Assembly (NCBI GenBank): GCA_947626225.1
Contig: CANQRH010000004.1
Coordinates: 62,001-126,000 of the forward strand
Source: Candidatus Gastranaerophilales bacterium
Lineage (GTDB): Bacteria > Cyanobacteriota > Vampirovibrionia > Gastranaerophilales > Gastranaerophilaceae
Direction of reading: 5' to 3'
DNA: 64,000 nucleotides
Below the pieces are notes generated by a model. That model worked only from the letters and a program-made list of their open reading frames with translations. It was not told where the DNA came from and ran no database searches. Shown in pieces: positions 1-64,000 of the stretch (the stretch's first letter is position 1; the number at the start of each line of letters is the position of its first letter). The position numbers and the translations under genes are program-made.

Positions 1-1
1 T

Positions 2-475
2 GTAGGCGGCGGCATAATTTTGGATAATAAAATTTATAAAGGCAAAAACGGAGCGGCAGGTGAAATGCATTTTAAAATACGTACGGACAAGCACAGAAAA
101 TGCACCTGCGGAGCGTGGGATTGTTTTGAAGCTTATGCATCAGGCACCGGTTTGAAAAAAACTGCCGAAGAAATCACGGGAAACCCCGAAATAACTACTT
201 ATGAAGTTATTGAAAACAGAGAACGCCCTGTTATGCAAAAGATTTTAAAGGCTTGGCAGGATGATATTCTCACGGGAATAATAAGTCTTGCTAATATTTT
301 TGATCCCGATTGTATCGTGTTATCAGGTTCAATGGCAGAATTTGCCGATATTGAATATCTGGAAAGAGAAGCAAACAAAGAAATTGTAACAACACCGTTT
401 AAGGTTTTGAGGGCTTCGGCAGGGAATTATTCAGGCATGATAGGTGCCGCCTTGCTCGCTTTGGGGGTGAAATAA
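2..475 (+). CDS. ROK-family sugar kinase, C-terminal part (gene begins before the window)
   Basis: The reading frame is open from the left edge, so the true start lies outside the window. The visible part begins with a Gly-rich stretch (VGGGII) followed by GAAGEMHF and then CTCGAWDCFEAY. The His of GEMH plus the three Cys form the HC3 zinc motif typical of ROK kinases and repressors. The absence of a DNA-binding domain cannot be checked because the N-terminus is missing. ROK kinases phosphorylate glucose or N-acetylated hexosamines in the cytoplasm; the substrate cannot be told here. The C-terminal part (IIGAALLALG-type ending) matches a normal family end. The next gene starts at the base after its stop, which suggests one operon. 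Confidence 0.88.
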   Translation, partial: VGGGIILDNKIYKGKNGAAGEMHFKIRTDKHRKCTCGAWDCFEAYASGTGLKKTAEEITGNPEITTYEVIENRERPVMQKILKAWQDDILTGIISLANIFDPDCIVLSGSMAEFADIEYLEREANKEIVTTPFKVLRASAGNYSGMIGAALLALGVK

Positions 476-694
476 GTGGGGAAAGCAAAGAAAAGAATAA
501 TTCATAAAGGTAAAAATTTGCAATTCTCAAGTCTTAGCCGTGATGAGGCTGTTAAAAAAGCCGCAAAAATGTTAGATTCAAATGATAAAGAGGCATATTC
601 TTTAATTACGCTTTTCGGTTTTTCGGCAGAGGAAATACTTGAAGCGGGTGCAAGTTACGAAGCGGTGAAAGGTGCGGGTAGTATCTTTAAATGA
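476..694 (+). CDS. Small hypothetical protein, 72 aa
   Basis: It starts with GTG directly after the ROK kinase stop codon; the GGGGGTGA stretch just upstream could serve as ribosome binding site. The protein has a very basic N-terminus (GKAKKRIIHKGK) followed by a predicted helical part (RDEAVKKAAKMLDSNDKEAYSL) and ends by overlapping the next start codon (ATGA overlap at 691-694). I do not recognise a family. The tight coupling on both sides supports it as a real translated gene. Confidence 0.6.
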   Translation: MGKAKKRIIHKGKNLQFSSLSRDEAVKKAAKMLDSNDKEAYSLITLFGFSAEEILEAGASYEAVKGAGSIFK

Positions 695-1572
695 TTGAAA
701 AAATTCTTTTTTGGCTTAAAAATTCAAGATTATTCTCCCTGCCCATGACTTTGCTTTCTTGGTTTGTGATTTTTATTTATGCATTTGACGGTAATAAAAT
801 AAACGGCATAGTTGCGTTAATCGGAATATCTTGCGCTCATCTTGCAACAAATCTGTTTGATGATTATATGGATTATAAAAATCTTAACGATAATTGCCAG
901 CAGTGCAAGTGTGCATATATAAAAGAAGGAAAAGCATCACACGGCGATGTTTTGAAGGTGGCAGGCATTTATTGTTTCATTGCCGTTATAACCGGAATAT
1001 TTCTCACTTTAAGATGCGGTCTGCCCGTAATCGGACTTGCTTTGACGGGCGGGATAATAACTCTCATTTATTCAAAACTTTCTTCAAAAGGCTTCAGTGA
1101 AATTGCCGTCGGAATTGCGTTCGGCCCTTTGCTGTTTGAGGGTGTTTATTATGTTATGAAGGGAGAATTTTCATCGCCGGTATTTATTCTGTCGCTTGCG
1201 GTTGTGATGTTTACAATAGGTTTAATGTATGTTCATACGGTTTTGGATTATGAGGGCGATATGTCGGCTCACAAGATGACGCTTGCCTGTCGATTCGGCA
1301 CTAAATCCCGTGCCGTTAACGGGGTGTTTGCAATTTATGGTTTCGGATTCTTTTTTACATTTGTTCTTGCGTTTGTTTTAAAAAATTATTATTACCTTTT
1401 AACATTTTTGCTTATTCCGCTTGTATTCAATCTTCAAAAGTCTTTAAAAACTTTCAGATGCGGCGGAGAAGAAAAAGAATTCTATTCCCGTCTTTTAAAA
1501 GCCAGAAACTTAATGGTTTATTATTCAACTGTAATATGTTGTGTAATTGCATTCGGTAAAATATTCGGGTAA
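691..1572 (+). CDS. UbiA-family prenyltransferase (MenA-like), integral membrane protein
   Basis: The 293-residue protein has about eight or nine hydrophobic segments and the two Asp-rich motifs of the UbiA superfamily: NLFDDYMD near residues 54-61 and DYEGD near residue 187. These bind Mg2+ and the prenyl diphosphate. The family transfers a polyprenyl chain to an aromatic acceptor in the membrane. The N-terminal RLFSLPMT motif and overall length resemble MenA (dihydroxynaphthoate prenyltransferase), but other acceptors cannot be excluded and no other men genes are in view. Its start overlaps the previous stop by four bases, so translation is probably coupled. Confidence 0.8.
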   Translation: MIEKILFWLKNSRLFSLPMTLLSWFVIFIYAFDGNKINGIVALIGISCAHLATNLFDDYMDYKNLNDNCQQCKCAYIKEGKASHGDVLKVAGIYCFIAVITGIFLTLRCGLPVIGLALTGGIITLIYSKLSSKGFSEIAVGIAFGPLLFEGVYYVMKGEFSSPVFILSLAVVMFTIGLMYVHTVLDYEGDMSAHKMTLACRFGTKSRAVNGVFAIYGFGFFFTFVLAFVLKNYYYLLTFLLIPLVFNLQKSLKTFRCGGEEKEFYSRLLKARNLMVYYSTVICCVIAFGKIFG

Positions 1573-1575
1573 TAT
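1547..1575 (+). promoter_or_regulatory. Candidate promoter giving a leaderless mRNA for the Opp-type ATPase
   Basis: TTGCAT (1547-1552), 17-bp spacer, TAATAT (1570-1575), then six bases to the ATG at 1582. No purine-rich ribosome binding site lies in between. Confidence 0.4.
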
Positions 1576-1581
1576 TTTTGT

Positions 1582-2514
1582 ATGGAATCACTCGTTGAAG
1601 TAAAAGACTTGTATGTTGAATATAATACCGTCAAAGGAGTTTTCGGCAAGAAACAGATAATTCATGCGGTAAACGGGGTTAATTTGGACATCCGAAAGGG
1701 CGAAATACTTGCACTGGCAGGAGAATCCGGCTGCGGAAAATCCACGCTCGCAAAAGCTATTTTAAGATTAGAACCCCCAAAATCAGGCGAGATTGTATTT
1801 CATCTTAAAAAAGATTTTATAAAATCCGCTCAAATGGTTTTTCAAAATCCATATGCGAGTTTGAACCCCAGAATGAGAACGGTTGATATTTTAAAAGAAC
1901 CGCTGGAGATAAATACGGCCTATTCAAAGGAAAAAATTCTTGAAATTGTTAAAGAAAAAATTAAAATGACGGGACTTGATGAAGATTGCCTTAATCGTTA
2001 TCCTCACGAATTTTCGGGCGGACAGCGGCAGAGAATAGCGATTGCAAGAGCGCTGGTCCTTGAACCCGAATTTATACTTGCCGATGAGCCTGTAAGTGCA
2101 CTTGATGTTAGTATTCAGGCACAAATAATAAATTTGATAAAAGAGCTGAAAGAAAAATGTAATTTAACTTTTCTTTTAATAACGCACGATATGAGTGTTA
2201 TACAGTACCTTTCCGACAGAACAGCCGTTATGTATCTGGGTGAAATCGTAGAAATCGGCAGAACGGCAGATATTTTTGCAAACCCGCTTCACCCGTATAC
2301 TAAAGCTTTGCTGAGTTCCGTTCCGCAGATTAAAAAGAACGGAGTTAAAAAGATTATGCTGAAAGGAGATCTTCCTTCTCCGGAAAACCTCCCGCAAGGG
2401 TGCAGATTTCATACGCGCTGCCCTCATGTCATGGAAAAGTGCAAGAACTGTTCTCCGTCACCTAAAGGAAGCGGTCATACGGTGAGATGTTTTCTGTATG
2501 ATTCTGTGTTATAA
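1582..2514 (+). CDS. ABC transporter ATP-binding protein, oligopeptide/dipeptide type (OppF/DppF-like)
   Basis: All ABC ATPase motifs are present in order: Walker A GESGCGKST, Q-loop (FQNPYASLNP), signature FSGGQRQR, Walker B ILADEP and the switch His (LLITHDMS). The C-terminus carries the oligo/dipeptide extension (LHPYTKALLSSVP, then CRFHTRCP) with a Cys-rich patch. It would energise uptake of peptides or nickel at the inner membrane. No permease or binding protein gene is next to it, so its partners must lie elsewhere. No Shine-Dalgarno sequence precedes the ATG. A TTGCAT/TAATAT pair with 17-bp spacing ends six bases before it, which suggests a leaderless start. Confidence 0.9.
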   Translation: MESLVEVKDLYVEYNTVKGVFGKKQIIHAVNGVNLDIRKGEILALAGESGCGKSTLAKAILRLEPPKSGEIVFHLKKDFIKSAQMVFQNPYASLNPRMRTVDILKEPLEINTAYSKEKILEIVKEKIKMTGLDEDCLNRYPHEFSGGQRQRIAIARALVLEPEFILADEPVSALDVSIQAQIINLIKELKEKCNLTFLLITHDMSVIQYLSDRTAVMYLGEIVEIGRTADIFANPLHPYTKALLSSVPQIKKNGVKKIMLKGDLPSPENLPQGCRFHTRCPHVMEKCKNCSPSPKGSGHTVRCFLYDSVL

Positions 2515-2515
2515 T
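2510..2515 (+). promoter_or_regulatory. Extended -10 box before smpB
   Basis: TGTTATAAT (TGn plus a perfect TATAAT at 2510-2515) overlaps the end of the upstream gene. The smpB ATG follows six bases later without a Shine-Dalgarno sequence. The -35 region is weak, as usual for extended -10 promoters. Confidence 0.4.
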
Positions 2516-2521
2516 CGGTTT

Positions 2522-2974
2522 ATGGACAGAAAAGTCGTTACAACAAACAGAAAAGCATTTCACGATTACACCGTTCTTGAAAAGTATACGGCGGGAATTG
2601 TGCTGACCGGAACCGAAATTAAGTCAATCAGAAAAGGTGCGGTGAATCTTAAAGACAGCTTTTGCAGGATTGAGGACAACGAAATTTTTCTGTACAAGTG
2701 CCACATCTCTCCATACGAGCAGGGAAACAGGTTTAATCATGAGGCGGAACGTGTAAGAAAACTTCTTTTAAACAAAAAAGAAATATTAAAAATGCAATCG
2801 AAAGTCAAACAGGATAATTTTACGATTGTACCTCTGGAAATCTTTTTGTCACACGGGTTTGCAAAAATCGAAATAGCTCTGGCAAAAGGTAAAAAACTGC
2901 ACGATAAACGTGATGACATTATGAAAAAAGAATTGAAACGAGAAGCTGACAGGGCTTCAAAAATCAGGTATTAA
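2522..2974 (+). CDS. smpB: SsrA-binding protein SmpB (trans-translation)
   Basis: SmpB binds tmRNA and brings it to stalled ribosomes. Family blocks are clear: NRKAFHDYTVLEKYTAGIVL at the start, GTEIKSIRKG, LKDSF.. with NEIFLYKCHISPYEQGN, and the basic tail KKLHDKRDDIMKKELKREADR that mimics the anticodon arm. The start at 2522 (MDRKVVTTNRKAF) gives the usual length of about 150 residues; an in-frame start at 2498 would add eight residues inside the previous gene. The tmRNA gene itself is not seen in this window. The next gene follows at the base after the stop codon. Confidence 0.97.
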   Translation: MDRKVVTTNRKAFHDYTVLEKYTAGIVLTGTEIKSIRKGAVNLKDSFCRIEDNEIFLYKCHISPYEQGNRFNHEAERVRKLLLNKKEILKMQSKVKQDNFTIVPLEIFLSHGFAKIEIALAKGKKLHDKRDDIMKKELKREADRASKIRY

Positions 2975-3973
2975 ATGAAGGTTGTTATTTTAGGAAAAGG
3001 AGAAATGTTATCCAATCTTATAGAAGGCACACTTGATGCCGGATGTGAGATTGCAGGTGTTCTGCGGTATGAAAGAGTACAGTATTCAAAATTTTTTCTT
3101 TCGTTTAAAGATTTTTTTAAAAGCTCGCACGACGTAACTCTGATAAAACAGCATAAACTCAGAGAAATTAAGTGCCGTTCCGCAAATTCCGCCGAGTTTA
3201 AAAAAGAAATTCTTAAACTGAATGCGGATGTAATTCTTGTCGGAACCTGGGGAGAAAAACTCAAAAAAGAAATTATTGATTTGCCGGTTATCGCCTGTGT
3301 TAATGTTCATCCGTCCTTTCTCCCGAAATACAGAGGTCCGAACCCTTATCTCAGAACTGTTATGAACCGTGAAACAAAAACAGGCATAACTTTTCACTTG
3401 ATGGATGAAAATTTTGATTCGGGTGCAATTCTTGCTCAGAAAAAAATTGATATTTTGCCTGACGAAACCTCAAAAGAATTAAAAGAAAGAGTAGTTTTTC
3501 AGGCACGTCTTATGTGTTCGGAACTTTTGAAGAAACTTGAATACGGTCTTGTAATTCCAGTTGCACAAAATGAAGATGATGCATCTTATTTCCCGAACAT
3601 AAAAACCGATGATATGATGCTTGATTTTGAAAAGGAAACGGCTTCTCAAATCCATGCAAGAATTCGCGCTCTGCACCCGTGGCTTCCGGCTTATGTGACT
3701 TATAAAGATAAATTTTTTATCCCAAATCCTTACAGGATGAAAATTTTAAACCGGGAACAGTGTTCAAATATTATAAAAATGAACGGTTTGAATAACGTTC
3801 AAGCGGGCGACGTTATAAACGGAAATGCAAAAAGCGCATCAATTACCGTTATGTGTCTTAACGGTGAAGCCTTGAGAATGGACGATGTAAAGCTTTACGG
3901 ATTTTTCAATAAGCCCGTAACAAGATTGTTTATTAAGAAAATAACAGCACGCCGTAAACTTTCCCGTCTTTGA
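2975..3973 (+). CDS. Formyltransferase of the Fmt family (methionyl-tRNA formyltransferase-like)
   Basis: The 332-residue protein has the formyltransferase core: HPSFLPKYRGPNPY near residues 110-123 (the Asn/His/Asp site and the SLLP-type loop), then TGITFHLMDENFDSGAIL with the catalytic Asp region. The C-terminal third (AGDVI..., VMCLNGEALRMDDVKL) resembles the Fmt C-terminal beta domain. RGPNPY rather than the RGAAPI of typical Fmt, and an N-terminal insert near residues 36-60, leave open a formyltransferase of another acceptor such as an amino sugar. It starts right after smpB and its last 41 bases overlap the convergent mtaB gene. Confidence 0.7.
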   Translation: MKVVILGKGEMLSNLIEGTLDAGCEIAGVLRYERVQYSKFFLSFKDFFKSSHDVTLIKQHKLREIKCRSANSAEFKKEILKLNADVILVGTWGEKLKKEIIDLPVIACVNVHPSFLPKYRGPNPYLRTVMNRETKTGITFHLMDENFDSGAILAQKKIDILPDETSKELKERVVFQARLMCSELLKKLEYGLVIPVAQNEDDASYFPNIKTDDMMLDFEKETASQIHARIRALHPWLPAYVTYKDKFFIPNPYRMKILNREQCSNIIKMNGLNNVQAGDVINGNAKSASITVMCLNGEALRMDDVKLYGFFNKPVTRLFIKKITARRKLSRL

Positions 3974-5243
3974 TTTCTTGAATTTTAACCCTTTGAAGCG
4001 TATTTAAAAACTTTTCATCTTTGCCGTCGGTAATTACGGTGAGATAATTTCTTGTAACTCCCTTTAATCTGCCCGTCTTTTTGTCGGGATGTTTTTCAAT
4101 AAGTATTTCATGTTCTCTGCCGATATTTTTTTTGAGAAAATCCTCATATTTTTGGAGAGAAATCTCTTTTATAATTGTTGCCCGGCGTTCTTTTTCTTTT
4201 TCATCAACCTGCTCATCGGATGCTGCACCTTTTGTTCCGTGCCTTAGCGAATAAGGGAAAGTGTGAATTTGTGTAAGTCCTGATTTTTTCAGGTTTTGGC
4301 ATGTCGTTTCAAAATCATTTTCGGTTTCCCCGGCAAATCCCGCGATAATATCACTTCCCAAAAAGGGTAAATCAAATAAAGAATTAATTTTTTCGATAAG
4401 TTTGAGATAGTCATCGGTCTTGTAAAATCTGTTCATTGAAACCAATGTTTTGTCGCAGGCGGATTGCAATGAAAGATGAAAATGCGGGCAGAATTTTTTA
4501 CTTCCGCTTAAAAAATCAAGCATTTCATCATCTATTTCAAGCGGATTTAAAGAACCCAGACGAAATCTTTCAATATGAGTTTCTGTTTCAATTTTTTTGA
4601 GCAAATCAGTCAATTTCAATCCCGATTCTTTTCCCCACTGACCTATATGAATACCGGTTAAAACAATTTCTTTAAAATTGCGGTCTGCAAAATTGTTTAT
4701 CTGTTCAACTGTAAAATCCGTATCTGCACTTCTGCTTTTGCCTCTCGCATAAGGAATTATACAGTATGAACATCTGTTATCGCAGCCATCTTGAATTTTT
4801 AAGCTTGCTCTGGTTTTTGACATATCCGTAAGTACGGTTTTGTTAAACTTATCAAGTTTCATAATATCCGATACACTGCATAAGTGACCTTGAGAGAGGA
4901 TATCAAATAAATTTAATTTCTCATCATTTCCGACTGCAATGTCTATAAATTCATTTTCCAAAAGATTTTCTTTTTCAACCTGAGCTATACAGCCTGTGAT
5001 AACAGTGATTATATCGGGATTTTTGTGCTTTGCATTTCTCAAAAGATACATTGCTTCATTATCACTTTTATGCGTAACGGTGCAGGAATTGAGAATGTAA
5101 ATTTCGGCATCTTCGATATTTTCAGCCTCTTTCATTCCGTTTTTAATTAAATTTTCCCTTATAATCGAGCTTTCAAACTGGTTGGATTTACATCCCATTG
5201 TATGGATAAAAAAGCTGTATTTATGCAGGTTTTCAGGTTTCAT
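3933..5243 (-). CDS. mtaB: tRNA (t6A37) methylthiotransferase MtaB
   Basis: This radical-SAM enzyme adds a methylthio group to t6A37 of tRNAs reading ANN codons. It shows the full MTTase architecture: an N-terminal UPF0004 domain with three cluster Cys (TMGCKSNQFES, LNSCTVT, ITGCIAQ), the radical SAM motif CDNRCSYC near residue 153, and a C-terminal TRAM-like domain. The TMGCKSNQ start and lack of a MiaB-type signature favour MtaB over MiaB or RimO. At 436 residues the length is normal. The gene stands alone on the minus strand, convergent with the formyltransferase gene. Confidence 0.92.
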   Translation of the reverse strand: MKPENLHKYSFFIHTMGCKSNQFESSIIRENLIKNGMKEAENIEDAEIYILNSCTVTHKSDNEAMYLLRNAKHKNPDIITVITGCIAQVEKENLLENEFIDIAVGNDEKLNLFDILSQGHLCSVSDIMKLDKFNKTVLTDMSKTRASLKIQDGCDNRCSYCIIPYARGKSRSADTDFTVEQINNFADRNFKEIVLTGIHIGQWGKESGLKLTDLLKKIETETHIERFRLGSLNPLEIDDEMLDFLSGSKKFCPHFHLSLQSACDKTLVSMNRFYKTDDYLKLIEKINSLFDLPFLGSDIIAGFAGETENDFETTCQNLKKSGLTQIHTFPYSLRHGTKGAASDEQVDEKEKERRATIIKEISLQKYEDFLKKNIGREHEILIEKHPDKKTGRLKGVTRNYLTVITDGKDEKFLNTLQRVKIQEIKDGKVYGVLLFS

Positions 5244-5314
5244 TCCTTAATGGTATATAAAATATTAACGGATGTAAATATTTATAACAAAATTTTTTAA
5301 AATTAGCAAAAAAA

Positions 5315-5343
5315 TTTACTTTTCTTTTTTAATAAATTATAAT
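5315..5343 (+). promoter_or_regulatory. Sigma-70 type promoter
   Basis: TTTACT (5315-5320), 17-bp spacer and a perfect TATAAT (5338-5343) precede the gene starting at 5366. Confidence 0.6.
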
Positions 5344-5365
5344 AAAAATGTGAAAGGTGTGTGTA

Positions 5366-6217
5366 ATGAATACATTAGGAATTAATCCGAATTTTCAGGG
5401 AAAACGGTCAAGAATTGATGACTATATTGCTTTAGACGATAGTGTATTATATCAGGAAGCATATTTACGCTCAGCCGCAAAATATGATTATAAAAAAGAT
5501 CGCAAAGTTACAAATGCCTTGTTTTATTCAGCTCCTGCAGCGGCAGGTTTGGCAGCTGTGATATTGAGTGAAAATTCCGCAACAAGGCTGTTTTCACACG
5601 AATTGTCAGGAATTGCGGGCAGAGCAGCAAAAGGCTTGAAAGTCGGTGCGTTATGGACTGCGGCATTGGCTAGTATTGATTTACTCGGATTTCTCAAGAA
5701 TAAATTGGCGCAAAACTCCTCTGAGGTTCGCAAATTTGACAAAGAACATCCTTTCATTTCTTTAGGATTACTTTTAGCGGCAGGCTTTGGAGCTATTGCA
5801 CTTGTAAATAAAGGTGCTGTTAAATTGAGCCAAATCAAGAAAACTCCGAAATTTTTGAAAAAAGGTACGGAAAAAGCCGCAAAATTTTTGAATACAAATA
5901 AACATATTGCTAAAGCGAAAAACAAGCTTGCAGAAATGGTTGGAAAAATGGCACCGTCTCTAAAGGATATCGGAGCAACCTTACTTGACTGGTCGCCGAC
6001 AATGCTGCTTTTGGGCGGTATGTTCCATTCTTTCGGCAGTGCAGGCAGACAAAACAGAGAATTTGTAAATAATTATAATCAGTTAAAAGAAAGACGTGAC
6101 CGAATTAAAGATGCAAGACTCTTGGAATTGCAGTTGCAAAATGACATGCTTATGCAGTTTGAAGACAATCAGGAAAGAATAAAACTCGTAAAAAATCCTT
6201 ATGCCGATTTGCCGTAG
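5366..6217 (+). CDS. Hypothetical membrane-associated protein with N-terminal INPNFQG motif
   Basis: The ATG at 5366 is chosen because GAAAGG lies eight bases upstream. The 283-residue protein begins MNTLGINPNFQGK, the same kind of N-terminal (N/S)F-x-G motif found at 32606, 37781 and 57293 in this window. Two or three hydrophobic stretches follow (APAAAGLAAVIL, ISLGLLLAAGFGAIALV, SPTMLLLGGMF), separated by basic regions, and the C-terminal 50 residues look like a charged coiled coil (QLKERRDRIKDARLLELQLQ). I do not recognise a family; it may be a lineage-specific envelope protein. It is monocistronic with its own promoter. Confidence 0.75.
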   Translation: MNTLGINPNFQGKRSRIDDYIALDDSVLYQEAYLRSAAKYDYKKDRKVTNALFYSAPAAAGLAAVILSENSATRLFSHELSGIAGRAAKGLKVGALWTAALASIDLLGFLKNKLAQNSSEVRKFDKEHPFISLGLLLAAGFGAIALVNKGAVKLSQIKKTPKFLKKGTEKAAKFLNTNKHIAKAKNKLAEMVGKMAPSLKDIGATLLDWSPTMLLLGGMFHSFGSAGRQNREFVNNYNQLKERRDRIKDARLLELQLQNDMLMQFEDNQERIKLVKNPYADLP

Positions 6218-6250
6218 ATATTACGGAAATGCTTGCCGGATGCTGAAGGT

Positions 6251-7369
6251 TTAAATAAGTTTATTATAATTATTGTTATAAAATTCGTCGAAGCTGTCCG
6301 AAAGGATGGCTTCGCGGCATTTTTGGGAAAATTCAACAAGATATTGAATATTGTGAATTGACAAAAGTGTTGCAGCCGTGCTTTCTCCGCATCTCCACAG
6401 ATGTCTTATATAAGCTCTGGAATGATTTCTGCAGGCAAAACAGTTACAGCCTTCAACAAGCGGTCTGTCATCATCGTAAAACTCTTTATTTTTAATATTT
6501 TTCTTTCCGTTAGGTGTAAAAAATGAACCGTGGCGCGCATTTCTTGTCGGCAAAACACAATCAAACATATCTATTCCGCGTTTAATTCCGTCCAGCAAAT
6601 CCTCAGGAGTCCCGACACCCATTAAATATCGTGGTTTATCTTTGGGAAGCAGAGGAGCCGTATATTCCACAAGATGATTTTTCATTTCAGCAGGTTCTCC
6701 GACGCTTACTCCGCCTATTGCGTAACCTGCGGCATCATAAGATGAAATTACTTTAGCACTTTCTTTTCTTAAATCATCAAAAAATGCACCTTGAACAATG
6801 GGAAAAAGAGCTTGATTAGGGTTAGTTTTTGCTTTAAAACATCTTTCAAGCCATCTGTGAGTACGTTCCATAGCGTGCTTCGCCGTATCATAATCACAAG
6901 GATAAGGAGCACACTGATCAAATGCCATAATTATATCGGCACCGATATCCTGTTGAATTTCCATGGAGATTTCGGGATTAATAAAGTGTTTTTTCCCGTC
7001 TTTCGGATCGGTAAATTCAACACCGTCCTCGCTGATTTTGTTCAAATGCCCCAGAGAAAATACCTGAAATCCGCCGGAATCCGTTAAAACAGGTTTATGC
7101 CAGTTCATCCATGAATGTATTCCGCCAAATTGTTTTATAAGTTTGGTTCCGGCTCTCAAATAAAGATGATATGAATTTGAGAGCATAATCTGTGCGCCCG
7201 TATCAGCAACTTGCTCGGAAGTTAAGGTTTTTACCGCCGAATTTGTGCCGACAGGCATGAATATCGGAGTTTTAATTATGCCATGCGGCGTTGTCAAAAT
7301 GCCCGCTCTGGCATTTCCGCATTCGTGTAAAAGTTCGTATTTAAAATTATCAAGAGCATTGTCGCGCAT
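6251..7369 (-). CDS. tgt: tRNA-guanine transglycosylase (queuine tRNA-ribosyltransferase)
   Basis: Tgt exchanges guanine-34 for preQ1 in tRNAs with GUN anticodons. The sequence shows DSGGFQVFSL near residue 97, the nucleophile region (VLPTRNARHG, with Asp in FDCVLPT) and the zinc site CNCFACRNHSRAYIRH. Length 372 matches the bacterial enzyme. It overlaps ndk by one base and lies in a MATE-ndk-tgt minus-strand operon. No preQ1 synthesis genes are in view. Confidence 0.96.
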   Translation of the reverse strand: MRDNALDNFKYELLHECGNARAGILTTPHGIIKTPIFMPVGTNSAVKTLTSEQVADTGAQIMLSNSYHLYLRAGTKLIKQFGGIHSWMNWHKPVLTDSGGFQVFSLGHLNKISEDGVEFTDPKDGKKHFINPEISMEIQQDIGADIIMAFDQCAPYPCDYDTAKHAMERTHRWLERCFKAKTNPNQALFPIVQGAFFDDLRKESAKVISSYDAAGYAIGGVSVGEPAEMKNHLVEYTAPLLPKDKPRYLMGVGTPEDLLDGIKRGIDMFDCVLPTRNARHGSFFTPNGKKNIKNKEFYDDDRPLVEGCNCFACRNHSRAYIRHLWRCGESTAATLLSIHNIQYLVEFSQKCREAILSDSFDEFYNNNYNKLI

Positions 7370-7836
7370 CAGCCGAGATCTTCTATAACTATTTCCGCCA
7401 TATTTTCGTATTCATCAAAAATTTCTTTCTCATCAAAATAGATATTAATTTCTCTTTCCGCACTTTCAACGCAGTCGGAACCGTGGACAATGTTGTATTC
7501 TTTTACCAGAGCGAAATCAGCTCTTATTGTCCCTACCTGAGCATCCAAAGGCCCCGTAGCACCCATAATTTGGCGTGTTCCCGCTATTACATCATAACCT
7601 TTCCATACCATTGCTACTATCGGACCGCTCTGTATATATCTGATAAGTCTTTCATAGAAAGGTTTTCCTTTATGCTCGGCGTAATGTTTTTCCGCCATTT
7701 CAGGCGTAACATCAATCATTTTTAAAGCAATAAGTTTAAAACCTCTGTTTTCAAATCTTTTAATAATTTCGCCGACAAGCCCTCTTTTTACACCATCGGG
7801 TTTAACGGCTATAAATGTTCTTTGTTCCTCTTGCAT
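7369..7836 (-). CDS. ndk: Nucleoside diphosphate kinase
   Basis: Ndk moves the terminal phosphate between nucleoside triphosphates and diphosphates through a phospho-His. The start (RTFIAVKPDGVKRGLVGEII), GPIVAMVWKG, MGATGPLDA..GTIR and the catalytic block NIVHGSDC near residue 118 are all present, and length 155 is normal. GGGAGGG just upstream is a strong ribosome binding site. It shares one base with tgt downstream, indicating translational coupling. Confidence 0.97.
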   Translation of the reverse strand: MQEEQRTFIAVKPDGVKRGLVGEIIKRFENRGFKLIALKMIDVTPEMAEKHYAEHKGKPFYERLIRYIQSGPIVAMVWKGYDVIAGTRQIMGATGPLDAQVGTIRADFALVKEYNIVHGSDCVESAEREINIYFDEKEIFDEYENMAEIVIEDLG

Positions 7837-7871
7837 ATTCCCTCCCTCCGTATAATTATATCATAAAAGTT

Positions 7872-9179
7872 TTAATTTTCCATGCTTTTTATATTTTTTA
7901 CGAGCATAAAAAGCATTATCATACAAAGTATTACGGCTGAAGAACATAATCCCAGCCAAAATCCGTTAAGATTCATACCGAATTTGAAAGCTAAAATATA
8001 CCCAAGCGGTATTGATATGAGCCAGTATGATATAAAATTCGCCGCAAGTACAACCCCTGTCTTTTTAATTCCTTTAAATATTCCCGAAAGTGAAACTTGC
8101 AGACCGTCGAACACTTGAAACATCGCAAGTATATAAATGACCGGGACGGATATTTTAATAAGCTGTACATCTTTTGTAAACAAGCTTACCAGAAATTCCG
8201 GGAACAATGCAAAAATAATTGCACTGCAAGCCATAAATCCCACTGATATTATAATTCCCACAAATGAATATCTTTTCAAATCGGGAATATTTTTTTCTCC
8301 GTTTGCAAATCCGACTTTTACCGCTATTGCATTGGATATGGCAAGCGGTACCATAAACGAAACCGTTGTGAGAGTACATACAAGATTTTGTGCCGCCGCA
8401 TAGACTCCCGCAACTCTGCCCATAAATATTGCTATACTGTTAAAAGCGACAAATTCTACAAGAATTGCGCAGGAAATCGGGATGCCAAGTTTTACAAGAC
8501 TTTTATAATAACTGAAGTCTTTATAATCTTTGAAATTCATTATTCTTAAACAATAAATTAACAGAACAATTCCCATAAAATATCTGACTGCAAAACTTGC
8601 AATTGCAAGTCCAAGTACGCCCAAAGACGGTATTATTCCCCATCCGAAAACCAGGATTATGTTCAACGCGATATTCAAAATAACCGAGAATACGGTTACC
8701 AAATTAGGAAACATTACTATTTCAAATGCCTGCAGAAATTCCTTTAATGCAGCATGTAAGTATCCGCCGAATGTTGCCAGTGCCGTTACAAACATATACT
8801 GCTTTATCATAGGAACAAGGTGCGGTTCAAATTTCAAATAATCAATAACCGGAATAAAAGCAAATACCGCAATCATGACTATAAAAGCCAAAAGCATTGC
8901 AAACCTGAGCGTCGGATAAAAGTATTTTTTTGCACATTTTTTCTCCCCTCGGTAATTTGACAGGATTGGGGATACGCTTACTATCAGCCCTATTCCGAAA
9001 GTTTGAATACAGTTAGTTATTGCTGTAGCAATAGAAATCGCGGCAAGAGTGTCGGTTGAATGTCTTCCGGCAATCAATACATCGCCGGCGCCGATAAGGA
9101 TAAACCCAAGATTTCCCATAATTATAGGCAGCGCGATGTTTAAAAGCTCTTTCGCATAATATTTAAAACTATTGCTCAT
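7872..9179 (-). CDS. MATE-family efflux transporter
   Basis: At 435 residues with about twelve hydrophobic segments, it fits multidrug and toxic compound extrusion carriers. Visible family features are the N-terminal IALPIIMGNLGFILIGAGDVLIAGRHSTDTLAA block and the repeated internal halves. The substrate and coupling ion (Na+ or H+) cannot be read from sequence. It is the first gene of a minus-strand run; ndk begins 35 bases after its stop. Confidence 0.9.
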   Translation of the reverse strand: MSNSFKYYAKELLNIALPIIMGNLGFILIGAGDVLIAGRHSTDTLAAISIATAITNCIQTFGIGLIVSVSPILSNYRGEKKCAKKYFYPTLRFAMLLAFIVMIAVFAFIPVIDYLKFEPHLVPMIKQYMFVTALATFGGYLHAALKEFLQAFEIVMFPNLVTVFSVILNIALNIILVFGWGIIPSLGVLGLAIASFAVRYFMGIVLLIYCLRIMNFKDYKDFSYYKSLVKLGIPISCAILVEFVAFNSIAIFMGRVAGVYAAAQNLVCTLTTVSFMVPLAISNAIAVKVGFANGEKNIPDLKRYSFVGIIISVGFMACSAIIFALFPEFLVSLFTKDVQLIKISVPVIYILAMFQVFDGLQVSLSGIFKGIKKTGVVLAANFISYWLISIPLGYILAFKFGMNLNGFWLGLCSSAVILCMIMLFMLVKNIKSMEN

Positions 9180-9303
9180 ACAAATATTATCCTAGCACAA
9201 ACATAAATTGAAAATCCCTGAATTGATAAATTAATCCGTTAAGATAAGTTAATATTTACTTCTTTTTTTATTCCTTATGCTAGAATATTAGAAAGAGGGG
9301 AGA

Positions 9304-11025
9304 ATGGCAAGAAGACAAAAAGAGCCTGATAACGAACTTGAAAGAAGCAGAACATTTGATAAAGTAATCGAATTTCTGCAATTCTTTTTTATCGGTTTTA
9401 TGGCGCTGCTTGTTATCTACCTTTTCTTTATTCAGGTAGTTGATTTGGGCAAATACCGTACCCGTGCCAAAAACCAGCGCGTAGGCAGAATATTTTCGAT
9501 GCGGGGCGATATATTTGACAGAAACGGTATAAAACTTGCCACTGATAAAGTTTTTTCCGATGTTTATGCACATCCCGCGGATTATGACCATACTCCCGAA
9601 GAACTTGCACAAAAGCTTTCTCCTTTGTTGAATATGCCTAAAGATAAGCTTCTTGTAAAATTAAAGAAACCTGGGCCCGTTATTACTCTTGCAAAAGATG
9701 TTAACAGAAATACGGCCGAACAGATTGCAAAACTTCATCTGCGGGAAATCAGTTTAGGTAAGAAAAACACCAGAGAATACCCGCAGGGTACGCTTGCCGC
9801 GCATATTTTGGGATATTATAATTTTGATGCGGACATTGCAAACGGTGTTGAATATACCGCAAAAGACAGGCTTGAACATGTAATTAATACGGTTAAATAC
9901 CAAAAAACACGCGACGGAAAAATAATTTATGATTTTACAACCGATCCCGTGGCAACCACAAAAAATCCAAAAGGTGAAAATGTTACTTTAACCATTGATG
10001 CTGCCATACAGCATATCTGTGAAAAAGAAATAGAAAAAATGGTTAATGAGAAAAACGCCGAAAGAGGAACGGTTATCGTAATGAATCCTAAAAACGGTGA
10101 AATTCTTGCTTATGCGGTTTATCCGACATTTGATCCGAACAGTTATAAGACCGCTACCCCGCAGCAGCTTAAAAACTGGACGCTAACAGATGTTTTTCCG
10201 CCCGGCTCTACTTTTAAAACAATTACGGTTGCTTCCGCAATGGATTTGGGAAAAATAAACGAAAATTCTACCGTTCTTGATACGGGAAAAACCACAATCG
10301 GTAAATGGGAAATTAAAAATTATGACTATGATATTCGCCCCTATCCCGGAAATATCAGCCTTGAATATTTGTTTGAACATTCAAGCAACATAGGTTCGAT
10401 TAATGTCGCAAGAACAATGTCGCCTCTCGAATTTTACGGTGTTTTGAAAAAATTCGGATTTGGCAGTAAAACAGGTATAGATTTGCCCGGAGAATCAGTC
10501 GGGCTTTTGCCTTACTGGGCGCATTGGGATCAGGGTATACATGCTACCATGGCATACGGATACGGAACATCGGTAACTGCAATTCAAATGATTTCCGCCG
10601 TTCAAGCGCTTGCCAATAACGGGGTGAAAATTACTCCCCATATTATAAAATACCCTCAGGAAGAATTTGATAAAAAAATCCATTATACACAGGTTATAAA
10701 ACCGGAAACCGCTCGTACCATTACAAAACTGCTTGCGGCATCAATTAATAACGGCCGTTCGGTAATTAAAATGGATAAGTACAATGTTGCGGCAAAAACC
10801 GGAACATCAAGAAAACCGAAAGAAAATTCGGCAGGATACACCCCGTTTATGTATACATCAACCATCGGTTATCTCCCCGCATCTGATCCGCAGGTATTGA
10901 TATACGTTATGGTAGACAGTGCAAAATCGGGAGCAATTTGGGGAAACACGGTTGCAGGCCCGGTTTTCCATGAAGTCGCAACTCAAATTGCCAGAATTAT
11001 GAATTTAAAACCCGACAAAAAATAA
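9304..11025 (+). CDS. ftsI: Penicillin-binding protein, class B (FtsI/PBP2-type transpeptidase)
   Basis: This enzyme cross-links septal peptidoglycan. One membrane segment lies at about residues 22-43, followed by the class B pedestal motif (RGDIFDRNG) and the transpeptidase motifs SxxK (PGSTFKT, near 301), SxN (HSSNIGS, near 360) and KTG (AAKTGTS, near 498). Length 573 is normal, with no PASTA domain. AGAGGGG lies just before the ATG. It is followed by murE after ten bases, as in dcw-type clusters, which supports a division role rather than elongation. Confidence 0.92.
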   Translation: MARRQKEPDNELERSRTFDKVIEFLQFFFIGFMALLVIYLFFIQVVDLGKYRTRAKNQRVGRIFSMRGDIFDRNGIKLATDKVFSDVYAHPADYDHTPEELAQKLSPLLNMPKDKLLVKLKKPGPVITLAKDVNRNTAEQIAKLHLREISLGKKNTREYPQGTLAAHILGYYNFDADIANGVEYTAKDRLEHVINTVKYQKTRDGKIIYDFTTDPVATTKNPKGENVTLTIDAAIQHICEKEIEKMVNEKNAERGTVIVMNPKNGEILAYAVYPTFDPNSYKTATPQQLKNWTLTDVFPPGSTFKTITVASAMDLGKINENSTVLDTGKTTIGKWEIKNYDYDIRPYPGNISLEYLFEHSSNIGSINVARTMSPLEFYGVLKKFGFGSKTGIDLPGESVGLLPYWAHWDQGIHATMAYGYGTSVTAIQMISAVQALANNGVKITPHIIKYPQEEFDKKIHYTQVIKPETARTITKLLAASINNGRSVIKMDKYNVAAKTGTSRKPKENSAGYTPFMYTSTIGYLPASDPQVLIYVMVDSAKSGAIWGNTVAGPVFHEVATQIARIMNLKPDKK

Positions 11026-11035
11026 GGAGAAATTA

Positions 11036-12511
11036 ATGAAACTGGAAGAACTTATTGAATATTTAGACTATAAAGACTTGGTTAATTTTAAAAACGTTGA
11101 AATCACCGGAATTTCGTATAATTCCAAAACTGTAAAAAAAGGTGATATATTTGTCTGCCTTACGGGTGAACATGCTGACGGGCATGAATATGCTTCAATG
11201 GCTGTTGAAAACGGCGCTGCAGCATTGCTTGCCGAAAGAAAAGTTGAAAATGTTAACGTTCCGCAGATTATTGTTGCATCTTCAAGGCATAAAATAGCGG
11301 ATATTGCGGACAGATTTTATTCCAGTCCTTCAAAGGGTATTAATCTTATAGGTATTACCGGAACAAACGGAAAAACTACGGTTACGCATCTTATTCAAAA
11401 AATTATGGAAGAAAACGGCAGAAAATGTGCACTTGTAGGAACATTAGGCTATAAACTCACTTCCAACGGCGAATACAGAGATGCTAAACACACAACTCCT
11501 CAGGCACCCGAATTGCAGGCAACTTTCAGAATGATAAAAGATGTTGAAAAGATTGATAATATTGTTATGGAAGTAAGTTCTCATGCGCTTGAACAAAACA
11601 GAACCGGCGGATGCAGATTTAACGGCGCGGTGCTTACAAATCTTACGCAAGACCACCTTGATTACCACATTACCATGGACAATTATTTTAACGCAAAAGC
11701 TATTTTGTTCAAGAATTTGAAAGAAGGCTGTTTTGCCGTGATAAATGCTGATGATGCTTATGCTCAAAGGTTTTTGGATGTTGTGCCGAAAAACGTAAAA
11801 AAATATACTTACGGCGTAAAAAACTTTGCGGATATTGCCGCTAAAGATATTCATTTTTCTTCTGCGGGAGCCGAGTTTACACTTGTTCAAGGCGAAAATG
11901 AATATAAAGTTAATCTTCATATGAACGGGATGTTCAGTGTTTATAATGTTCTTGCCGCTGTTACGGCGTCTTTTGCGATGGGAATTGATATAAAGATTGC
12001 ATTGAAAGCGTTGGAAACCGTAAAAGGTGTTGCCGGCAGATTTGAAGCTGTAGTTAAAAAACCGCTCGTAATTGTCGATTACGCTCACACTCCCGACGGA
12101 TTGGAAAATGTATTGAAAGCCGCAAGAGAAATTACTCCTCAGGGTAGTAAACTTATATGTTTATTCGGATGCGGCGGGGACAGAGATGCCACCAAACGCC
12201 CTAAAATGGGTGCTATCGCACAAAAACTTGCCGATAAAATAGTCATTACAAGCGATAACCCCAGAAGTGAAGATCCGCAGGTTATAATAACGGATATTAT
12301 CACAGGCTTGCAGTCCGTTAACGGCGAAAATGTTATTGTTGAACCGGACAGAGGCAGTGCAATTGCTCTTTTAAAAACCATTGCCGGTAATAATGACGTT
12401 GTAGTTATTGCGGGTAAAGGACATGAGGATTATCAAATTCTTAAAGACCGGACTATTCATTTTGATGACAGGGAAGAAGCCCGTAAAGTCTTTGAAGGAA
12501 GCGTGATTTAA
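11036..12511 (+). CDS. murE: UDP-N-acetylmuramoyl-tripeptide synthetase MurE, meso-DAP type
   Basis: MurE adds the third residue to the UDP-MurNAc dipeptide. ATP-binding GITGTNGKTT sits near residue 110, the central domain has TTPQAPE and EVSSHALEQNR, and the substrate loop reads DNPRSEDP near residue 408. DNPR is the signature for meso-diaminopimelate rather than lysine, as expected for a diderm. Length 491 is typical. AAGGAG precedes the start. It overlaps nagA by one base. Confidence 0.96.
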   Translation: MKLEELIEYLDYKDLVNFKNVEITGISYNSKTVKKGDIFVCLTGEHADGHEYASMAVENGAAALLAERKVENVNVPQIIVASSRHKIADIADRFYSSPSKGINLIGITGTNGKTTVTHLIQKIMEENGRKCALVGTLGYKLTSNGEYRDAKHTTPQAPELQATFRMIKDVEKIDNIVMEVSSHALEQNRTGGCRFNGAVLTNLTQDHLDYHITMDNYFNAKAILFKNLKEGCFAVINADDAYAQRFLDVVPKNVKKYTYGVKNFADIAAKDIHFSSAGAEFTLVQGENEYKVNLHMNGMFSVYNVLAAVTASFAMGIDIKIALKALETVKGVAGRFEAVVKKPLVIVDYAHTPDGLENVLKAAREITPQGSKLICLFGCGGDRDATKRPKMGAIAQKLADKIVITSDNPRSEDPQVIITDIITGLQSVNGENVIVEPDRGSAIALLKTIAGNNDVVVIAGKGHEDYQILKDRTIHFDDREEARKVFEGSVI

Positions 12512-13413
12512 TGAGGACAAAACTGCTTACGGAACAACATTTTCATGGCGCTTTCGGAGTGGATTTTAACCGTGCGTCTGTTGAGGATGTTTTATATTTG
12601 TCAAAAGAAATTCTCAAATACGGGATTGGCGGGATTTTCCCGACCATTGTTACAGATACTCCCGAAAACACAAAACGCGCAATATCCGTTATTAAAGAAG
12701 CCGCGAAAAGGCAGTCTGATGATTCGGCAAAAATTTTAGGTGTGCATCTTGAAGGTATTTTTCTCAATCCTGAGAAAAAAGGTATTCACGATGAAAAATT
12801 ATTTTTACCTTTAACCGCGGAAAATTTCCGAAAAATTGAGGATGATTTTATTAAAATTGTCACTCTTGCACCGGAACTTGATGAAGATTTGATTGATTGT
12901 CTGATTTCCAAAGGGATAAAAGTTCAGGCGGGACATTGTCTCGGAGCCGATTTAAAAAACTGTACAGGGGTTACGCATCTTTTCAATGCGATGTCCGGAA
13001 TTACTCACAGAGGAGCTTCAACTGCCCTATCAGCAATTGTTAATGACGATATTTATACCGAAATTATTGCTGACGGCGTTCATGTTTCCGATGAAGCTTT
13101 AAAACTTGTTTTTAAAACCAAACCTCAGGATAAAGTTATTCTTATAAGTGATTGCCTGCCGGTTACCAAAAGTAAAATCGGAAGTTTTAACTTTGCCGGC
13201 AGTGAAATTTATTATGACGGTATCAAGGCTGTTTCAAAAGACGGAACGATTGCGGGAAGTACAGTGCTTTTACCCGATATTATCAAACGACTTGCGAAAA
13301 ATAACTTATTTAATCCTCAATATATTGAAAATCCTTATAATTACCACAATATCGATTTAAAAGGGTTTGCGGAATGGGATGAAGAATTCAATATTGTAAA
13401 GGTTATTTTATGA
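12511..13413 (+). CDS. nagA: N-acetylglucosamine-6-phosphate deacetylase, shortened N-terminus
   Basis: NagA removes acetate from GlcNAc-6-P. Active-site blocks are present: the metal ligand Glu in GVHLEGIFLNP, GHCLGAD, THLFNAMSGITHRG, IADGVHV and the catalytic Asp in LISDCLPVT. At 300 residues it is about 80 shorter than usual. It begins at TEQHFHGAFGVDF, the block that normally follows a 45-55 residue N-terminal part of the beta-sandwich domain, and the C-terminal sandwich strands are also short. It overlaps murE by one base and the next gene by four, so an upstream missed start is unlikely. It probably recycles cell-wall amino sugar. Confidence 0.85.
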   Translation: MRTKLLTEQHFHGAFGVDFNRASVEDVLYLSKEILKYGIGGIFPTIVTDTPENTKRAISVIKEAAKRQSDDSAKILGVHLEGIFLNPEKKGIHDEKLFLPLTAENFRKIEDDFIKIVTLAPELDEDLIDCLISKGIKVQAGHCLGADLKNCTGVTHLFNAMSGITHRGASTALSAIVNDDIYTEIIADGVHVSDEALKLVFKTKPQDKVILISDCLPVTKSKIGSFNFAGSEIYYDGIKAVSKDGTIAGSTVLLPDIIKRLAKNNLFNPQYIENPYNYHNIDLKGFAEWDEEFNIVKVIL

Positions 13414-14447
13414 AAAAGCTTGAAGATTTTGCCGATGATATAAGCAAATGCTCCAAATGCGGACTATGTCAGTCTGTCTGCCCCGTTTATAAAATTACGG
13501 GTAATGATTGTGCGGTTTCCCGCGGGAAATTCGTTATGCTTTCCGGAATTTTGAAAGGTGATTTAAAATTAAGCAAAACAATCAATAAATATCTGGATTT
13601 GTGTTTGCGATGCGGAAAATGCAGCGACTTCTGCCCTTCTTCAATTGATGTATGCAAAATTTTTGCTCAGGCAAAACATGAGTATGTAAAAAATACGCTG
13701 TTCGGAAAATTTCAATTTTTTCTGCAGTCGGAATTAGTATTCGGTAATTTTTTAAAGCTTTTTAAAAGAAAACAGGATAAAAAACAAAACGGCGGAAAGT
13801 TAAGGCTTGTGTATTTTAAAGGTTGTGTTAACAATATTTTTCCGAACAATTTTATAAAAAAAATACCGGATGCGGAACTCATTGAAAAAGATTTTGATTG
13901 CTGCGGTATACCGTTTTTATCTTCGGGAAATTTACAAAGATATGAACTTGCAAAAAAGCGGAACATGGAATTGTTAAATCCGGAAGATATTGTGCTGACG
14001 GACTGTGCAAGCTGTGAGAGTACATTAAAAAGCTACTATGACGATAATTCGCCGAATTTTATTAATTTAGGAGAACTTGTTGTTAAACAAAATATGAAAT
14101 TCCGGTTTAAAAAAACGTTAAAAGTGACGTTTCATAAACCGTGCCACTTAAAAAACGATGATTTTCTCATTCCGTTATTGAACAACTGTGAAAATATTGA
14201 TTATGTAAAATCCGAAAACTATGATGACTGCTGCGGATTTGCGGGCGAATTTGCATTAAAAAATCCGAGGATTTCAAAAGAAATTTCAATTAAAAAAGCT
14301 GAAAATATACTTAAAACGAATGCGGATATTGTTATAACAACTTGTCCCGCCTGTGTTATAGGCTTGAAATGCGCTCTGCGGGGAAAGAATATAAAAGTTA
14401 TGAGTCTTGCACGGTTTTTATCTGAGGCGGTTATTGTTTCCGAATAG
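13410..14447 (+). CDS. (Fe-S)-binding oxidoreductase subunit, GlcF/heterodisulfide-reductase type
   Basis: Two 4Fe-4S ferredoxin motifs lie in the first 75 residues (CSKCGLCQSVCP and CLRCGKCSDFCP). Two cysteine-rich CCG domains follow (FDCCGIPF near 170 and DDCCGFAGEF near 275), each preceded by its partner Cys (FKGCVNN, FHKPCHLK). This is the layout of GlcF (glycolate oxidase Fe-S subunit), LutA-like and HdrD-like proteins. The flavoprotein partner (GlcD) is not adjacent, so the electron donor is unknown. Length 345 is slightly short for GlcF. It overlaps nagA by four bases. Confidence 0.82.
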   Translation: MKKLEDFADDISKCSKCGLCQSVCPVYKITGNDCAVSRGKFVMLSGILKGDLKLSKTINKYLDLCLRCGKCSDFCPSSIDVCKIFAQAKHEYVKNTLFGKFQFFLQSELVFGNFLKLFKRKQDKKQNGGKLRLVYFKGCVNNIFPNNFIKKIPDAELIEKDFDCCGIPFLSSGNLQRYELAKKRNMELLNPEDIVLTDCASCESTLKSYYDDNSPNFINLGELVVKQNMKFRFKKTLKVTFHKPCHLKNDDFLIPLLNNCENIDYVKSENYDDCCGFAGEFALKNPRISKEISIKKAENILKTNADIVITTCPACVIGLKCALRGKNIKVMSLARFLSEAVIVSE

Positions 14448-14493
14448 AGTTTAAATTTTTATGGCATGATGCTAATCTTGATATTTTAATAAA

Positions 14494-15318
14494 TCATTTA
14501 TGATTATCTTTACCAAGTTCGTTAGCTTTTTGAGCTGTTTTTGAAATAACATCCAAGAAAAGCTTGGCGGAATTTTCTTCATTCATCACGGAAATTCCGA
14601 CAAATGTACAGCCGCCTTTGGTTGCAACATTGTCTATAAGTGTTTGAACGGGTGTTTCTCTCCTATGTTCAACCATTTTGGCCGAACCGATTGCCGTTTG
14701 ATATGCAAGTTCAAGTGATTTTTCGTAATCAAGCCCGAGTTTTTCGCCTGCACGTGCTATATCTTCCATAACTTTATAGAAAAACGCGGGGCCTGAACCT
14801 GATATTGCGGTTACTATATCAATTTGGTTTTCTTCGACTTCAATTGCTTTACCGATGTTTGATAACAATTCGATAACAAATTTTATATCCGCTTCTTCGG
14901 CAAATCTGCCCTTGCAAACTCCGCTCATCCCTTCAAGGACTAATGCCGGAGTATTTGGCATTACGCGTACAACCTTCCTTTCTCCGATTATACTTTCAAT
15001 TTTTTCCGTAGAAACACCGGCACAAACGGAAACCGTAAGTTTATCGGAAGTTATTTCATCTTTTATTTCTTCAAAAATTTGTGATGCAAAATTCGGTTTT
15101 ACGGCGATAAATACAACATCGCATTGTTTTACAAGTGCTTTATTATCGGAAATAACATCAATACCAAGCCTTTGATGTGCGGATTTCGCAAATTCCGCAT
15201 TTGCTTCGGAGCCTTTTAATTTCTCAGACGGTACAAATCCAGATGAAATAATTCCTTTTATGATTGCTCCCGCCATTTTTCCGCATCCGATAAAACCTAT
15301 TGTGCAATTTTTGTTCAT
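14494..15318 (-). CDS. proC: Pyrroline-5-carboxylate reductase
   Basis: ProC makes proline from pyrroline-5-carboxylate with NAD(P)H. The Rossmann start IGFIGCGKMAGAIIKG, the middle block VRVMPNTPALVLEGMSG, and the C-terminal dimerisation block AISGSGPAFFYKVMEDIARAGEKLGL with ATKGGCT (usually ATPGGTT) are all present. Length 274 is normal. It is a single gene on the minus strand, divergent from rpmH. Confidence 0.95.
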   Translation of the reverse strand: MNKNCTIGFIGCGKMAGAIIKGIISSGFVPSEKLKGSEANAEFAKSAHQRLGIDVISDNKALVKQCDVVFIAVKPNFASQIFEEIKDEITSDKLTVSVCAGVSTEKIESIIGERKVVRVMPNTPALVLEGMSGVCKGRFAEEADIKFVIELLSNIGKAIEVEENQIDIVTAISGSGPAFFYKVMEDIARAGEKLGLDYEKSLELAYQTAIGSAKMVEHRRETPVQTLIDNVATKGGCTFVGISVMNEENSAKLFLDVISKTAQKANELGKDNHK

Positions 15319-15344
15319 ATTATTTAACCTGCTTTCAAATTATG

Positions 15345-15373
15345 TTGACTTGTAAATACTTTTCAATTACAGT
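15345..15373 (+). promoter_or_regulatory. Promoter of rpmH-rnpA
   Basis: TTGACT (15345-15350), 17-bp spacer and TACAGT (15368-15373) lie 34 bases upstream of rpmH. AAAGGA provides a ribosome binding site. Confidence 0.5.
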
Positions 15374-15406
15374 GGAATCATACGACAAACAAAAAGGAAT
15401 TAAAAT

Positions 15407-15559
15407 ATGAGACGTACACTAGAAGGAACAAAAGTAAAAAGACAGCATGTAAGCGGATTTAGAGCAAGAATGGCTACCCCCGGCGGACAGGAAGTTATGA
15501 ACAGACGCCGTGCAAAAGGTCGTCATAAATTGGCTGTAACGGCTAAAAAACGTGCTTAA
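15407..15559 (+). CDS. rpmH: 50S ribosomal protein L34
   Basis: The 50-residue protein starts [19 protein letters not shown], continues with ARMATPGGQ and ends in [24 protein letters not shown]-x-x-KR and SGFRARM are the pattern of cyanobacterial L34 rather than the KRTFQPS type of proteobacteria and firmicutes. It is followed after two bases by rnpA, the usual order. Confidence 0.97.
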
Positions 15560-15561
15560 AT

Positions 15562-15930
15562 ATGTTGCCGGTTCAATACAGACTGAAAAAAAGAACAGCT
15601 TTTACAGCTACTTACAGGGTTAAAAATTCCGTTCATAAAGACGGTGTTACTTTGTTTGCAGGTATATTGAAAAAAGATTCCGACACCCCTACCCGTGTCG
15701 GATTTGTTGTGAGTAAGAAAACTCATAAACGCGCCGTCAAAAGAAACAGACTAAAACGATTGATGAGAGAATCATACAGACTTTTGCTTAAATCCGATGA
15801 TTTAGGATGTTCTCAAGAATTCCTTTCACTTGTATTTGTCGGTACGGAACGCGCACTTGATAAAAATTTCAATGAAATGCACAATATTGTAAGTTCACTT
15901 TTGCATTCGCTGAGGGTTGAAAATGCTTGA
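15562..15930 (+). CDS. rnpA: Ribonuclease P protein component
   Basis: This small basic protein (122 residues) supports the RNase P RNA in tRNA 5' maturation. It has the start MLPVQYRLKKRTAFTATY, GFVVSKKTHKRAVKRNRLKRLMRE (the RNR motif near residue 60) and the expected length. It lies two bases after rpmH and overlaps the next gene by eight bases. The yidD-yidC-jag genes that often follow are not present here. Confidence 0.95.
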   Translation: MLPVQYRLKKRTAFTATYRVKNSVHKDGVTLFAGILKKDSDTPTRVGFVVSKKTHKRAVKRNRLKRLMRESYRLLLKSDDLGCSQEFLSLVFVGTERALDKNFNEMHNIVSSLLHSLRVENA

Positions 15931-16441
15931 AGGAATTTTTGTTGAAAAAGTTTTGACGCATGAAAATATTCGTGCATACCCGATAGAACCGCAGGAAACT
16001 TCCGGATATTTTGTCGGTTCACAGGCGATTTACAGGTATTCGCTAAAGGATTCGGATTATCCGACGGTGATTGTTTGCGATGCGCTTTATGATAATGAAG
16101 GCGGTATAATTTATCCGGGGCATTACGAACTTGCTCTTACGGATTCTCGTGAATTTTTGATACTTCTGCAGTCAAAAACACCCCGTGCGGTAATTCCCGT
16201 GATAAAAATTGAAGAAGATGACACGGAACAGGCACGTTTAAATAATAAAACCGTAAAAAAAGAGCTTAAAAAAGAACAAAAAGCGCGTGAAAAAACGAAT
16301 AAAAAACGTGCGAGAGTTGCAATGCCGCCCGATGAACCGAAAATATACTCGGAAGCCTCGCTTGAACATCATCCGGACGGGTATTACATTATAAAATATC
16401 AGCGCGGAACAATTAAAGCTTGGGGCGTATTTAAAGGTTAA
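15923..16441 (+). CDS. Hypothetical protein, 172 aa, rnpA-linked
   Basis: The ATG at 15923 is preferred (GAGGG six bases upstream). The N-terminal 95 residues look like a beta-rich globular domain (GSQAIYRYS, YPGHYELALTD, FLILLQSKTPRAVIPVIKIEE). A highly charged Lys/Glu helix follows (about residues 105-140), and the protein ends in YYIIKYQRGTIKAWGVFKG. No signal peptide or membrane segment is seen. I do not recognise the family. Overlap with rnpA by eight bases suggests coupled translation. Confidence 0.75.
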   Translation: MLEGIFVEKVLTHENIRAYPIEPQETSGYFVGSQAIYRYSLKDSDYPTVIVCDALYDNEGGIIYPGHYELALTDSREFLILLQSKTPRAVIPVIKIEEDDTEQARLNNKTVKKELKKEQKAREKTNKKRARVAMPPDEPKIYSEASLEHHPDGYYIIKYQRGTIKAWGVFKG

Positions 16442-16533
16442 ATAAATAAAAAAATAAAAAACTTGATTTTTAGTTTTTACCGTTTCATAATATAAACGTT
16501 AAGCCTGAATAGCTTAATGTGAAAATAAAATAG

Positions 16534-16668
<135 letters not shown>

Positions 16669-16766
16669 ATTTGTGTAATTGACTGTTTTTTAAGTATAAT
16701 AAAATTCTATTAAAAAGTATAAAGGATTATTATAATGCCAAACGAAAACGAGATATTAATAAAATA

Positions 16767-16976
16767 TTGAATGAATATACAATAAAAGAAACCTTATCAA
16801 AAATCTTTTCTGGCGAGTATGTTTCTACAAAAGAGCGCAAAGAAGCGATGAAAAAAGCTATTGATATTGTTGCTACTGAAGAAAAAGCAAAGAAATCAAG
16901 TGAAAAAGAGAAATTAAGAATTGACATTCAAGCAAATGCCTTCAAAGCATTTATTGAAAGCATTAATGAAAATTAA
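16767..16976 (+). pseudogene. Small charged protein ORF, probably broken at its start
   Basis: The readable frame codes for a helical, charged protein of about 69 residues (NEYTIKETLSKIFSGEY, then a Lys/Glu-rich part, ending FKAFIESINEN). The only start in frame is a TTG at 16767. The same frame continues upstream as AKRKRDINKIL directly after an out-of-frame ATG at 16735. One missing base just after that ATG would explain the break. It may therefore be a 1-bp deletion mutant of an element gene, or it may start at TTG. The family is not recognised. Confidence 0.4.
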
Positions 16977-16986
16977 TTTTATCTCA

Positions 16987-18090
16987 TTAATTAATTTGTC
17001 TAAGTTCTATAACTTTTTTGTTTTTTTCAGCATAGTTTGATAATGTTTCTATTGCGTCTAAAGATTGTTCGGTTATAGCGTGTGCATATCTCATTGTTGT
17101 ATGAATATCGGAATGTCCTAATATATCTTTTACCATTGTTATAGGTACTCCCGCACCAACCATTCTTGTGGCTGATGTATGTCTTAAATCGTGAAATCTG
17201 AAATTTTCAATATTAGCTTTATTGCACAAAGAAACAAAAGACCTTTTTAAATCGCAGTAGCGTTTTTGTGTAATCGGATTAACAAATACATATTCACACA
17301 CTTTTTGCTTATGCGCTTCTTTTAATATGCTTCTAACTGTTGAATTAATTGGAATATATCTTTTTTTACCGTTTTTTGTATAAAGTAAGGTTATTTTATT
17401 GCTTTCAAAGTTAATACATTTCCAAGTCAGGCTCAATATTTCTTCTTTTCTCATGCCTGTATTTAAAGCAAATTGAATTATGGGTTTCATATATTCAAGA
17501 CGCCCTGAACACGCATTTATTAGTCTGATTTCTTCATCGGGAGTTAAATATCTTTCAAGTTTATTTTCTTGTCTTAGTTTAGTTATACCCTTGCATGGAT
17601 TTTTAGATAGCCAATTATTTTGGATTGCAAGATTAAACATTTTTCTCAAAACTTCTATATCTCTATTTATAGTTGTGTTTGAAATATATTTTGCAGGAAT
17701 TTTAACTCCGTCAACAATTTTTTCTTTTACTTTAATTTCTTTTTTGCGGTTAATTTTATATTTCTCAATGTCAATAGGTGAAATATCTTTTAATTGCTTA
17801 TTTCCCCACAGTTTTTCAAACTTATATGCTTTTGCTACATTCGTTTTATATGAGCGATGATTTGTTTTTGAATATTCAACATAAACATTTACAAGCTCTT
17901 TAAAAAGTTTACAGCCGATATTTTCAACAAGGTCTAATTTACCTCTTAAAAGGTCGGTTTTAAATGCGTTAAAATAAGTTTCCGCATCTCTTTTTGTAAC
18001 GGCTTCGGGAATTGCTCTATGATAGCGAACCCCTCTAATCATAGCTTCAAAATACCATTTTTTGCTTTTCTTGTTTTGATAAATGCTCAT
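16987..18090 (-). CDS. Tyrosine recombinase (phage-type integrase)
   Basis: The 367-residue protein has an N-terminal AP2-like arm-binding part (KSKKWYFEAMIRGVRYHRAIPEA), a core-binding domain and a catalytic domain. The catalytic residues are Arg in NTGMRKEE (near 210), HDLRH (near 300-304), LGHSDIHTT (near 324) and the nucleophile Tyr in MRYAH (near 335). It lies next to attL and reads toward it, the usual place for tRNA-targeting integrases. It catalyses integration into, and probably excision from, the tRNA-fMet gene. A four-base gap separates it from the upstream regulator. Confidence 0.95.
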   Translation of the reverse strand: MSIYQNKKSKKWYFEAMIRGVRYHRAIPEAVTKRDAETYFNAFKTDLLRGKLDLVENIGCKLFKELVNVYVEYSKTNHRSYKTNVAKAYKFEKLWGNKQLKDISPIDIEKYKINRKKEIKVKEKIVDGVKIPAKYISNTTINRDIEVLRKMFNLAIQNNWLSKNPCKGITKLRQENKLERYLTPDEEIRLINACSGRLEYMKPIIQFALNTGMRKEEILSLTWKCINFESNKITLLYTKNGKKRYIPINSTVRSILKEAHKQKVCEYVFVNPITQKRYCDLKRSFVSLCNKANIENFRFHDLRHTSATRMVGAGVPITMVKDILGHSDIHTTMRYAHAITEQSLDAIETLSNYAEKNKKVIELRQIN

Positions 18091-18094
18091 TTAA

Positions 18095-18310
18095 CTATTC
18101 CTTATCTTTGTTTGGTATGTAAGTTATAAAATCGGCAGGCATGAGATGTAAAACTTCGCACACTTTGTCTAATACATCACAATTAATAGTTGATACTCTC
18201 TGTTTAACAAATGCGTGTAATGTAGCATATCTAATGCCCGTCATTTCTGAAAGTTTATTTATTGAAATCTCTCTATCTGCAAGTATTAGTTTTAAATTAT
18301 TCTTAATCAT
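18095..18310 (-). CDS. XRE/Cro-type helix-turn-helix regulator, 71 aa
   Basis: This is a compact Cro/CI-like domain: LKLILADREISINKLSEMTGI (helices 1-2), YATLHAFVKQRVSTINCDVLDKVCEVLHLMPADFI (recognition helix and C-terminal helices). It is transcribed with the integrase and divergent from the gene at 18415, as repressors of small elements are. It probably controls the integrase and the rightward genes through the inverted repeat between them. Confidence 0.88.
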   Translation of the reverse strand: MIKNNLKLILADREISINKLSEMTGIRYATLHAFVKQRVSTINCDVLDKVCEVLHLMPADFITYIPNKDKE

Positions 18311-18336
18311 TTTTTATCTTTCTTATTGTAATTTGA

Positions 18337-18368
18337 TTTAATTTGATATATAATAAGTATAAATTAAA
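18337..18368. promoter_or_regulatory. Inverted repeat in the divergent intergenic region, candidate XRE operator
   Basis: TTTAATTT (18337-18344) and AAATTAAA (18361-18368) form an inverted repeat around a TATATAATA-rich centre that can hold -10 boxes. It lies between the XRE gene and the rightward operon. AT-rich context makes chance possible. Confidence 0.35.
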
Positions 18369-18414
18369 CTATTTATAGTATAAGATAAATTAAAAAATTT
18401 TGCAAGAGGTATAA

Positions 18415-19332
18415 ATGACAGATTCAACAAAATTGATTATCCAAATTAATGAATTACTAAGTAGTTCTGAATTAATAAATTGTACCTATATAGAAAATAT
18501 AATAGGCAAAATAGAGCATCTGAAAAATAGCAATACACAGTTTAAAAGAAAATTTAATAATCGACTATCCGGTTTTAAACAATTCAAAGCAACAGATAAA
18601 TATCAAAATGGGATGAAAGTATTATTTTATAACATAAAAAATCTTTATGATATTTTCAATTTAGCCATAAACATTTCAGACACTAACCCCGATGATTATG
18701 ATATTTACTTTTGCATGTTGTGGTTATATAAACAACTGCCTCTAAAAAGCAAAAATCTTTTAAATAAAAATGCAAGAATGGATAGTGTTTTTAATTTTTA
18801 TTACTCAATTATCAATTTTGCATATACCTCAATTCAACTTGACGAAGAAGATACAAATGCTAATAAAGAATTTAATTTAATGATTCTATCGATTAAAAAA
18901 GAAATGGATGATTATTCTGATTTTTATCTATATGAATTATACAAAAATGAAAATTTTGAAAAACAATCGGAATTTTTAAAGAAAGTCTTTTGCATTGTCC
19001 TTAACAATATTTTAAATTTAATAAAAAATGATATTAATTCTTCTAAAAAAGATAGAAAAATTGTAGTTAAATACAATATAGACTTAAAAACATTATTATT
19101 TGATAATTTAAAGTTAAAAAATTTAACAGATGCTGAATTTTTAATTGTTAAAAATATTTGCAATAATTTAAATGATTTAAGCACAAAATATAAATCAAAT
19201 ATATCAAAATTTAATAAGAAAATAAAAAATCTTTTATCTAACAATGAACAATTTATCTTATATGATAAAAACCAAGAGAAGTATGTTTTTAATATAGATA
19301 GTTTTGATATAATGAACCTAGAAATTAATTAA
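18415..19332 (+). CDS. Hypothetical element protein, 305 aa
   Basis: AAGAGG precedes the ATG. The protein is predicted all-helical and rich in Lys, Asn and Leu, with no signal peptide, membrane segment or recognised catalytic motif. Its codon use is strongly AT-biased like the rest of the element. The first gene rightward of the XRE repressor is often an early, regulated function in satellites and phages, but nothing in the sequence shows what this one does. Confidence 0.75.
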   Translation: MTDSTKLIIQINELLSSSELINCTYIENIIGKIEHLKNSNTQFKRKFNNRLSGFKQFKATDKYQNGMKVLFYNIKNLYDIFNLAINISDTNPDDYDIYFCMLWLYKQLPLKSKNLLNKNARMDSVFNFYYSIINFAYTSIQLDEEDTNANKEFNLMILSIKKEMDDYSDFYLYELYKNENFEKQSEFLKKVFCIVLNNILNLIKNDINSSKKDRKIVVKYNIDLKTLLFDNLKLKNLTDAEFLIVKNICNNLNDLSTKYKSNISKFNKKIKNLLSNNEQFILYDKNQEKYVFNIDSFDIMNLEIN

Positions 19333-19483
19333 TATTGGTTTCCATTAGGTTGCCAATCGGTTGTCAATTTAACTATAAAACCCTTGTTATTCAAGCTTTT
19401 TTAAATTGGCTACCAAGTATTTAAATTTTTTGGCACTTTGTTTTCTATTATTTTTTTGTAACAAAAAAATTAAGGAGAAAATT

Positions 19484-19687
19484 ATGGAAAAAAATTTAAA
19501 ATTATTGAATTGCAAAGAATTTGCGGAGCTTTTAGGCGTAAAAATCTCCACAGTTTATGTGTGGATCTGTAAAAAACAACTACCTGAGCGGATTTATAGA
19601 AAATTGGGTAGGAAACCAATTTTCATTCAATCCGAAGTCGAGTCTTGGATTTTAGAGGGCGCACAATTTATAAAAAAGGAGGCATAA
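19484..19687 (+). CDS. Helix-turn-helix (MerR/excisionase-like) DNA-binding protein
   Basis: The ATG at 19484 follows AAGGAG; 67 residues. KLLNCKEFAELLGVKISTVYVWICKKQLPERIYRKLGRKPIFIQSEVESWI is the winged-helix pattern of HTH_17/excisionase and AlpA-type proteins. It reads four bases before the replication gene. In integrated elements such proteins direct excision or activate the integrase. Which of the two applies is inference. Confidence 0.85.
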   Translation: MEKNLKLLNCKEFAELLGVKISTVYVWICKKQLPERIYRKLGRKPIFIQSEVESWILEGAQFIKKEA

Positions 19688-19690
19688 AAA

Positions 19691-21292
19691 ATGACAAATG
19701 CCTCTAGTAATTTAAGCTTGACCCTTATAAATAATATACCACAAGAAATAACAGGCTTTGAGCGATTTGTTGGATATAATTCAAATAAAATGCCAATCAA
19801 TTTGTATACAGGCAATAACGCAAGTATATCAAATCCAAGTACTTGGTGCGATTTTAGAACTGCAATCGAAAATATGGAAAAATTTAGGAATGCAATTGGT
19901 ATGGGCGTTGTTTTGGGCAATACTTCATTAGGTAAACTCTGTGGCATTGATATTGATTGTTGCATTGATGATGAGGGAAATATTGCAAAAGAAGTAAAAG
20001 AAATAATATCAGAAATTAACAGTTACACCGAATACTCCCCAAGCAAAAAGGGTGTTCATATTTTGTTATACGCAGAAAAAAAGACTCAAATATGTAAAAA
20101 TACAAGATTGGGATGGTGCAAAGCACTTGAAGTATACGATTTTGGTCGATATTTTACATTAACAGGCGATGTGATATATAGAAAATCAATTGAATATAGA
20201 CAAAAAGAACTTAATAAAATAGTTGATAAATATTTAATTACACCTAAAATGCAGAATAAAACGAGGATAGTGGCAAATCTTGAAAATGAAGCAATTAAAT
20301 CTGATGAAAAGTATTTCCGCATAGGACTTGAAAAAGACGAATATTTAAAAATTTTATATGAAGGAAAAAGACCGAACGGAAATGAAAGTGAAGACGATAT
20401 GGCGCTTTTATCTAAACTTTCTTTTTGGTGTAATGGAAATGAAAATTTAATAAAAGAAACTTTTTTAAATAGTCCGCATGCCTGTAGTAAAGATGAAAAC
20501 CACAGGAAAAAACTATGCAGAATTGATTATCTCGATAGAACACTTGAAAAAATCTCAAATTATGATTTTGCACGCCAACAAAATGAAAATTTCATTAGAA
20601 ATAATAAAAAAGAAGATGTAGTGCAAATATTGCAAACAGACAAGTTAAAGAACCTAATTAATGGTATATCTAGGGTTAATAATGAAAATGACATTGATTG
20701 GGTTGTAGAAAATGTCTTTGCACGAGATTATGTTTCAATATTTTTTGGTGAAGCAGGTAGCGGAAAAACTTGGCTAATTTTGGATTTAGCTATTGTTCTA
20801 AGTCATGGCGGTCTGCTATGGAACAATATTGAGGTTGAGCAGGCAAAAATTTTATTATTTGAAGGCGATACTCCGGTTTCTATGCTCAAAGAGCGCATTA
20901 ATAAACTAAATAAAACTGCCAATGACAATTTTTTTAGCTATGTAAGCAGATACCAAGCGGAAGAAGAAAACATAAACCTTGCTTTATCAACACAAGAAGG
21001 ACGTACCAATTTTGAAGAATTTATAAAATTAAATAAACCCGATTTAGTCATAGTTGATACCCTGATTTCGTTTATTGATGATGAAGTGGATGCAAAGAAC
21101 GTCAAACCTATTGTAGATTTTTTGCGCATTATAGCGAGCAAATATCACATTCACATAATTATTGTTCATCATTCAAGAAAGCGAGAAAGTGGCGAAAATA
21201 GAAGTAAACTTGACCAATCTGACGTAATAGGTAGTTCAATAATAACACGATTAGCAAGTATAGTAATAGGAGTTGATAAATATGCAGAATAA
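19691..21292 (+). CDS. Primase/polymerase-like plus RecA-type helicase replication protein, cut short by a frameshift
   Basis: The N-terminal half resembles small archaeo-eukaryotic primase-polymerase domains: GIDIDCCID (metal-binding Asp pair), YSPSKKGVHILLYAE and ALEVYDFGRYFTLTGD. The C-terminal half is a RecA-like ATPase (RepA/AAA_25 type) with Walker A GEAGSGKT near residue 354, Walker B LVIVDTL near 458 and HIIIVHHSRKR. The frame stops within the ATPase fold after VIGVDKYAE. The missing last strands continue in the next frame at 21273. It would replicate the excised element. Confidence 0.85.
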   Translation: MTNASSNLSLTLINNIPQEITGFERFVGYNSNKMPINLYTGNNASISNPSTWCDFRTAIENMEKFRNAIGMGVVLGNTSLGKLCGIDIDCCIDDEGNIAKEVKEIISEINSYTEYSPSKKGVHILLYAEKKTQICKNTRLGWCKALEVYDFGRYFTLTGDVIYRKSIEYRQKELNKIVDKYLITPKMQNKTRIVANLENEAIKSDEKYFRIGLEKDEYLKILYEGKRPNGNESEDDMALLSKLSFWCNGNENLIKETFLNSPHACSKDENHRKKLCRIDYLDRTLEKISNYDFARQQNENFIRNNKKEDVVQILQTDKLKNLINGISRVNNENDIDWVVENVFARDYVSIFFGEAGSGKTWLILDLAIVLSHGGLLWNNIEVEQAKILLFEGDTPVSMLKERINKLNKTANDNFFSYVSRYQAEEENINLALSTQEGRTNFEEFIKLNKPDLVIVDTLISFIDDEVDAKNVKPIVDFLRIIASKYHIHIIIVHHSRKRESGENRSKLDQSDVIGSSIITRLASIVIGVDKYAE

Positions 21293-21620
21293 CATGACTG
21301 GAATTTTAAGTATTAAAAAATCATGGTTTAAGCAATTTAAGCCTTTAAAATTTACCTTAAAAGATATTGATGAAAATTACATAGAAATACAGTTTGATGA
21401 ATACGAAGAACTTAGATACAAAGCACAACAAGCTGAAAAATCAATATTAGAATATCTATCTGAAAATCAAATTAAAACTTTTACAAGAAAAGATATAGAG
21501 CAAGAATTAAAAAATGAACATTCAATAACATCTATAAAAAAAGCTCTTTCGACAATGATAGATAAAAGCATTATAGTAGCTGAAGGAACAACAAAAGATA
21601 GATTATATAAAGTTCTATAG
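21273..21620 (+). CDS. C-terminal part of the replication helicase, separated by a frameshift
   Basis: It overlaps the preceding frame at 21273-21292. The first part (MTGILSIKKSWFKQFKPLKFTL) looks like the last beta strands of the RecA-like domain. The rest (SILEYLSENQIKTFTRKDIEQELK..SITSIKKALSTMIDKSIIVAEG) is a winged-helix domain usual at the end of such helicases. Removing one T in GAATAAC (21289-21295) fuses the two parts in frame as AENMTG. It could also be translated alone from the TTG or an internal ATG. Whether this is a mutation, a sequencing error or programmed is open. Confidence 0.65.
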   Translation: MINMQNNMTGILSIKKSWFKQFKPLKFTLKDIDENYIEIQFDEYEELRYKAQQAEKSILEYLSENQIKTFTRKDIEQELKNEHSITSIKKALSTMIDKSIIVAEGTTKDRLYKVL

Positions 21621-21751
21621 TGTATAAAAATAAACCAAATAGTCCTAAGGCTTTCTATAAACCGTATTTTAATTTGGTTAATCATAATTAACCAAATTAA
21701 ATACTTGTTATTATTGAAATACAGTTTATTTGGTCTAAATATACAGGTGTG

Positions 21752-22033
21752 CTACATTTTCAAATAGCCATCAATTTTATTACACATATCAGGGTTTGTG
21801 ATATTTAAGTCAATTTGTTCTTTTGATTCAATGGATTTTCTTTTTGGATAGATATAATTCATCAAATCAAGATTAACCTTAACTTTTATATCAATCGGAG
21901 TTTTATTACTTTGCACAATATTCAAAAGAGCTTCTAACGGGCTATAATCACCCATAAGCTCAATAATTTCTTTTGTTTTTTTATTCGGTGTACCTTTTTG
22001 ACGACCGCCTGTTTTATTGCCGTATTTATCCAT
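21752..22033 (-). CDS. Phage-type small protein with GGRQKGTPNKKT start (terminase-small-subunit-like?)
   Basis: The 93-residue protein starts MDKYGNKTGGRQKGTPNKKTKEI and has a helical middle and the block NLDLMNYIYPKRKSIE. This G-R-x-K-G-x-x-N-K-x-T plus YxYPKRK-x-x-E pattern is common in small phage proteins encoded near DNA packaging or replication genes. I cannot assign terminase function firmly. It reads on the opposite strand to the replication gene. Confidence 0.65.
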   Translation of the reverse strand: MDKYGNKTGGRQKGTPNKKTKEIIELMGDYSPLEALLNIVQSNKTPIDIKVKVNLDLMNYIYPKRKSIESKEQIDLNITNPDMCNKIDGYLKM

Positions 22034-22104
22034 ATAACAATTATAGCATTGTGTATGGTAGTCTATTTTTATCTACTTTAGATAATTATTTATTTATAAA
22101 CCAA

Positions 22105-22245
22105 TTAAATTACCTGTTTTAAATCATTAAGCATATTATAGAAAACTTTAGGAGCAGAGCCATATCCAGCATAAAACTCCTCACAAGCATAGTGAATTAA
22201 ATAGCAGTTGCCGTTTTTAAGAAATTCTTTTAGTTTATTATCCAT
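22105..22245 (-). CDS. Small hypothetical protein, 46 aa
   Basis: The reverse-strand ORF starts MDNKLKEFLKNGNCYLIHYACEEF and ends NMLNDLKQVI; an in-frame ATG three codons upstream (22254) would add MVC. The sequence is well mixed and amphipathic, with aromatic residues, which is unusual for a chance AT-rich ORF. No clear ribosome binding site is visible. It lies between two minus-strand element genes. Function unknown; it may be a truncated protein. Confidence 0.4.
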   Translation of the reverse strand: MDNKLKEFLKNGNCYLIHYACEEFYAGYGSAPKVFYNMLNDLKQVI

Positions 22246-22303
22246 ACATACCATGCTAACACAATTAAAGCTTATTACGTAATGTCTTTTTATAATACCT
22301 ATA

Positions 22304-22633
22304 TTATTTTAAAACCTTAATTGTTTTAATAATTTTCAAGTATGCGTCTATTTCTTTTGATGATGAGAGGTAAATTTCTTTTATCAGTTCATCTCTTTTA
22401 GGATTTTTAAGCTCTGTGGAGCTGATACCAAATTCTAATAAGGAAACATTTAAAACATCTAATAGCTTTAAAAAACTATTTAATACCGGCGTTTGTAAGC
22501 CTCTTTCAATATTGCTTAAATTTTTTTCGGACATACCGATTTTTTCAGATAATTCAGCTTGTGTTAAATTTGCTTTTTCTCTTAGTTGTTTAATTTTTTT
22601 CCCGATAAATTTTTTATCATCATAAAGAACCAT
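22304..22633 (-). CDS. XRE-type regulator divergent from the Type III R-M operon
   Basis: The N-terminal HTH_3 domain is clear: IGKKIKQLREKANLTQAELSEKIGMSEKNLSNIERGLQTPVLNSFLKLLDVLNV (residues about 10-64). A charged helical tail of about 40 residues follows. It is divergent from mod, and the 189-bp space between them carries repeated candidate operator motifs. By position it could act like a controller (C) protein of restriction systems or as the element's second repressor. Confidence 0.88.
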   Translation of the reverse strand: MVLYDDKKFIGKKIKQLREKANLTQAELSEKIGMSEKNLSNIERGLQTPVLNSFLKLLDVLNVSLLEFGISSTELKNPKRDELIKEIYLSSSKEIDAYLKIIKTIKVLK

Positions 22634-22635
22634 GG

Positions 22636-22703
22636 TTATTATTCCTTATTATTAATTCAAAATTACCTTATAAATAATGACTTAATAACCTTATGAATAA
22701 TAA
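22636..22703. promoter_or_regulatory. Repeated ACCTTAT-AATAAT motifs, candidate operators of the XRE regulator
   Basis: ACCTTATAAATAATGA (22665-22680) and ACCTTATGAATAATAA (22688-22703) are direct repeats 23 bp apart. A related sequence in inverse orientation (TTATTATTCCTTATTATT, from 22636) lies closer to the XRE gene. Confidence 0.45.
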
Positions 22704-22769
22704 TTTAATTAAATAATAGAAATATATAATACTATTTATAATTTTTATGGTATCATGCTCATGTTTTAT

Positions 22770-22792
22770 AATACTTTTTTTTAAAAAGTATT
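22770..22792 (+). promoter_or_regulatory. Hairpin in the leader of mod
   Basis: AATACTTTTT and AAAAAGTATT form a 10-bp perfect stem with a 3-base loop, 30 bases before the mod start. It has no T-tail on the plus strand after the stem, so it is more likely a leader structure or protein site than a terminator. Confidence 0.35.
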
Positions 22793-22822
22793 GTTTATGA
22801 GAAAAAGATAAAGGCGGTAAAG

Positions 22823-23941
22823 TTGGAAAGTTTGATTGAACAGCTTCCTAAAATTGTAGAGGAAGGTAAAAAAGAAGTAGAAAAGATTATGGAACGCTTA
22901 GAAAGCGAAAACCATATCGGATTGCAAACTAATGAATTTGTTTTGCCTATTAGAAAAGAGGCAAATTTATTCAGAGGTAAATATCAAGAAATAGATGGAC
23001 AAAATTGGTTTAATAGACTTTGTTACGGAGACAATCTGCTTGTTATGCAGGCGCTTTTGTCGGGTGACGAAGCGGCAGGTTTACCTTCAATGAGAGGCAA
23101 AATCGATTTAATTTATATTGACCCGCCTTACGACTCCAAAGCGGATTACAGAACAAAAATAACCCTTCCTGACTTGGATTTAGAGCAAAAACCAAATGTA
23201 ATGGAACAGTTTGCGTATGCTGATTTATGGAACAAAGGGACCGTCAGCTATCTGAAAAGTATGTATCCGAGATTGTATTTGATGAGAGAACTTCTTGCTC
23301 TCAACGGAATTTTTTATATCCATTTGGATTGGCATGCCTGTCATTACGTTAAAATAATGTTGGATGACATATTCGGCAAAGAAAATTTTAGGAATGAAAT
23401 AATCTGGAAATATACAGGCTCGCTTCAACCCCAAAAAGATTTTGCACGAAAACACGACGTTATATATAGATATTCAAAATCGGCAGATTATATTTATCAT
23501 CCCGATTTAATTCCTTACAGCGAAAATTCCATAAACAGATTTGACAAAGAGGACGAAAACGGCAGATTTAAAATAACATATCGGGACGGAAAAGAATATA
23601 AAACATATATGAAAAAAGGGAAACCCATAGAAGATGTTTGGATTGACAAAATCGAAACAGACATTATGGAAATTCCAATAGTTATGAAAAATTCTTCCGA
23701 GTTTATGGGATATGATACTCAAAAGCCCGAAAAGTTATTAGAACGAATAATAAAAGCCTCATCTAACGAAAATTCAATAGTAGCAGACTTCTTTGCCGGT
23801 TCCGGCACAACGGGGGGCCGTTGCGGAAAAACTCGGCAGACGCTGGATAATGTCAGATTTCGGGAAACCCGCAACAATGATTATGAGAAAAAGACTTATC
23901 GACAACGAGGCAAAACCATTTTTATATCAAGCAATAGGTGA
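22823..23941 (+). CDS. mod: Type III modification methyltransferase (Mod), N-terminal part before a frameshift
   Basis: It starts at TTG (AAGGCGG six bases upstream). The order of motifs is that of beta-class adenine methyltransferases: catalytic DPPY ([13 protein letters not shown], near residue 99) first, then SAM-binding FAGSGTTG near residue 324. After TTG the frame runs into unrelated sequence ([13 protein letters not shown]...) and stops at 23941. The true continuation ([10 protein letters not shown]) lies in another frame from the G6 tract at 23812-23817. In this form the gene lacks its C-terminal third and is probably off. Confidence 0.85.
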
Positions 23942-24734
23942 CTATCAAAAAGAAGTTTTTGCCTCAACAAAAGAATTCAAAAGAATTGGTGATTTATCGC
24001 AGGTTGTTTTAAACTTATTTGGGGCAATTCCATTTTTTGATGAAAATTCACCAAAAAATTTAGGGCAATTAAAAGGTTCAAGAACTCTTGTATATGTTGA
24101 TAGTCCTAAAAAAATGACAGGTGCAGCAACAATTAAAAAAGCTCTTGAACTAAAAGAAAGTTTTATGGGCGGATGGAATAAGGTTATAATTTTAGGCTGG
24201 AATTTTGCTTTTGATATAGCAAATATTTTGAAAGATATTGACCGCAATAAATTAGAAGTTTTGGTTATTCCGCCCGATTTATTAACTAAACTATCTAAAA
24301 ACAGCAGTTATCAACAACTCTTAAAAACAGGAGCAATAAGATTTTCAACACTTCAATATCTGACGATAAAAGAACCTAAAATAAACCCATATTCAAGCAA
24401 TGTCGAAGAACTGGAAGTTGAACTGGATAATTACGTACTTTTATCCCCAGATGCTCTTCCTTTAGATGATAAATATAAAGCAAAATTATCAGAGCTTATT
24501 GCAAAAGACCCTCTGGCACTTATTGAATATTGGAGTATTGACCCTGATTATGACGGGGAAACTTTTAGAAGCAAATGGCAGGATTATAGAGAAAATATTG
24601 CAAATGATGGCGATCCTTTAAGAGTAGTAAGGAAAGCGATAATCCAAGTACCCTGTAAAGATAATCGACAGATTTGTGTCAAAGCAGTTGATGTATTCGG
24701 CTTTGAAAGTATTGTAGTAAAGGAGGTATCTTAA
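23793..24734 (+). CDS. mod: Type III Mod, C-terminal part after the frameshift
   Basis: The meaningful sequence begins at about 23815 with [21 protein letters not shown], the usual continuation of FAGSGTTG in these methyltransferases. The remaining ~300 residues match the C-terminal half of a Mod subunit (about 636 residues in total if fused), including the linker [22 protein letters not shown]. The nearest internal ATG is 23850. One G fewer in the G6 tract restores a single frame. It is followed by res after one base. Confidence 0.75.
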
Positions 24735-24735
24735 A

Positions 24736-27639
24736 ATGTCAACATTATTAAATACAGGAACAAAAGATATCCCTTTAAAATTTGCTTCACAACTTTCAAA
24801 CATAGTAAATCAAGAGTGGGAAAGCGGAAGCTTTATCGAAAAGGTTACCCCGATTACACAAGATTTGTTAAGGTATTGGTTTAATCCTGTTTTTTGTGAA
24901 AGAACAATAAATTTTCATGCAGGACAAAAACAAGCAATTCTAAATGCAATATATTGTCATGAAATTTTAAAAACAGATTCAATATTATCAATGTATCAAC
25001 AAGCAAGCGAGGATTTATTAGCACCTGACTTTTTTAATTATATAAAGGATGATAAATACAATCATCCGAAATATTGCGTTAAAATGGCAACGGGAACAGG
25101 TAAAACATTTGTTTTAAACGCACTTTTAATATGGCAATATCTAAATGCTAAATATATGGAAAATATCAATGAAGTTAAATTTAGCAAAAACTTTTTACTT
25201 GTCGCTCCGGGTTTAATTGTTTATGAAAGATTATTAGATGCTTTTTTAGGAAAAGAAAAAGAAGATAGAACAAGAGATTTTGAGACCTCGGACATAAAAA
25301 GAAATGTTGATTTGTTTATTCCCGAAAGATATCGTCAAACTGTTTTCAATTTTGTGCAAAATAATGTAGTAAAAAAGGATGAAATAGGTAGAAAAATTAC
25401 AGGTGAGGGATTAATTGCAATAACAAATTGGCATTTATTGTCAGGTGAAAATGAAGATGAAGAAGATAATATTGAAGTATCACCACTTGAAAATCCTGAA
25501 AAAACAGTAAAAGAGTTATTACCGATAACGCCGGGGCTTACGGCAGGACATGATTTAAATACTATTGATAACAGATATTTAAACGGTGATGAAATAAATT
25601 ACTTGAAATCATTGCCTGATATTTGTGTATTCAATGATGAAGCACACCACATCCATGAAAATAAACAAAATGGTATTATACAAGAAGTTGAATGGCAAAA
25701 ATCTTTAAATTATATATCAGAAAACAAGAAAAGAAATTTTATACAAATAGATTTTTCTGCCACACCTTTTGATGTCACAGGCTCGGGTCAAAAAAGAACA
25801 AAACATTATTTTCCGCATATAATTGTAGATTTTGACTTAAAAGAAGCCATAACAAAAGGGTTAGTTAAGACCATTGCAATAGATAAAAGAAAAGAAATTG
25901 CAACAATAGAAAACGAAAATCTTGATTTTAAAGCAGTAAGAGATGGAAACAATGTCATAGGATTATCAGACGGGCAAAGATTAATGCTAAGAGCCGGTCT
26001 TGAGAAAATGCGCATATTAGAAGAAGAATTTACTAAAACAGATAAGAATAAACATCCAAAAATGCTAATTATGTGTGAAGATACAAAAGTTTCACCGTTT
26101 GTTTGTGAATTTTTAGAACAAGAAGGCTTAGCACAAGATGATATTATGCGAATTGATTCCGATAAACAAGGTTCTGTTAAACCTGATGAATGGTTAAATA
26201 TAAAACAAAAATTGTTCAATATAGATAAAACATCGAGCCCGAAAGTTATTGTATCCGTTTTAATGTTAAGAGAAGGGTTTGACGTATCAAATGTATGCGT
26301 AATAGTTCCGCTTCGGTCATCTCAAGCCCCTATCCTACTAGAACAAACAATAGGTCGAGGATTAAGACTTATGTGGAGAGAACATGATTATGATGATATT
26401 AAAGCGGAAAATCTTAGAAAAATGCTTATCGACAAACAAAGTCCTCAAAATTATCTTGACATATTGAGTATCATTGAACATCCTGCATTTATACAATTCT
26501 ACGATAATTTAGAAAGCGGAATGATTGTAGAAGAAAAAGATATGCCAAAAAGAGAAAATATCTTGGGCGATATTATAAATGTCGAACTAAAAGAAAACTA
26601 TAAAGATTATGACTTTTATATACCTCGTATTATTTGCGATAAAGAAGAGATATTAACTCTCAGTAATATAAATTGCAGTAATATGAATAAATTCAGTTGG
26701 ACACTTGAACAACTAAAACAAATAATTAAAAATTATGGCAGTGAATGTTTTTATTCAGAAGAAATAACTGCAAAAACTCGTTTTGGAGATTATAGAATAT
26801 CGCAGCAATTATTTAATGCAAATAGCTACAATGAGTTTTTATCAAGATTATTGCAGGCTGTAACAAACAATTTAACAAAAGCAGGCGGACATTCTTCATT
26901 CCCTGTTATGCAGATAAATCAAGTATCACTTGTTAAAGTAATAGACGATTACATAAGAACAAAACTGTTTAATCAAGTGTTTGACCCTTATCTTGATGAC
27001 AATTGGAGAGTTTTAATGATAGCTCGCACAGGAATTATTGAACATATCATGAAAGAAATATCAACTTCCTTATATGAAATGCAAAACAATGTATCAGTAA
27101 TTGATGCGGTTGTTAAAAAAGAATATTTTTCACAAGTTGAAACATTAAAAATGAGAGGAAATTTTGCTCTGGATATAAGAAAATCAATTTATGAAAAAAC
27201 CCAGTACCCATCTAATAAAGGCGAATTTGAAAAAGAGTTTTTATTGTTTGCAGATAAAGACAGTGAAGTAGAACGGCTTTTAAAAATAAACGAAAACTAT
27301 CATACTTTTGCTCATATCAGATATATAAGAACAGATGGGCTTTTATCCTCTTATTATCCTGATTTTATATTAAAAATTGGTACAAATATATATTTTGCAG
27401 AAACAAAATCTCAAAAAGATGTAAATGACCTAAACGTAAAGCAGAAACAAATAAGTGCAATTGATTTTTGCAAAAAAATCAATGAACTTCCGGACGAAAA
27501 CAGGATGCATAGCAATTGGTATTATTCAATACTTGATGATACAACTTTTTATACAATGAAAGATAAAGGTGCAAATACAAAAGACTTGCTTGAATATTGC
27601 AAAATAACAAACGCCAAAATATATGGACGGTTATTTTAG
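24736..27639 (+). CDS. res: Type III restriction enzyme subunit (Res): SF2 translocase with PD-(D/E)xK nuclease
   Basis: The 967-residue protein has Walker A (MATGTGKT, near 117), the DEAH-type box NDEAHH (near 300), motif III SATP (near 341), motif VI region LLEQTIGRGLRLM and a C-terminal nuclease motif YYPDF-x14-AETKSQ (PD...ExK, near 874-890). This matches Type III Res, which cuts DNA as a complex with Mod after ATP-driven long-range communication between inversely oriented sites. AAAGGAGGT precedes the ATG at 24736, one base after the mod stop. The frame is intact. With mod shifted, Res should be inactive because it depends on Mod for target recognition. Confidence 0.93.
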   Translation: MSTLLNTGTKDIPLKFASQLSNIVNQEWESGSFIEKVTPITQDLLRYWFNPVFCERTINFHAGQKQAILNAIYCHEILKTDSILSMYQQASEDLLAPDFFNYIKDDKYNHPKYCVKMATGTGKTFVLNALLIWQYLNAKYMENINEVKFSKNFLLVAPGLIVYERLLDAFLGKEKEDRTRDFETSDIKRNVDLFIPERYRQTVFNFVQNNVVKKDEIGRKITGEGLIAITNWHLLSGENEDEEDNIEVSPLENPEKTVKELLPITPGLTAGHDLNTIDNRYLNGDEINYLKSLPDICVFNDEAHHIHENKQNGIIQEVEWQKSLNYISENKKRNFIQIDFSATPFDVTGSGQKRTKHYFPHIIVDFDLKEAITKGLVKTIAIDKRKEIATIENENLDFKAVRDGNNVIGLSDGQRLMLRAGLEKMRILEEEFTKTDKNKHPKMLIMCEDTKVSPFVCEFLEQEGLAQDDIMRIDSDKQGSVKPDEWLNIKQKLFNIDKTSSPKVIVSVLMLREGFDVSNVCVIVPLRSSQAPILLEQTIGRGLRLMWREHDYDDIKAENLRKMLIDKQSPQNYLDILSIIEHPAFIQFYDNLESGMIVEEKDMPKRENILGDIINVELKENYKDYDFYIPRIICDKEEILTLSNINCSNMNKFSWTLEQLKQIIKNYGSECFYSEEITAKTRFGDYRISQQLFNANSYNEFLSRLLQAVTNNLTKAGGHSSFPVMQINQVSLVKVIDDYIRTKLFNQVFDPYLDDNWRVLMIARTGIIEHIMKEISTSLYEMQNNVSVIDAVVKKEYFSQVETLKMRGNFALDIRKSIYEKTQYPSNKGEFEKEFLLFADKDSEVERLLKINENYHTFAHIRYIRTDGLLSSYYPDFILKIGTNIYFAETKSQKDVNDLNVKQKQISAIDFCKKINELPDENRMHSNWYYSILDDTTFYTMKDKGANTKDLLEYCKITNAKIYGRLF

Positions 27640-28326
27640 ATGTCTGAAAAAGATGCTTTTATAAATCAGAATAGTTTTAGTTTAAGCACTGCAAATATAG
27701 CACCGCCTGTATGGCGTGATTTTAGTGAATATTTAATATCCGAAGGGTATTTTTATAGTGCGAATATTTTAGTTGGTTGTATATTAAATAAAAATTGTAT
27801 TGCAAAGTTGTGTGAAAATGAAATATTCTACCAAAATAATAAATTTCAAGAAATTAATCAAGACGAACTAATATTTCCTATATTATATTGCTATAGACAT
27901 TTTATAGAGCTATCTTTGAAATTTTTTATTTGTCAAATTAATAATATACTGGATAATGAAAACCAAAAGGAAAAAATACTAAACAATCATAATATATCTA
28001 AACTTATTAAGCATTTTAAGGATTTATACAGTGAAATGTATAATAATGAGTACACAGGGATTAAAGAAGATGAAGTTGAAAAAGAAATAGAAACAAAATA
28101 TGAATTTTTAACAAATATATGTATTGAGTTTGAAAATATAGACAAATCGTCCTTTGCAGTTAGATACATTACAGACAAAAAAGGGAAAGCATATTTTGAT
28201 GAAGCTATATCTATAGATATTGAAAAGCTTACAGAAAAAATGCAAGAAATAAAATATATTTTTGAGCAAATTAATGATATGTTAGATATTCTTATAAGTC
28301 AAAAGAAAGAATCTTATGAATATTGA
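27640..28326 (+). CDS. HEPN-like protein encoded in the Type III R-M operon
   Basis: The ATG directly follows the res TAG. The helical 228-residue protein contains FPILYCYRHFIELSLKFFI (near residues 85-105) followed by HNISKLIKHF. RHxIEL-x-LK plus a later HN-x-x-KL motif is common in HEPN-superfamily proteins found in defence loci. The R-x4-6-H ribonuclease motif is not clear, so activity is uncertain. It could be a toxin-like abortive effector, a nuclease accessory or an unrelated helical protein. Its place as third gene of the operon argues for a linked defence role. Confidence 0.6.
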   Translation: MSEKDAFINQNSFSLSTANIAPPVWRDFSEYLISEGYFYSANILVGCILNKNCIAKLCENEIFYQNNKFQEINQDELIFPILYCYRHFIELSLKFFICQINNILDNENQKEKILNNHNISKLIKHFKDLYSEMYNNEYTGIKEDEVEKEIETKYEFLTNICIEFENIDKSSFAVRYITDKKGKAYFDEAISIDIEKLTEKMQEIKYIFEQINDMLDILISQKKESYEY

Positions 28327-28482
28327 TTCAACAGATTATGGATATAAATATAGTAATATCTGAATTTGATTTGGATTTACAAACAATGCTACAAAATGGT
28401 GCATCTTTCCAAAAATTATAAAAAATTTTCGAGCCATCGGACATTTTGAGAGATATGGCTTTTGTCTCCCATAGTATTTTTT

Positions 28483-28524
28483 TTTTGTGTAATATTTGTG
28501 TAGTCTTGTGTAATTTTGTGTAAT
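28483..28524 (+). repeat. Four tandem TTGTGTA(A/G)T motifs, candidate integrase arm-type sites at the right end
   Basis: Copies at 28483-28493, 28494-28504, 28505-28514 and 28515-28524 are spaced 10-11 bp apart, about one helical turn. They match the two copies beside attL. The rest of 28327-28611 holds no gene I can support beyond a 27-codon ORF at 28338-28421 without a ribosome binding site. Confidence 0.5.
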
Positions 28525-28611
28525 TTTATAGAGTTTTATAAATATTAAAGAATAGCTTAAAATATTGTCATTATTAAACTTTATAAAACTTGACTAAACT
28601 TTTTGAACACA

Positions 28612-28714
28612 CTCATAACCCAAAGGTCAGTGGTTCAAATCCACTTCCCGCAACCATTTATTTATAAGGGTTTTGACTTTTCGTCAAGCCCTTATTTTTA
28701 TGTTTTTGTGTAAT
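28612..28714 (+). repeat. attR: right copy of the element-bounding direct repeat
   Basis: It contains the anticodon-loop core, a T-arm with fully paired stem AGTGG/CCACT, the acceptor 3' strand, CCA and the terminator. The 5' half of a tRNA is absent, so it is a tRNA fragment, not a gene. Confidence 0.85.
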
Positions 28715-28718
28715 AAAA

Positions 28719-28985
28719 ATGTCGGATTGGTAAATCCGACCTACGATAAATTATGGCAAAATCGATATAAGTCGGATCAGCAAAATTGATATCGGGAGTA
28801 ATAGACTGTTTTTAAAACCGGTAAGTAATAGAAAATGTCGGATTAGTAAATCCGACCTACAATAAATTATGGCAAAATCGATATAAGTCGGATTAGCAAA
28901 ATTGATATCGGGAGTAATGGACTGTTTTTAAAACCGGTAGGTCGGATTTACCAATCCGACAAAAAAACTAATCCGACAAAACTCT
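28719..28985. repeat. REP cluster with a ~116-bp tandem duplication
   Basis: REP palindromes GTCGGATT-N4-AATCCGAC lie at 28721-28744 and 28837-28860 (with CTAC after, so GTAG on the minus strand) and at 28937-28960 (GTAG before, plus strand). The first two sit in a direct repeat (from 28719 and from 28835) that also carries a partial REP and the tail ATATCGGGAGTAAT. This is the repeat family seen around the transposase at 33406. Confidence 0.85.
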
Positions 28986-29039
28986 ACAGTCTTAATAAGT
29001 CTTAACAAAAAATAATTTGTAACGAATTGTAAATCTAAA

Positions 29040-29069
29040 TTTACACCTGCCCGAAACCCTTGCTATAAT
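29040..29069 (+). promoter_or_regulatory. Promoter upstream of the gene at 29192
   Basis: TTTACA (29040-29045), 18-bp spacer, TATAAT (29064-29069). The stretch GAAACCCTTGCTATAAT resembles GAAACCTTGTTATAAT upstream of 34509. Confidence 0.55.
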
Positions 29070-29072
29070 TGC

Positions 29073-29106
29073 GCATAGCATAGCATAGCATAGCATAGCA
29101 TAGCAT
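29073..29106 (+). repeat. Pentanucleotide microsatellite (GCATA), 6.8 copies
   Basis: Perfect GCATA units run from 29073 to 29106, starting four bases after the -10 box. They therefore cover the expected transcription start and first part of the leader of the gene at 29192. Confidence 0.9.
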
Positions 29107-29191
29107 TTCTGTGTCCGTAACAAAAATTTCCGGTTACGTGTTTTAATAAATACATAGAGTATAAAGGTTTGAAACACGAAAGGAGTTTATT

Positions 29192-29689
29192 ATGTCGATT
29201 GAAAAAATGGGTCCCGCGCAAGGAATTAATCCGGTAAAGAACACAGGGATATCTTGCAACTCTGATAGCGAAATAATAGATAGTATTTTTAACTCTCGCT
29301 CAAATTCCGACTCAAATCAATCAGATTTTAAAACAGCTTTATCACAAAGTCCTTTAGATGACAGAATTCCAAATCTAACGACACTGAAAAAACTGGGATT
29401 TGGGGTTTCGTTTAAAGATCAACCGTATTTACTTGATATGAATGGCGGAAAAACATATCAGAATAAAAATGGTGACACAATAAGAATATGTGATTTCGAG
29501 CAATCTGTTACGTACGAATCTAAGGACAAGAAAACTTATCATGAGATATTTTTTGATCCTGAAGGAAACCCGCTTAAAGGGAAATTAGAGACTAAAAATG
29601 CAGACGGCTCATTTACTCAATATCAATTTGAGTATGATGTGTACGGAAACCCGAAATTAAAAGAATCAAGGTCATATTTTATCAATTAA
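29192..29689 (+). CDS. Hypothetical protein with YD-like C-terminal segment, 165 aa
   Basis: AAAGGAG lies eight bases before the ATG. The N-terminal 60 residues are Ser/Asn-rich and probably flexible. The C-terminal half contains FFDPEGNPLKGKLETKNADGS and QFEYDVYGNPKLKESRSY, like the YD-type antiparallel beta repeats of RHS and related surface proteins. The larger protein at 34509 has similar segments. No signal peptide is visible. Flanked by its own promoter (with microsatellite) and terminator, it is monocistronic. Confidence 0.7.
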   Translation: MSIEKMGPAQGINPVKNTGISCNSDSEIIDSIFNSRSNSDSNQSDFKTALSQSPLDDRIPNLTTLKKLGFGVSFKDQPYLLDMNGGKTYQNKNGDTIRICDFEQSVTYESKDKKTYHEIFFDPEGNPLKGKLETKNADGSFTQYQFEYDVYGNPKLKESRSYFIN

Positions 29690-29703
29690 ATAAAACAAAA
29701 AAG

Positions 29704-29748
29704 AAGCGGACAAATTTAAGTTAAATCTTAAATTTGTCCGCTTTTTTT
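29704..29748 (+). terminator. Strong intrinsic terminator
   Basis: A 17-bp stem (AAGCGGACAAATTTAAG and its complement) with a 6-base loop and a run of seven T follows the gene ending at 29689. Confidence 0.92.
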
Positions 29749-29840
29749 GCTTCCGATTTTGTAATAATTTATTTATACGTCACGTAAGCAGTAAATTTTT
29801 ATGAATTTGTACAAAACTACAATTTCAGAAATTTTGTTAT

Positions 29841-29879
29841 ACAAAAAGTCATTGACTTTTTGTTCAATAAATATATAAT
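29841..29879 (+). promoter_or_regulatory. Promoter with 23-bp perfect palindrome, TetR operator
   Basis: ACAAAAAGTCA, central T, TGACTTTTTGT form a perfect palindrome at 29841-29863. It covers the -35 TTGACT (29852-29857); 16 bp later is TATAAT (29874-29879). Position and symmetry fit autorepression by the TetR-family protein encoded next. Confidence 0.8.
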
Positions 29880-29908
29880 AAAAAATGTAAGTTTTAGGGT
29901 TGAAAAAT

Positions 29909-30514
29909 ATGAAAAAAAGACAAGAAATGGCACTAAAAACTCGTCAAAAAATTTTAGATGCCGTGTATGAACTGTTGCAGAAAAATGAATTTGATGAATT
30001 AAGTATTGACGATATTACAAATCATTGTGCTGTTGCAAAAGGTACTTTTTACACATATTTCAAACATAAAAATGATGTTGTTTTTGAAATTTGCAGAGAT
30101 TTATTCGCTGATATTGAACAACGCATAAATAAAATGAAAAATAAAAATATCATTGAAAAATTAAGCTATTACTTTGACGAATTTATGAAAGAAGTTGAAA
30201 GATACGGAATCAATATGACAAGGGTTTGGATTAAGGGAGTGATTGATCCTAATAAAGCACCTGAAAATTATGACAATAAAAAATGGCAATATGATTATGA
30301 AATGCTAAAAAATATACTTGACAGAGCAGTAAAAAACAGTGAATTAAAAAAAGATACTCCGACAGATTTATTAACGCATTTAATAATAACCCAATTATAC
30401 GGAATGATGACAATTTGGTGTATGTCAGACGGAGTTTTTGAACCGAAAAATTGGACAAAAAAGTTTAGTGAAATCCAATTAAAAGCTATATTGAATGATT
30501 TTATTGAAGGATAA
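29909..30514 (+). CDS. TetR-family transcriptional regulator
   Basis: The ATG at 29909 is preferred over TTG at 29900 because AGGG lies nine bases upstream. The N-terminal HTH is typical: TRQKILDAVYELLQKNEFDELSIDDITNHCAVAKGTFYTYFKHKNDVV (residues about 10-57). The C-terminal helical ligand domain is variable as expected. It is first in an operon with an aldo/keto reductase and a flavodoxin, so it probably senses a toxic electrophile or redox-active compound. The perfect palindrome over its own -35 box supports autoregulation. Confidence 0.92.
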   Translation: MKKRQEMALKTRQKILDAVYELLQKNEFDELSIDDITNHCAVAKGTFYTYFKHKNDVVFEICRDLFADIEQRINKMKNKNIIEKLSYYFDEFMKEVERYGINMTRVWIKGVIDPNKAPENYDNKKWQYDYEMLKNILDRAVKNSELKKDTPTDLLTHLIITQLYGMMTIWCMSDGVFEPKNWTKKFSEIQLKAILNDFIEG

Positions 30515-30541
30515 AAAAGATATAAAAAGGAGAACAAAATT

Positions 30542-31384
30542 ATGCAGACAGTAAAATTAAACAACGGAATTGAAATGCCGATTTTGGGTTTTGGTGTTTA
30601 TCAGGTATCAAACCAAGAAACCGAGCGTGCGGTAACGGATGCCATAAGCGTTGGTTACAGAATGTTTGATACCGCTCAAGCCTATGCAAATGAAGAAGGT
30701 GTTGGTAATGCCATTAAAAAATCAGGCATAGACAGAAGTAAATTTTTTATAGTAACTAAAATTTGGATTTCAAATTATGGCGAAGATAAAGCCTATCAAT
30801 CAATTTTAAGGTCACTGGAAAAATTACAAACAGACTACATTGATTTATTGCTGCTTCACCAGCCTTTTAATGATTACTACGGAGCATATCGTGCAATAGA
30901 AAGAGCCTATAAAGAAGGTAAAGTGCGTTCAATCGGAGTATCAAATTTTTATGCGGACAGATTTGTTGATTTAGCAAATTTTGTAGAAATTAAACCGGCA
31001 ATAAATCAAATGGAAACACATGTTTTTAATCAACAACAGGAATTAAAAAAATATTTGGATAAGTATAACACTCATCTAATGGCGTGGGGACCTTTTGCAG
31101 AGGGCAGAAATAATATGTTTAAAAATGAAACTCTTATTGCAATTGGAGAAAGATATAATAAATCGTCCGCACAAACAGCATTAAGGTTTTTAACTCAGGA
31201 AGGTATAATTGTTATTCCTAAATCTGTTAAAAAAGAGAGAATGGAGCAAAACTTTAACATATTTGATTTTAAGTTAACGCAAGAAGAAATTGCTCAAATA
31301 AGAGTTTTGGACACAAAAAAGAGTTTGTTTTTCTCACATCAGGACCCGCAAACTGTTGAAATGATTATTAATTTAGCGAGGTAG
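30542..31384 (+). CDS. Aldo/keto reductase
   Basis: This NAD(P)H-dependent carbonyl reductase has the complete catalytic tetrad: Asp43 and Tyr48 (MFDTAQAYANE), Lys73 (IVTKIW) and His106 (LLLLHQP). Further blocks are IGVSNF near 138 and IPKSVKKERMEQNF near 222, which bind the cofactor. Length 280 fits the prokaryotic AKR5/YvgN type. AAAGGAG precedes the start. It is co-transcribed with the TetR regulator and the flavodoxin and probably detoxifies aldehydes or ketones. Confidence 0.94.
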   Translation: MQTVKLNNGIEMPILGFGVYQVSNQETERAVTDAISVGYRMFDTAQAYANEEGVGNAIKKSGIDRSKFFIVTKIWISNYGEDKAYQSILRSLEKLQTDYIDLLLLHQPFNDYYGAYRAIERAYKEGKVRSIGVSNFYADRFVDLANFVEIKPAINQMETHVFNQQQELKKYLDKYNTHLMAWGPFAEGRNNMFKNETLIAIGERYNKSSAQTALRFLTQEGIIVIPKSVKKERMEQNFNIFDFKLTQEEIAQIRVLDTKKSLFFSHQDPQTVEMIINLAR

Positions 31385-31386
31385 AA

Positions 31387-31953
31387 ATGAAAAAATTTTT
31401 ACTGTTTGTTATAATAATGTTATTAATTTGCACGGGTTGTACGTTAGTAAAAGCTGAAAATTCAAAAGGAGGACTTATGGACAAAAAAATATTAATCGCT
31501 TATTTTTCTTGGGGCGGTAACACAAAATCAGTCGCTGAAAAAATACATAATTCTGTCGGCGGCGATATGTTCAGGATTGAAACGGCTGTTCCGTACCCTG
31601 AAGATTATAACGAAACGGCATACGGAGTTGCAAAAAAACAGCACGAGGAAGGAACAAAACCGGCTCTTAAAGACAATGGCGATGTTTCAAGCTACGACAT
31701 AATTTTTGTCGGAACCCCCGCTTGGTGGTATGAACCGGCTCCTGCCGTTAAAACCTTCTTATCCGAAAACAATTTTGAAGGTAAAACAATTGTTCCGTTT
31801 ATAACCCACGGCGGCGGCGGAAAATATACAATTGCAGAGGATATGGCTAAATTTGCAAAAGGTTCAAAAGTCTTAGAGCCGCTTGTTCTCTATGGAAGCG
31901 GCGGAGCAAAAGCACAAGAAGATGTTGATAATTGGCTAAAGAAAATCAAATAG
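31387..31953 (+). CDS. Flavodoxin with N-terminal export/lipoprotein-like leader
   Basis: The flavodoxin domain begins MDKKILIAYFSWGGNTKSVAEKI (FMN phosphate loop) and has VGTPAWWYEPAPAVKTFL and PFITHGGGG as the other FMN loops. In front lies a 30-residue leader with a hydrophobic core and LICTGC, close to a lipobox. Both the first ATG (GAGG upstream) and the internal ATG at 31477 (AAAGGAGG upstream) have good ribosome binding sites, so exported and cytosolic forms are both possible. It may supply electrons in the detoxification operon. Confidence 0.88.
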   Translation: MKKFLLFVIIMLLICTGCTLVKAENSKGGLMDKKILIAYFSWGGNTKSVAEKIHNSVGGDMFRIETAVPYPEDYNETAYGVAKKQHEEGTKPALKDNGDVSSYDIIFVGTPAWWYEPAPAVKTFLSENNFEGKTIVPFITHGGGGKYTIAEDMAKFAKGSKVLEPLVLYGSGGAKAQEDVDNWLKKIK

Positions 31954-32054
31954 AAGGATAAATACAAAAAGTTATGTAGATTTGGTGTTTCTGTTACGAC
32001 AATACTGTTTCGTTGAGCGGGAATGCTTGGCTGACGGGCTGAATTATTTGTATG

Positions 32055-32606
32055 TTATTCTTTCATCATTGCGGAGTACAATTCTTGCGGTGTGTTTTTG
32101 GTTATTATTTTATTTTCTTTGAAAAAATCATCAAACATGCCGTTAATCCTGTAATACTCATTTAATGCGTTCTTAACCCGTATTAAGTGTTCGGGCAAAT
32201 CGTCTTCTTTTTTGCTTGATTTAAATATCTTAAAAATATTTTTTAATTTTGCCTTCATCCCGGTTTTTACCGAAATTACGTTTGTGCAGGCATCAGTAAA
32301 ATCTTGTACTGTTTTCCCCGATATTATATAAATGCTGTCGTCAAGTTTTGGTATATTTACTCCAAAATTTTTGGCATTGGTATAAAGCCAATCAAGTGAA
32401 CCGTGACAAAAGTCTGCAATTGTTTCTAATGCAGATTTTAACGCAATATCTTGCGGCATGCCTTTCAATAATAATGCTACCGGTTGTCTTTTTGAAAAAC
32501 GATAAGGCGGGATGACATATTTTGCAATCAGTTCTTCGTAATTTTGTTTACTCGGGATTTTATATAGTCCTTTAAAATTTGTGTCACTAATATTTGTTAT
32601 TTGCAT
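32055..32606 (-). CDS. Hypothetical protein with N-terminal TNFKG motif
   Basis: The 183-residue protein begins MQITNISDTNFKGLYKIPSK, one of four proteins here with an N-terminal F-x-G motif. The rest looks globular and helical, with a Lys-rich segment near residue 115 and no membrane segment. I do not recognise a family. It is convergent with the flavodoxin gene and has no operon partner. Confidence 0.65.
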   Translation of the reverse strand: MQITNISDTNFKGLYKIPSKQNYEELIAKYVIPPYRFSKRQPVALLLKGMPQDIALKSALETIADFCHGSLDWLYTNAKNFGVNIPKLDDSIYIISGKTVQDFTDACTNVISVKTGMKAKLKNIFKIFKSSKKEDDLPEHLIRVKNALNEYYRINGMFDDFFKENKIITKNTPQELYSAMMKE

Positions 32607-32713
32607 ACTGAGATAAAACCCGTGAAAAATAAAATTTGCTACTATGTTAATTTATTTTTCTTTGTAGTTTTGCAATTTGGTTTCACCCCGGCAAATTTAC
32701 CTGCCCGACAAAT

Positions 32714-33082
32714 TTACGATAATTTGAAGCAACTGCCTTGGTTGTCATAAAGTCTGTGAAGTGCTTCAGGCAAACCGCCGCTATTATTTCCGTATATTCT
32801 TGTGCCTTCCGGAGCGCGAATACCCGCATAACTTCTCAATAATTCTCCGCTCGGAGATACAACATTGGTTTCAAATCCGACTATTCCCGGATTTCCGTAT
32901 TGCGTTATAAGCCGTTTTTGTATATTTCCGTTTGGCAAAACTTTACTGTACAAGAATTGCCCTGCGTGAGCCTCTCTGTCAGGAAAACGCCAAGTATGAA
33001 CCACTTTATAATTTTTTTGACCTGCTGTTCCTGTTTTGAGAAGTGACCTGAAATTTGACCATATAGCTTGTATATTTGCCAC
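32714..33082 (-). CDS. Hypothetical protein, 122 aa
   Basis: GGAGGT lies just before the ATG. The protein has a beta-rich look (KVVHTWRFPDREAHAGQFLYSKVLPNG, RLITQYGNPGIVGFET) and is Gly/Asn-rich near the end. Its YSKVLPNGNIQKRLITQYG region resembles the FYDTQKQPLAVIDRG-type strands of the small protein at 36717, but this is weak. No signal peptide and no recognised family. Confidence 0.6.
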   Translation of the reverse strand: MANIQAIWSNFRSLLKTGTAGQKNYKVVHTWRFPDREAHAGQFLYSKVLPNGNIQKRLITQYGNPGIVGFETNVVSPSGELLRSYAGIRAPEGTRIYGNNSGGLPEALHRLYDNQGSCFKLS

Positions 33083-33190
33083 AATAACCTCCTTTTTTCT
33101 GCCTACAAATATATAAAGTAAACTTTAATTAAAAAATTGTTATTTTTTTTATGAATATTAAAATTCATTAAGCCGATTGTAATAAAAGAT

Positions 33191-33365
33191 GTCGGATTAG
33201 TAAATCCGACCTACAATAAAATATTGCAAAATTGATGCCGGGAACGCAATACAAAATGTCGGATTAGCCGGCAGTAATTGAATATTTTTTAAACCTGTAT
33301 GTCGGATTTACTTGACAAATCATTTTACGTTGGACAAACCCGTAGGTCGGATTTACCAATCCGAC
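33191..33365. repeat. REP elements upstream of the transposase
   Basis: Complete REPs lie at 33191-33214 (minus) and 33342-33365 (plus, GTAG before the palindrome). Two partial copies between them (from about 33257 and 33297) lack one arm. The gap 33083-33405 holds nothing else that I can support. Confidence 0.85.
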
Positions 33366-33405
33366 AAAATGTTAATTCGACAAAACTTTGTATTATAATA
33401 ATCAT

Positions 33406-33909
33406 ATGAATTACAGACGTTTATTTATAAATAACAGTCTAATTTTCTTAACAATAGTTACCCAAAACAGAGTACGATTGCTCATTGAGTATATTGAATC
33501 GGTTAAGCAATCATTTATTAATGTTCATAAAATCTACAAATTTAAGTTAATAGCTTTTAGCATATTACCTGACCATATTCATTGTATTATAAAACCTAAA
33601 AACATTTCTGATTATCCGAAAATTGTAAAATCATTTAAGTATTCATTTACCAAAAATGTCGGATTAGTAAATCCGACCTACGGAAAAATATGGCAAAATC
33701 GATATTGGGAGCATACCATTTGTGATGAAAATGATTTGTATAAGCATTTTGATTATATACATTACAATCCCGTAAAACATGGCTTTATAAAAAATGTTAA
33801 AGACTGGGAATTTTCTTCTTTTCACAAATTTGTAAAACAAGCTTTGTATGAAGAAAATTGGGGAAGTTCTGCGGATATAGAAAATATCAAAGATCTGGAT
33901 TTTGAATAA
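33406..33909 (+). CDS. REP-associated tyrosine transposase (RAYT, Y1/IS200-like)
   Basis: The 168-residue protein has the HUH motif LPDHIHCII (His57, His59), the conserved IWQNRYWEHTI block and YIHYNPVKHGF with the nucleophile Tyr near residue 117. These define the REP-associated group of Y1 transposases, which act on REP palindromes with a 5' GTAG. The ATG at 33406 is chosen over an upstream TTG. Residues about 85-93 (NVGLVNPTY) are encoded by a complete REP (33658-33681). REPs flank the gene on both sides. No ribosome binding site is obvious, in keeping with low expression. Confidence 0.92.
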   Translation: MNYRRLFINNSLIFLTIVTQNRVRLLIEYIESVKQSFINVHKIYKFKLIAFSILPDHIHCIIKPKNISDYPKIVKSFKYSFTKNVGLVNPTYGKIWQNRYWEHTICDENDLYKHFDYIHYNPVKHGFIKNVKDWEFSSFHKFVKQALYEENWGSSADIENIKDLDFE

Positions 33910-33957
33910 TCAAATCCGGTCAAGCCCTTATTTTTATGTTTTTGTGTAATACAAAAT

Positions 33958-34308
33958 GTCGGATTGGTAAATCCGACCTACGATAAAATATTTCAAAATT
34001 GATATCGGGAACGTAATAAAAAATGTCGGATTAGACCTACAATAAAATATTGCTGGATTTTGAATAATCAATCATTTTACCTAACCGACCGCTTTGCAAC
34101 CTGTATGTCGGATTTACTGACAAATCATTTTACGTTGGACAAACCCGTATGTCGGATTTACTAATCCGACAAAATGCCAATCCGACAAATCAATCCGGCA
34201 AAAACTATCCCCGAATGCCAATTAACCCGTATGTCGGATTTACCAATCCGACACACTGACAAATTATTTTACGTTGGACAACCCGTAGGTCGGATTTACT
34301 AATCCGAC
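33958..34308. repeat. REP elements downstream of the transposase
   Basis: Complete REPs lie at 33958-33981 (minus), 34147-34170 and 34229-34252 (plus, GTAT) and 34285-34308 (plus, GTAG). Partial copies lie near 34024 and 34103. CGTTGGACAA recurs before several plus-strand copies. The gap 33910-34508 otherwise carries only the promoter region of the next gene (TATAAT at 34391-34396). Confidence 0.85.
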
Positions 34309-34508
34309 ACACAAATCCGGCAAAACTGCAGACGGGAGCGAATTTATATTAAGTATTGTAAAGTCGTTTTTTATTTTGCTGAAACCTTGTTATAATGCTG
34401 TTATTGAGGTGTTTAAGTATGTCGTTTATGCAAATTCGGATTAAAGATTTATTTAAATATTGCCGTAACTTAAAAGGTAGTAGAAAATAAACGAAAAGGA
34501 GTTTTTTT

Positions 34509-36668
34509 ATGACAGACCAAATGAATGTAGGCGGACAAGACAACGGTTTTAATATTCGCAAATTGAATGGCGGTATTAAACGTTCCGATTTGAAAGATCA
34601 AAAATTGGGATTAATTTTTGACAAGCTTGACACGGACAAAAATAAAATACTGACTCAGGATGAGATTCAGGCATTTATCATCGAAGAAAACATGAAAGCA
34701 ATGATTGCAGATAATGTTGTGGACAGCACGGAAGCTGAAGCGTTTGTTCAACAGCGCGGTTTGCAGGAAGAAGTCGGTAAAGAAGAAGTATTTAAATTTT
34801 TGGAGCAGCTTGGTGTGTTATCGGATAAGATTGAGAAATCCGAGGAACTTACGACTCAGGACGGAACCGAATTAATATCGGTTCAATACAAACCGGATGA
34901 GAACAATGCAAAATTGACGCAGTATTTTACTAAAGATGCCGGAGTTTTGTATGCTGATTCCAAAGAAGATGAAAACGGTGCATTAACAAGATATTTTGAT
35001 GAAAGCGGAAAAGTTATACAGTCCGTTCAAACCGATAAATCAGGTACAAACACATCTATTAAGTACGATGCAGACGGTAAGCAAACTTCAAAAACCGTAT
35101 TTAAAGGAGCCGTAACTGAATTTTACGGTGCCGATGATAAATTGTTAAAACAGGTTACGGACAAAGGTAACGGTGTAACTGAAACCGTTGAATATGAATA
35201 TGACGCGGAAGGAAACTTAAAAACCACCACAACTACAAACCCTAACGGTACAAAGACTGTGAAAGATGAAGCTACGGGTGAAGAACACAGGATTGATGCC
35301 GAAGGAAAGCCTATTTCCGATGAACCCGATAATCAACCCGTTAATCAACCCGATACTAAAACGGCATTGAATGAAAAACTGGCAAAAGGCAATGTAAAAG
35401 CCCAAATTGACGGCACAGCAACAGGTTTGACAAGTAAGACTTATGAAGGTACAATCAGACTTCCCAGAGGCGGTCAGGTTGAAGAAGGTAAATTCCCTGA
35501 AACTCTGATGATGTCATTACATTCAGCATACGGTGAAGGTGCTCAGATGAGGCTTAAACTTGTTGATCCCGAAAACGGTATTTACGAATCCTCGGCACAT
35601 GACAGACAATTCCAAGTTTCTGTTGATGGTGAAGGCAATGTTTCAGTAAAATCGGTTAATGTTGAGGGGCTAAAGGATAAATTAGATGCAAATTTAGCAA
35701 GTTATCGTAAGGCTGCGGAAAAGAAAGATGAAGCGCCGGAAGCACCTGATGCGCCCGAAGCACCTGATGCGCCGGAAGCACCCGATGCACCCGAAGCACC
35801 CGAAGCGCCGGAAGCACCTGAAGCACCGGAAGTTACCGAAGAACAGCGTGCGGCAATAGAGGATGATGTCAAAGCTCTTGAGCCCACATTGAATTATGCA
35901 TCATATAATGAAGAATTGCAGTATAAAGCGACTGCTATTGAAAACGGAAAAAAAGACGGTTACAAATTAGCGAATCAATTGGCAGAAAAATTGGAGAATA
36001 AGTTGACAGGGTATTTTTCTGTAAAATCGTTACTCAAGCAAATCACGCCTGATAACTTCCCTTATGTATATGAAAGAATCCCTGATCTGGACGGTAAGGT
36101 TGATAACATTTTGGGACTTGATTATGATGATTATAAGGAAATAATCTCACCTGTATTACATGAAAGTGCCAAGAAAGCCGGTTTTGATTGGGAGAGCAAA
36201 CTGGACAGGGTAAAAATTGCAGAAGGCATACGTGCTAAAAATGAAGAAACTATAGCTGACGCCAAACAAGATATCAAAGATACGCATGAATTCAACGCTA
36301 AGCTTGACAAAATCAAAGCCGAAAAGGAAAGTATAAAAGCGGCTAATACCGTATTGGCTGAAGTTGCAAATACGGAACACCCTGAAGTTGTAAAAGGAAC
36401 AGATAGTGCCGGAGTTTCTTATGAACAAGTTGTCTTGGAAGACGGTCGTAAGGTTCAAGTTTACCGCGATGATGAAGAACATATAAATGACGTATATATA
36501 TATTTCAAAGAAGATGAAAGCGGCAAAGGACTACGTTATACCAGTTATGATATGGCCGTGGTAAATGATAACAAATTTCAAGTAAGTATTGGTGACAGAC
36601 ACAATTGGGATAAAATACTTGAACTGGTCAACAAAATCTTTGGTGAAACGGCGCCTGCCGAAGAATAA
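34509..36668 (+). CDS. Large EF-hand/YD-repeat-like protein with Ala-Pro-Glu linker, 719 aa
   Basis: AAAAGGAG precedes the ATG. An EF-hand loop DTDKNKILTQDE at residues 41-52 has calcium-binding residues at positions 1, 3, 5 and 12. Residues about 110-270 hold YD-like repeats (RYFDESGKVIQSVQTDKSG, EYEYDAEGNLKTT). Residues about 409-441 are a repeated (A-P-E/D) linker, followed by a helical C-terminal part. No signal peptide or membrane segment is seen. The family is not recognised. Calcium-binding and repeat parts suggest a structural or surface role, but export is unproven. A terminator follows. Confidence 0.8.
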   Translation: MTDQMNVGGQDNGFNIRKLNGGIKRSDLKDQKLGLIFDKLDTDKNKILTQDEIQAFIIEENMKAMIADNVVDSTEAEAFVQQRGLQEEVGKEEVFKFLEQLGVLSDKIEKSEELTTQDGTELISVQYKPDENNAKLTQYFTKDAGVLYADSKEDENGALTRYFDESGKVIQSVQTDKSGTNTSIKYDADGKQTSKTVFKGAVTEFYGADDKLLKQVTDKGNGVTETVEYEYDAEGNLKTTTTTNPNGTKTVKDEATGEEHRIDAEGKPISDEPDNQPVNQPDTKTALNEKLAKGNVKAQIDGTATGLTSKTYEGTIRLPRGGQVEEGKFPETLMMSLHSAYGEGAQMRLKLVDPENGIYESSAHDRQFQVSVDGEGNVSVKSVNVEGLKDKLDANLASYRKAAEKKDEAPEAPDAPEAPDAPEAPDAPEAPEAPEAPEAPEVTEEQRAAIEDDVKALEPTLNYASYNEELQYKATAIENGKKDGYKLANQLAEKLENKLTGYFSVKSLLKQITPDNFPYVYERIPDLDGKVDNILGLDYDDYKEIISPVLHESAKKAGFDWESKLDRVKIAEGIRAKNEETIADAKQDIKDTHEFNAKLDKIKAEKESIKAANTVLAEVANTEHPEVVKGTDSAGVSYEQVVLEDGRKVQVYRDDEEHINDVYIYFKEDESGKGLRYTSYDMAVVNDNKFQVSIGDRHNWDKILELVNKIFGETAPAEE
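35733..35831 (+). repeat. In-frame repeat coding for the Ala-Pro-Glu/Asp linker
   Basis: Nine-base units of the type GC(G/A)-CC(N)-GA(A/T) are repeated eleven times, giving EAPDAPEAP-type sequence. Such tracts can expand or contract by slippage without breaking the frame. Confidence 0.85.
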
Positions 36669-36673
36669 AATTA

Positions 36674-36703
36674 AAAAGAGTCCCCATTCGGGGACTTTTT
36701 TTA
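36674..36703 (+). terminator. Intrinsic terminator
   Basis: AGTCCCC, loop ATTC, GGGGACT and a T-run follow the gene ending at 36668. The A-run on the other side makes it potentially bidirectional, serving the convergent gene at 36717 too. Confidence 0.9.
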
Positions 36704-36716
36704 TATCCGTAATTTT

Positions 36717-37004
36717 TTAAATACCCATCATTGCTTTCCAAGCAAAATCCGAAGGATTTAAACTTTCACCTGTTGAGGACAACCATTTACCTTCTTTGTT
36801 CGGTCGATAAACGAGAGTTCTCGGTATTGGTGAAAAACCTCTGTCAATTACTGCTAAAGGCTGTTTTTGAGTATCATAAAAAACCGTTCTTTTTCCCACG
36901 CCCGGCATAGTCTTTTTCAGAGCACTGAGATTACAGCCTTTATGTTTCGGTAAAAATATTTCTATTTGTAATATTCCAAAATCTTTTCTGCCTGCTAAAC
37001 GCAT
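36717..37004 (-). CDS. Hypothetical protein, 95 aa
   Basis: The ATG at 37004 is chosen because AAAGGAG lies nine bases upstream; an in-frame ATG at 37034 would translate the ribosome binding site itself. The protein is basic (MRLAGRKDFGILQIEIFLPKHKG...), ends in LNPSDFAWKAMMGI and has no signal peptide or membrane segment. Family not recognised. It is convergent with the EF-hand protein gene and shares its terminator region. Confidence 0.6.
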   Translation of the reverse strand: MRLAGRKDFGILQIEIFLPKHKGCNLSALKKTMPGVGKRTVFYDTQKQPLAVIDRGFSPIPRTLVYRPNKEGKWLSSTGESLNPSDFAWKAMMGI

Positions 37005-37103
37005 ATCTTTTTTCTCCTTTTTTTTATGTTGCAAATTTTTTAAGTTTCCTGAATTATCCGAATTGTTATAAACATTATCAATTTTTACAAATGTTTATAA
37101 TTA

Positions 37104-37781
37104 TCAGGAATAATTTGTGTTAATAATTTGGTCTAATATCAGTTTCATATTTTGTACACCCGAATTTATGTAATACGAATCGTGTAATATCGCTGATACT
37201 TTATTCATTATATTAGCAATATATTTTTTTTCTTTTCCCGTTGCAGTTCCGTCATCAACCTTGTCTAAAATTTCACTGAGCTTATCGTCCATGACTGTGT
37301 AATTCTTTCCGTAAATATTAAGATTTTCGTCCGTACCAAATAAGTAATTGCCCAATGATTCATTATATATCGGACAGTATTCGGATAATCCTGAATTTAA
37401 ATAATTACGGTCGGTTTTAAAGTCATCGGGCTTCTTGTTTAATATTTTCTTAATTAACTTTTGTATAAATCCGATTATCTCGGAATTCTTCGGGGTTAAA
37501 TATATATCACAACCGTTGAGTTTCAGGGATATAATATATTTGTTGGGGCGTATTTGGGCAGTTTCAAACTCAATGTTTACAAAACTCGGATATAATTCAT
37601 TGTTCAAATCGGGATAAGTTTTAAGAAGCTTATCGTATTCATTCAAATCATTGCCGTATTTGTCATTTGTTAATTCCATGTTCAAACACAAGCGCGAATG
37701 ATACGGCTCATCTTCAATGTCGTTAACTTTTGCGTAACTTATATTTTTTATGCCTTGGAAACTTACGGGATTTATTCTCAT
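37104..37781 (-). CDS. Hypothetical protein with N-terminal INPVSFQG motif, 225 aa
   Basis: It begins MRINPVSFQGIKNISYAK, a clear case of the N-terminal (N/S)F-x-G motif shared by four proteins here. The remainder looks globular (beta strands such as NVEFETAQIRPNKYIISLKLNG, then helices) with no membrane segment. Not recognised. A single gene, divergent from the membrane protein gene at 37922. Confidence 0.7.
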   Translation of the reverse strand: MRINPVSFQGIKNISYAKVNDIEDEPYHSRLCLNMELTNDKYGNDLNEYDKLLKTYPDLNNELYPSFVNIEFETAQIRPNKYIISLKLNGCDIYLTPKNSEIIGFIQKLIKKILNKKPDDFKTDRNYLNSGLSEYCPIYNESLGNYLFGTDENLNIYGKNYTVMDDKLSEILDKVDDGTATGKEKKYIANIMNKVSAILHDSYYINSGVQNMKLILDQIINTNYS

Positions 37782-37885
37782 ATCCCCTATAAAATCCGTG
37801 AAAAAATTTTTTTGCCGTTTATTTGTATTTTGAATAATATTTCTTTACAGTTTTTAATATAACCGTAAAATTAACCGAAAATTTA

Positions 37886-37915
37886 TTGTAAAACTTTTTA
37901 ACCCCGTGTTAAAAT
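37886..37915 (+). promoter_or_regulatory. Candidate promoter giving a leaderless mRNA
   Basis: TTGTAA (37886-37891), 18-bp spacer, TAAAAT (37910-37915). The ATG at 37922 is six bases after the -10 box and no ribosome binding site precedes it. Confidence 0.45.
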
Positions 37916-37921
37916 TAAGTT

Positions 37922-38554
37922 ATGTTTAATATGTCGGTACAATCAAAGATTGATTACGATGTCAGCACGTATCGTTATCACCGAAAAGCCGAACCCGCTG
38001 AAAATCTTAAACTCAAAGTCCTTGCAGGTTCGGTTATAGGTACTGCAATTCCTCTTGCTTTTTTTGCCAAAAAACAAAAAACTTACATCTCCAAGATAAA
38101 TTTCGGTCTGAAAGAAATGTTATTGACAGGGCTTGGAAGTATTACAGGCGGTGTAATTTCCGGCATTTCATTTGACAAAAAAGAATACAAAAGACAAAAA
38201 ATTCACGAAGGAATATTTCAATTTTTAAATACTTCCATACCCGCATTGCTGACGGGAGCGTTTATATCAGCTATTGACAGAACAAAATATGCAAAAAATA
38301 ATTTTGCTAAAATAATTATGATTTTAACGGGACTTTTCGGCGGAATGCAAACTGCGGTATGTCTTTCCAACTTTATTAACGATCCTTACGACAAAGTTCC
38401 GGACAGAAAACTCACCGCAAAAGATATGTTAGCCAATGCGGATGATGCATTCGGCGCACTTGTTCTGGCAAAGATTCCCGTAAAAATCCCGTCGGAAAAA
38501 ATTCTTCCCGTCATATACGGTTGGTGCGGATACAGAGCGGGCTCAAGCAACTAA
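37922..38554 (+). CDS. Hypothetical integral membrane protein, 210 aa
   Basis: Hydrophobic segments lie near residues 30-46 (VLAGSVIGTAIPLAFF), 62-80, 102-118 (ALLTGAFISAI) and 128-148, with basic loops between. An alternative ATG three codons downstream is possible; neither has a ribosome binding site. I do not recognise a family. It overlaps the convergent gene at 38551 by four bases. Confidence 0.7.
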   Translation: MFNMSVQSKIDYDVSTYRYHRKAEPAENLKLKVLAGSVIGTAIPLAFFAKKQKTYISKINFGLKEMLLTGLGSITGGVISGISFDKKEYKRQKIHEGIFQFLNTSIPALLTGAFISAIDRTKYAKNNFAKIIMILTGLFGGMQTAVCLSNFINDPYDKVPDRKLTAKDMLANADDAFGALVLAKIPVKIPSEKILPVIYGWCGYRAGSSN

Positions 38555-38838
38555 TCTTCATATTTTATTTTGATTTCGCCGCCTTCATCCACAAACTCGG
38601 ATTGTTTCTTTAAAAAGTTTGCGGACGGTTTTTCAACGGTCGGCTCAAGTTTTTTCTTAAAGCGTTCCTGTTCTTCTTTGACTTCTTTAAAGTCGTTGAT
38701 TTCTTCCATTCTGAATCTCTGCTGATTAATCATCTGCATGTCATGAACTTGTGTCGCTGCGCCGATATCAGGCGTGAATGCACACTGAGCGGGTAAAACC
38801 GTTAATGATAAGATTGAAAGCGCCAAAAGTTTTTTCAT
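38551..38838 (-). CDS. Small secreted hypothetical protein, 95 aa
   Basis: A signal peptide is clear (MKKLLALSILSLTVLPAQCA, probable cleavage after QCA). The mature part of about 75 residues is highly charged (NDFKEVKEEQERFKKKLEPTVEKP) and probably helical or disordered. GGAGGT precedes the ATG. It is the last gene of a minus-strand group with the SIMPL protein ten bases upstream. Not recognised. Confidence 0.7.
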   Translation of the reverse strand: MKKLLALSILSLTVLPAQCAFTPDIGAATQVHDMQMINQQRFRMEEINDFKEVKEEQERFKKKLEPTVEKPSANFLKKQSEFVDEGGEIKIKYED

Positions 38839-38848
38839 GGTTGACCTC

Positions 38849-39568
38849 CTATTTTACATAAAACACTACATTTGCTACTGCGGTAACTTTTTTGTCGATT
38901 GTGGACGTATCGTTTATACCCATATCGCTTACGTTTGTTGAATCAGGCGGAGTAATCTGGAATACACCCATTTGAACCGACTGGATTTTTCCCGGCCTGT
39001 TATTTGTAGCTTTCAGCATTGCCGATGCTCTCGCTTTTGCATCCGTTGTTGCACTTTTCAAAAGCTGTATTTTTAAATCCGAAAGCTTTGAATAATAATA
39101 TTCCGTGTTATTTACGTTTATATCAATGCCTTGCTGTACAAGGTTTTGGATATCCACCGAAATTTCTTTGATTTTGTTTACATCTTTTGATTTGATTACT
39201 ACGGGCTGTGACAGGTTATAAAATGCGATTTCATTTGTCATACTGCCGTTTGCATTGTATTTGTAAGTGTAATATCCTCTCGGAGTCAATATATCAATGT
39301 CAGTGATGCCCTTTTCTTCAAGATATTTATTTACTGCCGGAAGCTGAGTTTTTATAACCGCATACGCTGATTGTTTATCCGGTTTTTTAGCCTGAATTTC
39401 AAATTCCGTCATGGCAGAATCGGATTTTACATTGCTGTAAGCGGAACCCGTTACAGTAATTGTATCTTTTGATACGGAGCTTGCCCCCGTCCTTACGGCT
39501 AAAATCAAACCTAAAGCGAGAATTACCGCTAACCATACGAGTTGAAGTTTTTCCATTCGCTCAAACAT
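38849..39568 (-). CDS. SIMPL (DUF541) domain protein
   Basis: One N-terminal membrane segment (residues about 8-28) is followed by the SIMPL domain: ITVTGSAYSNVKSDSAMTEFEIQAKKPDKQSAYAVI at the start, YYYSKLSDLKIQLLKSATTDAKARASAML in the middle, and VTAVANVVFYVK at the end. These proteins (YggE/BP26 type) are periplasmic or surface-exposed and linked to oxidative or envelope stress; the exact role is unknown. GGAGGT precedes the start. Length 239 is typical. Confidence 0.88.
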   Translation of the reverse strand: MFERMEKLQLVWLAVILALGLILAVRTGASSVSKDTITVTGSAYSNVKSDSAMTEFEIQAKKPDKQSAYAVIKTQLPAVNKYLEEKGITDIDILTPRGYYTYKYNANGSMTNEIAFYNLSQPVVIKSKDVNKIKEISVDIQNLVQQGIDINVNNTEYYYSKLSDLKIQLLKSATTDAKARASAMLKATNNRPGKIQSVQMGVFQITPPDSTNVSDMGINDTSTIDKKVTAVANVVFYVK

Positions 39569-39577
39569 AAAACCTCC

Positions 39578-40018
39578 TTAGCGATTTGCAAATATACTTT
39601 GTAAAACTTGTTCCGAACAAGCTTGCGGTGATTTTTTCGACAGCTTATAGACGTTATGCTTGCAGTATTCCTGTACGATATCATTGAGATTTGCCGTTTC
39701 CCGCTCATTCATTTTAAAAGCATATTCGGATACGTATGACGGATATTTCTCATTATAACCGGCCTCTTTGGGGTTCGGATACGGGAAAAGTATGCCTATA
39801 AGTCTTTGTCTGTCGGCTTCATACAAGGTACGCCTGTTCCTTAAATAAGTTGAAAAATTCCCGTCACGTTTGAAATTGTCCGCAAGTCTGACATACAAAA
39901 TATGGATATTACGGTTGCTTACGGCCATTTCTCTGAAAGGTCCGTTCGCACTTTGAGCGCAGAAAACCGCCGATGACGATAGAATTATAATTAATACTGT
40001 TAATACTATATTTTTCAT
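39578..40018 (-). CDS. Secreted hypothetical protein, 146 aa
   Basis: The signal peptide is MKNIVLTVLIIILSSSAVFCA with cleavage likely after FCA. The mature domain has KRDGNFSTYLRNRRTLYEADRQRLIGILFPYP and two Cys (KHNVY.. EYCKHN, PQACSEQ) that could form a disulfide. It sits between the histidine kinase and the SIMPL gene on the same strand. Family not recognised. Confidence 0.7.
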   Translation of the reverse strand: MKNIVLTVLIIILSSSAVFCAQSANGPFREMAVSNRNIHILYVRLADNFKRDGNFSTYLRNRRTLYEADRQRLIGILFPYPNPKEAGYNEKYPSYVSEYAFKMNERETANLNDIVQEYCKHNVYKLSKKSPQACSEQVLQSIFANR

Positions 40019-40037
40019 AAAATTTATCTTACCTCAA

Positions 40038-40886
40038 TCAGTGTGATACGGCATGAACTTTACATTCTTTAATACACGGGAGTTCTATTATATAATTAAA
40101 TCCGTTATCGCATTTTATCGAAATACTTCCTCCGTGAGCTTCTATGATTTGTTTTGCAAGATAAAGCCCCAGACTGCTTCCCACTCTTTCCATTTTATCC
40201 GCACTGTATGTTTCAAACATGTCTTTCAAATCGTTTTCGGTTATATAATTGCTTTGGAAATTTAAAGTAATACTCAGCTTTTTAGCACCCTTGCCTTTTA
40301 TAAAACAGGTTACTTCACTGTTTTCATCGGATACATATACGCAGTGTTCTATAAGTTTTTCGAACGCTTTTTTAATCTGCATTCTGTCCGCATTGACTAC
40401 AAAATATCCGTCATTTGTTATCATCCGTACATCAAGATTTTTGCCGTGTTTGAGCTTCGCCGAATCGGCCATTATGCTGTCAAGAAGCTTGTATAAACTG
40501 ATGTTTTCAAAATTCATGTGCATATCTTTGTTTTCATACTTGTATGCCGAAAGAATTGTTGAAAGCATCTCATACATAAACCGGCATGAATCCAGTGTTA
40601 AATTTACAATCTCTTTTTGACTTTCATTGAGTTTTCCCGTATTTTCGTTTGATAACAGCTCTAAAGCTCTGATTTGCGCCAGCACGGGAATTTTTAAATC
40701 ATGATTAATCGTGGAAATATACGCTTTTCGCTGAACGCTCGAATCGGTATGAGCCTTTTTATATAACAGTAATACGGCTGTCACAAAAATAAACACCGAA
40801 CCGGCAAAACTGTACTGCGGGTTCCGATAAATCAATGCCAAAGCCGTACATAACATAATGACAATTAATATTTTTTTAGCCTGCAT
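40038..40886 (-). CDS. Orphan sensor histidine kinase with weak N-box
   Basis: Two N-terminal hydrophobic stretches (residues about 5-20 and 25-42) leave almost no external sensor domain. The phospho-acceptor is His62 in STINHDLKIPVLAQIRALELL. The ATPase domain shows SSLGLYLAKQIIEAHGGSISI (G2 box), but the N-box reads KAFEKLIEHCVYVS, with His where the conserved Asn should be. The D/G1 box is also weak. It may bind ATP poorly and act as a scaffold or phosphatase. No response regulator gene is near. Confidence 0.82.
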   Translation of the reverse strand: MQAKKILIVIMLCTALALIYRNPQYSFAGSVFIFVTAVLLLYKKAHTDSSVQRKAYISTINHDLKIPVLAQIRALELLSNENTGKLNESQKEIVNLTLDSCRFMYEMLSTILSAYKYENKDMHMNFENISLYKLLDSIMADSAKLKHGKNLDVRMITNDGYFVVNADRMQIKKAFEKLIEHCVYVSDENSEVTCFIKGKGAKKLSITLNFQSNYITENDLKDMFETYSADKMERVGSSLGLYLAKQIIEAHGGSISIKCDNGFNYIIELPCIKECKVHAVSH

Positions 40887-40930
40887 AGTGATTTAGTTAT
40901 AACTCAAAAAAAATTTTGTAAACAGATATT

Positions 40931-41803
40931 TTATTTCTTTTTACAAATCGGACTTCCGAATAAAAGCCGAAGCCCGCCAAATGTCTTTCTCATCGTGCAG
41001 TTCAAACCTGCGGTCATTTCCTCTATATTGCATAAAATTCCGTTCAGCCGTGTTATTGTACAGCCGATTTGAGGTGAGGCGCCTGAAAAACTGCCCGATA
41101 TGTTTTTTGCGTCAGAACTGATTATTTTTATATTTTCCGCCGTTTCGTTAAGAAGTTCTTCCGAAATTGCCGTGTTAATATTTCGGGTAAAATCTCCGGT
41201 GTTTTCGGAAATTTTTACAAGATTTTTACTGCTGTCTTTCAAATCCGATGACGCCTGAACGACATTCGGCCTGACATCGGTTACGAGCGAATTTACGTTC
41301 ATGAACAAGTCGCCGAGCATTTGTATTGTTATATTTAAATTTTTAACGGTATCGGCAATATCTGCCTTTATGGCGTCAAGTGAATCGGGATCCTGATTTG
41401 CAAGATAAGATTCCAGCTCAACTGTCGTTTTGCCTGCAATTTTGTCCCCGTCCTTGAGATAGAAAATTGACGGTGCATCCGGATAAATTATATCTATATA
41501 GTCAAATTTGTTGTCCTTTCTGTCTTTTTCCTTCTTTAAGTTTGCAATAACATTTATCGGAAGCTTTATCCCGTGCGGATGCAGCTCCATTGTAACTATA
41601 GAGGAAGTGTATGTCTTGTTCGGTCTGACTTTTATAACCCGCCCGATTTTAAACCCGTTCAGATAAATCGGCGCATGCGTGTGAAACGGACGTAAATCGT
41701 TAAATTCAGCCGTTACATAAGTGTTTGAACGGTAGATTAAATATGCCGTCCCGAGAAGGAATAACATAAATATTAATATTATTGATTTAAAAAAATTGCT
41801 CAT
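40931..41803 (-). CDS. MCE/MlaD-family protein (envelope lipid transport)
   Basis: An N-terminal anchor (residues about 5-25) is followed by an MCE domain: VTAEFNDLRPFHTHAPIYLNGFKIGRVIKV, then the beta barrel to about residue 130. A long helical tail with repeated ILE/ASN/SER heptad-like residues follows (NLNITIQMLGDLFMNV...). MCE proteins form hexameric lipid-conducting tunnels between inner and outer membrane. The MlaE/MlaF-type permease and ATPase are not adjacent. It is divergent from the AsmA-like gene, separated by 105 bp. Confidence 0.82.
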   Translation of the reverse strand: MSNFFKSIILIFMLFLLGTAYLIYRSNTYVTAEFNDLRPFHTHAPIYLNGFKIGRVIKVRPNKTYTSSIVTMELHPHGIKLPINVIANLKKEKDRKDNKFDYIDIIYPDAPSIFYLKDGDKIAGKTTVELESYLANQDPDSLDAIKADIADTVKNLNITIQMLGDLFMNVNSLVTDVRPNVVQASSDLKDSSKNLVKISENTGDFTRNINTAISEELLNETAENIKIISSDAKNISGSFSGASPQIGCTITRLNGILCNIEEMTAGLNCTMRKTFGGLRLLFGSPICKKK

Positions 41804-41857
41804 ATATGAAATTTTATTTGGATTGATGCTTTAAAACATTACCCGATTTATTATTAT

Positions 41858-41885
41858 TTGACCGATAATATTTATGTAGTATATT
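41858..41885 (+). promoter_or_regulatory. Promoter of the AsmA-like gene
   Basis: TTGACC (41858-41863), 16-bp spacer, TATATT (41880-41885). GAAGGGG follows as ribosome binding site. Confidence 0.5.
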
Positions 41886-41908
41886 GAAATAAAAATGAAG
41901 GGGTATTT

Positions 41909-44900
41909 ATGAAAAAGTTTTTGTTTTGGTTAATCGGAATTATTGTTACGATTTTGCTTTTTGCATATTTGGCGTTTTTATTTTATCTGCCTAAAGCAGT
42001 TGATTTAAACACGTATCTTCCAATGCTTCAAAAGATTGTAAAAGAACAGGCACAAGCGGATTTAATTATTGAAAATCCTCAAATTGTGACTACACCGCAT
42101 CTTCAGGCAGGATTTAAAACCGATAAAATAGAATTGAAACTTCCTGACGGCTCTGTTTTGTTAAGCGCAGACGGTTTTAAAGTCAGAATTTCTCTGCCTC
42201 AGCTTTTGCTTTTGACCGTAAAAGTTACTTGTGCGGAATTGACTTCTCCAAAGATTAATCTTGAAATCCAAAACGGCGAGCAGTTTAAAGTTGTACAACT
42301 TGTTGAAGATATTATGAATAAGCAAAAGGATAAACCGCCCGTTGAAACACCGGAACAAACATTTAACTTTGATCCTTCACTTATAAAAATAAAAGTTCCA
42401 AACCTGAAACTTACAAATTATAATGCCGTTATAAATGATTTAAAATCCGGACACAGATTGACTTTACATGGTGATGAACTTTGCGCGGGATATTTTAACG
42501 GTAAGATTGCACGTTTAAAAACCGATGCGGAATTGCTGAGCGATGATTCAAAGAATATTACCGCAAATATAAAAATTAATACGTTTCTGCCCGCTCCGAA
42601 ACCCGCCGATCCCGATGATGATCCGGCAGAAAAGATTGTGCTTCCGTTCGTAAATCCCGTTTTGATTTACAGAGATTATAATTTGAAATCCGATATTGAT
42701 ACCGCACTGAAAATAAGACAAAACAAAGAAGGAAAAATCAGTGTGAAAGGTCATCTTAATGTTGATGATACAACTTTAAATCTTTCGGGATTACAGCTTC
42801 CGAAATCTTATGTTAAAGCCGAATTCCACGGGACTTCCGCTGATTTGGATACAAATCTTGCAGTCAAACCCGAACAAAAAATATCGGTTAAAGGTATGCT
42901 TGATTACGGCGATAAACCTAAACTGGATTTGAGCTTGATTACCGACAAAATTTACTTTAACGATATGATTATTCTTGCACGTGCTTTAATGGATACACTC
43001 CATCTTAAAAACAATCTTGCAAGCCTTAAAGCAAACGGTTACTGGGCTGCCAATACTCAGTTCAAAACGGATTTCAAAAATTTGAAATCGCAAGGCTGTA
43101 TTATTGCAAGAAACGGCAATATTTCAAACGGCAGTGCAAAACTTGTATTTGATAAAATAAATGCAAATTTGATATTCCAGAATGATATGCTGAAAATAGC
43201 CGATACTCACATGTTTGTAAACGGCAATATCTTAAAATCCGAGGGTTATATTGATTCTGATGCTTATTCCGATATTTCAGTCGTATCGGAAAAATTACCG
43301 CTCCCCGGACTTTTTCAGGCTTTTGCCCCTGCGGATGTGAAAAAATCTCTTGATTTAAACAACGGTAATTTATCTTTGGATGCAAAATTACAAGGTGCTT
43401 TAACCAAACCGCTTGTTGCCGCAAAAGTTTTACTTAACGATTTAAGTCTGGCCGATAAAAAAGGTGCGTTTGTTATTGCAAATGAAAGACTTGCGGCAGG
43501 TATAATTACCGATACGCAAAAGCTGAACGGAGTTGCGGCAAACAAGAACTTCTCAATATCCCTGCCTCAAACAAGTTCAAAAATCACTAATCCGTCACTT
43601 TCGGTCAGAATTGACGAAAATGACGTAAATATAAATCCGTTTGATATATTTTTAAATGACACTTCACGCATAGTTGTACTCGGAAATGTAAGAGAATATA
43701 CAAAAAATCCGCAAATCGAAGTTATAGCTGACGGAAGATTGGATGCTGCAGGTTTAAGGAAATTTGCGGGACGTGATGCCGAACCGTTTATTTCAGCTGC
43801 GGGCAACATCCCGCTTAAAGCCAAAATAGAAGGTGATGCAAAAAAACAATTTGTTACTCTGCAATTGAAATCCGATAGTGCAAATTATATTACTCCGGTT
43901 GAAATTCAATCAATGCTCGGCAGACAAAGTATTGTTCAGGCGAAATTTGATTACAAAGGGGACAGACTTCATATAAGGGATACAGGTTTATATACGGGCG
44001 TATCATCTTTTACAACGGATTTAGAAGGCAATATGAAGGGTGCATCTCCCGTTGCGGAAGTTTCAGGAACGATTGTAAAACTCGATACTGCGGAACCGTT
44101 CATTAATTTGATAAGAGTTAATATACCGAAAGAAATTAACGGAAAAATTTCGGCATTTAAAAATTCATCATTTAATGCAAACGGCGGACTTGCAGTATTC
44201 GGGAAACTTGCTTCCCCGATAATGCGAGGTAATTTTAAAGTTCAAAACCTTAAAATTCCCGAAATTTTAACAACAATGAACGAAGCCGATGTTAATCTGT
44301 CAGGCAAAAACATTGTGCTTGATGTTAAAAATCTTTTACTGAACGGTTCGGACATAAATGTAACCGCAAGAACCGACATTAATCCGCATCCGCAGTTTAC
44401 CCTGTCAAGGGTTGACGTCCGTTCAAATCTTATTGATCTTGATAAATTAATGTCTGTGACCGAATCTCTGGCAAAATATCAGGCTCCTCCGTTGCCTGAT
44501 GCAAAGCCCGCTCAGGATATCCCTGTTGAAATTAGTGCGGGTTCAATAAATTTGAGAAGGATTAAAACCGGTAATATTGTTGCATCTGATACTACGGGAA
44601 GAATAGCATTGAAAAATAACAATTTCTTCCTGCGCCGTTTAAGAACAACAGCTTTTCAGGGTATAATCAGAGGTAATATAACCGCAAACCTTATTGATAT
44701 GGCTCTGGACATAAAAACGCGCGGTACCGGACTTGATACGGAAGCTGCATTGCTTGCGCTTGCCAATATGAAAGATACTTTGACGGGTGATTTATCATTT
44801 AACACTGATATTCAGCTTAAAGGTCTTACTATGGAAGAACAGATGAAAAGTCTTAAAGGTGTCGTAAACTTTACCATGACTGACGGACAGCTCGGGCCGT

Positions 44901-45601
44901 TCGGTAAGCTTGAAAATATGATTCTTGCCGAAAATATAAGGGAAAATCAGTTCTTCCAGACTGCTCTCGGCGGTGTAATCAATAATTTGGCAACGGTTGA
45001 TACTTCTCATTTCAATGAAATGAAAGGCAAATTGACCTTTGAAGACGGTATAGCACATATTAATCCGATTGCATCAAGCGGAAATGTTATGTGCCTGTAT
45101 ATTTTCGGTGACTTTGACCTGCTTAAAAATACCGCTGATTTGAAAGTCAGAGCAAAACTCGGTTCGGTAATCGCAAATCTTCTCGGACCTCTTGCTCAGC
45201 TTAATCCGATAAACCTTGTTCAGTCTACACCGGGCTTGAATGTTGTTATGGCAAAAACCTTCTTCCTGTTCTGTGAACAGCTTACACCCGAAGAATCAGC
45301 CGTAATCCCTGATTTGCCCGTAAAATCAGATGACAAAATGGCAACAAAATTCCAAATTGTCCTGAGAGGCGATGTGGCAAAACCGCTTAAACTTATAAAA
45401 TCGTTTAAATGGCTTGCGCTTGCATCGGAAATTCAACAGGCTGAAAGCTTTGTAAGCACACTGCCTGATCCTTCCCTTGTTGAAGATCCTAATAACGCAA
45501 CTTTAGAAGCGGTTTTGGCGGCACAGGAAGCAAAAGCGAAAGAAGATACCAAACTGATTAACAAAGTAAAACGATTTTTCAACAAGAAAGAAGATATTTA
45601 A
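41909..45601 (+). CDS. AsmA-like inner-membrane-anchored protein, 1230 aa
   Basis: An N-terminal membrane anchor (residues about 4-27) is followed by AsmA-type sequence (ADLIIENPQIVTTPHLQAGFKTDKIELKLPDG). A very long beta-rich stretch comes next, and an AsmA-like C-terminal region (GVVNFTMTDGQLGPFGKLENMILAENIRENQFF, then GDFDLLKNTADLKVRAKLGSVIANLLGPL). AsmA, TamB and YhdP family proteins form hydrophobic grooves that carry phospholipid toward the outer membrane. At 1230 residues it is long enough to bridge a periplasm, which supports a lipid-bridge role with the divergent MCE protein. A strong terminator follows. Confidence 0.85.
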   Translation: MKKFLFWLIGIIVTILLFAYLAFLFYLPKAVDLNTYLPMLQKIVKEQAQADLIIENPQIVTTPHLQAGFKTDKIELKLPDGSVLLSADGFKVRISLPQLLLLTVKVTCAELTSPKINLEIQNGEQFKVVQLVEDIMNKQKDKPPVETPEQTFNFDPSLIKIKVPNLKLTNYNAVINDLKSGHRLTLHGDELCAGYFNGKIARLKTDAELLSDDSKNITANIKINTFLPAPKPADPDDDPAEKIVLPFVNPVLIYRDYNLKSDIDTALKIRQNKEGKISVKGHLNVDDTTLNLSGLQLPKSYVKAEFHGTSADLDTNLAVKPEQKISVKGMLDYGDKPKLDLSLITDKIYFNDMIILARALMDTLHLKNNLASLKANGYWAANTQFKTDFKNLKSQGCIIARNGNISNGSAKLVFDKINANLIFQNDMLKIADTHMFVNGNILKSEGYIDSDAYSDISVVSEKLPLPGLFQAFAPADVKKSLDLNNGNLSLDAKLQGALTKPLVAAKVLLNDLSLADKKGAFVIANERLAAGIITDTQKLNGVAANKNFSISLPQTSSKITNPSLSVRIDENDVNINPFDIFLNDTSRIVVLGNVREYTKNPQIEVIADGRLDAAGLRKFAGRDAEPFISAAGNIPLKAKIEGDAKKQFVTLQLKSDSANYITPVEIQSMLGRQSIVQAKFDYKGDRLHIRDTGLYTGVSSFTTDLEGNMKGASPVAEVSGTIVKLDTAEPFINLIRVNIPKEINGKISAFKNSSFNANGGLAVFGKLASPIMRGNFKVQNLKIPEILTTMNEADVNLSGKNIVLDVKNLLLNGSDINVTARTDINPHPQFTLSRVDVRSNLIDLDKLMSVTESLAKYQAPPLPDAKPAQDIPVEISAGSINLRRIKTGNIVASDTTGRIALKNNNFFLRRLRTTAFQGIIRGNITANLIDMALDIKTRGTGLDTEAALLALANMKDTLTGDLSFNTDIQLKGLTMEEQMKSLKGVVNFTMTDGQLGPFGKLENMILAENIRENQFFQTALGGVINNLATVDTSHFNEMKGKLTFEDGIAHINPIASSGNVMCLYIFGDFDLLKNTADLKVRAKLGSVIANLLGPLAQLNPINLVQSTPGLNVVMAKTFFLFCEQLTPEESAVIPDLPVKSDDKMATKFQIVLRGDVAKPLKLIKSFKWLALASEIQQAESFVSTLPDPSLVEDPNNATLEAVLAAQEAKAKEDTKLINKVKRFFNKKEDI

Positions 45602-45624
45602 AAAACGGCGAAAGCCGTTTTTTT
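45602..45624 (+). terminator. Intrinsic terminator
   Basis: AAAACGGC, loop GAAA, GCCGTTTT then T-run directly after the AsmA-like gene stop. Confidence 0.92.
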
Positions 45625-45713
45625 ATGAAAAAAATTATCCGTTAAGGTTTAAATTACAGCTTGCACGAAATGCAAATCGGGCAGTTTCCGCCTGACATCC
45701 GATAAAGATTTAA

Positions 45714-46346
45714 CTACCAGTTTGTACGCGTAAGAATTTGTTTAGCGTGTTTGTCATACATCTTGTCTTTGTACCAGGCGCCTTTAAAAGATTTGTTACT
45801 GTTATACATATACTGCATATCGTGCGACATAAAATATATGGCGCTCACGAGTTCTCCGTTTGCTCTGTATTGTTTTGACATATACGGAAAATTCGGATAG
45901 TTATCGGAAAATTTATCAACATATCTGAGTTTGCCCAGTGCGTCATAATAATATACCGTTTTTAAATTGTTTTTGTATTGGATTGCATAGCTTATCAGCA
46001 GATTGCCCCTGAAAAATCCGCACAAATTCTCATTATCGGTTTCCGTTACATTATTTTTTACAAGCATATAATGCCTTTTTGTGTCGGAATCTTTCAAAAA
46101 GTCTTTATATTCTTCCTTAAACTGCTTTTTATCGTATTTATAAACAGTGTCGTTTCCGAACAGTTCCGTTTGATATTTAAGGATTACCGTATCTCTGTCA
46201 ATTTGGGAAATATCAAGCCAGTCAAAAATAAGATTTCCGGTGAGAACAACAGGTGCCGGAACATCCGTTTCAACAGGGCTGATTTCCTCTGCCGGTGAAA
46301 CTTTCCCCAATATCAATATACATAATAAAAGAACTAATTTTTTCAT
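45714..46346 (-). CDS. Secreted hypothetical protein, 210 aa
   Basis: The ATG at 46346 follows GAGG and gives a clean signal peptide (MKKLVLLLCILILGKVSPAE). The mature domain contains repeated beta-like segments, among them YYYDALGKLRYVDKF and QYRANGELVSAIYF, which resemble MORN/YD-type hairpins (antitoxin-like toxin_15 repeats cannot be excluded). Not recognised as a named family. A single minus-strand gene, divergent from rpoB. Confidence 0.72.
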   Translation of the reverse strand: MKKLVLLLCILILGKVSPAEEISPVETDVPAPVVLTGNLIFDWLDISQIDRDTVILKYQTELFGNDTVYKYDKKQFKEEYKDFLKDSDTKRHYMLVKNNVTETDNENLCGFFRGNLLISYAIQYKNNLKTVYYYDALGKLRYVDKFSDNYPNFPYMSKQYRANGELVSAIYFMSHDMQYMYNSNKSFKGAWYKDKMYDKHAKQILTRTNW

Positions 46347-46370
46347 ATTTTCCTCACTATAATGTAACAT

Positions 46371-46714
46371 ATTATCATGAAAAATTTTAAGATATAGTCT
46401 TGACAGCCTAACCCTGTCATATCAAAACTTTCCGCCTGTCAAAAAACAGATTTTATAAAATTGTAACAAAAAATTAACATTTTTTTTTAAAAAAGGGGTA
46501 ATTTTCTTGACGTTAAAAATTGATGTATTATGATTTAGGAACATGGTAAATTTAAGTTAGGTGTACTATGCCAAAATTTAGAATTTATCAAAAGTTCATT
46601 TAGCTGAATGTCAGTAGAATGAAAGGTTTACAGCCTCAAGTTAGATTTTTTAAACAATAATTTTAAAGATTAAAGTTTTTTTATATAGTACGTACACACA
46701 AATGAGGTGAATTA
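46371..46714 (+). promoter_or_regulatory. rpoB upstream region: promoter and ~170-nt leader
   Basis: TTGACG (46507-46512), 16-bp spacer, TATGAT (46529-46534) form a probable promoter about 180 bases before rpoB. The leader between has no ORF or terminator hairpin that I can support. The ribosomal genes rplK-A-J-L that precede rpoB in many bacteria are absent, as in cyanobacteria. Confidence 0.5.
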
Positions 46715-49700
46715 ATGTCTAACACAAAATACGCAGAAAGAGTAACTCCGATGGGTATTCCCCATACTCGTCTGGATGATTTACCCGACCTTATTGAAGT
46801 GCAGAAAAAGTCATTTGAATGGTTTTTGAAAGAAGGTTTGAAAGAAGAATTACTTTCATTCTCTCCGATTAAAGACTATACCGGCAGACTGGAATTGCAC
46901 TTTTTACCCAACTATACTTTCGATAATGCAAAGTATACAATTGAAGAAGCCAGAATACACGATGCAACTTATGCAAAACAGCTTCGTGTAATGGTAAGAC
47001 TCGTTAACCGCGACAGCGGTGAAATTAAAGAACAGGAAGTTTATATCGGTGATATCCCGACTATGACTGATAAAGGTACATTTATCGTAAATGGTGCGGA
47101 ACGTGTTATCGTATCACAGATTGTAAGATCACCCGGTGTTTACTTCAAACGTGAAGTTTCACCCGCAGGAAAACGTTTATATAACGCTACGATGATTCCT
47201 AACCGCGGTGCTTGGCTTAAAATTGAAACTGATTCTAACGATTTGATTTACGTTAAAATAGACAAGAACAGAAAAATCTTGGCTACAACTCTGTTGAAAG
47301 CTATGGGTATTACTGTTTCTGAGATGGAAACTTTGTTCACTCACTTTGAGTTCTTAAAGAAAACTCTGGATAAAGATCCAACGGAAACTACCGATGAAGC
47401 TTTGATAGAAGTTTATAAAAAATTACGTCCCGGAGATCCCGCATCGGCTGCCGGCGGACGCTCCATACTTGAAGCGCGTTTCTTTGATGAAAAGAAATAT
47501 GATATCGGCAGAGTCGGACGTTACAAATTAAATAAAAAATTAAACTTAAATATACCTAAAAACCAAAGAACTTTGACTGTTCAGGATATCGTGGCATCAA
47601 TTGAATATTTGATTAATCTTACATACGATGAAGGAACGGTTGATGATATTGACCATTTGGGTAACAGAAGAATCCGTTCGGTAGGTGAATTGCTTCAAAA
47701 CCAATTCAGAGTCGGACTTTCAAGGATTGAAAGAATCGTTAAAGAAAGAATGACTTTACAGGATTCCGAAACTTTAACTCCGTTGAACTTGTTGAACACT
47801 AAACCTTTAGTCGCTTCATTAAAAGAATTTTTCGGAAGTTCACAGTTGTCCCAGTTCATGGACCAGATTAACCCGCTTGCCGAATTAACTCACAAAAGAC
47901 GTATTTCGGCTTTAGGCCCCGGCGGTTTGATGAGAGAACGTGCAGGTTTTGCGGTACGTGATATTCATCCGTCTCACTACGGACGTATCTGCCCGATTGA
48001 AACTCCTGAAGGTCCGAACGCAGGTTTGATCGGTTCTTTGGCTACTCACGCAAAAGTTAATGACTACGGCTTTGTTGAAGCTCCGTTCTTTGTTGTTAAA
48101 GACGGAAAAGTTACTGACGAAGTTGTTTATATGACGGCTGACGAAGACGAAGAATTCAGATGCGCTCCCGCAGACGTTCAATTGAACCCGGACGGAACAT
48201 TCAAGGATGAATATGTTCCTGTTCGTTATCGTTCGGAATTTACGATGGATCAATCAAAGAGAGTCGATTTTGTGGGTGTTTCACCTATTCAGATTATCTC
48301 TGTTGCAACTTCATTGATTCCGTTCATTGAACACGATGATGCTAACCGTGCTTTGATGGGTTCAAACATGCAGCGTCAGTCCGTACCTCTTTTGATTACT
48401 CAAAGACCGGTTGTCGGTACGGGTATGGAAAAAAGAGCCGCAAAAGACTCCGGTATGGTTATCGTTGCGGATTGTGACGGTGTCGTGGAAAGAGTTGTCG
48501 GCGAAGAAATCGTTATTCGTGATAAAGATAAAAAACCGCATGTTTATACATTAATGAAATATGTAAGAAGCAACCAGGATACCTGCATTAACCAGAAACC
48601 TCTTGTTCATGAAGGTGATACGGTTAAAGAAGGCGATATCATTGCCGACGGTGCTTCCACAAATTGCGGAGAACTTTCACTCGGTAAAAACGTTATAGTA
48701 GCGTATATGCCGTGGGAAGGTTATAACTACGAAGATGCTATCCTGTTATCTGAAAGATGCGTACATGATGACATCTTCACATCAGTTCACATTGAAAAAC
48801 TTGAAATTGATGCACGTCAGACAAAACTCGGACCTGAAGAAATTACCCGCGAAATTCCGAATGTATCCGAAGATGCATTAAGACATTTGGATGAACGCGG
48901 TATTGTCAGAATCGGTGCAAGAGTTTATGCTGATGATATTCTTGTCGGTAAGGTTACACCGAAAGGTGAATCCGAACACCCGCCCGAAGAAAAACTTTTA
49001 AGGGCAATATTTGCCGAAAAAGCCAGAGATGTAAAAGATAATTCTCTTAGAGTTCCTCACGGAGAAGGCGGACGTGTTCTCGACGTTAAAGTATTTGACA
49101 GAGAAAAAGGCGATGAATTACCGCCGGGTGCAAATACCGTTATCCGTGTTTACATAGCTCAAAAACGTAAAGTGTCCGTAGGTGATAAACTTTCCGGACG
49201 TCACGGTAACAAAGGTATTGTATCCCGTATATTACCTAAAGAAGATATGCCGTTCCTTCCAGACGGAACACCGGTTGATATTGTATTAAATCCGCTTGGT
49301 GTACCTTCTCGTATGAACGTAGGCCAGACTTATGAGTTATTACTCGGTTTGGCTGCATATTTGACGGGAAATTACTACGAAACTCCGTCATTTGATGAAA
49401 GATACGGTGATAACCAGTCGGAAATAGCTACAAAAGCTGAATTACTTAAAGGTATCAAAGCTTCTGGCTGCGACTGGGTAAATGAGGACGGTAAAGTCAG
49501 ACTTATAGACGGAAGAACGGGTGAACCGTTCGATGAACCGGTTGCTGTCGGTCTTTCTTATATCCTTAAACTTGTTCACCTTGTTGATGATAAAATCCAC
49601 GCTCGTTCAACAGGTCCTTATTCACTTGTTACTCAGCAGCCTTTGGGCGGAAAAGCTCAGTTCGGCGGTCAGAGATTCGGTGAAATGGAAGTTTGGGCGC

Positions 49701-50032
49701 TGGAAGCATACGGTGCTGCATATACTCTGCAGGAAATGCTGACTATCAAATCAGATGATGTCAACGGACGTAACAGAGCGTATGAAGCAATAGTAAAAGG
49801 CGATAATATTCCAAGACCGGGTATCCCCGAATCATTTAAAGTCCTCGTCAGAGAACTGCAAAGTATCGGTTTGGATATCAGGGTAGCTAAAAAAGACGGT
49901 GCGGAAGTCGACTTAATGACTGATATGGACGATTTGAGAAAATCAGCTCCAAGAAGAACATTATCCGATATTGATTCGGAGCTGTTGAATATCAACTTCT
50001 TTGAAACACCGACTACGTTTGGAGAAATATAA
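46715..50032 (+). CDS. rpoB: RNA polymerase beta subunit
   Basis: The 1105-residue protein has all hallmark blocks: [19 protein letters not shown], the rifampicin region [33 protein letters not shown] near residue 373, [32 protein letters not shown] (catalytic-centre lysines) and [20 protein letters not shown] at the end. Length is like cyanobacterial RpoB, without the large insertions of E. coli. Residues equivalent to E. coli D516, H526 and S531 are wild type; N518 is Ile. AGGTGA precedes the start. It is first in rpoB-rpoC1-rpoC2. Confidence 0.98.
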
Positions 50033-50053
50033 CTCAAAAAGGAGAAAAATTAA

Positions 50054-51763
50054 ATGTCAACAAGTATAGATTATTTTGATTATATACGAATTAGTATCGC
50101 TTCACCCGAGAGAATACTAAAATGGTCTTACGGTGAAGTTACTAAGCCGGAAACAATCAATTACCGTACATTAAAACCCGAACGTGACGGCCTGTTCTGC
50201 GAAAGAATTTTCGGACCGTCAAAAGACTGGGAATGTTTCTGCGGTAAGTACAAAAGAGTAAGACACAAAGGTATCATCTGCGAAAGATGCGGTGTTGAAG
50301 TTACCGATTCAAAAGTAAGACGTCAGAGAATGGGGCATATTAAACTTGCTGCTCCGGTTTCTCATATCTGGTTTTTGAAAGGTATACCCTCATACCTTGG
50401 TCTGCTTCTCGATATGACTTTGAAAGATTTGGAACAGGTTATTTATTTCAATAACTATGTAGTTCTGAATCCGGGCGAAAGCGAATTTAAAAAACTTCAG
50501 CTTCTGTCCGAAGAAGAATACGAAGATTATATGGCGGAACATGAAGATTCCGAACTCAGAGTAGGTATCGGAGCAGAGGCAATTAAGGAACTGCTTTCTG
50601 AAGTAAATACAAAACAACTTGCTGAAGAAATCAGAACCGAACTCGCTGGCTCCGTAAATTCCGTTCAGAAGAAAAGCAAACTTATTAAACGTTTAAGATT
50701 GCTTGATTCTCTCATTTCATCGGAAACAGATCCGACATGGATGATAATGGATGTTCTGCCGGTTACTCCTCCTGATTTAAGACCTATGGTACAGTTGGAC
50801 GGCGGACGTTTTGCAACTTCCGATTTGAACGACTTATACAGACGTGTAATTAACAGAAACAACCGTTTACAAAGACTTTTGGAAATGGGTGCTCCCGAAA
50901 TCATCGTCAGAAACGAAAAACGTATGCTACAGGAAGCTGTTGATGCTTTGATTGATAACGGCAGACGCGGAAGAACCGTTGTAGGCCCGAATAACAGAGC
51001 GTTAAAATCATTGTCCAACATAATTGAAGGTAAACAGGGACGTTTCCGTCAAAACCTTTTGGGTAAACGTGTTGATTACTCCGGCCGTTCGGTTATCGTT
51101 GTCGGACCTCAGCTTAAATTAAATCAGTGCGGTCTGCCGAAAGAAATGGCAATTGAATTGTTTAAACCGTTTGTAGTAAATAAATTGATTGAACGCGGAT
51201 ATGTTCAAAATATTAAATCAGCTAAAAAGAAAATTGAACGTTCCGAAGCAATTGTATGGGATATATTGGAAGAAGTCATTGAAGGACACCCCGTTTTATT
51301 AAACCGTGCTCCTACACTTCACAGACTCGGTATTCAGGCATTTGAACCGAAATTGGTAGAAGGTCGTGCAATTCAGCTTCACCCGCTTGTATGTACGGCA
51401 TTCAACGCCGACTTTGACGGTGACCAGATGGCTGTTCACGTACCGCTTTCTATTGAAGCTCAAACAGAAGCAAGAATGTTAATGCTTGCTACCAATAATA
51501 TCCTTGCACCGGCAACGGGTAAACCGATTATCACTCCTACACAGGATATGGTCCTCGGTATGTATTACCTCACTATTCTGAAAAATCCCGAAATGGAACC
51601 GAAGGGCTATTTCTATAATTTTCAGGATGCAATCTCCGCACTTGAAGTCGGCGTAATTGATTTACACGACAAAATCGTTGTCAGAGATGAACACGGTGAA
51701 AGATTGGAAACTACGGCAGGAAGAATTATTTTCAACGAAGCCGTAAGAAATGCACTTGCATAA
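50054..51763 (+). CDS. rpoC1: RNA polymerase gamma subunit (N-terminal half of beta')
   Basis: The 569-residue protein carries the zinc-binding site ([20 protein letters not shown]), the bridge to beta, the zipper/lid region ([20 protein letters not shown]-like) and the catalytic [12 protein letters not shown] near residue 450 that holds the Mg2+ Asp triad. It ends in ordinary sequence after VRNALA, and the rest of beta' is a separate gene 33 bases later. This natural split is the cyanobacterial arrangement. AAAGGAG precedes the start. Confidence 0.97.
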
Positions 51764-51796
51764 AATTTGCTACTAGAAAATAAAGGAAAATATATA

Positions 51797-54700
51797 ATGG
51801 AAACAACTTACACTCATGGTAAAAAGACTCTTGATTTCATTAACAAGCAAATGGACAAAAAAGGTTTGAACAATTTGCTTTCGCAAATGTATCTTGAGTT
51901 TGGCGGCGCTAAAACCGCGGAATTGGCTAACAGCCTTAAAAACCTTGGCTATAAGTATGCCACAAAATCCGGTACAACAATTTCCATTGCTGATTTGCAG
52001 GTTCCGGAAGTTAAAAAAGAGCTGCTTAATGAAGCCGAAAAAGAAATAGAAAAATCAACCAACAGATATTTAAAAGGTGAGATTACCGAAGTTGAAAGAT
52101 ATACGAAGGTTATTGATACCTGGTCCGAAACAACCGCAAAACTGACAGCTTCGGTTGTTGAAAACTTTGACCGCTTAAACCCTGTATATATGATGGCATT
52201 CTCCGGTGCGAGAGGTAACTTATCACAGGTTTCACAGCTGGTCGGTATGAGAGGTTTGATGGCTGATGCGCAGGGACAAATTATTGACTTGCCTATCAAA
52301 TCAAACTTTAAAGAAGGCTTATCCGTAACAGAATACATTATTTCTTCTTACGGTGCAAGAAAAGGGCTTGTTGATACGGCGTTGAAAACAGCCGATTCGG
52401 GTTATTTGACAAGACGTTTGGTCGACGTTGCACAAGACGTTATTATCAGGGCTGATGACTGCCATACAACAAAATCAATTAATATGAAGCCTATTACGGA
52501 CGGCGAAAATGTTATTGTTCCGTTAATTGACAGACTGCTCGGAAGAACTGTTGCGGAAGATATCAAAGATACGGACGGAACGGTTCTTGTAAAAGCAGGT
52601 ACTACAATGAACAGAGATGATATCAAGAAAGTTGCTCATCTTAACCTTCAGGAGTTGAAAGTTCGTTCCGGTTTGACCTGCGGACTTGAATACGGTATCT
52701 GCCAAAAATGTTACGGATGGGCTATGACAACGCAGAAACTCGTTGATATAGGCGAAGCAATCGGTATTATTGCCGCTCAATCAATCGGTGAACCCGGTAC
52801 TCAGCTTACAATGAGAACATTCCACACAGGCGGTGCGGTTGGCGTTAAAGATACAATCAGAGAAGTTATTGCAAATATTGCAGGCGAAGTTGTATCAAGC
52901 GTTAAAACAAGAGAATTAAGAACCCGTCACGGTGATGTTGTTAATATTTCAAATTACGAAACAGACATTGAAATTAAAGGTGCTAAAAAGACCGAGAAAT
53001 ATCATATTCCCGCAGGTTCAACAATATTCTTTACCAACGGAATGAAAGTTGAAAAAGGCTTTAAACTCGCTCAATATGAACCCGCATCACAAGGTTCCGG
53101 TTCCCGTTTGACCGAAAAAGCTACTAAAGATATTACATCCGATTTGTCGGGAGAAGTTCTTTATGAAGACTTTGTCGCTGATGAAAAGAAAGACAGACAG
53201 GGTAACATTTCAAGAACTACAAATAAACAGGGCATTATCTGGGTTCTCGGCGGTGATGTTTATAACCTTCCCGGCGGTTCTAAAGTTCTTGTTAAAGACG
53301 GTCAAAAGATTAAAGAAGGCGAAAAATTGGCTGAAACATTAACTATCTCGGAACACGGCGGCGAAGTCCGTTTCGGTGATGATTTAGTTATTGAAAAAGT
53401 TAATTTTGAAGGTAAAAACATCAAGAAAATCGTTCAAGGTAAAGAGTTGACAATTGTAATTGCATCTCTTGAACCTGAAAACGCGACATTTGAACAGACC
53501 AAGAAAGAACAAATCTGGACTGTTGAAAGTACCGGTGAAAAATATATTGTAAAAGCTCCGGTTGACACAACGGTTGAAAACGGTATGATTATTGCCGAAC
53601 TTATCGATGATGATTGCGCCGTTACTTCGTCAGGTGAAATCAGATATATTGATGTTGAAGTTGATGAAAACCAGATTATTACAAAACCCGGTTCGGTTGT
53701 ATTTATTCCGGAAGAAGTTCACCAGATTAACAAAGATGCTTCTTTAAAAATGGTTGAAAACGGAACGTTTGTGACTGCCGGAACAGAGGTAGTAAAAGAT
53801 GTTTACTGCCACATTGACGGTATTGTTGAATTTAAAGAATACAACGATATTATTCACGAAATTACAATTCGCCCGGGTGAAGTTCATACTTTATCAAGCG
53901 TTTCCGAACTGAAAGTTGATGAAGGCGAAGTTGTTAAGAAGGGTACCGTAATTGCTGCGGGAATTAAAGCTAAACAAACTTCCATAGTAACAATTATGGA
54001 TTCTTCTCTTGATGATTTGGATATTGATGATTTGGATGAAGAACTTGATTCTTCCTTGAGTCTTGATGAAGACAGCATTTCAAATCAGCCTGTTCAAATC
54101 TTAATCAGACCTGTTCAAGTATTGAAGGTAGAACAGAAAAATGTTTCAATCAAATTTAACACATCCGATAATTTGATTGATATTGTTCCTGTTACACAGC
54201 TTCAATACAAAGACGGTGCGAGAGTCAGAAACCTCGACGGTTCGACAATTACAAGAACAAGCTTAGTTCTTCAAATGCAGGGCTATCTGTCACATTTGAA
54301 AGGTATGGTAGAGCTTGTAGGTAAGAAAGGACTCAGAATTGTAGTTCTTGAAAACCTGATTGTCCGCCGAGAATTTGAAGGTAATTCAAAACTTATGTCA
54401 TCGCTCCAGACAGAGCTTCTGGTTAAAGACGGTCAGACTATCGCTCCGAAAACACCGGTTGCAAAAACTCAGGTTCTTGCAATTAATAACGGGGTTGCAT
54501 CAATTAATGAAGCCAAAGAAGATGCAAGAAGACTTCTTTTGACCAGCGAAACTTATGAAACCGTTATACCGGTTAAGGGCAAAGCAAGCGTTAAGAAGGG
54601 TGATTTTGTAAGATTGGATTCTTTGGTTGCCGACAGCGGTGAAAAATCTACCGTATCAGGTATGGTTAAATCGGTCGGTAAAGACGGAATTACCGTAAGA

Positions 54701-55651
54701 AACGGACGTCCTTACTTAATCAGTCCGGGAACTATGCTTCAGGTTGAAGCCGGTGCTCTGGTTCTTCGCGGTGATATTATTGCAACACTGGTATTTGAAA
54801 GACAGAAAACAGGCGATATCGTCCAAGGTTTGCCTCGTGTAGAAGAATTGCTTGAAGGCAGAAAACCGAAAGACTGCGCTATATTGGCTGAAGAAGACGG
54901 TGTTGCCGAAATAGAAACGGATGAAGACTTGCCGAGACTTTATCTTGTTACCGAAAACGGCAGAACTGAAATTAAATACGCAATTGATGCAAACATCGTT
55001 GTTCAAAACAAACAACAGGTTAAAAAAGGTGAACCGTTGACAAGCGGGCCTTTGAATCCTCATGATGTTATCAGACTTTGCGGTCCCGAAGCTGCTCAGC
55101 AATACCTTGTAGATGAAGTACAGCGAGTATATCGTTCTCAGGGTGTAGAAATTGCCGACAAGCACGTTGAAATTATCGTAAGACAAATGACTAAGAAAGT
55201 AAGAGTTGTCGATGCGGGTGATACAACACTGCTTCCCGGTGAACTTGTTGAAATGCAGACATTCGAAAAAGAAAACCACGAAATTGAAGAAAAGGGCGGT
55301 CAGCCTGCAACTTGTGAATATATGCTCTTAGGTATTACGAAAGCATCGTTGAATACCGAAAGCTTTATTTCTGCAGCTTCCTTCCAGGAAACTACAAGAA
55401 TATTAACGGAAGCTGCCGTTGACGGTAAGAAAGACCTGTTGAGAGGTTTGAAAGAAAACGTTATTATCGGACGTTTGATTCCTGCCGGTACAGGTTTCCA
55501 CCACCTCACAAATGCAAGCGAAGAAAAAGAACGCGAGGACAGAAAACGTGCTGTTGCTCAAAGAAATCAAGCACGTAAACCGTCTGCGATTTTGGAAGAA
55601 ATCGAAGGTATGTTCGGCGCTCCTGATTTCCAGCTTGGTGACGAAGAATAA
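51797..55651 (+). CDS. rpoC2: RNA polymerase beta' subunit, C-terminal half, with large trigger-loop insertion
   Basis: The ATG at 51797 (AAAGGA upstream) is preferred over 51767. The N-terminal part has GARGNLSQVSQLVGMRGLM, the second zinc site (CGLEYGICQKCYGW) and QSIGEPGTQLTMRTFHTGG. There, near residue 345, about 660 residues of beta-rich hybrid-motif repeats are inserted before GLPRVEELLEGRKP (near 1010). This is the position and size of cyanobacterial SI3; E. coli has about 190 residues there. An acidic stretch (residues about 735-760, many Asp/Glu/Ser) lies within it. A strong terminator follows. Confidence 0.97.
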   Translation: METTYTHGKKTLDFINKQMDKKGLNNLLSQMYLEFGGAKTAELANSLKNLGYKYATKSGTTISIADLQVPEVKKELLNEAEKEIEKSTNRYLKGEITEVERYTKVIDTWSETTAKLTASVVENFDRLNPVYMMAFSGARGNLSQVSQLVGMRGLMADAQGQIIDLPIKSNFKEGLSVTEYIISSYGARKGLVDTALKTADSGYLTRRLVDVAQDVIIRADDCHTTKSINMKPITDGENVIVPLIDRLLGRTVAEDIKDTDGTVLVKAGTTMNRDDIKKVAHLNLQELKVRSGLTCGLEYGICQKCYGWAMTTQKLVDIGEAIGIIAAQSIGEPGTQLTMRTFHTGGAVGVKDTIREVIANIAGEVVSSVKTRELRTRHGDVVNISNYETDIEIKGAKKTEKYHIPAGSTIFFTNGMKVEKGFKLAQYEPASQGSGSRLTEKATKDITSDLSGEVLYEDFVADEKKDRQGNISRTTNKQGIIWVLGGDVYNLPGGSKVLVKDGQKIKEGEKLAETLTISEHGGEVRFGDDLVIEKVNFEGKNIKKIVQGKELTIVIASLEPENATFEQTKKEQIWTVESTGEKYIVKAPVDTTVENGMIIAELIDDDCAVTSSGEIRYIDVEVDENQIITKPGSVVFIPEEVHQINKDASLKMVENGTFVTAGTEVVKDVYCHIDGIVEFKEYNDIIHEITIRPGEVHTLSSVSELKVDEGEVVKKGTVIAAGIKAKQTSIVTIMDSSLDDLDIDDLDEELDSSLSLDEDSISNQPVQILIRPVQVLKVEQKNVSIKFNTSDNLIDIVPVTQLQYKDGARVRNLDGSTITRTSLVLQMQGYLSHLKGMVELVGKKGLRIVVLENLIVRREFEGNSKLMSSLQTELLVKDGQTIAPKTPVAKTQVLAINNGVASINEAKEDARRLLLTSETYETVIPVKGKASVKKGDFVRLDSLVADSGEKSTVSGMVKSVGKDGITVRNGRPYLISPGTMLQVEAGALVLRGDIIATLVFERQKTGDIVQGLPRVEELLEGRKPKDCAILAEEDGVAEIETDEDLPRLYLVTENGRTEIKYAIDANIVVQNKQQVKKGEPLTSGPLNPHDVIRLCGPEAAQQYLVDEVQRVYRSQGVEIADKHVEIIVRQMTKKVRVVDAGDTTLLPGELVEMQTFEKENHEIEEKGGQPATCEYMLLGITKASLNTESFISAASFQETTRILTEAAVDGKKDLLRGLKENVIIGRLIPAGTGFHHLTNASEEKEREDRKRAVAQRNQARKPSAILEEIEGMFGAPDFQLGDEE

Positions 55652-55668
55652 TTAATTCCAATAAAAGA

Positions 55669-55695
55669 AAACCGCCTTAAAAAGGCGGTTTTTTT
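55669..55695 (+). terminator. Terminator of the rpoBC operon
   Basis: AAACCGCCTT and AAGGCGGTTT form a 10-bp stem with a 3-base loop, followed by a T-run. Confidence 0.93.
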
Positions 55696-55786
55696 GTTTT
55701 AAAATTTGAAAAAAGATTTCTACGCTGTAGAGCTGATTTGTCAAAAGTTTTTTAGCCTTTTGCCGTAATATATTTTGGAGGTTATT

Positions 55787-55951
55787 ATGGCACGAATTAT
55801 TGAAGGTGAAAGACGAATTATAAAAATGTCCGTTGATGATGTTATAAATATAGTGAGGGAATATCAAATTATATGCAGAAATTCCTGCTGTTATGAACAC
55901 ACGAGAGAACTTCTGTCCAAAGCAGACTTTTTTATCCCTGAGGACATATAA
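55787..55951 (+). CDS. Small hypothetical protein, 54 aa
   Basis: TTGGAGGT four bases before the ATG is one of the strongest ribosome binding sites of the window. The protein reads MARIIEGERRIIKMSVDDVI, then NIVREYQIICRNSCCYEHTR and ELLSKADFFIPEDI. It is a likely helical protein with a Cys-Cys pair. It lies between two terminators and so is its own unit; no clear promoter is seen. Function unknown. Confidence 0.7.
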   Translation: MARIIEGERRIIKMSVDDVINIVREYQIICRNSCCYEHTRELLSKADFFIPEDI

Positions 55952-55953
55952 AA

Positions 55954-55980
55954 AAAATCTCCCGCGGACGGGAGATTTTT
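55954..55980. terminator. Bidirectional terminator between the small gene and gap
   Basis: AAAATCTCCCG, loop CGGA, CGGGAGATTTT with A-runs on one side and T-runs on the other, so it works on both strands. Confidence 0.9.
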
Positions 55981-55998
55981 TCAATTATAATTTTTTTA

Positions 55999-57018
<1,020 letters not shown>

Positions 57019-57163
57019 TTATTCAGTAAATCTATAACATGCCATTTATAGCATTAACAAGAAAACTAATCAAGCAAATTTAAGCGTTAAAACATTAAAA
57101 AAAAGTTAATTATATTAAAGGGACAAGTCGAATAATTTCTTCCCGTACAATGCCGCATGTTAT

Positions 57164-57260
57164 TTGCAGTTCATTATTAAAAAGTGTCAGCTCGGTATCA
57201 AATCTCAAGCAAGAGTTAAAACAATAAAACTTGAAACTTTAAATAAATTGTGCAATACTT
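57164..57260 (+). pseudogene. Possible remnant of an XRE-type regulator
   Basis: The plus-strand frame reads QLGIKSQARVKTIKLETLNKL then CNTL. It resembles the end of a Cro/CI HTH domain (recognition helix, then IxLxTLxKLCxxL). No start, first helices or ribosome binding site are found upstream. This rests on a short match by eye. Confidence 0.25.
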
Positions 57261-57292
57261 TAAAATACTTAAAGATATTTATAGGAGTATGT

Positions 57293-57601
57293 ATGAAGAT
57301 TTTACCGATAAATCAAAGTTTTACAGGATCGTTTCTTGATAAAATTCATGATAAAACAAAAAATTATGCGGATATGACCGATACAATTGTTGTTCCGCGC
57401 ACGATATTTAAAGGATATCTCGGGATAATGACAGGTACAACGCTGGTTACTCTCGGCGGGGTTATAAATAAAGTTAAGCACCCGAAATCTTTCAAAGCTT
57501 TAATGATTAGCGGACTTTTGGCATCTTTATACGGAACGTGGGCATTTGTCCGTCCGTTTGTTGTAAAAGACATTAATGGTGTTTCAAAAACTAACGGGTG
57601 A
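57293..57601 (+). CDS. Small membrane protein with N-terminal INQSFTG motif, 102 aa
   Basis: AGGAG lies five bases before the ATG at 57293. It begins MKILPINQSFTGSFLDKIHD, the fourth example of the N-terminal (N/S)F-x-G motif. Two hydrophobic segments follow (GIMTGTTLVTLGGVI and ALMISGLLASLYGTWAFV). The last 18 bases overlap the convergent radA gene. Family not recognised. Confidence 0.7.
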   Translation: MKILPINQSFTGSFLDKIHDKTKNYADMTDTIVVPRTIFKGYLGIMTGTTLVTLGGVINKVKHPKSFKALMISGLLASLYGTWAFVRPFVVKDINGVSKTNG

Positions 57602-58951
57602 TACACAGGCTGAAATGGCATCTATCAGCCTTTTTACGGGAACCGTTTCAATGCGTTTATCGTTGATTTTGTTTGCATAGGGGATGATTGCTTTTTTAAA
57701 TCCCGACATAACGGCTTCATTCAGTCGTTTTTCAATATTATTTACGGGATGAATTTCACCTGACAAACCGATTTCACCGATTATAACGGTTTGCGAATCA
57801 ACGGCAACATCTCTTGCGCAGGTTGCAACGGCAAGTGCAATCCCTAAATCAGCCGCAGGTTCGGATACATCAATACCGCCTGTCACATTTACATAGACAT
57901 CTTGTTTTGAAAGGTTCAAGCCGACACGTTTTTCAAGTACCGCAAGAATTTGCAAAACCCTTCCCGAATCCGCGCCGTTTGTAACCCTTCTCGGGCTCGG
58001 ATAAGGAGTCGTTCCGACAAGTGCCTGAATTTCAACAAGCAGCGGGCGCGTACCTTCATTTGTTACTATAATTGCACTTCCGGGTGTTGATATTTGCGAG
58101 CGCTCATTAAGGAAAAGTTCGTTTGGATTTTTTATCTCCTTTAATCCGTCCGAATGCATTTCAAAAATACCTACTTCCGAAGTATTTCCGAATCTGTTTT
58201 TCATTGAACGCAGCATTCTGTAAGATTTGTATTTGTCACCTTCAAAGTAAATTACAGTATCTACCATGTGTTCAAGAATTTTAGGCCCTGCAATACTCCC
58301 GTCTTTGGTTACGTGCCCTATAACGATTACGGTGATATTTTTGGATTTTGCAATATGCATTAAAAGATTTGTGCACTCGCGGATTTGGGTTACACTTCCT
58401 GATGAGCTTGAAACACTTTGGGAATATATTGCCTGAATACTGTCTATTACAACCACATCAGGCGAAATTTCTTCAATCTGTGATTTTATATTTTCCATTA
58501 ATGTCTGCGGATAAATGTAAAGATTATCGGAATTAACGCAAAGTCTTTGAGCACGAAGTTTTATCTGTGCCGAGCTTTCTTCCGCCGAAACATACAAAAC
58601 TTTTTTACCGTTTTTACAAAGTTCTCCGCTCGTTTGAAGTAAAATTGTTGATTTGCCTATACCCGGATCGCCTGCTATAAGCACAAGAGAACCTTGTACC
58701 AGACCGCCTCCGAGTATTCTGTCAAATTCGGAAATGTTGGTCGATATTCTGACTTCATCATTCAAACAGATATCTTTTAACAACTCGGGTTTTTGTGTGT
58801 TAACAAATTCGTTTTGCTGAGAGGGTTTTGAAGCAAATTGAATTTCCTCGCTCAAAGTTCCCCACGCTCCGCATTCGGGGCATTTACCCAGGTATCCGGC
58901 GCTTTCATATCCGCATTCGGTACATATCCATTTTGATTTTACTTTTGCCAT
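57584..58951 (-). CDS. radA: DNA repair protein RadA (Sms)
   Basis: RadA is a RecA-like helicase that drives branch migration at recombination intermediates. It has the N-terminal zinc finger (CTECGYESAGYLGKCPECG), Walker A GDPGIGKST, the RadA-specific KNRFG motif (SMKNRFGNTSEVG) and a C-terminal Lon-like domain (GLSGEIHPVNNIEKRLNEA). Length 455 is normal. It overlaps the upstream gene by one base, placing it last in a minus-strand operon that begins with a BlaI-type regulator. Confidence 0.96.
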   Translation of the reverse strand: MAKVKSKWICTECGYESAGYLGKCPECGAWGTLSEEIQFASKPSQQNEFVNTQKPELLKDICLNDEVRISTNISEFDRILGGGLVQGSLVLIAGDPGIGKSTILLQTSGELCKNGKKVLYVSAEESSAQIKLRAQRLCVNSDNLYIYPQTLMENIKSQIEEISPDVVVIDSIQAIYSQSVSSSSGSVTQIRECTNLLMHIAKSKNITVIVIGHVTKDGSIAGPKILEHMVDTVIYFEGDKYKSYRMLRSMKNRFGNTSEVGIFEMHSDGLKEIKNPNELFLNERSQISTPGSAIIVTNEGTRPLLVEIQALVGTTPYPSPRRVTNGADSGRVLQILAVLEKRVGLNLSKQDVYVNVTGGIDVSEPAADLGIALAVATCARDVAVDSQTVIIGEIGLSGEIHPVNNIEKRLNEAVMSGFKKAIIPYANKINDKRIETVPVKRLIDAISACVSPVSF

Positions 58952-59976
58952 TATTTCCTTCCGGTTTTGTTTAATTCTGCAACGTCATTTACTCTCAAAG
59001 CAAAATACGGTTTGTCTTTTCCTTTTTCTTGCAGGAATAGTACAAATGTATCATCACAATAGAAAAATCTCGGTTTTGTAATTTCGGGTGCGGGAGCAAG
59101 CGACATTTTTGCCAAAATCCCCGCTTCGGATTTCAATTCAACACCTTTGTTATCCATTTTAAAATCTATGGTTTCTATAGCTTCCGAAATTACTATGTCT
59201 GTTCCCTTTACCCGTTTATTTTTGAGCTTGTCAAAAGTTTTTTCGGTATATAAGCTTATTTCCGGAACTTTCAATTCATCTTTTGCAAGAAATTCGGAAG
59301 CCGAATAGTTTTTTCCCTTTTTAATCATATCGTTATATAGCTTGTCAAAATTTTTATTATCATCGGTTCTGTAAAGATATACAATGTCATCGGTTTTTGT
59401 GTTAAGTGATACGGCAAATTTTTCGGGGGAATCGTAAAATATTACGTTCACGTTTTCCCGAATCATTTTTTTTGTATGCTTGTTTATACCGAAGTATGAG
59501 ACTTTTGTTTTATTTTTGCCGAATTTTTCTTTATCAAGTTTGTCAAACGGATTAAGAAATTCAAAATCTTTTTTTAGCATTGCATAAAAAAGATATTTTC
59601 CGGATTTCCAGTCGAAAGAATCCAAGATATCACTTTTTTCATTAAATTTTTCCAATAAATCCCGTTCAATCTGTTTTTTCAGATTTAAATCGGCTTTTCC
59701 CCAAGTTTTGTAGTATGAGTCGGAAGACAGCATATCCGCTTTAAATGATTGTTTATTAAGCTGTTTTGCAATTTCCGGCGTATTAAAATCAAATGTTATT
59801 TTCCCGTTGCCGAAGTTATCCGCCAAATCATTCCAAACGAGCTGAAAAGTGCCTGCCCATACTCTGTTCGGCTCTTTCGTATTTGTAAACGATACCGGCA
59901 GAACATCGATTGTGTAAGCTTTTACACTGAGGCATGCCACTGTCAGAAATACAAATAAAGCCAACAATTTTTTCAT
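58951..59976 (-). CDS. Secreted hypothetical protein, possibly serpin-like C-terminus
   Basis: A signal peptide (MKKLLALFVFLTVACLSVKA) is followed by about 320 residues. The C-terminal part (IETIDFKMDNKGVELKSEAG, then LAPAPEITKPRFFYCDDTFVLFLQ) resembles the serpin hinge, reactive loop and the following breach strand with the usual order IE-x-D-x-KG...F-x-D-x-F-x-x-L. The N-terminal part (WAGTFQLVWNDLADNF) could fit as well, but typical serpin N-terminal motifs are not clear. If real, it would be an exported protease inhibitor. It is in an operon with radA. Confidence 0.6.
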   Translation of the reverse strand: MKKLLALFVFLTVACLSVKAYTIDVLPVSFTNTKEPNRVWAGTFQLVWNDLADNFGNGKITFDFNTPEIAKQLNKQSFKADMLSSDSYYKTWGKADLNLKKQIERDLLEKFNEKSDILDSFDWKSGKYLFYAMLKKDFEFLNPFDKLDKEKFGKNKTKVSYFGINKHTKKMIRENVNVIFYDSPEKFAVSLNTKTDDIVYLYRTDDNKNFDKLYNDMIKKGKNYSASEFLAKDELKVPEISLYTEKTFDKLKNKRVKGTDIVISEAIETIDFKMDNKGVELKSEAGILAKMSLAPAPEITKPRFFYCDDTFVLFLQEKGKDKPYFALRVNDVAELNKTGRK

Positions 59977-59978
59977 TA

Positions 59979-60344
59979 TTATTTCTCCTTTATGTTTAAT
60001 ATTTTCAAAAATCCCTTTAAAAAACCTTTTGTATTTTTTTCATGAAGAATGTTAGCACAAGTATAATATTTTTCATAGTTTTTAATTATATTTTCGGGTA
60101 AATCTTCTCCTCTTTCCAATATATATGAAATAAATTCAAGATAATCGTCCTGTTCTTCCCTGTATAGCTCATCTCTTGCTCTTAAATCTTCATCCGCTTC
60201 ATAATGAATTAAAGCATGATAAGCTGCGTGAATACTTTTATCTTCCGTATCACGCGGAAATTGCACTACGGCTTCTCTTACACACATACGAGAAATTAAA
60301 ACCTGCCTGATTAAATCGGCTACAAGTTTTCTGTCTTCATTCAT
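59979..60344 (-). CDS. Hypothetical protein, 121 aa, in BlaI-type operon
   Basis: A charged, mostly helical protein (DRKLVADLIRQVLISRMCVREAVVQFP, HAAYHALIHYEADEDLRARDELY, DYLEFISYILERGEDLP). No membrane segment or signal peptide is seen. It overlaps the BlaI-type gene by four bases, so the two are probably translated together; a joint regulatory role is possible but not shown. Not recognised. Confidence 0.7.
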   Translation of the reverse strand: MNEDRKLVADLIRQVLISRMCVREAVVQFPRDTEDKSIHAAYHALIHYEADEDLRARDELYREEQDDYLEFISYILERGEDLPENIIKNYEKYYTCANILHEKNTKGFLKGFLKILNIKEK

Positions 60345-60679
60345 ACCAAAACATTTTGAGATTTTTCGGCAAATCTTATTAAAGCGGGAATGCTGCCGTC
60401 AAAGAAACGATCAGCGGTTTCTTTAATTGCTGCGGAAGCCATTTCTTCTCTGTTCATTGTTGCTCTGTAAAAGAATTTTTTGCCGACTTTATAGCGTACA
60501 AGAATAGATTTTACCGTCAATCTGTCCATAACGGTTTTAATGGTCGTATAAGCCCGTTCAGTCCCGTTAGCGGAAAGATTATCAACAATATCCTGTATGG
60601 AAATGTCTCTGTCCTCGTTTTGGGAAGTTAAAGTCCAGAATGAGTTTAATATATCTATTTCTAATTTACCGCACACCAT
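60341..60679 (-). CDS. BlaI/MecI/CopY-family transcriptional repressor
   Basis: A winged-helix protein of 112 residues: LEIDILNSFW at the start, AYTTIKTVMDRLTVKSILVRYKVGKKFFYRATMNREE (recognition helix and wing), then a dimerisation tail FFDGSIPALIRFAEK. This is the penicillinase-repressor pattern. The usual membrane sensor BlaR1/MecR1 is not adjacent. AGAGGT precedes the start. It heads an operon of four genes ending in radA and probably represses it through the site over its -10 box. Confidence 0.88.
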   Translation of the reverse strand: MVCGKLEIDILNSFWTLTSQNEDRDISIQDIVDNLSANGTERAYTTIKTVMDRLTVKSILVRYKVGKKFFYRATMNREEMASAAIKETADRFFDGSIPALIRFAEKSQNVLV

Positions 60680-60697
60680 TTTGACCTCTGCTTTCTT

Positions 60698-60733
60698 TTA
60701 CTAACATTGTAACATATAAAATTTGTTTTACAA
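60698..60733 (-). promoter_or_regulatory. Promoter and candidate operator of the BlaI-type operon
   Basis: On the minus strand: TTGTAA (60728-60733), 16-bp spacer, TACAAT (60706-60711). TTAC-N7-GTAA (60698-60712) is an inverted repeat covering the -10 box, similar in layout to BlaI/CopY operators (TACA...TGTA). Confidence 0.45.
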
Positions 60734-60757
60734 CTCGATATGAAAAAAACGTTACAA

Positions 60758-61909
60758 TTATTGAATATTCAGTAAATCTTCCTCTTTTTTAAAGTTAGTT
60801 TTTTTCTCTCTTAGTTTTCTGTTTTTCTTCTTTGTTTTTTCGGAAACATTTTTATAAGCGTTATCTATGGAAATTTTTGTAAGAGCATTGCCTTTGCGTT
60901 TGTCATAAAAGGTTAGCCAAAAACTTCTGTTAATGTTATCCACGGAAAATGATACTCTGCCTGCAAATGTTTCTCCCGGATGAATTTGTTTAAACATTAA
61001 AGTTGTATCGCCGAATATTGAAGGACGGAACACGGAATTATAATCATTAACCAATGCCATATCAAGTCCGGAGAATGTCTTGTCTGACATGTTGGAAATC
61101 ATTATGGTTAAAGTAATTGTATTTACTTCTCCGAACGGGTCTGTTTCGTGTTTAATATCGCTAATATGAATATCAAGTCCCGGGTAAAACAGTTCATGCT
61201 GTTTGAGTGCAGTGTCTTTGTATACGGGCAGCGGAACGGACGTATTTATTTTTACTCTGATTTCATCTCCCGGAGCTATTAAAACATCGTTACCTTTTCT
61301 TATTAAAGCCATACCCAGTCCGACAGCACTTCCCACTGCCGCACCGCCCGCAAGGGTATATCCTTGAGAAGCTATTGCGGCTTCCAAGCCGAGCCAGTTT
61401 AGAGCTAAAAAACCTCCTACAGCGCCGCCTGCTACGGTGTATCCGACATCCTGAGCTATAATTTTTGCCGTTTGTGCAACGGGATGCATTTTTGTGGACA
61501 TTTTGCCTTCTATCGGAATTTCACGGCCGTCAGGAGTTACAAGATAATCAAAATCCAGTGCAATCCAGCCCGAACGCCCCAATTTTTTGGGATCAACGGT
61601 TTGTGAAATTCTGCCGTGCGCAATTGTTCCTTTCGGAATTATTACCCCCTTATCGCCTTTGACATCATCGGTTACTTCCGCAAAAAATTCATCGCCTTCT
61701 ACGTTTATATTGCTGTCAAGAACCTGTGATACTGTCATATTGATTATATCTTTCTTTTCAAGCTCCTCTACTTCTCCCGTGAAAAGCTCTTTTTGAAGCT
61801 GCTGTTCAATTTGGTCGGTTTTTTCCGCATGACCGCGTAAAACCTCATCAGCCAAGGAACTGCCGGTTAAAAATATACATATTAAAAATACCGAAAAAAT
61901 CTTTTTCAT
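60758..61909 (-). CDS. Exported hypothetical protein, 383 aa, with VirB10/TrbI-like segment
   Basis: A signal peptide (MKKIFSVFLICIFLTGSSLA) is followed by a segment GVIIPKGTIAHGRISQTVDP, then GRSGWIALDFDYLVTPDGREIP, like the beta-barrel segment of TrbI/VirB10 proteins and of some cyanobacterial envelope proteins. Two Gly/Ala-rich hydrophobic stretches follow (GYTVAGGAVGGFLALNWLG, GYTLAGGAAVGSAVGLGMAL), then a second beta domain and a Lys-rich tail. No secretion-system genes are adjacent, so it is more likely a general envelope protein. Confidence 0.72.
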   Translation of the reverse strand: MKKIFSVFLICIFLTGSSLADEVLRGHAEKTDQIEQQLQKELFTGEVEELEKKDIINMTVSQVLDSNINVEGDEFFAEVTDDVKGDKGVIIPKGTIAHGRISQTVDPKKLGRSGWIALDFDYLVTPDGREIPIEGKMSTKMHPVAQTAKIIAQDVGYTVAGGAVGGFLALNWLGLEAAIASQGYTLAGGAAVGSAVGLGMALIRKGNDVLIAPGDEIRVKINTSVPLPVYKDTALKQHELFYPGLDIHISDIKHETDPFGEVNTITLTIMISNMSDKTFSGLDMALVNDYNSVFRPSIFGDTTLMFKQIHPGETFAGRVSFSVDNINRSFWLTFYDKRKGNALTKISIDNAYKNVSEKTKKKNRKLREKKTNFKKEEDLLNIQ

Positions 61910-61935
61910 ACCGAAATTATACTACATAAACGACC

Positions 61936-61962
61936 TTGACAGCAAACGAAAAAAATTATACT
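61936..61962 (+). promoter_or_regulatory. Candidate promoter giving a leaderless or near-leaderless mRNA
   Basis: Perfect TTGACA (61936-61941), 15-bp spacer, TATACT (61957-61962). The ATG at 61971 is eight bases later, without a ribosome binding site. Confidence 0.45.
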
Positions 61963-61970
61963 ATTAAAAT

Positions 61971-62282
61971 ATGAAAAAACGCTGGTATGATATTGATCCG
62001 ACCGTAAGCAGGGCGGTTGCAAAACTTGAAAAAGCCGATGAATATGTTCAGATAAGATGCGCCGATTTTATCATAGACAGATTAAAAGATATTGACTTCA
62101 ATATTGAAATGTCGCTTGATGACCAGTACAATTATATAATGCGCAGATGGTATGATAAAAATATTAAAGTTTCGCATGCCATGGAGTATTTGAAAAATTC
62201 CCCCGTTGATATAAGAAAAGAACTTGCACTTGAAATTATTGATTTTATTAAAGAATACGATGACTATGCAAAAAATTTGTGA
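61971..62282 (+). CDS. Hypothetical protein, 103 aa
   Basis: Helical and charged; KKRWYDIDPTVSRAVAKLEKADEYVQ at the start and MRRWYDKNIKVSHAMEYLKN in the middle look like an internal duplication (RWYD-x-x-x-x-VS-x-A). It contains no cysteine-based metal site and no membrane segment. Not recognised. First of three plus-strand genes. Confidence 0.7.
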   Translation: MKKRWYDIDPTVSRAVAKLEKADEYVQIRCADFIIDRLKDIDFNIEMSLDDQYNYIMRRWYDKNIKVSHAMEYLKNSPVDIRKELALEIIDFIKEYDDYAKNL

Positions 62283-62332
62283 TTAATTGTAACAAGTTAG
62301 CCATGCTCATTTAAATATTGTTTAATTTATAT

Positions 62333-62656
62333 ATGAGCGATGAAATAAACAAAAAAGTCATAGATATTTTTTCAAACAGGAATAAGGATTCCGTAAAATA
62401 TTTTGCTGGTTTTAGCTATGTTAAACTTGCAAAAGATTCCAACGGGAAAAAATATAATTCCGAACATCTTCTGCAGTATGCCGAAAAATGCCACTATATA
62501 GTCAGGGTTATGCGAGTGCTTAACGGGGAAGTTTATCTGTATAATTATGATGTACCCAATAATGAGCTTTTTAAGTTTGTTAAATCGTTTGAAAATAAAA
62601 CGCTTGAAGGTACAATTATTGAAATAGATAAATATTTTCCCGGAGATTTGGCATGA
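62333..62656 (+). CDS. Hypothetical protein, 107 aa
   Basis: The ATG at 62333 (MSDEINKKVIDIFSNRNKD) is preferred to a TTG five codons upstream. The small globular protein has alternating strands and helices (YFAGFSYVKLAKDSNGKKYN, YIVRVMRVLNGEVYLYNY). It overlaps the radical SAM gene by four bases (ATGA), so it is probably co-translated. Not recognised. Confidence 0.65.
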   Translation: MSDEINKKVIDIFSNRNKDSVKYFAGFSYVKLAKDSNGKKYNSEHLLQYAEKCHYIVRVMRVLNGEVYLYNYDVPNNELFKFVKSFENKTLEGTIIEIDKYFPGDLA

Positions 62657-64000
62657 TTGATGCTCTTTACAAATGCACCAAACCATATCGGTATGCCGGC
62701 GGTGAATTGCTTTCATATAACAAAGATTTTGATAAAGCAAAAATCAGGTTTGCGTTTGCGTTTCCCGATAAATACGAAATCGGTATAAGCAATCTCGGTG
62801 TCAGAATTTTGTATGATATGGTTAATAAACAGTCTGATTATATGGCAGACAGAGTTTATGCACCGGAACCGGATTTTAATCCGGAAGTTTTGTACGGGGT
62901 TGAAAGTAAAAGGGCGGTAAAAGATTTTGATGCGGTGGGTTTTTCGCTCCAATACGAGCTTGCTTATCCTACGGTTCTAAAAATGCTTGAAATGTCGGGT
63001 GTTCCGTACAGAAACGATGAAAGAACCGATAAACACCCGATAATTTTTGCAGGCGGCCCATGTGCTTTTAATCCGCTTCCTCTGAGTGATTTTGTCGATG
63101 TTTTTTTGATAGGTGACGGTGAGGATAACATTGTTGAAATTTGTGAAATCCTTGAAAAAACAAAAGGCATGCCGAGAAACGAACGTATAAAAGCATTGTG
63201 TGCAAACCCTTCAAACGGCCGATGGTCGGCACTTACGGGCGGAAAAGTTACAAAACGCGTTGCATTGCTTGAATATGACACTGCGTTAAAATCTTATCCG
63301 ATACCGTATTCAACCTCCGTTCAAGACAGGGCGGTAGTTGAAATAAGGCGCGGATGCGGAAGAATGTGCCGTTTCTGCCAGCCCGGGCATGTTACTCTGC
63401 CCGTGAGAGAAAGGCCTGCACAGGAAATTATCAAAATCGCAAAAGAACTCGTAAAAAATACCGGATATGATGAGTATTCACTTCTGTCGCTTTCTTCAAA
63501 CGATTACAAAAATATAAACGAAGTTATCAAAGAACTTTCGCTTGATTTTAATGAAAAGAAAATCTCCGTATCGCTTCCGAGCCAAAGGATTGACGGATTT
63601 AACCTTGAACTTGCAAATCTTGTTCAAAGTGTCAGAAAATCAACAATGACACTGGCTCCCGAAGCCGGCAGCCAAAGGCTCAGAAACGTAATCAGAAAAA
63701 ATATAACGGAAGAACAGATTTTGAATGCCGTCTTAACCCTTTACGAAAACGGCTGGTCAAGAGTCAAATTTTATTTTATATGCGGGCTTCCGACCGAAAC
63801 GCTCGAAGATATGGACGAAATGGCAAATCTTTTAAGCAACATCAAATACCGCTGTAAACAGCTGAAACGGGAGAAGGGCTTAAACCACGGTATGGATATA
63901 ACCTGTACTCTCTCAATATTTGTTCCGAAGCCTTTTACACCTTTCCAGTGGTGCGGACAAATGCCTTTGGATAAGATAAGTGAGCACATAAAATATCTTA
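62653..64000 (+). CDS. Radical SAM protein of the TIGR03960 type, N-terminal part (runs off the window)
   Basis: The frame is open to the right edge. The N-terminal B12-binding-like domain (FAFPDKYEIGISNLGVRILYDM, then FAGGPCAFNPLPLSDFVDVFLIGDGE) is followed by the cluster motif RRGCGRMCRFCQPGHVTLPVRER near residue 235 and by LAPEAGSQRLRNVIRKNI, which binds the cofactor. This is the pattern of the TIGR03960 family, usually followed by a TIGR03936/DUF2344 protein and ribosomal genes. Its exact reaction is not established. The start overlaps the upstream stop. Confidence 0.88.
   Translation, partial: MIDALYKCTKPYRYAGGELLSYNKDFDKAKIRFAFAFPDKYEIGISNLGVRILYDMVNKQSDYMADRVYAPEPDFNPEVLYGVESKRAVKDFDAVGFSLQYELAYPTVLKMLEMSGVPYRNDERTDKHPIIFAGGPCAFNPLPLSDFVDVFLIGDGEDNIVEICEILEKTKGMPRNERIKALCANPSNGRWSALTGGKVTKRVALLEYDTALKSYPIPYSTSVQDRAVVEIRRGCGRMCRFCQPGHVTLPVRERPAQEIIKIAKELVKNTGYDEYSLLSLSSNDYKNINEVIKELSLDFNEKKISVSLPSQRIDGFNLELANLVQSVRKSTMTLAPEAGSQRLRNVIRKNITEEQILNAVLTLYENGWSRVKFYFICGLPTETLEDMDEMANLLSNIKYRCKQLKREKGLNHGMDITCTLSIFVPKPFTPFQWCGQMPLDKISEHIKYL

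What the first reader, a model, noticed from the sequence alone, without database searches (positions are those of the whole stretch)
5366..5404. A shared N-terminal (N/S)F-x-G motif on four unrelated proteins
Proteins starting at 5366 (MNTLGINPNFQGK), 32606 (MQITNISDTNFKG), 37781 (MRINPVSFQG) and 57293 (MKILPINQSFTG) differ in length, fold and membrane content. All begin with a short hydrophobic/Ile-Asn stretch followed by (N/S)-F-(Q/K/T)-G at residues 7-13. None has a signal peptide in front of it. A motif fixed at the N-terminus of otherwise different proteins suggests a targeting, processing or secretion tag specific to this lineage.
Basis: seen in the sequence. Interest (0 to 1): 0.72.

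Follow-up and report, generated by a model that had tools for sequence, protein, structure and literature searches.

The report
N-terminal F-x-G address tag, Gastranaerophilales
Four otherwise unrelated proteins in this gut-bacterium genome begin with the same short disordered 'address label' (M-x-I ... [N/S]-F-x-G); the label recurs on many proteins across the lineage and may mark them for export, possibly through a leftover flagellum-type secretion machine.

Summary
All four N-termini are as quoted, the proteins are unrelated to each other, and none has a signal peptide in front of the motif. The motif recurs on unrelated proteins across the genome and family (Gastranaerophilales, non-photosynthetic Cyanobacteriota). 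In 1,376 sampled genes a refined tag occurs 11 times, against 1.2 in shuffled N-termini; in 350 other cyanobacterial genes 0 against 0.4. The bare (N/S)FxG is enriched only 2-4-fold; the full form is M-x-[I/V], an N/S/P/Q-rich spacer nearly free of E and L, then [N/S]-F-polar-[G/A]. In the 37781 family (17-35% identity) F and G are two of only four invariant residues, although they lie in a low-confidence tail outside the folded domain, and synonymous codons vary. So it is a protein-level docking tag. Tagged proteins include usually extracytoplasmic kinds (5'-nucleotidase, M16 peptidase, metallophosphoesterase) without signal peptides. The lineage keeps a flagellum-type export apparatus (FliEFH, FlhA, FliPQR, rod proteins; FlhB in a sister genome) although the flagellar-type FlhA is missing from this genus. 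Best explanation: an export signal, most likely for that type III apparatus. The tag is well supported; the machine is inferred.

The parts
5366..5404 (+). N-terminal tag MNTLGINPNFQGK of the 283-aa protein
   Evidence: same-genus orthologs start MQ[IV]Sx[IV]xP[NS]FxG[RK]; F10 and G12 at least 90% conserved
5366..6217 (+). 283-aa tagged protein, no Pfam or PHROG family; helical body with hydrophobic segments
   Evidence: found in 21 of 23 same-genus relatives at 43-57% identity; AF2 residues 1-8 pLDDT below 50 (whole model only 62)
32568..32606 (-). N-terminal tag MQITNISDTNFKG
32055..32606 (-). 183-aa tagged protein, no Pfam family
37752..37781 (-). N-terminal tag MRINPVSFQG
   Evidence: in 19 family members F8 and G10 are two of only four invariant columns
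37104..37781 (-). 225-aa tagged protein of a paralogous family (several copies in some genomes); alpha/beta body, no clear structural relative
   Evidence: (pLDDT 87; residues 1-4 below 50, residues 1-10 mean 55; first strand from residue 11)
57293..57328 (+). N-terminal tag MKILPINQSFTG
   Evidence: a Shine-Dalgarno-like AGGAG lies just upstream of the start
57293..57601 (+). 102-aa tagged protein with a moderately hydrophobic segment near residue 70

Best explanation
The motif is a short, disordered N-terminal sorting signal: M-x-[I/V], an N/S/P/Q-rich spacer that avoids E and L, then [N/S]-F-polar-[G/A]. It is carried by some tens of unrelated proteins per genome (estimate from sampling). 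It most likely acts as a type III-style export signal. The unfolded N-terminus would be read by the cytosolic side of the lineage's non-flagellar, flagellum-derived export apparatus (FlhA/FlhB/FliPQR with FliE/F/H and rod proteins), with F-x-G as the docking point, and the cargo would then be exported. SHOWN: the tag, its conservation and position outside the fold, the kinds of cargo, and the retained apparatus. INFERRED: that the tag and the apparatus belong together, which component reads the tag, and where the cargo goes.
For: Enrichment at N-termini, none in the cyanobacterial controls. F and G at least 90% conserved in one family and invariant in another at 17-35% identity, with synonymous codons varying. 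Tag outside the folded body. Spacer composition N 3.0x, S 2.0x, P 2.4x, Q 1.8x, L 0.25x, E 0.05x of other N-termini, similar to what is known of type III signals. Cargo of usually extracytoplasmic kinds with the tag instead of a signal peptide: 5'-nucleotidase L085:10368, metallophosphoesterase L078:1881, M16 peptidase L160:675. Export apparatus: FlhA, FliF and FliH, FliP, FliQ/FliR, rod proteins, FlhB in sister genome G018. FHIPEP matches in 39 of 39 relatives, while the higher-scoring flagellar-type FlhA is missing in the window's genus. Tagged genes sit beside FliR (L151, L155), FlhB (L085) and near rod genes (L152); density near apparatus loci is 2.8-fold (p 0.034).
Against: The proximity signal is weak: p 0.034 for FxG but 0.107 for FxG/A, some loci are orthologous, and the window's own genome shows little of it. 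Families of the class outside the order that also have FHIPEP genes show no NFxG excess, so the apparatus is not sufficient for the tag. Some tagged proteins have a hydrophobic, signal-peptide-like stretch after the tag (L051:2363, L013:19294), which a type III substrate would not need. No type III ATPase was found in the sampled parts of the window's family. No secretion data exist.
Confidence: 0.45

Rival explanations
1. The tag is a short linear motif that brings proteins to a partner other than the export apparatus, such as a scaffold, envelope anchor or unknown exporter. It is a real sorting tag, but not a type III signal.
For: Tag, position outside the fold and conservation are equally explained. 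Proteins with internal hydrophobic segments carry it too. FHIPEP-bearing families outside Gastranaerophilales lack the excess.
Against: Several cargo enzymes are of kinds that usually act outside the cytoplasm, and the spacer composition resembles type III signals. No candidate partner was identified.
Confidence: 0.33
2. The tag is an N-terminal extension that modifies Sec-dependent export, like the extended signal-peptide regions of autotransporters: a tag first, then a weak signal peptide.
For: L051:2363 (and the similar L074:14922) and L013:19294 have a Lys-containing stretch, a hydrophobic stretch and A-x-A-like residues about 20-30 residues after the tag.
Against: Most listed tagged proteins, including three of the four in the window, have no strong hydrophobic stretch at all.
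Confidence: 0.08
3. The tag is a regulated-turnover signal (N-terminal degron read by a Clp adaptor).
For: It is short, N-terminal and probably disordered.
Against: It sits on a wide range of large enzymes and accessory families; no housekeeping regulator was seen among convincing hits.
Confidence: 0.06
4. Chance, or a common structural N-terminus such as the NF[K/R]G strand of SMC/RecF/OLD ATPases, picked out by eye.
For: The bare [NS]F.G is only 2.1-fold enriched. The in-frame fraction of DNA-pattern hits was not significantly higher in the family than outside (p 0.23). Weak SMC/GajA matches to the 37781 model.
Against: Invariance within a divergent family; the P-loop pattern is absent from all four window proteins; the best GajA match starts at model residue 11, after the motif, with Z 4.4; shuffles give 1.2 against 11 seen.
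Confidence: 0.08

Closest known systems
N-terminal secretion signals of type III (injectisome and flagellar) substrates
   Same: Short, N-terminal, outside the fold; rich in S/N/P/Q and poor in L/E; on unrelated proteins; genome has a flagellum-type export apparatus
   Different: Known signals usually lack a fixed sequence; this one has an almost invariant F-x-[G/A]. Export is not shown
Conserved export or translocation motifs of particular injectisomes (Salmonella SPI-2 WEK motif, from my own knowledge; Xanthomonas HpaB-dependent motif, PMC6638074, seen in abstract only)
   Same: Lineage-specific sequence motif near the N-terminus shared by unrelated cargo
   Different: Different residues and lineage; no chaperone known here; no host delivery shown
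Partial flagellar gene sets of gut Melainabacteria (PMC3787301; PMC4040986)
   Same: Same lineage and gene set: basal-body and export genes without filament, cap or L/P rings in some genomes
   Different: Read there as genome reduction or loss; here the retained set is proposed to be a working exporter with its own tagged cargo
Filament-less flagellar basal bodies of Buchnera (own knowledge)
   Same: Flagellum reduced to an export structure
   Different: No tagged cargo described there to my knowledge; unrelated lineage

Membership tests
Type III secretion substrate with N-terminal signal | N-terminus outside the fold, S/N/P/Q-rich and poor in L/E | tested here: met
   (composition partly conditioned by how tags were picked)
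Type III secretion substrate with N-terminal signal | Genome encodes a type III export apparatus | tested here: met
   FliE (homology to L147), FliF, FliH, FlhA, FliP, FliQ, FliR and rod proteins in the window's genome; FlhB seen only in G018
Type III secretion substrate with N-terminal signal | Substrate genes cluster with apparatus genes | tested here: inconclusive
   7/271 against 12/1288, p 0.034 (FxG); p 0.107 (FxG/A)
Type III secretion substrate with N-terminal signal | Tag present only where the apparatus is present | tested here: inconclusive
   pattern hits against reversed control: f1 54:11, f2-f7 25:15, other FHIPEP-bearing families 18:17, f28/f33 without FHIPEP 9:14
Type III secretion substrate with N-terminal signal | Signal-dependent secretion | not testable with these tools
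   needs experiment
Sec signal peptide protein | Hydrophobic core within the first 35 residues | tested here: not met
   for the four window proteins; some other tagged proteins have one later
Type IV prepilin | Processing site G/A-F-T-L-x-E followed by a hydrophobic helix | tested here: not met
   sequences: motif order is F-x-G and no hydrophobic helix follows; a prepilin-like protein, L143:6019, looks different
SMC/RecF/OLD ATPase N-terminus | Walker A P-loop | tested here: not met
   no G-x4-GK[ST] in the four window proteins

The most novel reading that the evidence does not exclude
Gastranaerophilales that lost swimming kept and repurposed a second, flagellum-derived type III apparatus as a general exporter, and evolved a near-fixed N-terminal address code (M-x-I...[N/S]-F-x-G) that sends tens of unrelated enzymes and lineage-specific proteins through it.
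Probability: 0.4. Interest if true: 0.82.

Novelty: new variant of a known kind. Interest (0 to 1): 0.62.

Why it matters
Type III signals are notoriously free of sequence motif; a near-invariant F-x-G signal would allow cargo to be listed directly from sequence. It would also turn the incomplete flagellar gene sets of gut Melainabacteria, so far read as decay, into a working secretion route, and would give a first candidate list of exported proteins for a common but poorly cultured gut lineage.

Tried and rejected
Bare F.G counts by position: no visible excess, since F.G is common. De novo enrichment of short gapped words in 415 N-termini did not find the motif; hydrophobic and Lys words dominate. 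DNA-pattern scan: excess over the reversed control in the family (54:11), but the in-frame share did not differ from outside (19/54 against 7/33, p 0.23). Testing whether 5'-nucleotidase paralogs have signal peptides where the tag is missing: loci could not be cut. Structure of the 5366 family: low confidence (62), not searched. Structure of the 37781 protein: best Foldseek E 0.05 and best Z 4.4 (GajA/SMC heads), starting after the motif; not taken as a relationship. Pfam, NCBIfam and PHROGs know no family for the four window proteins above cut-off. No paper found on type III secretion or such a tag in this lineage in the held library.

Full report
OBSERVATION. The four N-termini are exactly as quoted, at the stated starts. 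The proteins are 283, 183, 225 and 102 aa, share no detectable similarity, have no Pfam, NCBIfam or PHROG family above cut-off, and have no hydrophobic core in the first 35 residues. The window is positions 62001-126000 of contig 4 of a 1.59 Mb, 95% complete genome; its relatives include records named Candidatus Gastranaerophilales and Candidatus Melainabacteria.

IS IT MORE THAN CHANCE? I took stretches of the genome (856 kb with the window) and of relatives, called genes with a hexamer/start script of my own, and counted. The bare [NS]F.G is only 2.1-fold up. A refined form gives 11 against 1.2 in shuffled N-termini of 1,376 genes (p 6e-8; against internal Met positions p 0.003), and 0 against 0.4 in the other cyanobacteria. 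The refinement was partly made on the same data, so these p-values are optimistic. In loci of other named MAGs the tag turns up on further families, but one search's count still contained members of the 5366 family and a MANPIL family that looks like chance, so I do not use its p-value.

CONSERVATION. The stronger proof is within families. 5366 family: 19 aligned members, 43-57% identity; F10 and G12 at least 90% conserved, start MQ[IV]Sx[IV]xP[NS]FxG[RK]; one member lost the motif. 37781 family: 19 members, 17-35% identity to the first; invariant columns are F8, G10, N13 and N89 only. The F position shifts from 6 to 10 while F-x-G stays, and synonymous codons vary, so selection acts on the protein. 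AlphaFold2 gives the 37781 body pLDDT 87, with residues 1-4 below 50 and the first ten averaging 55; the first strand begins at residue 11. The 5366 model is poor overall (62) but among its lowest at residues 1-8. Conserved residues in a probably disordered tail point to a docking motif.

ANATOMY. In 31 hand-picked tags F lies at residue 8-23; F-1 is S or N in 21; F+1 is mostly K, T, Q, N or S; F+2 is G in 23 and A in 8. The spacer is enriched in N (3.0x), P (2.4x), S (2.0x) and Q (1.8x), and nearly lacks E (0.05x) and L (0.25x). These numbers are partly conditioned by the picking.

CARGO. Recognisable tagged proteins are a 5'-nucleotidase (L085:10368), a metallophosphoesterase (L078:1881), an M16 peptidase (L160:675), an EF-hand protein (L013:19294), a weak dual-specificity phosphatase match (L042:14933) and a weak GH13-like match (L018:5506). 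Several of these kinds usually work outside the cytoplasm (established knowledge), yet here they start with the tag. Most others are lineage-specific. Two or three have a signal-peptide-like stretch after the tag.

THE CANDIDATE MACHINE. The genome has FliF and FliH beside a full FlhA (L143/L052), FliP, FliQ and FliR (L149), a FliE homolog (L143) and four rod-type genes (L150). FlhB was seen in sister genome G018 (L085). All 39 relatives searched have FHIPEP matches. The window's genus carries only the about 730-bit FlhA and a short C-terminal paralog (about 160 bits), whereas other families also carry an 860-890-bit FlhA, which in G029 lies in a flagellar-type FlhB/FliRQP cluster. In the window's family this second type is patchy (34 non-matching genomes were not listed there, and G123 and G199 lack a full FlhA match). 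Earlier papers saw incomplete flagellar sets in this group and read them as loss or reduction (PMC3787301, PMC4040986). I found no paper that links them to secretion or to a tag. No type III ATPase was found in the sampled part of the window's family; G029 has one in the equivalent operon.

LINK. Tagged genes lie next to FliR in G018 and G006, beside FlhB in G018, and near rod genes in G018. Density is 7/271 near apparatus loci against 12/1288 elsewhere (p 0.034; with F-x-A included p 0.107), with non-independent orthologs. Across lineages the pattern excess over the reversed control is 54:11 (f1), 25:15 (f2-f7), 18:17 (other FHIPEP-bearing families), 9:14 (families f28 and f33 without FHIPEP) and 33:16 (other cyanobacteria) (summed by me from the tables). 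So the tag follows Gastranaerophilales, not the apparatus as such.

VERDICT. Tag: real, conserved, lineage-linked, protein-level (about 0.9). Export through the retained type III apparatus: the best single explanation, unproven (0.45). A real tag with another reader is the main rival (0.33).

Noticed in passing
L051:15111-16571 (own genome C3:175147-176163); homologs across the relatives: A separate gene of about 490 aa carries only the C-terminal (cytosolic) part of FlhA behind an unfamiliar N-terminal domain; it is widespread in the order and could be a substrate receptor.
   Followed up: partly
window 34509-36668 and L150:14771-17227: Two large proteins (719 and 818 aa) share a different N-terminal module, 'LN.GIK.SDLK...LF.KLD.D', that looks like an EF-hand; the window copy also has an RHS-repeat match.
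   Followed up: no
window 16987-27639: Integrase, small regulators, an AAA ATPase, an N6/N4 DNA methylase and a type III restriction helicase: a likely mobile island with a restriction-modification system.
   Followed up: partly
L052:1050-2072, L045:15107-15787, L147:7871-9405: Proteins in the FliG position of the operon ('FDYKGFA..L..QA...IP') that Pfam does not recognise; at least two paralogs in the window's genome.
   Followed up: partly
L094:7753, L151:17954, L155:11711: A tagged family (MISSVS..[NS]F[RK]G) with a strong hydrophobic segment near residue 65 lies within a few kb of FliPQR in three genomes: a candidate translocator or structural substrate.
   Followed up: partly
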